Shown: one piece after another, positions 1-18,170 of the stretch
Layout of the letters: each line of letters starts with the position of its first letter
Numbering within the stretch: position 1 is the first letter of the stretch
NCBI GenBank assembly: GCA_019420045.1
Contig: JAHZHY010000298.1
Coordinates: forward strand, 227 to 18,396
Length of the DNA: 18,170 nt
Source of the DNA: Clostridiales bacterium
Lineage (GTDB): Bacteria; Bacillota; Clostridia; Oscillospirales; Butyricicoccaceae
Reading direction: 5' to 3'
The notes under the pieces: model-generated
Told to the model about the DNA's origin: nothing
The model's input: the letters and a program-made list of their open reading frames with translations, nothing else
Database searches by the model: none
Program-made: the position numbers and the translations under genes

Positions 1-1416
1 GGCTACCAAAGCGATCCAGGCGCCATAAAGGCCCAGGCTCGTCAGATTGATCAGCAGAATAGCCAGAGTAGGCCGGACAAAGAGCACGGTGATGGTGGTG
101 ATCACAGCGGTGGCCCGGGTATCTCCAGCGCCTCGCAATGCACCGGCCAGAATAAACTGACTGGACTGGAAGGGCTGAATCAAGGCCACGAACATCAGGA
201 TCTTGGCACCCGTTTCCACAATCTGCGGATCGTCATTGTACAGCCCCACAATGGTGCCGCCAAAGAGGATAAAGCAGATCATGATGAAAATGGACACGCA
301 CATACCAAGCCGCCGCGTCCGGGAGGTGTAGTACTCCGCCATATCGGGCCGCTTTTTCCCCAGGCTCTGGCCCATCAGGGAGGTGGCCGACACGGCAAAG
401 GCCTGGCCGTTCATGAAAGAAAGGGACTGGATGTTCATACACACCTGATGGGTGGCAAAGGCCACCGTGCCCAGACCAGCCACGGTACGGGAATAGATGA
501 TCATACCGGTACGCATGACCAGCTGTTCGATCATGGCCGGGATGCCCACATTGAAAATGGAGAACATGGCCTCTTTCTCAGGCTTGAACCCGCGGGGGAA
601 ATCATGGATGGACAGGTGAACATAATTCCGGTGGCCCATCACCGAAGCAAAGGCCAGAACCATGGCCACCACCTGGCCGATGACAGTGGCCAAAGACGCA
701 CCGGCCACTTCCATACGGGGGAAACCAAAATTGCCGTAGATCAGCAAATAGTTGAAGATCACATTGACCACATTGGCCGTCAGATTGTACATCATGGCGG
801 TGCGGCTGTTGCCGGCGCCCCGCAGGGATGCGGTGATGGTACTGGTGAGAGCCACGGTCACGATGCCCAATGCCTGGATCTGCAGATAGACGGTGCCGTC
901 GGCCAGAGTGGATGCCTCGGCCGCGCCCATAAACTTCACCAGGGGCTCTGCAAACAGGAACACCAGCACGCCGCCGATCAGCGACAGCACCAGGGTCAGC
1001 AGCAAAGCCTGACGCAGGATCAGGTTGGCTTTGTTCTGCTGAGCCGCACCTTTGTGCCGGGCCACCAGGGCGGTAGCGCCCACATTCATGGCCTGGAACA
1101 TGGTCATCATCAAAAATTTGGGCTGTGTGGTCAGCCCCACGCCGGCAATAGCGGCAGCTCCCAATTTGCCCACCATCATCAGGTCCACCATGGAGGCCAG
1201 CTGAGTCAATGTCAGCTCGATGAAGGAGGGCCAGGCGATGCGTACCACATCCCGGTACATCATCTTGGAAGTGACCCCTTCCGGCAGCTTTTCGGTGGTC
1301 TTTCGGGCGGCCACCATGTGTTCGTCCCGGCCTGGTTCCACAAGATCCAGAGCCAGGGACGGCTGGGCAGAAGATTTCGTTTTCATAAGTACCGCCGCGC
1401 AGTGCGCAGCTGTCAT
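1..1416 (-). CDS. MATE family multidrug/drug:cation efflux transporter (3' end outside window)
   Basis: Integral membrane antiporter of the MATE family, which exports cationic drugs or metabolites using a Na+ or H+ gradient; the substrate here is unknown. Translating the minus strand gives about 472 residues with no stop before the window edge, close to a full MATE protein, so only a short C-terminal piece is missing. Visible family signatures include PSFIELTLTQLASMVDLMMVG near the first helix, LRGAGNSRTAMMYN in the first half and the matching LAGALRGAGDTRATAV in the second half, which shows the internal two-fold repeat. The start chosen is the ATG at 1416, preceded by AAAGGGGAG; a second in-frame ATG ten codons later (1386) is possible but has a poorer leader. 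It is transcribed divergently from nrdD. The family call is firm; the substrate is not known. Confidence 0.9.
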   Translation of the reverse strand, partial: MTAAHCAAVLMKTKSSAQPSLALDLVEPGRDEHMVAARKTTEKLPEGVTSKMMYRDVVRIAWPSFIELTLTQLASMVDLMMVGKLGAAAIAGVGLTTQPKFLMMTMFQAMNVGATALVARHKGAAQQNKANLILRQALLLTLVLSLIGGVLVFLFAEPLVKFMGAAEASTLADGTVYLQIQALGIVTVALTSTITASLRGAGNSRTAMMYNLTANVVNVIFNYLLIYGNFGFPRMEVAGASLATVIGQVVAMVLAFASVMGHRNYVHLSIHDFPRGFKPEKEAMFSIFNVGIPAMIEQLVMRTGMIIYSRTVAGLGTVAFATHQVCMNIQSLSFMNGQAFAVSATSLMGQSLGKKRPDMAEYYTSRTRRLGMCVSIFIMICFILFGGTIVGLYNDDPQIVETGAKILMFVALIQPFQSSQFILAGALRGAGDTRATAVITTITVLFVRPTLAILLINLTSLGLYGAWIALVA

Positions 1417-1447
1417 CACTCCCCTTTCTCCGCATTTCTTTGTAAAT

Positions 1448-1476
1448 AGTATATTACAATTTAACTACCCTGTCCA
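1448..1476 (-). promoter_or_regulatory. Candidate promoter of the MATE gene
   Basis: On the minus strand TGGACA (1476-1471) and TATACT (1453-1448) are separated by exactly 17 bp, a good match to a housekeeping promoter. It lies about 30 bp upstream of the MATE start codon. Inference from sequence only. Confidence 0.55.
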
Positions 1477-1493
1477 GCCGAGTGGGGGAAAAA

Positions 1494-1508
1494 GTTTAGT
1501 CACTAAAC
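1494..1508. promoter_or_regulatory. 15-bp inverted repeat, possible operator for the MATE gene
   Basis: GTTTAGT-C-ACTAAAC is an inverted repeat of two perfect 7-bp arms around one central base. It begins 17 bp upstream of the candidate -35 box of the MATE promoter. Symmetric sites with TTAGT/ACTAA-like arms are typical of dimeric winged-helix regulators such as the MarR family, which often control efflux pumps. No regulator gene is visible in the window, so binding is inference. Confidence 0.35.
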
Positions 1509-1742
1509 AGATTCTTCCTTTTCCAACACCCCTTGGTATACCCGGAAGGAAAATTTACTTTTCGTAAAAAGAGTTTTCCACAAAATACCTTGCACAAATT
1601 TTGGCCCGATTTTTCTCCGAAATTTTCTCTCACCTCTGAAACCCTTGCAGCTGCAAGGCTCCCATGGGCCGGGGAGTCCAAAACACGCCGCCGGACAGGG
1701 GCTTGACGGAAAAATCCCCCTTGCATTTTTTCAGGGGGTGAA
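1509..1742. other. Intergenic region between divergent MATE and nrdD, no gene seen
   Basis: No credible coding sequence is visible on either strand. The stretch is AT-rich at its left end and holds an imperfect inverted repeat (AAATTTTGG at 1596-1604 against CCGAAATTT at 1617-1625), a perfect 16-bp palindrome CCTTGCAGCTGCAAGG (1643-1658) and a CCCCC/GGGGG hairpin (about 1716-1738). None of these has a clear function. Confidence 0.5.
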
Positions 1743-1789
1743 TTACTATATATACAGTTTGAAACGATTATAATCACTATATATAGTAT
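1743..1789 (+). promoter_or_regulatory. NrdR box pair overlapping the nrdD promoter
   Basis: Two sites match the 16-bp NrdR box (consensus acaCwAtATaTwGtgt). Box 1 (1743-1758) has core CTATATATAC, one mismatch. Box 2 (1774-1789) has core CTATATATAG, a perfect match. They are 15 bp apart, so the centres lie 31 bp (three helical turns) apart, the known arrangement for the dATP/ATP-sensing repressor NrdR. A promoter fits inside: TTGAAA (1759-1764), 17 bp, TATAGT (1782-1787), so box 2 covers the -10 element. TATAAT at 1769-1774 is an alternative -10. NrdR itself is not encoded in this window. Confidence 0.85.
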
Positions 1790-1845
1790 GGCAAAACGAC
1801 GGCACACAAGAACAAGGGCGATGCCCCTTGATGGGCTGCCGCTGC

Positions 1846-1872
1846 GGAGCAGGGAGGATACCTTCCCTGCTC
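1846..1872 (+). other. Hairpin in the nrdD leader
   Basis: GGAGCAGGGAGG pairs with CCTTCCCTGCTCC across a three-base loop, with one bulged base. It ends about 9 nt before the Shine-Dalgarno sequence (AAAGGAGG, 1882-1889). It has no U-tract, so it is not a terminator. It may stabilise the message or influence ribosome access; no known riboswitch was recognised. Confidence 0.4.
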
Positions 1873-1894
1873 CCGCCATGCAAAGGAGGTTTTT

Positions 1895-4234
1895 ATGGCT
1901 GCTTCCAAACGGCTGCCGGTGCGGGTGAGCGCCGCTTCCTGGGCCGGGCCGGTATCCATCCGCAAGCGCAGCGGGGATGTGGTGCCCTTTGATCCCAGCA
2001 AGATCCGGGAGGCCATCCGCAAAGCCAATGTGTCCGTCCGGGAGGAATCCCTTCCCTTTGCCGCCCTGGAGGAGCTGACCCGCCGGGTCGCCCGCTCCAT
2101 TCCCCAAGGCCAGATCCCGGGAGTGGAACAGGTACAGGATCTGGTGGAGGAAACCCTTATCAAAGCCGGTTACGCCAAAACCGCCAAAGCCTATATTCTC
2201 TATCGGGCAGAACACGCCAAGATCCGTCAGTCGGAAACCGACCTGATGGAGATCTATAAAGAACTGACCTTCTCCTATGCCGCCGACGCCGACATCAAGC
2301 GGGAAAACGCCAACATCGACGCCGATACCGCCATGGGAACCATGTTGAAATACGGCTCCGAAGGGGCCAAATATTTTGTGGACAACTATATCCTGCCCCG
2401 GGATGTGGCAGCCGCGCACATCAACGGCGACATTCACATCCACGACAAGGATTTCTATATGCTCACCGAGACCTGCTGCCAGATCGATCTGCTGAAGCTG
2501 TTCAAAAACGGCTTCTCCACCGGTCACGGTTATCTGCGGGAACCGGCCGGCATTCAAAGTTACTCTGCTCTGGGCTGTATCGCCATCCAGGCCAACCAAA
2601 ACGAAATGCACGGCGGCCAGTCGGTGCCCAACTTTGACTATGCCATGGCCCCCGGTGTGGCCAAAACTTTCCGCAAAGAATATTTCAAGGCTCTGGGGCA
2701 GTACCTCAACGCCTTCTGTTCCCTGGAATACGGTCAGGGACAGGCTCTGACCCAGAATGCCAAAGCCCAGGTAGGGGAGGATGTGTCCATGGGCCAGCCT
2801 CAAGTCTACGGCACCCGGCTGGTGCCCTGGCTGGCGCAGCAGACCTTGCCCCAGGGCGGCACCCTTACCGCTGCGCAGGCCCAGAAGGCCCATGACATGG
2901 CCACCCAAACCGCCATGGCGGAAACCGACCGGGCCACCTATCAGGCTATGGAGGCCCTGGTGCACAACCTGAACACCATGAATTCCCGGGCCGGAGCCCA
3001 GGTTCCCTTCAGCTCGGTGAACTACGGCACTGACACCTCTCCCGAAGGGCGGATGGTGATCCGCAATCTGCTTCTGGCCACCGATGCCGGTCTGGGCAAT
3101 GGGGAGACTCCCATTTTCCCGGTACAGATCTTCAAAGTAAAAGAGGGAATCAACTATAACTCCCAGGACCCCAACTACGATCTGTTCCAGCTGGCCATCC
3201 GCACATCGGCCAAGCGGTTGTTCCCCAACTTCAGCTTCCTGGACGCCCCCTTTAACCTGCAATACTACAAAGAAGGGGACTACAACAGCGAAGTGGCCTA
3301 CATGGGCTGCCGCACCCGGGTGATGGGCAATGTGCACGACCCGGAGCGGGAAATCACCTGTGGCCGGGGCAACCTGAGCTTTACTTCCATCAATCTGCCT
3401 CGTCTGGGCATCGAAGCCCACGGGGATCTGGACCGCTTCTACGAGATGCTGGACGAGAAGATCGACCTGGTCATCCGCCAGCTGCTCCACCGCTTCAAGA
3501 TCCAGGCCGCCAAAAAGAGCCGCAATTACCCCTTCCTCATGGGACAGGGCGTGTGGATCGACAGCGAAAAGCTGGATGTGGACGAGCCTGTGGGGGAAAT
3601 CCTCAAACACGGCACTCTCAGCGTGGGCTTTATCGGCCTGGCCGAAACCCTGGTGGCCCTCACCGGCAAACACCATGGCCAGAGCCCGGAAAGCCAGAAG
3701 CTGGGCCTGGAGATCATCGGCCATATGCGCCGCCGGATGGATGAGGAATCCCAAAAGACCGGCCTGAACTTCACCCTGCTGGCCACTCCGGCCGAAGGAC
3801 TGTCCGGCCGCTTCCTCCGCATCGATCAAAAGATCTATGGCAAGCTTCCGGGAATCACCGACCGGGATTATTACACCAACTCCTTCCACATCCCTGTGTA
3901 TTTCCCCATCCGGGCCTTTGACAAAATCCGGCTGGAAGCTCCTTATCATGCCCTGACCAACGCCGGCCACATCAGCTATGTGGAGCTGGACGGGGATGTA
4001 TGCAAAAACCCCAAGGCCTTCGAAGCGGTGATCCGCTGCATGAAGGAAGCCGGTGTGGGCTATGGCTCGGTGAACCATCCGGTAGACCGGGACCCGGTGT
4101 GCGGCTATACCGGCGTCATCGATGAGGTTTGTCCCCGCTGCGGCCGCCGGGAAGGAGAAGGCGTGCCCATCGAAAAACTCCGTGAACTGCGGAAGAAATT
4201 CCCCAGTATGCCGAACTTCTACGGTTTGGAATAA
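1895..4234 (+). CDS. nrdD: Anaerobic (class III) ribonucleoside-triphosphate reductase, large part lacking the glycyl-radical segment
   Basis: Reduces ribonucleoside triphosphates to deoxyribonucleotides in the absence of oxygen, supplying DNA precursors. The 779 residues begin with an ATP-cone (about 20-110, starting SIRKRSGDVVPFD), which senses dATP/ATP. The glycyl-radical-type barrel follows, including CIAIQANQNEMHGGQSVPNF and YMGCRTRV, where C472 aligns with the thiyl-radical cysteine of E. coli and T4 NrdD. A zinc site lies near the end (DPVCGYTG then CPRCGR; C736, C746, C749). In typical NrdD the zinc site is followed by RRxxGYL with the radical glycine; here the protein instead ends FPSMPNFYGLE and stops. 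The missing segment is the next gene. The ATG start has AAAGGAGG 5 nt upstream. NrdR boxes precede the gene. First gene of the nrdD / radical-domain / nrdG unit. Confidence 0.95.
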   Translation: MAASKRLPVRVSAASWAGPVSIRKRSGDVVPFDPSKIREAIRKANVSVREESLPFAALEELTRRVARSIPQGQIPGVEQVQDLVEETLIKAGYAKTAKAYILYRAEHAKIRQSETDLMEIYKELTFSYAADADIKRENANIDADTAMGTMLKYGSEGAKYFVDNYILPRDVAAAHINGDIHIHDKDFYMLTETCCQIDLLKLFKNGFSTGHGYLREPAGIQSYSALGCIAIQANQNEMHGGQSVPNFDYAMAPGVAKTFRKEYFKALGQYLNAFCSLEYGQGQALTQNAKAQVGEDVSMGQPQVYGTRLVPWLAQQTLPQGGTLTAAQAQKAHDMATQTAMAETDRATYQAMEALVHNLNTMNSRAGAQVPFSSVNYGTDTSPEGRMVIRNLLLATDAGLGNGETPIFPVQIFKVKEGINYNSQDPNYDLFQLAIRTSAKRLFPNFSFLDAPFNLQYYKEGDYNSEVAYMGCRTRVMGNVHDPEREITCGRGNLSFTSINLPRLGIEAHGDLDRFYEMLDEKIDLVIRQLLHRFKIQAAKKSRNYPFLMGQGVWIDSEKLDVDEPVGEILKHGTLSVGFIGLAETLVALTGKHHGQSPESQKLGLEIIGHMRRRMDEESQKTGLNFTLLATPAEGLSGRFLRIDQKIYGKLPGITDRDYYTNSFHIPVYFPIRAFDKIRLEAPYHALTNAGHISYVELDGDVCKNPKAFEAVIRCMKEAGVGYGSVNHPVDRDPVCGYTGVIDEVCPRCGRREGEGVPIEKLRELRKKFPSMPNFYGLE

Positions 4235-4277
4235 ATAAATAATAAATTGCACTTTGTATAGAAAGGAAGCATGCACC

Positions 4278-4436
4278 ATGACCGAAGGAAAGCTGACACA
4301 GAAAGAGGCCTGCGTGGGCCAGGGCGTGAAATTCGAGCGGATCCGCCGGATCACCGGTTATCTGGTAGGCACCACCGACCGGTTCAACAACGCCAAGCGG
4401 GCAGAGGAAAAGGATCGGATCAAGCATGGTGTCTAA
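4278..4436 (+). CDS. Separate glycyl-radical domain of the anaerobic ribonucleotide reductase (52 aa)
   Basis: A 52-residue protein equivalent to the C-terminal glycyl-radical segment of NrdD. The stretch FERIRRITGYL, then NNAKRAEEKDRIKH, aligns with the E. coli NrdD end (RRVCGYL ... EEVKRRVKH), making G27 the predicted radical glycine. The ATG at 4278 is preceded by GAAAGGAAG (4261-4269); an in-frame TTG at 4254 lies upstream of that site and is unlikely. The gene starts 43 nt after the nrdD stop, in a different reading frame, and the nrdD frame holds a second stop (TAG, 4259-4261) in the gap. It overlaps nrdG by 11 nt. By inference the peptide docks on NrdD and is activated by NrdG, as free glycyl-radical subunits such as GrcA do for pyruvate formate-lyase. 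A decayed or misassembled full-length gene is the less likely alternative. Confidence 0.85.
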   Translation: MTEGKLTQKEACVGQGVKFERIRRITGYLVGTTDRFNNAKRAEEKDRIKHGV

Positions 4437-4929
4437 GGAGCTGCGGCTCAGCGGCATTGTGGAAGAATCCATTGTGGACGGGGAGGGCATCCGCTTTGTG
4501 GTCTTCACCCAAGGCTGCCCCCACCACTGTCCCGGCTGCCACAATCCCCAGACCCATCCCTTTGAAGGGGGATTTTTGGGGGATATTCCCGATCTGCTGC
4601 GGCAAATGGAGGAAAATCCCCTGCTGCAAGGTCTGACCATCTCCGGCGGAGAGCCCTTCTGCCAGCCGGAAGCCCTTCTCCCACTGGCCCGTGGAGCCAG
4701 GGAGCAGGGGAAGGATGTGACCATTTATTCAGGCTACACCCTGGAACAGCTTCTGGAAATGGCCAAAGACCGTCCGGCCATTGGGGATCTGCTCTACGCC
4801 TGTGACATTCTGGTGGACGGCCCCTATGTGGAAGCGCTGCGGGACCTGACTCTGACCTTCCGAGGCAGCTCCAACCAGCGTATTCTGGTTTTAAAAGAGG
4901 TTTTGCCTCCCCAACAAAAAAAGTCCTGA
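4426..4929 (+). CDS. nrdG: Anaerobic ribonucleotide reductase activating protein (radical SAM)
   Basis: Radical SAM enzyme that uses a [4Fe-4S] cluster and S-adenosylmethionine to abstract a hydrogen from the NrdD glycine and create the stable glycyl radical. The 167-residue protein has the cluster motif CPHHCPGC (C31, C35, C38, spacing Cx3Cx2C) and the GGEP motif (73-76) that contacts SAM; its length is normal for NrdG. The ATG at 4426 lies inside the preceding glycyl-radical gene and overlaps it by 11 nt, which suggests translational coupling and roughly matched synthesis of activase and substrate domain. The 3' end runs into a terminator stem that contains the stop codon. Confidence 0.95.
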   Translation: MVSKELRLSGIVEESIVDGEGIRFVVFTQGCPHHCPGCHNPQTHPFEGGFLGDIPDLLRQMEENPLLQGLTISGGEPFCQPEALLPLARGAREQGKDVTIYSGYTLEQLLEMAKDRPAIGDLLYACDILVDGPYVEALRDLTLTFRGSSNQRILVLKEVLPPQQKKS

Positions 4930-4950
4930 GTACCAGGGCTTTTTTTGTTG
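4912..4950. terminator. Long bidirectional intrinsic terminator after nrdG
   Basis: CAACAAAAAAAGTCCTG (4912-4928) pairs with CAGGGCTTTTTTTGTTG (4934-4950) over 17 positions with one G-T wobble, around loop AGTAC. The A-run on the left and T-run on the right let it work in both directions. The left arm contains the first two bases of the nrdG stop codon. Confidence 0.85.
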
Positions 4951-4976
4951 CCCCTTTCACCCCATGGGGTTACAAT
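4948..4976 (+). promoter_or_regulatory. Candidate promoter of the arsC-like/yccF/thpR/M55/sir2 gene run
   Basis: TTGCCC (4948-4953) and TACAAT (4971-4976) with 17 bp between them, starting at the end of the terminator and about 40 bp before the next start codon. Inference from sequence. Confidence 0.45.
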
Positions 4977-5018
4977 AGGGACATACACAACCATCATCCG
5001 TTTGACAAGGAGGAAATC

Positions 5019-5375
5019 ATGGTATTTATCTGTTATAACAAATGCAGCACCTGCAAAAAAGCCCAGGCCTTTCTGGACAGCCATGGCCTTTCCTATGAAT
5101 CCCGCCCCATCAAGGAGCAAAACCCCACCGCCCAGGAGCTGGAGCAATGGCACAAGCAAAGTGGTCTGCCTTTGAAAAAATTCTTCAACACCAGCGGCCA
5201 GCTCTATCAGAAAATGGGGCTGAAGGACAAGCTGGGTGAAATGGACGAGCAGGCCCAATACGATCTGCTGGCCCAGGATGGCATGCTGGTCAAGCGGCCC
5301 ATCCTGCTTTTGGACGACGGCCGGGTCCTCCTGGGATTCAAAGAAGGGGAATGGGCCGCTGCTTTGGAAGGGTAA
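5019..5375 (+). CDS. ArsC/Spx-family thioredoxin-fold protein (YusI-like)
   Basis: A 118-residue small cytoplasmic protein of the arsenate reductase/Spx family. It opens with a beta strand and the redox motif CSTC (C9, C12) and contains LKKFFNTSGQLY and a DGMLVKRPI segment, typical of the family, with the GFKEGEW ending seen in the uncharacterised B. subtilis YusI group. The family includes glutaredoxin-type arsenate reductases and the transcription regulator Spx. This protein lacks the length and context to be called Spx, and no other arsenic genes are nearby, so a general thiol-redox role is the safest call. The start is fixed by AAGGAGG 5 nt upstream. The yccF start follows 5 nt after its stop, indicating an operon. 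Confidence 0.85.
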   Translation: MVFICYNKCSTCKKAQAFLDSHGLSYESRPIKEQNPTAQELEQWHKQSGLPLKKFFNTSGQLYQKMGLKDKLGEMDEQAQYDLLAQDGMLVKRPILLLDDGRVLLGFKEGEWAAALEG

Positions 5376-5380
5376 CGGCT

Positions 5381-5740
5381 ATGGGCTGTTTAGGCAATCT
5401 GCTGTGGCTCTGTCTGGGCGGCTGGTCTCTGGGCCTTTCCTGGCTGCTGGCCGGCGTGCTGTGGTGCATCACTATTGTGGGCATCCCCATCGGTCTGCAA
5501 TGCTTTAAATTCGCCGGGCTGGCCCTGTTCCCCTTTGGCAAAGAAGTGGTCTACGGGGGCGGCGCCGTGTCCTTTTTGTGCAATCTGGTGTGGCTCATCG
5601 TCAGCGGCCTGCCCTTGGCCCTGGTATCTGTGGGGACCGGGCTGCTTTACTGCATCACCATTGTGGGCATTCCCTTCGGCCTTCAGTGTTTCAAGCTGGC
5701 CCAGCTGGCTTTGATGCCCTTCGGGGCCCGGGTGGAGTAA
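5381..5740 (+). CDS. YccF domain (DUF307) membrane protein
   Basis: A 119-residue hydrophobic inner-membrane protein built from two copies of the YccF unit. The near-identical segments CITIVGIPIGLQCFK (29-43) and CITIVGIPFGLQCFK (91-105) are each followed by a PFG turn (51-53, 113-115). Each copy provides one or two membrane helices. The family is widespread in bacteria and has no established function. The ATG at 5381 is chosen because GGAAGGG lies 8 nt upstream; an upstream in-frame start would overlap the preceding gene. The stop at 5740 is 9 nt before thpR, so the genes are co-transcribed. Confidence 0.88.
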   Translation: MGCLGNLLWLCLGGWSLGLSWLLAGVLWCITIVGIPIGLQCFKFAGLALFPFGKEVVYGGGAVSFLCNLVWLIVSGLPLALVSVGTGLLYCITIVGIPFGLQCFKLAQLALMPFGARVE

Positions 5741-5749
5741 GGAGGGGCT

Positions 5750-6283
5750 ATGCGTCTGTTTATCGCCCTGCCGGTGACAAGGCGCTGCCGGGAACAGATC
5801 TGGGGACTTTCCCAGCGGCTGCAAAAATGGGACCCCCAGGCCCGATGGGAAAGGCCGGAAAAGCTCCATCTGACCCTGGCTTTTCTGGGAGAGCAACCGG
5901 ATGAAAGGGCCGCCTGCGAGGCCCTTTCCAGGGTAAGCGGCCGGGAGTTTGCTCTCACCTTTTCCCACCTGGGACGATTTCCCGGGGAAAGAGGGGATGT
6001 GATCTTTCTCCGTCCGCAGCAAAGCCCTCCCCTTATGAAAATGCAAAAACAGCTGGCCCAGCAGCTGGCGCAGGAGGGCATCTTTTTGGAAAAACGGCCC
6101 TTTTCCCCTCACATCACCCTGCTGCGGCGGGGAAACAAAGAAGTGTCCTGGGAGCGCCTTCCGCTGTCTCCCTTGATTCTCCCTGTACGGACCCTTTCTC
6201 TGATGGAATCCATCCCTGTCCCTGGCGGCACCAGCTACCGCACCCTGCAACAGATTCATCTGGAAGAAAAACATACGAGCTGA
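5750..6283 (+). CDS. thpR: RNA 2',3'-cyclic phosphodiesterase (2H phosphoesterase, LigT type)
   Basis: Opens 2',3'-cyclic phosphate ends of RNA to 2'-phosphates; the family was first described as a 2'-5' RNA ligase (LigT). The 177 residues carry the two catalytic HxTx motifs that define 2H phosphoesterases, HLTL (40-43) and HITL (121-124), the first in the typical context EKLHLTLAFLG. Length is normal. TAAGGAGG sits 4 nt before the ATG and includes the stop codon of yccF, so the two are tightly linked. The physiological RNA substrate in bacteria is not settled. The symbol thpR is used for the family. Confidence 0.93.
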   Translation: MRLFIALPVTRRCREQIWGLSQRLQKWDPQARWERPEKLHLTLAFLGEQPDERAACEALSRVSGREFALTFSHLGRFPGERGDVIFLRPQQSPPLMKMQKQLAQQLAQEGIFLEKRPFSPHITLLRRGNKEVSWERLPLSPLILPVRTLSLMESIPVPGGTSYRTLQQIHLEEKHTS

Positions 6284-6297
6284 AAGGAGCGACCCAC

Positions 6298-7095
6298 ATG
6301 AAGGTATTCATCAGCGCCGACATTGAAGGCGTGGCCACCACCCTTTCCCACGAGGATTGCCGCCCCGGCAATCCCAATTATCCCTATCACTGCGATGAAA
6401 TGACAAAGGAAGTGCTGGCGGCCTGCGAAGGGGCCATGGAAGCAGGGGCCGACGAGATCGTCATCAAAGACGCCCACGGCCCGGCCTGCAATATTGACAG
6501 CAAAGTCCTGCCTCCCTGCGCCCAAATCATCAAAGGCTGGTCGGGGCATCCCTTCCTGATGGTGGAGGGGCTGGACAAGAGCTTTGACGCCGCTTTGTTC
6601 GTGGGCTATCATGGCGCCGCTTCCCGGGAGGGCAATCCCATGTCCCACACCGTCAGCGGCCGCCCGGCCTACATCAAGCTCAACGGCCGGATTTGCAGCG
6701 AATTTATGATGTTCAGCCTGTGTGCCGCCAGTCTGGGCGTGCCCACCGTCTACCTTTCCGGAGACCAGCAGCTGTGCGAAGATTCCCAGGACCTGCACCC
6801 CTGCCTGGTAACCACGGCAGTCAAGGAAGGTACAGGCGGTGCGCTGCGCTGCCTGGCCCCCCAGAAGGCTCAGCAGCTGATCCGGGCCGATGTGAAGCGG
6901 GCCCTCTCCCAGTCTTTCCAAGGGAAAGTCCCCGCTCTGCCCGAGCATTTTACCGTAGAAGTGTGCTACAAAGATCACAATCTGGCGGCCAAAAACGCCT
7001 TTTACCCCGGCGCACATCGTTTGGATGACTGCACCATCGCCTTTGAAACCGATGACTATTTTGAAGTAATGCGGTTTTTCCGCTTTGTTCTCTAA
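6298..7095 (+). CDS. M55 family D-aminopeptidase (DppA-like metallopeptidase)
   Basis: A 265-residue cytoplasmic zinc peptidase related to B. subtilis DppA, which releases D-amino acids from D-Ala-containing peptides derived from cell-wall turnover. The metal ligands of DppA appear in order: D8 and E10 in ISADIEG, H60 in KDAHG, H105 in GYHG and E135 in RICSEF; MSHTVSG follows the GYHG site as in the family. DppA forms a decameric ring; nothing here contradicts that. AAAGGAG lies 8 nt before the ATG and overlaps the thpR stop region. No dipeptide permease genes are nearby, unlike the B. subtilis dpp operon, so it may serve peptidoglycan recycling or general peptide turnover; that is inference. 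Confidence 0.92.
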   Translation: MKVFISADIEGVATTLSHEDCRPGNPNYPYHCDEMTKEVLAACEGAMEAGADEIVIKDAHGPACNIDSKVLPPCAQIIKGWSGHPFLMVEGLDKSFDAALFVGYHGAASREGNPMSHTVSGRPAYIKLNGRICSEFMMFSLCAASLGVPTVYLSGDQQLCEDSQDLHPCLVTTAVKEGTGGALRCLAPQKAQQLIRADVKRALSQSFQGKVPALPEHFTVEVCYKDHNLAAKNAFYPGAHRLDDCTIAFETDDYFEVMRFFRFVL

Positions 7096-7124
7096 ATCCC
7101 CTGGCCTGAAAGGAGTCCTGGTTC

Positions 7125-7841
7125 ATGGACAAAATACAACAGTTGCAACAGTTTGTGGATGAAAGCAGTTACATCGTCTTTTTTGGCGGCGCCGGCGTCT
7201 CCACTGAAAGCGGCATCCCCGATTTTCGCAGCACCGACGGGCTCTATCATATGAAATACCACTATCCTCCGGAGCAGATCATCAGCCGCAGCTTTTTTGA
7301 AAAGGACCCGGAGGAATTTTACCGGTTTTACCGGGATAAGATGCTGTGGCCGGAGGCCCAGCCCAACCCGGCCCACGAAAAACTGGCCCAGCTGGAGCAG
7401 GAGGGCAAACTGAAAGCGGTGATCACCCAGAACATCGACGGGCTGCATCAGATGGCAGGCAGCCGCCGTGTGCTGGAGCTTCACGGCACAGTACACCGGA
7501 ATTACTGCCAGAAATGCGGCAGGCTCTTTGGCATGAGCGACATCCTGCGCAGCGAAGGCGTGCCCCACTGTCCTTGCGGCGGCGTTATCAAGCCCGATGT
7601 AGTGCTCTATGAAGAAAGCCTGGACACCCGCATCCTCACCCAGGCGGTGGAGGAGATCGCCCGGGCCGATCTGCTGATCGTGGCCGGCACCTCTCTTGTG
7701 GTCTATCCTGCCGCAGGGCTGCTGGACTATTTCAACGGCCGTCACCTGGTGCTCATCAACCGCACCGAAACCGGCCGGGAAGGAAGAGCCAGCCTGTTTA
7801 TTCAGGACAGTGTGGGAAAAGTGCTTTCCCGTCTGCGCTGA
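7125..7841 (+). CDS. Sir2 family NAD+-dependent protein deacylase
   Basis: Removes acyl groups from protein lysines using NAD+, producing nicotinamide and O-acyl-ADP-ribose. The 238 residues contain the NAD-binding motifs GAGVSTESGIPDFR (22-35) and QNIDGLH (102-108), the catalytic histidine H120 in ELHGTVH, and a zinc site of C128, C131, C149 and C151. The late Rossmann motif VAGTSLVVYPAAG is also present. The sequence DKMLWPEAQPN after the first domain is typical of bacterial class U sirtuins; the Tyr/Arg pair of desuccinylases was not seen, so deacetylation is the likely activity. AAAGGAG lies 9 nt before the ATG. It is the last gene of the run starting at 5019, 29 nt after the M55 gene. 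No acetyl-CoA synthetase or acetyltransferase partner is nearby. Confidence 0.95.
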   Translation: MDKIQQLQQFVDESSYIVFFGGAGVSTESGIPDFRSTDGLYHMKYHYPPEQIISRSFFEKDPEEFYRFYRDKMLWPEAQPNPAHEKLAQLEQEGKLKAVITQNIDGLHQMAGSRRVLELHGTVHRNYCQKCGRLFGMSDILRSEGVPHCPCGGVIKPDVVLYEESLDTRILTQAVEEIARADLLIVAGTSLVVYPAAGLLDYFNGRHLVLINRTETGREGRASLFIQDSVGKVLSRLR

Positions 7842-7867
7842 AGCTGCTTTTTTGGCAGAAATCGCCC

Positions 7868-7896
7868 TTGACAACCGGGGAAAAATGGTTTAATCT
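7868..7896 (+). promoter_or_regulatory. Strong promoter of the T-box leader
   Basis: TTGACA (7868-7873), 17 bp, TAATCT (7891-7896). A consensus -35 with ideal spacing places the transcript start near 7903, at the start of the T-box structure. Confidence 0.75.
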
Positions 7897-7902
7897 TGTA
7901 AG

Positions 7903-8173
7903 AAACCAACCCAAATGCATTGACTGGGGGAAAAGAAGCCCGCCTGGCCTGCAGAGAGCTGTCGGATGGTGCAAGACAGCGGCAGAAGGCTTTTCTAACT
8001 GACCCACGAGCAGCAAGCCCAACGGCATTTTGCCCAGTAAGCGCGCCGGAAGCCCACCGTTATGAGGGCACGGGGTGATAGCCCCGACCGAGTGGGCCCT
8101 TTGGCCAACAAGAGTGGTACCGCGGGATTGCATCTAATTCCGTCTCTTGCGTTTTTGCAGGAGACGGTTTTTT
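7903..8173 (+). ncRNA. T-box riboswitch with terminator/antiterminator, probable tRNA-Leu sensor
   Basis: Leader RNA that binds an uncharged tRNA and allows read-through into the gene at 8222. The 14-base T-box AGAGTGGTACCGCG is at 8111-8124. Stem I is recognisable: AGAGAG (7953-7958) and a distal helix GCTGTC/GACAGC around the loop GGATGGTGCAA. The likely specifier is CTG (Leu) at 7999-8001 in CTAACTGACCC, followed by the expected purine; the 5' side of this loop is shorter than usual, so the codon call is moderate. A further helix pairs CGGGG with GCCCCG around TGATA (about 8070-8087). The terminator is CCGTCTCTTGC/GCAGGAGACGG (8140-8150, 8157-8167) plus six T. CAAGAG (8109-8114) can pair with CTCTTG (8144-8149), forming the alternative antiterminator. 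Confidence 0.95.
8140..8173 (+). terminator. Regulated intrinsic terminator of the T-box
   Basis: An 11-bp stem with one G-T wobble, loop GTTTTT and a six-T tail. Its left arm is shared with the T-box antiterminator, so formation depends on tRNA charging. Confidence 0.9.
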
Positions 8174-8221
8174 ATTGGTTTGCCTCGCCTGCCAGTTTTC
8201 ATCGAAAGAGGAGAAGGAAAA

Positions 8222-8623
8222 ATGGATCTGATCAAAAAAACCCGGGACGAAAATTGGGAAGAAGAGGACTGGTGCAAAGACCGCTGGATGCTCCAGGGCT
8301 ATGTGGTCAATTCCGGCTCCCATATTTCGGCAACTGCCAATGTGAGCCTGTGTTACAATGGTGATGGCATGGAGACGGTGGCTTTTGGCATCGGCCCCAT
8401 CGAGGCGGCCTTCCATGCCATCGAAAACATTGTGCAGACCGGCGCCCAGCTGGTCAGTTACAGCATCCGCTCCATGAGTCAGGGCATGGATGCCCAAGGC
8501 CAGGTGGAGGTGCAGCTGGAACACAATGGGGGCACCATCACCGGCGTGGGATTGAGCACCGATATTATCGAAGCCAGCATCAAGGCCTATCTGGACGGCG
8601 TCAATCAGATCCTGGCAAAGTAA
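8222..8623 (+). CDS. Free-standing LeuA (2-isopropylmalate synthase) regulatory domain protein
   Basis: A 133-residue protein whose residues 22-131 align along their whole length with the C-terminal allosteric/dimerisation domain of 2-isopropylmalate synthase, the leucine-binding part of LeuA. Matching blocks are YVVNSGS (27-33), GIGPIEAAFHAI (56-67), GMDAQGQV (88-95) and GVGLSTDIIEAS (108-119), against NGPVDAVYQAI, GKDALGQV and GVGLATDIVESS in E. coli LeuA. The catalytic TIM barrel is absent and no trace of it lies upstream, where the T-box occupies the sequence. The N-terminal 21 residues are acidic and unlike LeuA. The ATG has AAGAGGAG 8 nt upstream. It is the only gene behind the T-box and is followed directly by a terminator. 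It could bind leucine, or modulate a LeuA-type enzyme encoded elsewhere; both are inference. Confidence 0.88.
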   Translation: MDLIKKTRDENWEEEDWCKDRWMLQGYVVNSGSHISATANVSLCYNGDGMETVAFGIGPIEAAFHAIENIVQTGAQLVSYSIRSMSQGMDAQGQVEVQLEHNGGTITGVGLSTDIIEASIKAYLDGVNQILAK

Positions 8624-8628
8624 CCAAA

Positions 8629-8654
8629 GCGGGAGGAAGACCTCCCGCTTTTTT
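8629..8654 (+). terminator. Intrinsic terminator after the LeuA-domain gene
   Basis: GCGGGAGG, loop AAGA, CCTCCCGC, then six T. It begins 5 nt after the stop codon and makes the T-box unit monocistronic. Confidence 0.93.
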
Positions 8655-8668
8655 GTAGGGCCTATGCC

Positions 8669-8697
8669 TTGTACCCGACTGCAAATGGGAATACAAT
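8669..8697 (+). promoter_or_regulatory. Candidate promoter of the DUF3592-like gene
   Basis: TTGTAC (8669-8674), 17 bp, TACAAT (8692-8697), about 45 bp before the start codon at 8744. Confidence 0.55.
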
Positions 8698-8743
8698 GGG
8701 AGAAGACTGCCTCGGAAATGAGAGGCAATAGGGAGAGAATACA

Positions 8744-9622
8744 ATGGAAAAAGGGAGAAAAAAGAAACCGCTTCCCACCAGGCGAACCATGATCGTGGCC
8801 TTTGTGCTGACGGCGCTGTTTGCCGCCATGGCCATGCCTCCTTTGGCGGTGCATTTCAGCGAAAAGCGTGGAAGCATCCAGGTGGAGGGCACGGTGGTGG
8901 ATATAGAACGCAGTCGTTCTCTGCGCCAGAACAAGAACGGAGGATATTATAACTCTTACGACCATTTTCCGGTGTATGAGTTCACTTATGGCGGGGAAGA
9001 GCTGCGCTTGACCGGCGACGCCCGGGGCGATGTGGAGATCGGTGAAACCCGCTCCCTGTATTATTGGCCGGAAACCGGCCTGGTTATTGCCAAGGGAGAC
9101 GCCCGGCGCCTTGTGCTGTCGGCGGTGATGGGGCTGGCTGCCTGCTGTGCCTTTGTCACCGGTACCCGGGCGGCCTGGCTGCGGCGGGATATGGAGGAAA
9201 ACAAACCCAGCAAAGCCAAAGGACGGATTTTCCGGATTCTCATCCTCACCGGCGTTATATGCATCGTCTTTGTCATTTTGCTGGTGACCACCGAGCTTCG
9301 CTATATCTGGACCGGTGTACAGGTGCGGGCCCAGGTCCAATACCCCGACGGGGACGGCCGGGGAGCCAGCGTCACTTTCCAGTGGAAAGACAAGGAAAAA
9401 GGGGTTCATGCAGTGACTTCGCCCTTCTCTCTGCTGCCCAAAAGCTATTACCGTGGTGACAAGCTGATTGTCTATTATAACACCGGCTGGAAACAGGGAC
9501 ACATTCCGGCCAACCGGGGCCTTGTGTGGACCGGTGCCCTGGGCGGAAGCGCCGCTGCTGTGATTACTCTGTCCTGGGGTGTTTGGGGACTGACCCGGCA
9601 AAAACGGCGGCAGAAAAACTGA
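8744..9622 (+). CDS. DUF3592-like membrane protein with duplicated unit
   Basis: A 292-residue protein of unknown function. Four predicted membrane segments (about 16-36, 122-141, 162-183, 262-283) frame two soluble domains. The first (about 45-118: VEGTVVDIERS, FPVYEFTYGGEE, SLYYWPETG) looks like a DUF3592 domain. The second (about 190-256: VQVRAQVQYPDG, ASVTFQWKDKEKG, LIVYYNTGWKQG) has the same order of elements and appears to be a diverged second copy. The N-terminus is strongly basic (KGRKKK, TRR), and the segment between the two halves (142-161) is also basic, as expected for cytoplasmic parts, which would place both soluble domains outside the membrane. The Shine-Dalgarno sequence (AGGGAGA, 8730-8736) is weak. 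It is flanked by its own promoter and terminator. Confidence 0.8.
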   Translation: MEKGRKKKPLPTRRTMIVAFVLTALFAAMAMPPLAVHFSEKRGSIQVEGTVVDIERSRSLRQNKNGGYYNSYDHFPVYEFTYGGEELRLTGDARGDVEIGETRSLYYWPETGLVIAKGDARRLVLSAVMGLAACCAFVTGTRAAWLRRDMEENKPSKAKGRIFRILILTGVICIVFVILLVTTELRYIWTGVQVRAQVQYPDGDGRGASVTFQWKDKEKGVHAVTSPFSLLPKSYYRGDKLIVYYNTGWKQGHIPANRGLVWTGALGGSAAAVITLSWGVWGLTRQKRRQKN

Positions 9623-9703
9623 GTGTCCAATGGCTGAACTTCCGTACCTTTCTTTGCCCTCATCGGTTGTTTCACCCAGAAAACCATTATCCTGCGTGAA
9701 TCG

Positions 9704-9733
9704 AAAAGGCGGCCCTTGCGGCCGCCTTTTTTT
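9704..9733 (+). terminator. Intrinsic terminator after the DUF3592-like gene
   Basis: AAAAGGCGGCC (9704-9714), loop CTTGC, GGCCGCCTTTT (9720-9730), with a run of seven T (9727-9733). It lies 80 nt after the stop codon. The 80 nt between hold nothing recognisable. Confidence 0.9.
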
Positions 9734-9744
9734 CATTCTATAAT
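9716..9744 (+). promoter_or_regulatory. Candidate promoter of the ornithine cyclodeaminase family gene
   Basis: TTGCGG (9716-9721), 17 bp, TATAAT (9739-9744). The consensus -10 lies within a small palindrome TTCTATAATAGAA (9737-9749), which could be a regulator site. The -35 overlaps the preceding terminator. Confidence 0.5.
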
Positions 9745-9787
9745 AGAATTACTATAAAAATCATCCAAAGGAAAGAGGGGAACCGCC

Positions 9788-10771
9788 ATGAACCAGACTC
9801 TGATCATTGGAAAGAAAGACGCGGAAGAGCTTCTCACCATGGAAGCCTGTATTCACGCCATGGAAGAAACATTCCGGGATATTTCCGCCGGGAAAACCAC
9901 CATGCTCCAACGAAGCATGATGCCCCAGAAAAAGGGAAACACATTTGCCCTCATGGCATCGGACAACCAGCAGCAAGAAATCTGCGGCGTCAAGACCATT
10001 GTCTTTCCTGGAGCCGAGGCCAAGAAAAACGGCACCAGCCAGGGAATCATTCCCTTGTTTGACAGCGCCACCGGCGCTCTTCTGGCCATTGTAGATGCCG
10101 AGCACATCACGGCGCTGCGCACTGCCGCCGCCAGCGCTGCGGCCACCCGTGTGCTGGCCCGGGAGGACAGCTGTACCCTGGGATTGCTGGGCGCCGGGCG
10201 CATTGGCCGGATGCATATTGCCGCCATATCCCAGGTGCGCCCCATCCGTCGTGTCTTTGTGTGGAACCGCACTCCCGCCGGTGGAGAAGTCTGCTGTAAG
10301 TGGGTAAAAGAGCAGTTGGGGCTGGAAGCTGTCCTGTGCGAAACACCCCGTGAGGCCACAGAACAGGCGGATATTCTCTGCACTGTCACCCAGGCCAAGG
10401 AGCCGTTGGTGGAGGGAGAATGGATCAAAGAAGGAGCTCACATCAATGCCGTAGGCGCCTGCGCCCCCACAGCCCGGGAAGTAGACAGCCGCACCGTCTG
10501 CCGCTCGGCCATCTACCTGGATCAGCGCCAGGCCGCTTTGCGGGACGGCGGCGATCTGGTGATCCCTCTGGAAAAGGGGGAGCTTTCCATGGACAACATC
10601 CGGGGCGAAGTGGGTCAGGTGCTTTTGGGCACCGTGTCCGGGCGGCAAAGCCCGGAAGAGATCACCTTTTTCGAATCGGTGGGCATCGCTGTGGAAGACC
10701 TGTCTGCCGCCCACCTGCTTTACCGGCTGGCCCTGGAAAAAGGCCGGGGCACCATGGTGGAGATCGGCTGA
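9788..10771 (+). CDS. Ornithine cyclodeaminase / mu-crystallin family NAD(P)-dependent enzyme
   Basis: A 327-residue cytoplasmic enzyme of the OCD/mu-crystallin family, whose members include ornithine cyclodeaminase, alanine dehydrogenase, ketimine reductases and opine-type synthases. Features are the conserved lysine K69 in CGVKTI, the substrate-carboxylate arginine R111 in HITALRTAAAS, the Rossmann glycine motif GAGRIG (135-140), the NAVGACAPTAREVD block and a C-terminal ESVGIAVEDLSAA block. The length matches the family. The actual substrate cannot be read from sequence. It stands alone between its own promoter and a bidirectional terminator, with AGAGGGG 7 nt before the ATG. No arginine or ornithine catabolic genes are adjacent, so a proline-forming role is not supported by context. 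Confidence 0.9.
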   Translation: MNQTLIIGKKDAEELLTMEACIHAMEETFRDISAGKTTMLQRSMMPQKKGNTFALMASDNQQQEICGVKTIVFPGAEAKKNGTSQGIIPLFDSATGALLAIVDAEHITALRTAAASAAATRVLAREDSCTLGLLGAGRIGRMHIAAISQVRPIRRVFVWNRTPAGGEVCCKWVKEQLGLEAVLCETPREATEQADILCTVTQAKEPLVEGEWIKEGAHINAVGACAPTAREVDSRTVCRSAIYLDQRQAALRDGGDLVIPLEKGELSMDNIRGEVGQVLLGTVSGRQSPEEITFFESVGIAVEDLSAAHLLYRLALEKGRGTMVEIG

Positions 10772-10798
10772 TCTGTTTATCAAAATCCGACCTGTACA

Positions 10799-10835
10799 GA
10801 AAATCCGCCGCTTGAACAGCAAGCGGCGGATTTTC
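10799..10835. terminator. Bidirectional terminator between convergent genes
   Basis: GAAAATCCGCCGCTTG (10799-10814) and CAAGCGGCGGATTTTC (10820-10835) form a perfect 16-bp stem with loop AACAG. It serves the rightward gene ending at 10771 and the leftward M16 peptidase gene ending at 10843. Confidence 0.9.
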
Positions 10836-10842
10836 TTGTTTT

Positions 10843-12102
10843 TCAGCAAAGGGCGGCACGGATGACGGCCTGGTATTCCTCTTGAGAGGAAACCTTGCCC
10901 ACAGCAGAGAAGGAGGCATTGGGCAGCTTGAACAGCTCCTGGGCCAGCTGATGGACTCCATCCCGGGTGACGGCGTCATAGCCCCGGATAATATCCTCAG
11001 CACTAAGGGGATGGCCATAGAGGAACTCGCCCCGGGCATTGGCGTTCATCCGGCTGTTCATGCTCTCCAGGCTCATGAGAGCCGAGCTCTTCAGCTGCTC
11101 CACCGAACGCTGCACTTCTTCTTCCGTGGGGCCTTCCTGGGCAAAAGCCCGCACTTCCTGGCCGATAAGCTCCAGAGCCTGCATTTCGGTACTGCGGCCC
11201 AGGGCGGTATAGATGCCGAAATAGCCGGTGTCCCGATGGGCCGAAGAGAAGGAATAGATGGTATAGCAAAGGCCCTTCTGCTCCCGCACCCGCTGGAACA
11301 GGCGGGAGGACATTCCGCCGCCCAGGATGTTGCTGAGCACCTGCATCCGGTAACGATCCGGGCTTCCGGCGGCGATACCGGGGAAGGCCAGGCACAGATG
11401 GTTCTGCTCAATGTCCTTGGTCTTGGTGGTAAAAGAGGGCTGATAGACGGCCTGAGGCGCTGTCAGCGGCTCTCCCCCCGGCATCTTTTCAAACCGGCGG
11501 GCGATCTGCTCGATGTCGTTCATGGTAAAACTGCCAGCCACCGACACCACGGTATTGGCGGCAGAATAACGGCTGCTGCAATAATCCCGCAGGGTGTCCC
11601 CCTGGATCTTCTCCAAGGTCTCCCGGGTGCCCAGAATGGGACGGCCCAGGGAAGAGCCTTTGTAAATGGCAGAGGACAGCCGCTCGATCACCAGATCGTC
11701 GGGAGTATCTTCATACATGCCGATCTCTTCCAGAATGACGCCCCGCTCCAGATCGGTCTCCTGCTGGCCGAACCGGGAATGGAAATACATATCACACAGA
11801 AGGTCGGCGGCTTCCTGGATGTGGGTGTCCAACACCCGGGCATAGTAACAGGTGTTCTCTTTTGTGGTAAAGGCATTGACCTGGCCGCCGATGGCGTCAA
11901 AGGCGGTGGCCAGCTGGGCCGCTGTGCGGCTTTCGGTGCCTTTGAAAAGCATATGCTCGATGTAGTGGGAAATGCCTCCCAGTTCTTCCGGCTCGTGACG
12001 GGAGCCGCTTTCCACCCAAACGCCCAGGGCGCAGGAGCGCACCGAGGGAACTTGCTCATAAAGAATACGCACGCCGTTGGGCAAAGTGATTTTTTCGATC
12101 AT
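10843..12102 (-). CDS. M16 family zinc peptidase (processing-peptidase/insulinase type)
   Basis: A 419-residue protein of the M16B group, related to mitochondrial processing peptidase beta and to the B. subtilis MlpA/YmxG protein encoded after pnp. The inverted zinc motif is intact: HYIEH (H46, E49, H50) with the distal glutamate in LERGVILEEIGM about 75 residues on. The second half contains the family block NILGGGMSSRLFQRVREQKGL, with the conserved arginine and tyrosine of the partner domain. Being a single half-size protein, it should act as a homodimer. No signal peptide is seen, so it is cytoplasmic. The ATG at 12102 is preferred over a GTG at 12108 because the GAGGTG ribosome site lies 5 nt before the ATG and would overlap the GTG. 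Its substrate is unknown; in Bacillus a homologue affects protease expression. Confidence 0.93.
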   Translation of the reverse strand: MIEKITLPNGVRILYEQVPSVRSCALGVWVESGSRHEPEELGGISHYIEHMLFKGTESRTAAQLATAFDAIGGQVNAFTTKENTCYYARVLDTHIQEAADLLCDMYFHSRFGQQETDLERGVILEEIGMYEDTPDDLVIERLSSAIYKGSSLGRPILGTRETLEKIQGDTLRDYCSSRYSAANTVVSVAGSFTMNDIEQIARRFEKMPGGEPLTAPQAVYQPSFTTKTKDIEQNHLCLAFPGIAAGSPDRYRMQVLSNILGGGMSSRLFQRVREQKGLCYTIYSFSSAHRDTGYFGIYTALGRSTEMQALELIGQEVRAFAQEGPTEEEVQRSVEQLKSSALMSLESMNSRMNANARGEFLYGHPLSAEDIIRGYDAVTRDGVHQLAQELFKLPNASFSAVGKVSSQEEYQAVIRAALC

Positions 12103-12150
12103 AGTCACACCTCAAACGGAAAAATCTGCGGCCCTGCCGCGTAAAAGGGG

Positions 12151-12200
12151 GGGGCGGGCCATGAGACCCGCCCCGTTTCCCGGAGCTTTGTCTGGCTCCG
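12151..12200 (-). other. Two RNA hairpins between pnp and the M16 peptidase gene
   Basis: Read leftward, CGGAGC/GCTCCG (12200-12195 with 12186-12181) is followed by GGGGCGGG/CCCGCCCC (12174-12167 with 12158-12151), then CCCC and TTTT. The second resembles a weak terminator or an mRNA 3'-end stabiliser, so the peptidase may be expressed by partial read-through from pnp. Confidence 0.45.
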
Positions 12201-12219
12201 TAACAGTATTTCTTCTTTT

Positions 12220-14367
12220 TTACCGGATATGTTCGCCGGGCTTAGCGCCGCCCCGGGCGTTGATCTCGGCAATGGCGTCCTTGCGGGACAGGTTGATCCG
12301 GCCCTTGTCGTCGATCTCCACCACCTTGACCCAGGTCATGTCGCCGATATTCAGCACATCTTCCACTTTCTCCACCCGGCGGTTGTCCAGCTTGGAGATG
12401 TGGATCAGTCCATCCTTACCGGGAGCGATCTCCACAAAGGCGCCGAAGCTCATGATGCGTACCACTTTGCCATAGAAGATGTCGCCGATCTCCGGGTCCT
12501 TGACGATGGCCAGAATGGTTTTCTTGGCAGCGTCGCAGTCGGCGGCGTTGATAGCGGCGATGCACACCGAGCCGTCGTCCTCAATGTCGATCTTGGTGTT
12601 GGTGTCGGCGGTGATCTTCTGGATCACAGAGCCGCCCTTGCCGATGACATCGCGGATCTTCTCGGGATCGATGGTGAAGCGCACCATCTTGGGAGCATAA
12701 GCGGACAGCTCAGGACGGGGAGCGGGGATGCAGGGGAGCATCACCTCGTTGAGGATCTCCATCCGGGCCACGCGGGTCTTTTCAAAGGCTTCTTCGATGA
12801 TCTCCATGGTCAGGCCATCGCACTTGATGTCCACCTGGATGGCGGTAATGCCCTTCTCGGTGCCAGCCACCTTGAAGTCCATGTCGCCGAAGAAGTCTTC
12901 GATGCCCTGGATATCGGTGAAGGTGATATGGCGGTCGCCTTCCACCACAAGGCCGCAGGAAATGCCGGCCACAGGGGCCTTGATGGGCACACCGGCATCC
13001 ATCAGAGCCAGGGTGGAGCCGCAGACGCTGCCCTGGGAAGTGGAGCCGTTGGAAGAGAGCACTTCAGAGACCAGACGGAAGGAATAGGGGAACTCTTCCA
13101 CAGAGGGAATGACGCATTCCAGCGCACGCTCGGCCAAAGCGCCGTGGCCGATCTCCCGGCGGCCAGGGGAGCGGGAGGGCTTGGCCTCGCCCACAGAATA
13201 GCCGGGGAAGTTATACTGATGCATATAGCGCTTTTCGGTTTCTTCGTAGATGGTGTCCAGCTCCTGGGCATCCCGGAGAGTACCCAGAGTGCAGGTGGTC
13301 AGAACCTGAGTCTGGCCGCGAGTGAACAGGCCCGAGCCATGGACACGGGGCAGCAGGCCCACTTCGGCGGCCAGAGGACGCACCTCGGTGAGGCTGCGGC
13401 CGTCCACACGCTTCTGCTCATCCAGCAGCATGCGGCGCACCACATACTTCTGCAGCTTGTACATGCACTCGCCGAAGAGCTTTTCGCTGTCGGGATATTT
13501 CTCGCCGAACTTCTCGATCACTTCATCGGTGAGGGCGTCGATGGCCTTGTCCCGCACGGTTTTGTCCACAGCCAGAATGGCCTCACGCACCTGGGCCTCG
13601 GCGTAATTCTTCACATCTTCGTACATCTCAGCAGGCACGGTGATGTGCTCGAAATCAAACTTCTCTTTGCCGATCTCCTTCTTGATGCCGTCGATGAAAG
13701 CCACCAGCTTCTTGATCTCATCGTGGGCGATGGCGATGGCCCGGAGCATCTGGTCCTCGGGGAACTGATCGGCGCCGGCCTCGATCATGACCACCTTGTC
13801 AGCGGTGCCGGCCACGGTCACATTCAGCTGGCTCTTCTGCCGCTGCTCGGAGTTGGGGCACACCACATAAGCGCCGTTGACATAACCCATGTTGACGCCG
13901 CCGATGGGGCCGCCCCAGGGGATGTCGGAAATGGACAGGGCAATGGAGGTGCCGATCATGGCGGCGATCTCCGGCAGGTTGTCGTGGTCCACGCTCATGA
14001 CGGTGCAGCTGATGACCACATCGTTGCGCATATCCGAGGGGAAGAGGGGACGGATGGGCCGGTCGATCAGGCGGGAAGCCAGGATGGCCCGCTCGGAAGG
14101 ACGGCCTTCCCGGCGCATGAAGCTGCCGGGGATACGGCCCACGGCGTACAGTTTTTCTTCAAAGTCCACAGACAGGGGGAAGAAGTCGATGCCGTCCCGG
14201 GGCTTTTTGGAAGCCGTGGCATTGACCAGCACGCAGGTATCGCCCCAGCGCACCATGCAGGAAGCGTTGGACAGGCCGGCCAGCTTGCCGGTCTCCACCA
14301 CCAGAGGCCGGCCGGCCAGGGTGGTTTCAAATCTTCTTTCGTTGGGGAATTCCATCTTGGTAATCAT
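12220..14367 (-). CDS. pnp: Polyribonucleotide nucleotidyltransferase (PNPase)
   Basis: Phosphorolytic 3'-to-5' exoribonuclease that degrades RNA and can add tails; trimeric and cytoplasmic. The 715 residues show the full domain order: RNase PH domain 1 (about 14-145), an all-helical linker, RNase PH domain 2 (about 320-460), a KH domain with GKGG, and a C-terminal S1 domain (GKVVRIMSFGAFVEI ... GLIHISKL). The catalytic core is intact, with SPGRREIGHGALAERAL and the metal-binding aspartates D491 and D497 in EDFFGDMDF, equivalent to D486 and D492 of E. coli. The ATG at 14367 is chosen because AAAAGGAGG lies 10 nt upstream; an ATG four codons later (14355) would be too far from it. It follows rpsO, as in most bacteria, and its leader carries a long stem-loop. 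Confidence 0.98.
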   Translation of the reverse strand: MITKMEFPNERRFETTLAGRPLVVETGKLAGLSNASCMVRWGDTCVLVNATASKKPRDGIDFFPLSVDFEEKLYAVGRIPGSFMRREGRPSERAILASRLIDRPIRPLFPSDMRNDVVISCTVMSVDHDNLPEIAAMIGTSIALSISDIPWGGPIGGVNMGYVNGAYVVCPNSEQRQKSQLNVTVAGTADKVVMIEAGADQFPEDQMLRAIAIAHDEIKKLVAFIDGIKKEIGKEKFDFEHITVPAEMYEDVKNYAEAQVREAILAVDKTVRDKAIDALTDEVIEKFGEKYPDSEKLFGECMYKLQKYVVRRMLLDEQKRVDGRSLTEVRPLAAEVGLLPRVHGSGLFTRGQTQVLTTCTLGTLRDAQELDTIYEETEKRYMHQYNFPGYSVGEAKPSRSPGRREIGHGALAERALECVIPSVEEFPYSFRLVSEVLSSNGSTSQGSVCGSTLALMDAGVPIKAPVAGISCGLVVEGDRHITFTDIQGIEDFFGDMDFKVAGTEKGITAIQVDIKCDGLTMEIIEEAFEKTRVARMEILNEVMLPCIPAPRPELSAYAPKMVRFTIDPEKIRDVIGKGGSVIQKITADTNTKIDIEDDGSVCIAAINAADCDAAKKTILAIVKDPEIGDIFYGKVVRIMSFGAFVEIAPGKDGLIHISKLDNRRVEKVEDVLNIGDMTWVKVVEIDDKGRINLSRKDAIAEINARGGAKPGEHIR

Positions 14368-14406
14368 AAAAAAGGTTCCTCCTTTTCCGGTGCGGATACC
14401 CAATGC

Positions 14407-14463
14407 TTTTAGCACTTGAATGGCCGGGCCTTGCCATGAGACCAGGTCATTCAACTGCTAAAA
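14407..14463 (-). promoter_or_regulatory. Long stem-loop in the pnp leader, possible autoregulatory/RNase III site
   Basis: TTTTAGCAGTTGAATG and CATTCAAGTGCTAAAA (read on the minus strand) pair over 16 positions with a single G-G mismatch, enclosing a 25-nt loop. It ends about 40 nt before the pnp start. In E. coli, pnp is autoregulated through RNase III cleavage of a leader stem followed by PNPase action. The structure here is seen directly; the mechanism is inferred. Confidence 0.55.
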
Positions 14464-14519
14464 AGACAGGGGGCACCGCAGGTGATTGTGATATTCTGGA
14501 TGAAAGAAAATGCACAGAA

Positions 14520-14543
14520 GGGAGGACAAAGATTTGTCCCCCC
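14520..14543 (-). terminator. Hairpin between rpsO and pnp, possible partial terminator
   Basis: On the minus strand GGGGGGACAA, loop ATCT, TTGTCCTCCC form a 10-bp stem with one G-T pair, 14 nt after the rpsO stop. The following TTCTGTGC is a poor U-tract, so it is more likely a 3'-end stabiliser or weak terminator than a full stop. Confidence 0.5.
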
Positions 14544-14557
14544 TTTTGCATATTTCT

Positions 14558-14824
14558 TTACTTACGCAGGCCCAGCTTCTTGACGATGGCGCGGTAACGC
14601 TCCACATCCTTCTTCTGGAGATAAGCCAGCAGGCCACGGCGCTGGCCGACCATCATCAGCAGGCCACGGCGGCTGTGGTTGTCCTTCTTGTGGACCTTCA
14701 GGTGCTCGGTCAGCTCGTTGATCCGGGCAGTCAGAATGGCGATCTGCACTTCGGGAGAACCGGTGTCGGTCTCGTGCAGGCGGTTGGCTTCGATCACTTC
14801 GGCCTTTTTGTCTTTGAGAATCAT
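14558..14824 (-). CDS. rpsO: 30S ribosomal protein S15
   Basis: An 88-residue primary 16S rRNA-binding protein of the 30S platform. The sequence matches S15 across its length: the N-terminal helix, the [22 protein letters not shown] block, the [12 protein letters not shown] loop that binds the rRNA three-way junction, and the C-terminal [15 protein letters not shown]. The start at 14824 has AGGAGG 8 nt upstream; an in-frame extension further upstream lacks support. It is the first gene of the rpsO-pnp-M16 run. Its leader of about 100 nt follows a clear promoter and could hold the S15 autoregulatory site. Confidence 0.98.
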
Positions 14825-14880
14825 TGGTATTTCCTCCTGTTTTTTATTCGCCGCAAGGCTGTGTGGGGGGCCTGGAAGGC

Positions 14881-14898
14881 GCTTTGCTGAAACAAAGC
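14881..14898 (-). other. Hairpin in the rpsO leader, possible S15 autoregulation element
   Basis: GCTTTG, loop TTTCAG, CAAAGC on the minus strand. S15 represses its own translation through leader structures that vary between lineages. This is a candidate part of such an element, not a match to a named class. Confidence 0.3.
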
Positions 14899-14935
14899 CT
14901 GAATCCCCGGACAAAGCACAAGGGCACACATTTGG

Positions 14936-14964
14936 ATTTTACCATAGCTGCTCAGAGATGTAAA
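14936..14964 (-). promoter_or_regulatory. Promoter of rpsO
   Basis: On the minus strand TTTACA (14964-14959), 17 bp, TAAAAT (14941-14936). The predicted start near 14929 gives a leader of about 105 nt. It separates the rpsO unit from the racemase gene upstream. Confidence 0.7.
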
Positions 14965-14992
14965 GGAAAAAACAGAAAAAACCGATGCTTTT

Positions 14993-15691
14993 TTATTCTT
15001 TCACCTGATAGCCGCAATAGGTGATGGCGGCCTTGGCCAGAACCGTGGTGGGGTCGACGCACTCCTCTTCCAGATGGAACAGCTCCTGGAGAATGGGAAG
15101 CTCGGTGCAGCCCAGGATAAAGTAGCCGGCGCCCTTTTCCTTCATCTGCTGCAAAACCTTGCGGAAAGCCGCCTCATCCAGGTTCTCACTGCCCGATTTC
15201 ACCCCGTAGATCAGCTCCATCAGCACCTTTTGCTGCTCTTCATCGGGAGCGATGCAGGGAACGCCCTGCTCTTCCAGGGCCTTGTGGTAGATCCCCGAGC
15301 GGATGGTGCCGGTGGTTCCCAGCAGTCCCACCGGGGTATCGCCGTGGCTCTCCCGGCAGGTGCGGGCGGTCTCCTCCAGCATGCTGATGAAGGGGATGGG
15401 GGAGACTTCCTTCAGCCGGGGCAGGAAGTAATGGGCGGTGTTGCAGGGCATGATGAGCACATCGGCCCCGATGGAAGAAAGCTTTTTCACCGAATCGGTC
15501 ATGGCAGGCACCGGATCGGCTCCCCCTTCCAGAATGGCGGTGGAGCGGTCGGGAATCTGGGCGTTGTCATCGATATAAATGCGGATATGATCGTTGTCGC
15601 AACCCGCCTTGGTGAGCAGGACGATCTTCTTGAACAGGTCGGCGGTGGCCAGAGGCCCCATGCCTCCCAGGATGCCAATGGATTTTTTCAT
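14993..15691 (-). CDS. Aspartate/glutamate racemase family protein
   Basis: A 232-residue cytoplasmic PLP-independent racemase of the Asp/Glu/hydantoin racemase family, most like aspartate racemases. The N-terminal GILGGMGPLATADLF is the aspartate racemase signature. The two catalytic cysteines are present: C83 in MPCNTAH and C195 in LGCTELP. These interconvert L- and D-amino acids by two-base proton transfer. Glutamate racemase (MurI) has a different N-terminus, so D-aspartate or a related substrate is more likely. GAGGT lies about 9 nt before the ATG. It starts 24 nt after the M20 amidohydrolase gene and is probably co-transcribed with it. Confidence 0.92.
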   Translation of the reverse strand: MKKSIGILGGMGPLATADLFKKIVLLTKAGCDNDHIRIYIDDNAQIPDRSTAILEGGADPVPAMTDSVKKLSSIGADVLIMPCNTAHYFLPRLKEVSPIPFISMLEETARTCRESHGDTPVGLLGTTGTIRSGIYHKALEEQGVPCIAPDEEQQKVLMELIYGVKSGSENLDEAAFRKVLQQMKEKGAGYFILGCTELPILQELFHLEEECVDPTTVLAKAAITYCGYQVKE

Positions 15692-15715
15692 CTTTCTAAC
15701 CTCACAAACAGAATT

Positions 15716-16903
15716 TTATTGGTTTTCTTCCAGCCAACGGGTGGCGCAATGGGCATAGAGGGCGGCACCCACCGGCAGACAGCCTTCGTCCGGGGTGACA
15801 AAGGGGCTGTGGAGGGCATAGGTATACCCTTCCTCTGTGCTGCCCGCCCCCAGATTGATCATCATGGAAGGCACTTTGGTGGACACATAGGCAAAGTCCT
15901 CGCTGCCCAGAGAGGGCTGGTTTTCCCGGACGAACACTTTATCCTCCGGCACAATCTCCTTGATAAAGGGGAGCATTTCTTCGCACAGGGCCGGATTATT
16001 ATAGGAAGGAGGTGTGCCGCCGGTGGGTTCTTCCACCCGGATGGTGGCCCGGAAGGCCTTGGCGATGCTTTCGGCCACTTCCCGCACCCGACGGATGAGA
16101 AATTCCCGGTTTTCCGGAGACAGGGCCCGGATGGTGCCCTCCAAAGTGGCGGTGTCGGCGATGATATTGCAGGCCGAACCACCCTGGAACACGCCCACGG
16201 TGACGATGGACAGCTGATCGGCCGGCACTTCTCTGGCCGGGATCTCCTCCAAAGCGATGAGAATATGGGCAGCTACGCTGATGGCGTCCACACCCTGATA
16301 GGAAGATGCGCCATGACAGCCCTTGCCCTGGACGATAATGCGGAAGCTGTCCCCCGAGGCATGGGAGGGGCCTTTGGTGAACTTGACACTGCCCACCGGG
16401 CTTTCCGGATTGCCGGTGCCGATGTGCATGGCAAAAGCGGCGTCCACATGAGGATTTTCCAGCACGCCGTTTTCCACCATATCCCGTGCCCCGGCCAGCT
16501 TTTCCTCGGCCGGCTGGAACATCAGCTTGACGGTGCCCGGAAGGGCGCTTTCATTTTCCTTGAGAAGCTTTGCAGCCCCCAGCAGCATGGCGGCGTGGAA
16601 ATCGTGGCCGCAGGCGTGCATACAGCCGTTTTTGCTGGCAAAGGGCAGATCGGTCTGCTCGGCGATGGGCAGAGCATCGATGTCACCCCGCAGCAGAATG
16701 GTTTTGCCCGGCTTGCCCAGGGTGACCACCACCCCGGCTTTGCCGCAGCGTTCCCCTTCGATGCCCATAGCACGAAGCTGGCTCATGATCCGTTCCACAG
16801 TGTCATCCAAATCAAAACCCACACCGGCATGAGAGTGGATATACCGGCGGTTTTCGGTGATCTCCTCCTGGAGTTCATAGGCGCGTTTCAGATAGGGATT
16901 CAT
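15716..16903 (-). CDS. M20 family amidohydrolase (M20D; hippurate hydrolase/N-acyl-amino acid deacylase type)
   Basis: A 395-residue zinc-dependent amidohydrolase that splits N-acyl or amide bonds in small amino-acid conjugates. The metal site matches the M20D group: C98 and H100 in HACGHDFH, E133 and E134 in FQPAEE, H160 in AMHIG, and a C-terminal histidine in ALHSPF. LRGDIDALPI is the conserved segment before the metal site. The dimerisation domain lies between about 180 and 300. Homologues act on hippurate, IAA conjugates, N-acetyl-diaminopimelate or aminobenzoyl-glutamate; the substrate here is not deducible. AAGGAGG sits 7 nt before the ATG, inside the 3' end of the upstream gene. The start overlaps that gene's stop as ATGA, so translation is coupled. 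Confidence 0.94.
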   Translation of the reverse strand: MNPYLKRAYELQEEITENRRYIHSHAGVGFDLDDTVERIMSQLRAMGIEGERCGKAGVVVTLGKPGKTILLRGDIDALPIAEQTDLPFASKNGCMHACGHDFHAAMLLGAAKLLKENESALPGTVKLMFQPAEEKLAGARDMVENGVLENPHVDAAFAMHIGTGNPESPVGSVKFTKGPSHASGDSFRIIVQGKGCHGASSYQGVDAISVAAHILIALEEIPAREVPADQLSIVTVGVFQGGSACNIIADTATLEGTIRALSPENREFLIRRVREVAESIAKAFRATIRVEEPTGGTPPSYNNPALCEEMLPFIKEIVPEDKVFVRENQPSLGSEDFAYVSTKVPSMMINLGAGSTEEGYTYALHSPFVTPDEGCLPVGAALYAHCATRWLEENQ

Positions 16904-18135
16904 TTGATTTCCTCCTTGTGATTTCGGGCCGAACGAACGATTTTATTATAGTACTCCCGGGCCTGCTTGACAAGAATGCGATCCACCGGGGAGGGATCAT
17001 AACGGGCCGACAGGTACACCTGCCGCAGCAGTGTGAGCCCTTCCTGCTCATAGCAGGAGAGACACCGCTGTAAAATCTCCCGGGTGGTGCTCTCCGGCGT
17101 GATGTGGATGCCTCGTTTGTGGGCATCCCGAAGAAAGCGGGCATAGTAATGGCGCACCGCCCGGCGAGGGTCCCGGGGCGTGAAGATCTCCCGCCGGGGC
17201 CCTTTGGGCTCCCGCCACTCCTCCCGGGTGTCCTCCATCTCCGTTTGCCGGTCGTCGCTGTAACGCCGCCTTGTCATGCGCCAGAGCACATAGCCGATGA
17301 TGGCCATGAGCGCCAGAATCAGCGCGCCGATGATGATGCGCTGCAGCCACATGGGCGTTCTCGTCACCTGTTCATATTCCATTCCCTTGAGGCCAAAAGC
17401 CAGTTCCATCTCTCCCTCGGTGGGCAGAGTGGGCTCAAATTTTCCGTTCAACAGGGAATAGAAAAAGCGAAAAACATAGGCGGCCACCGTGACCAAAACC
17501 AGCACCAGGCGGGCCAGATTCACAACCACCAGATTATAAAGCAGAGCCAGACCATTGCGGTAAAGGATCTGGGCCGGCTGAGTGGCCGAGATCAATGTGA
17601 GAGCGGCCAGAAAGACCAGCACGGCCAGGTTCCGCAGCAAAAATTTCTTGTTTTCCAGGGTAGCCGGGCTGTGGCGAAGCATCCGGGTCTGAAGCACCGA
17701 AGATGCCAGAAAGAGAAAGGCCAAAGGCACCGCATCGGTGAGGGCGGCCACACCACCGCTGGCCAGGGCCAGAAGGGGCATGGCAATGGCCAGAATCATC
17801 GAGCATCGGTTGAAATTTTCCAGGGCCATATCATAGGAATGATAGTAGATCTTGCGAAACACCAGCAGCGTTCCATAAAGACAGCCGAAGAGATAGACCC
17901 CGATGTCCGGGGCGGTATATAAAAAGAAAAGCCCCAGGAGACACAACAGAAGGGGAAGCCGCTCCCACTTGTTTTTCCGGCTATTCAGCAGACGGCACAG
18001 CGCCACGGCCAAAGGGAGAAGCAGACACAAAGGCAGGGGAACTCCGTTTCCTTTCATCTGGGTGGCAAAATAATTGCCCAGGATGAAATAAAAGGAGAAC
18101 TCCGACACCATTTTAAAACAAAACAGCAAATTCAT
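16900..18135 (-). CDS. Multi-pass membrane protein with DUF4129-like C-terminal domain
   Basis: A 411-residue integral membrane protein of unknown function. About seven to nine hydrophobic segments lie between residues 10 and 228, followed by an outside-type loop (230-262) and a last membrane helix (265-286). The cytoplasmic tail is basic; its end (about 323-402: RRAVRHYYARFLRDAHKRG, ITPESTTREIL, LRQVYLSARY) has the helical pattern of the DUF4129 domain found at the C-terminus of TgpA-type transglutaminase proteins. Such proteins usually sit in clusters with MoxR ATPase, DUF58 and transglutaminase genes, which would lie beyond the right edge. AGGAGG with suitable spacing precedes the ATG at 18135. 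The stop overlaps the M20 gene start (ATGA). Confidence 0.75.
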   Translation of the reverse strand: MNLLFCFKMVSEFSFYFILGNYFATQMKGNGVPLPLCLLLPLAVALCRLLNSRKNKWERLPLLLCLLGLFFLYTAPDIGVYLFGCLYGTLLVFRKIYYHSYDMALENFNRCSMILAIAMPLLALASGGVAALTDAVPLAFLFLASSVLQTRMLRHSPATLENKKFLLRNLAVLVFLAALTLISATQPAQILYRNGLALLYNLVVVNLARLVLVLVTVAAYVFRFFYSLLNGKFEPTLPTEGEMELAFGLKGMEYEQVTRTPMWLQRIIIGALILALMAIIGYVLWRMTRRRYSDDRQTEMEDTREEWREPKGPRREIFTPRDPRRAVRHYYARFLRDAHKRGIHITPESTTREILQRCLSCYEQEGLTLLRQVYLSARYDPSPVDRILVKQAREYYNKIVRSARNHKEEIK

Positions 18136-18170
18136 CCGCTCACCTCCTGGGAACCCATCCCATCCTCCCG
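18132..18170 (-). CDS. Possible 3' tail of the next upstream gene
   Basis: One minus-strand frame stays open from the window edge and ends in TGA at 18134-18132, again forming an ATGA overlap with the next start codon. Only 12 codons are visible, too few to identify. If real it would join the DUF4129-like gene in one operon. Confidence 0.35.
   Translation of the reverse strand, partial: REDGMGSQEVSG

Follow-up and report, generated by a model that had tools for sequence, protein, structure and literature searches.

An anaerobic ribonucleotide reductase that probably takes its radical glycine from a separately encoded peptide

Can a class III (anaerobic) ribonucleotide reductase (RNR) work when its catalytic chain and its radical glycine are encoded by two different genes? 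This question is raised by an nrdD locus in the window, by which we mean the whole 18,170-nucleotide stretch of Clostridiales DNA that was analysed. As set out in the initial annotation, the glycyl-radical motif lies in a separate small gene with its own ribosome site, and the coordinates agree with that description (Table 1). The nrdD stop codon is followed by a gap of 43 nt and then by the ATG of the small open reading frame at position 4278, in a frame that differs from that of nrdD. The AAGGA sequence ends 10 nt before this ATG, and the last 11 nt of the peptide gene also belong to the start of nrdG. Upstream of nrdD, two ACTATATATA sites, which are putative tandem NrdR boxes, have starts spaced 31 bp apart; one such tandem match occurs in the window and none in 200 shuffles.

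Table 1. Positions of the nrdD, glycyl-radical peptide and nrdG features in the window.
Feature	Positions	Strand	Remarks
Two ACTATATATA sites, upstream of nrdD	1745..1787	+	Putative tandem NrdR boxes
nrdD large chain, 779 aa	1895..4234	+	ATP-cone and catalytic barrel, glycyl-radical motif absent; profile matches
C472 in MGCR, predicted thiyl-radical cysteine	3308..3310	+	Sequence motif
Zinc-site cysteines C736, C746, C749 (three, not four)	4100..4141	+	Sequence pattern
Relic of cis glycyl tail, residues 751-779	4145..4231	+	Pre-glycine segment retained, Gly loop gone, K767 at Gly register
AAGGA ribosome-binding site of small gene	4263..4267	+	Same in sister genome
Glycyl-radical peptide gene, 52 aa	4278..4436	+	Radical Gly = G27, codon 4356-4358
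nrdG, radical-SAM activase	4426..4929	+	TIGR02491 139.6 bits (cut-off 126.1)

Profile searches of the large chain revealed homology to the class III RNR barrel and the ATP-cone, the latter at residues 21-108. The chain covers positions 1-531 of 562 in the Pfam family NRDD (624 bits) and 4-711 of 746 in NCBIfam NF005497 (1047 bits, cut-off 764), and the class I/II barrel Ribonuc_red_lgC (PF02867) is not among its Pfam matches at E<=1. The finger-loop cysteine expected of a class III enzyme is C472 of MGCR, and the activase is present as an nrdG above the TIGR02491 cut-off. The four cysteines C472, C736, C746 and C749 were located as first stated. What the C-terminus of the large chain does not contain is a radical glycine, which is found on the separate 52-aa protein. 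The small open reading frame matches positions 524-562 of 562 in NRDD, that is, the C-terminal 39 profile positions, and 702-744 of 746 in NF005497; G27, read from the sequence, is the glycine of its RRITGYL. It matched only NRDD in Pfam (E<=1) and only NrdD models in NCBIfam, and homology to the pyruvate formate-lyase (PFL) C-terminus or Gly_radical was not found in it; the classing of the peptide as a GrcA was dropped for lack of that homology. We conclude that the two genes very probably encode an obligate two-chain class III RNR to which the radical glycine is supplied in trans, the peptide being obligate since no such glycine is present in the large chain itself.

The claim that NrdD ends after its zinc site was right about the missing glycyl motif and wrong about an abrupt stop, as the chain continues for about 30 residues. 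Within this extension the ten residues GVPIEKLREL align without gaps to GVPFERIRRI, the pre-glycine segment of intact NrdD, and K767 falls on the register of the radical glycine. Removal of L009, L062, L296, L091, L107 and L295 from 118 truncated chains left 106 distinct tails, which scored 1.87 in register compared with -1.04 +/- 0.07 when shuffled. The Gly loop has been lost from these tails (-1.22 vs. -1.30 shuffled). Nine chains were also tested individually, two of them (L062 and L009) cut at the wrong place; only L146, L092, L019 and L278 stood out, and L086, L279 and L028 among the nine did not. L146 has kept a full-length divergent tail, and none of 500 shuffles scored as well. Relic tails have survived in 106 distinct sequences, so this segment may still have a function, and one could argue that the peptide acts chiefly as a regulator or decoy, with the radical located elsewhere, for instance on the relic tail or on another glycyl protein. 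Four of the tails, including that of isolate G017 (L086), do retain a glycine at the register. However, the other 102 do not, and the peptides preserve the whole motif together with the conserved NrdD C-terminus, which makes this reading improbable.

Seen in a single window, the small open reading frame could be a decaying remnant, or the split could be an assembly error that divided one gene. A close but distinct genome (G319, 93% DNA identity) has the same split arrangement, so the parts are not joined into one frame there. Between the window and G319, 9 codons of the small open reading frame have changed, all of them synonymously and none with an amino-acid change, and the gap is identical at 38 of 43 bases, the ribosome site included. 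We therefore rejected a pseudogene or assembly error on the strength of the sister genome. Split loci are common, and 100 distinct ones were found with a start and a ribosome site for the small gene. Many relatives are thus split with an intact small gene, contrary to the alternative that only this copy is split and its small gene degraded. Some of the 7990 small proteins from our database search may derive from intact nrdD genes broken up by short contigs, but against the 100 loci, the sister genome and two isolates in which a split enzyme was the only RNR detected, a remnant or assembly error is scarcely credible.

The same 100 loci bear on a further possibility, namely that ribosomal frameshifting or bypass across the gap yields one chain after all. 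The gap in the window is short, and at some loci the two parts share a reading frame. Across the loci, however, gap lengths span -8 to 336 nt and all three frames are represented, some gaps contain several stops, and the small gene has its own ribosome site. The match to the Shine-Dalgarno consensus averaged 5.94 nt compared with 3.83 in shuffled sequence, in a test that selects the best ATG and so favours the observed value. G395, of the Desulfovibrio order, has a single large chain, and its only strong match to the peptide is on a different contig. We rejected a single recoded chain on the gap variation and consider it very improbable.

Conservation is in agreement with delivery in trans. 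The regular expression used to find the peptides requires R..GYL, which makes conservation of these columns a product of how the data were selected; outside the search motif, invariant columns (100/100) include G(-9), F(-4), N(+14), K(+17), E(+20), R(+24) and H(+27). MGC[RA] is found in 115 of the 118 truncated chains and in all 39 fused chains sampled, and the three-cysteine zinc pattern in 112 of 118 compared with 12 of 39, so that the window's zinc site has counterparts among fused enzymes. An nrdG gene lies within 1.2 kb in 85 of the 98 split loci with enough sequence. Split NrdD occurs without a class I/II RNR (E<=1e-3) in 25 of 45 genomes tested, and in isolates G014 and G017 neither a class I/II RNR nor an intact NrdD was detected. 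One of these two is Succinivibrio dextrinosolvens, where the cis-position glycine is gone. G319 additionally encodes a class II RNR, so this species may be able to do without the split enzyme. On distribution, conservation and register, the trans delivery first proposed for the radical glycine is strongly supported.

In a FastTree tree the split and fused labels change 9 times, at least 6 of them forced by starred branches, compared with a shuffled mean of 34.8; the label "truncated" here also takes in L112 (in-frame stop), L116 and the paralogs L107, L295 and L296. Fused forms are nested inside split clades, so the change may have run in either direction. Most likely the cis tail decayed after its role had passed to a second copy of the glycyl tail that was encoded on its own.

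We propose the following mechanism. The large chain would provide the ATP-cone, the nucleotide sites, the catalytic barrel, the radical cysteine and the zinc site. NrdG would install the radical on G27 of the peptide, whose RRITGYL loop would insert into the barrel beside C472, and the radical would then move from G27 to C472 as in one-chain NrdD. An AF2 model of the large chain with the peptide, the two tied by a read-through linker, aligned with Prevotella copri NrdD (8p2s_B) over model residues 90-820 and chain residues 85-735 at 3.2 A with low-confidence stretches excluded; with such stretches included, alignment to 8p23_A gave 8.9 A over 663 residues. Given an end offset of 85, Gly796 of the model would fall on residue 711 of 8p2s_B, the radical glycine of that chain. 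The docking is suggestive only, because the Gly loop (794-805) has pLDDT <50, stretches were excluded and the chains were linker-tied.

The likely benefit would be that a peptide whose glycine has been destroyed by oxygen could be renewed without a new large chain. Such GrcA-like replacement after oxygen damage may occur and would fit the data. The split may instead be neutral, an accident of gene structure that plays no part in repair, peptide and chain being bound for life. The peptide gene usually adjoins nrdD and nrdG, as this would predict, and an oxygen-linked context was not shown at 28 distinct spare-protein loci: a flavodiiron gene was near 2 and a Crp-type regulator near 3 of these, compared with 0 of 77 comparison loci. 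An oxygen-linked neighbourhood of the spare proteins was left unused, since four of its five matches were the query proteins themselves. We nevertheless regard a neutral accident as less likely than not, as three observations point to exchangeability. Some Desulfovibrio-order genomes encode one large chain and several peptides, including unlinked extra ones. Of 48 virus records searched over their full length, 44 carry the peptide and no NrdD large chain. Spare-type proteins of about 95 aa are present in genomes with intact NrdD, and in the window's family 12 of the 16 genomes with an intact enzyme also carry such a protein, unlinked to it. Their N-terminal part has a predicted strand-helix-strand-strand fold, for which the best PDB match had E 0.22 and none reached E<=0.001.

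Stand-alone copies in phages and beside intact enzymes suggest a replaceable part. By extension, and at about even odds in our judgement, a widespread and mobile family of glycyl-radical peptides, each autonomous, may serve class III RNR. The peptides would be an obligate subunit in some lineages and elsewhere a spare part of about 95 aa, with an undescribed strand-helix-strand-strand domain, backing intact NrdD. Phages that lack the large chain would plug fresh peptides into the host enzyme, sustaining dNTP synthesis during infection or oxygen stress.

One-chain NrdD enzymes (P. copri 8p23/8p2s, phage T4 1h7a, S. thermophilus 9d3x) share with the window the ATP-cone, barrel, MGC cysteine, zinc site, RRITGYL...H type of glycyl tail and NrdG activase; they differ in that the window's glycyl tail is a separate gene and its cis tail has decayed. 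PMC8683613 describes GrcA/YfiD of E. coli and Y06I of T4 as small autonomous glycyl-radical proteins, one of them phage-borne, that likewise repeat a pre-glycine segment still present on the large chain. They serve PFL, whereas the window's peptide would serve NrdD and be obligate there. The GrcA comparison in the initial annotation should be refined, since true spare-part behaviour is a better match for the phage-borne peptides and for the proteins of ~95 aa in genomes with intact NrdD. According to the same paper, only GrcA/YfiD and Y06I, both for PFL, are validated spare parts and others may exist; the proteins reported here are strong sequence-level candidates for spare parts beyond PFL, which are only speculated on there. 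The split class II RNR NrdJa/NrdJb also uses two consecutive genes for its catalytic subunit, but it is B12-dependent and no radical-bearing glycyl tail is split off from it (PMC4520616; PMC9669993; PMC4009431). Phage RNR genes (nrdD, nrdA) come in pieces as well, most frequently nrdD with 6 cases, mostly by introns, inteins or homing endonucleases and in phiAS4 by an unknown cause; the available sections of that account contain no stand-alone glycyl peptide (PMC3653736). The open-licence papers searched yielded no description of a split NrdD, of phage peptides without the large chain or of the spare-type proteins.

If the two-chain reading is right, the same-chain radical glycine, a defining feature of class III RNR, fails in a large group of gut anaerobes, and with a separable peptide of about 50 residues the installation of the radical, its exchange and repair after oxygen damage could be tested directly. 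A cheap phage trick is also suggested, in which carrying some 50 codons saves the phage from carrying the full reductase. In annotation, NrdD chains of this kind would not count as truncated genes, nor the tiny open reading frame a fragment; sequence databases already contain such small proteins, a few of them named just ribonucleoside-triphosphate reductase.

The ORFs in the window bore out the arrangement proposed in the initial annotation, a small gene behind nrdD in another frame and overlapping nrdG, and C472 (in the MGCR motif) and the zinc cysteines C736, C746, and C749 were likewise confirmed. The Pfam NRDD profile was covered at positions 1-531 by the large chain and at 524-562 by the small ORF, and NCBIfam NF005497 at 4-711 and 702-744, respectively. 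P. copri NrdD (8p23), the best match among solved structures, has a single chain that was matched up to 705 by the large and at 706-738 by the small protein. We consider it highly likely that the peptide delivers the radical glycine in trans to the NrdD large chain. The tandem ACTATATATA sites we take to be probable NrdR boxes. Three zinc-site cysteines rather than four were counted in 112 of the 118 truncated chains and in 12 of the 39 fused chains.

Features of the split nrdD operon in the window
Feature	Coordinates	Strand	Remark
Tandem ACTATATATA sites, 31 bp apart	1745-1787		upstream of nrdD
nrdD large chain, 779 aa	1895-4234	+	ORF reading
Three-cysteine zinc site	4100-4141		
Glycyl-radical peptide ORF, 52 aa	4278-4436	+	frame other than nrdD; 43 nt past nrdD stop
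nrdG	4426-4929	+	overlaps small ORF by 11 nt

NrdD had been described as stopping after the zinc site. The motif is indeed absent from the chain, but truncated chains extend beyond CPxCG with a relic segment that aligns gap-free with GVPFERIRRI of intact NrdD. Over 106 distinct tails the mean score of this pre-glycine segment was 1.87 in the true register, compared with -0.18 for the next best register and -1.04 +/- 0.07 for shuffles, and the Gly loop after it gave no signal (-1.22 vs. -1.30). The residue at the glycine register was K in 44 tails, R in 21, L in 20, M in 5, and G in 4, with others in the rest. The pre-glycine likeness is to be expected from common descent; the telling feature is that the likeness stops at the glycine. 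A full-length divergent tail with KGY in locus L146 was equalled by none of 500 shuffles, and longer relics in L092, L019, and L278 by 2, 5, and 9 of 500; those in L086 (52/500), L028 (69/500), and L279 (119/500) were not significant. Because the peptide repeats the pre-glycine segment (GEGV.FERIRR), chain and peptide overlap.

In this the window peptide resembles YfiD, which repeats the strand remaining on cleaved PFL (PMC8683613, accessible part). The earlier comparison with GrcA holds in that the peptide would work as an autonomous glycyl-radical protein, but it lies outside the GrcA family. The same portion of PMC8683613 names YfiD and T4 Y06I, both for PFL, as the sole validated glycyl-radical spare parts, and deems spare parts for other glycyl-radical enzymes possible. 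No stand-alone glycyl peptide for NrdD was found in searches of the open-licence literature (most subscription journals and all preprints lie outside it, and an earlier description is possible), including the accessible portions of PMC11528403, PMC9669993, PMC9531940, PMC11226230, PMC4390871, PMC8683613, PMC12288474, PMC3653736, PMC12662201, PMC3019208, PMC12338860, and PMC4009431. That a separate peptide is advantageous as a replaceable part is plausible, with about an even chance of being right.

The small gene shows no sign of degradation. The split is kept in the sister genome G319, whose stretch L174 is 93.4% identical to the window over the nrdD operon and 90-96% over the window. The two small ORFs differ in 9 codons, all synonymous, and encode identical peptides; nrdD carries 125 synonymous and 16 non-synonymous codon differences. 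In the gap between nrdD and the peptide gene 38 of 43 bases are the same, the ribosome site among them.

An AF2 model was built for split locus L291 with large chain, natural gap, and peptide read as a single row (45 input rows, 23 with peptide, no fused NrdD; mean pLDDT 81.9). With low-confidence stretches omitted, residues 90-820 aligned to 85-735 of P. copri NrdD chain 8p2s_B (625 residues, 3.2 A) and 124-804 to 26-587 of T4 NrdD 1h7b (521 residues, 2.0 A); with them included, 663 residues aligned to 8p23_A at 8.9 A. A helix was modelled for the cis relic (736-745). An offset of 85, taken from the range ends alone, would place Gly796 of the L291 model at 8p2s chain position 711, the radical glycine of P. 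copri NrdD (PMC11226230, accessible part). The model supports the docking suggested earlier, but because the Gly loop fell below pLDDT 50 it is support rather than proof.

Database searches found the arrangement elsewhere. At least 7990 of 8000 scored small proteins (about 29-91 aa by the length rule of the search) matched the peptide at E<=1e-3, part of which may be fragments of intact nrdD from short contigs. In species genomes at least 582 stretches were confirmed. The best 80 of these, a selection biased toward query-like sequences, carried the motif in a frame no longer than 363 codons (72 loci) or in one of 779-819 codons (8 loci); by record title they belong to Clostridia, Bacilli, Desulfovibrio, Fibrobacter, Succinivibrio, and other taxa. 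The fetched loci held 194 NrdD ORFs (not deduplicated): 128 truncated with a motif within 1.5 kb downstream, 42 fused, and 24 called truncated without motif, which include contig edges, paralogs, distant NrdDs with missed motifs, and unlinked peptides. Across 100 distinct split loci the gap had a median of 41 nt (range -8 to 336 nt), its length modulo 3 being 1 in 46, 2 in 29, and 0 in 25; the Shine-Dalgarno match before the peptide averaged 5.94 nt vs. 3.83 shuffled. An NrdG-like ORF lay within 1.2 kb in 85 of the 98 with enough sequence. Three loci (L107, L295, and L296, in genomes G023, G289, and G325) carry beside the split chain a second NrdD-like chain without zinc site, glycyl tail, or MGC motif, possibly a pseudoenzyme by its sequence.

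Genome samples, for which 90% completeness was demanded, were drawn from the order and class of G022, the order of the Desulfovibrio MAG G003, and the class of G001. In the order of G022, 53 of 107 genomes matched the peptide motif search: 28 in a frame of at least 538 codons (8 with an additional stand-alone copy) and 25 with the stand-alone motif alone. A truncated large chain was confirmed in 23 of the latter, G022 included; G334 has part of a fused chain at the edge of a contig, and G292 fell outside the check. Matches numbered 39 of 118 in the class of G022 (36 in a frame of at least 616), 19 of 81 in the order of G003 (all stand-alone), and 31 of 100 in the class of G001 (23 in a long frame). 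Two genomes of the last sample, G595 and G587, have one in-frame TGA inside each match and perhaps decode TGA as an amino acid. In the family of G319, 51 of 61 genomes matched, 16 in a long frame (at least 391), 12 of these also with an unlinked stand-alone copy (frame 94-137), and 35 with a stand-alone motif alone; the truncated chain was checked in 8 of these, and G497 looks like the spare type.

Stand-alone copies examined in genomes with intact NrdD, here called the spare type, were 88-100 aa long. Their N-terminal part (consensus ...EI.AYI......P...I....I..DGD.VD..Y...VPFERIRRITGYL) had no family match in Pfam (two proteins) or NCBIfam (four proteins), and was modelled by AF2 as strand-helix-strand-strand (pLDDT 77-85) with a low-confidence glycyl tail. 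One such gene lies 0.2 kb behind intact nrdD (L175), and a similar type occurs on three virus contigs (L245, L262, and L264). The fecal 'Bacteriophage sp.' MT838827.1 (L305) encodes at 3968-4294 a spare-type protein resembling the bacterial one. Neighbours of spare-type genes included a flavodiiron (ODP) gene at two loci (L061 and L190) and a Crp-type regulator at three (L061, L176, and L342), both too few to count.

On a FastTree tree of 157 NrdD cores, tails excluded, 9 changes between split and fused forms were needed, at least 6 of these falling on starred branches. Some fused forms (L084/L085, for example) were nested in split clades, and a separate all-fused clade of 22 lay outside. Repeated splits, re-fusion by recombination between two copies, or transfer can each explain this pattern.

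PF02867 (class I/II large subunit) was absent in 29 of 45 genomes tested, 25 of them with split NrdD, an absence that is weak for most of the 25, which are MAGs. A second NrdD, this one intact, is present in G331, which is among the 25. Two of the 25 are isolates according to their record titles, Succinivibrio dextrinosolvens DSM 3072 (G014) and Massiliimalia timonensis (G017), and no intact NrdD was seen in either; the relic tail has no Gly at the glycine register in the former and has one in the latter. The sister genome G319 has a class II-type PF02867 match.

In the order of G003, a single large chain was found in 18 of the 19 genomes with a match, and two in G003 itself. Peptides numbered three in G411 and G416, four in G391 (one weak), and two in G423 and G395 (one weak in G395, which has none on the contig carrying its large chain). 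Several extra copies sit, by eye, in prophage-like stretches, with a terminase near in L184 and an integrase in L191. From viral contigs 292 stretches were confirmed and 80 taken as loci; 79 had a stand-alone motif, 73 of these with no NrdD large chain in the sequence retrieved, at most 20 kb (the one 'fused' row of L231 is a chance motif, and L197 had no motif match). Whole-record searches of 48 of the 80 virus records, which may be fragments, found the large chain absent in 44 and present in 4. For 12 of these peptide loci, 10 on virus contigs and 2 in prophage stretches, PHROGs searches with one or two ORFs per locus returned packaging, lysis, or integration proteins in 7 (L236, L264, L219, L196, L262, L184, and L191), DNA/RNA-related or methyltransferase functions in L193, L194, and L209, and no named function in L231 and L248; in L248 the peptide gene, by eye, directly precedes a putative cell-wall hydrolase. 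Five virus contigs (L208, L258, L270, L242, and L221) have their own truncated nrdD, with the peptide 2 kb behind, in front, or on the opposite strand. In the cultured Eggerthella phage EL753P1 (L303, about 2300-2610) nrdD ends in a relic-like tail, and an unannotated glycyl peptide lies about 0.5 kb downstream; in the record this peptide is spread over two different frames.
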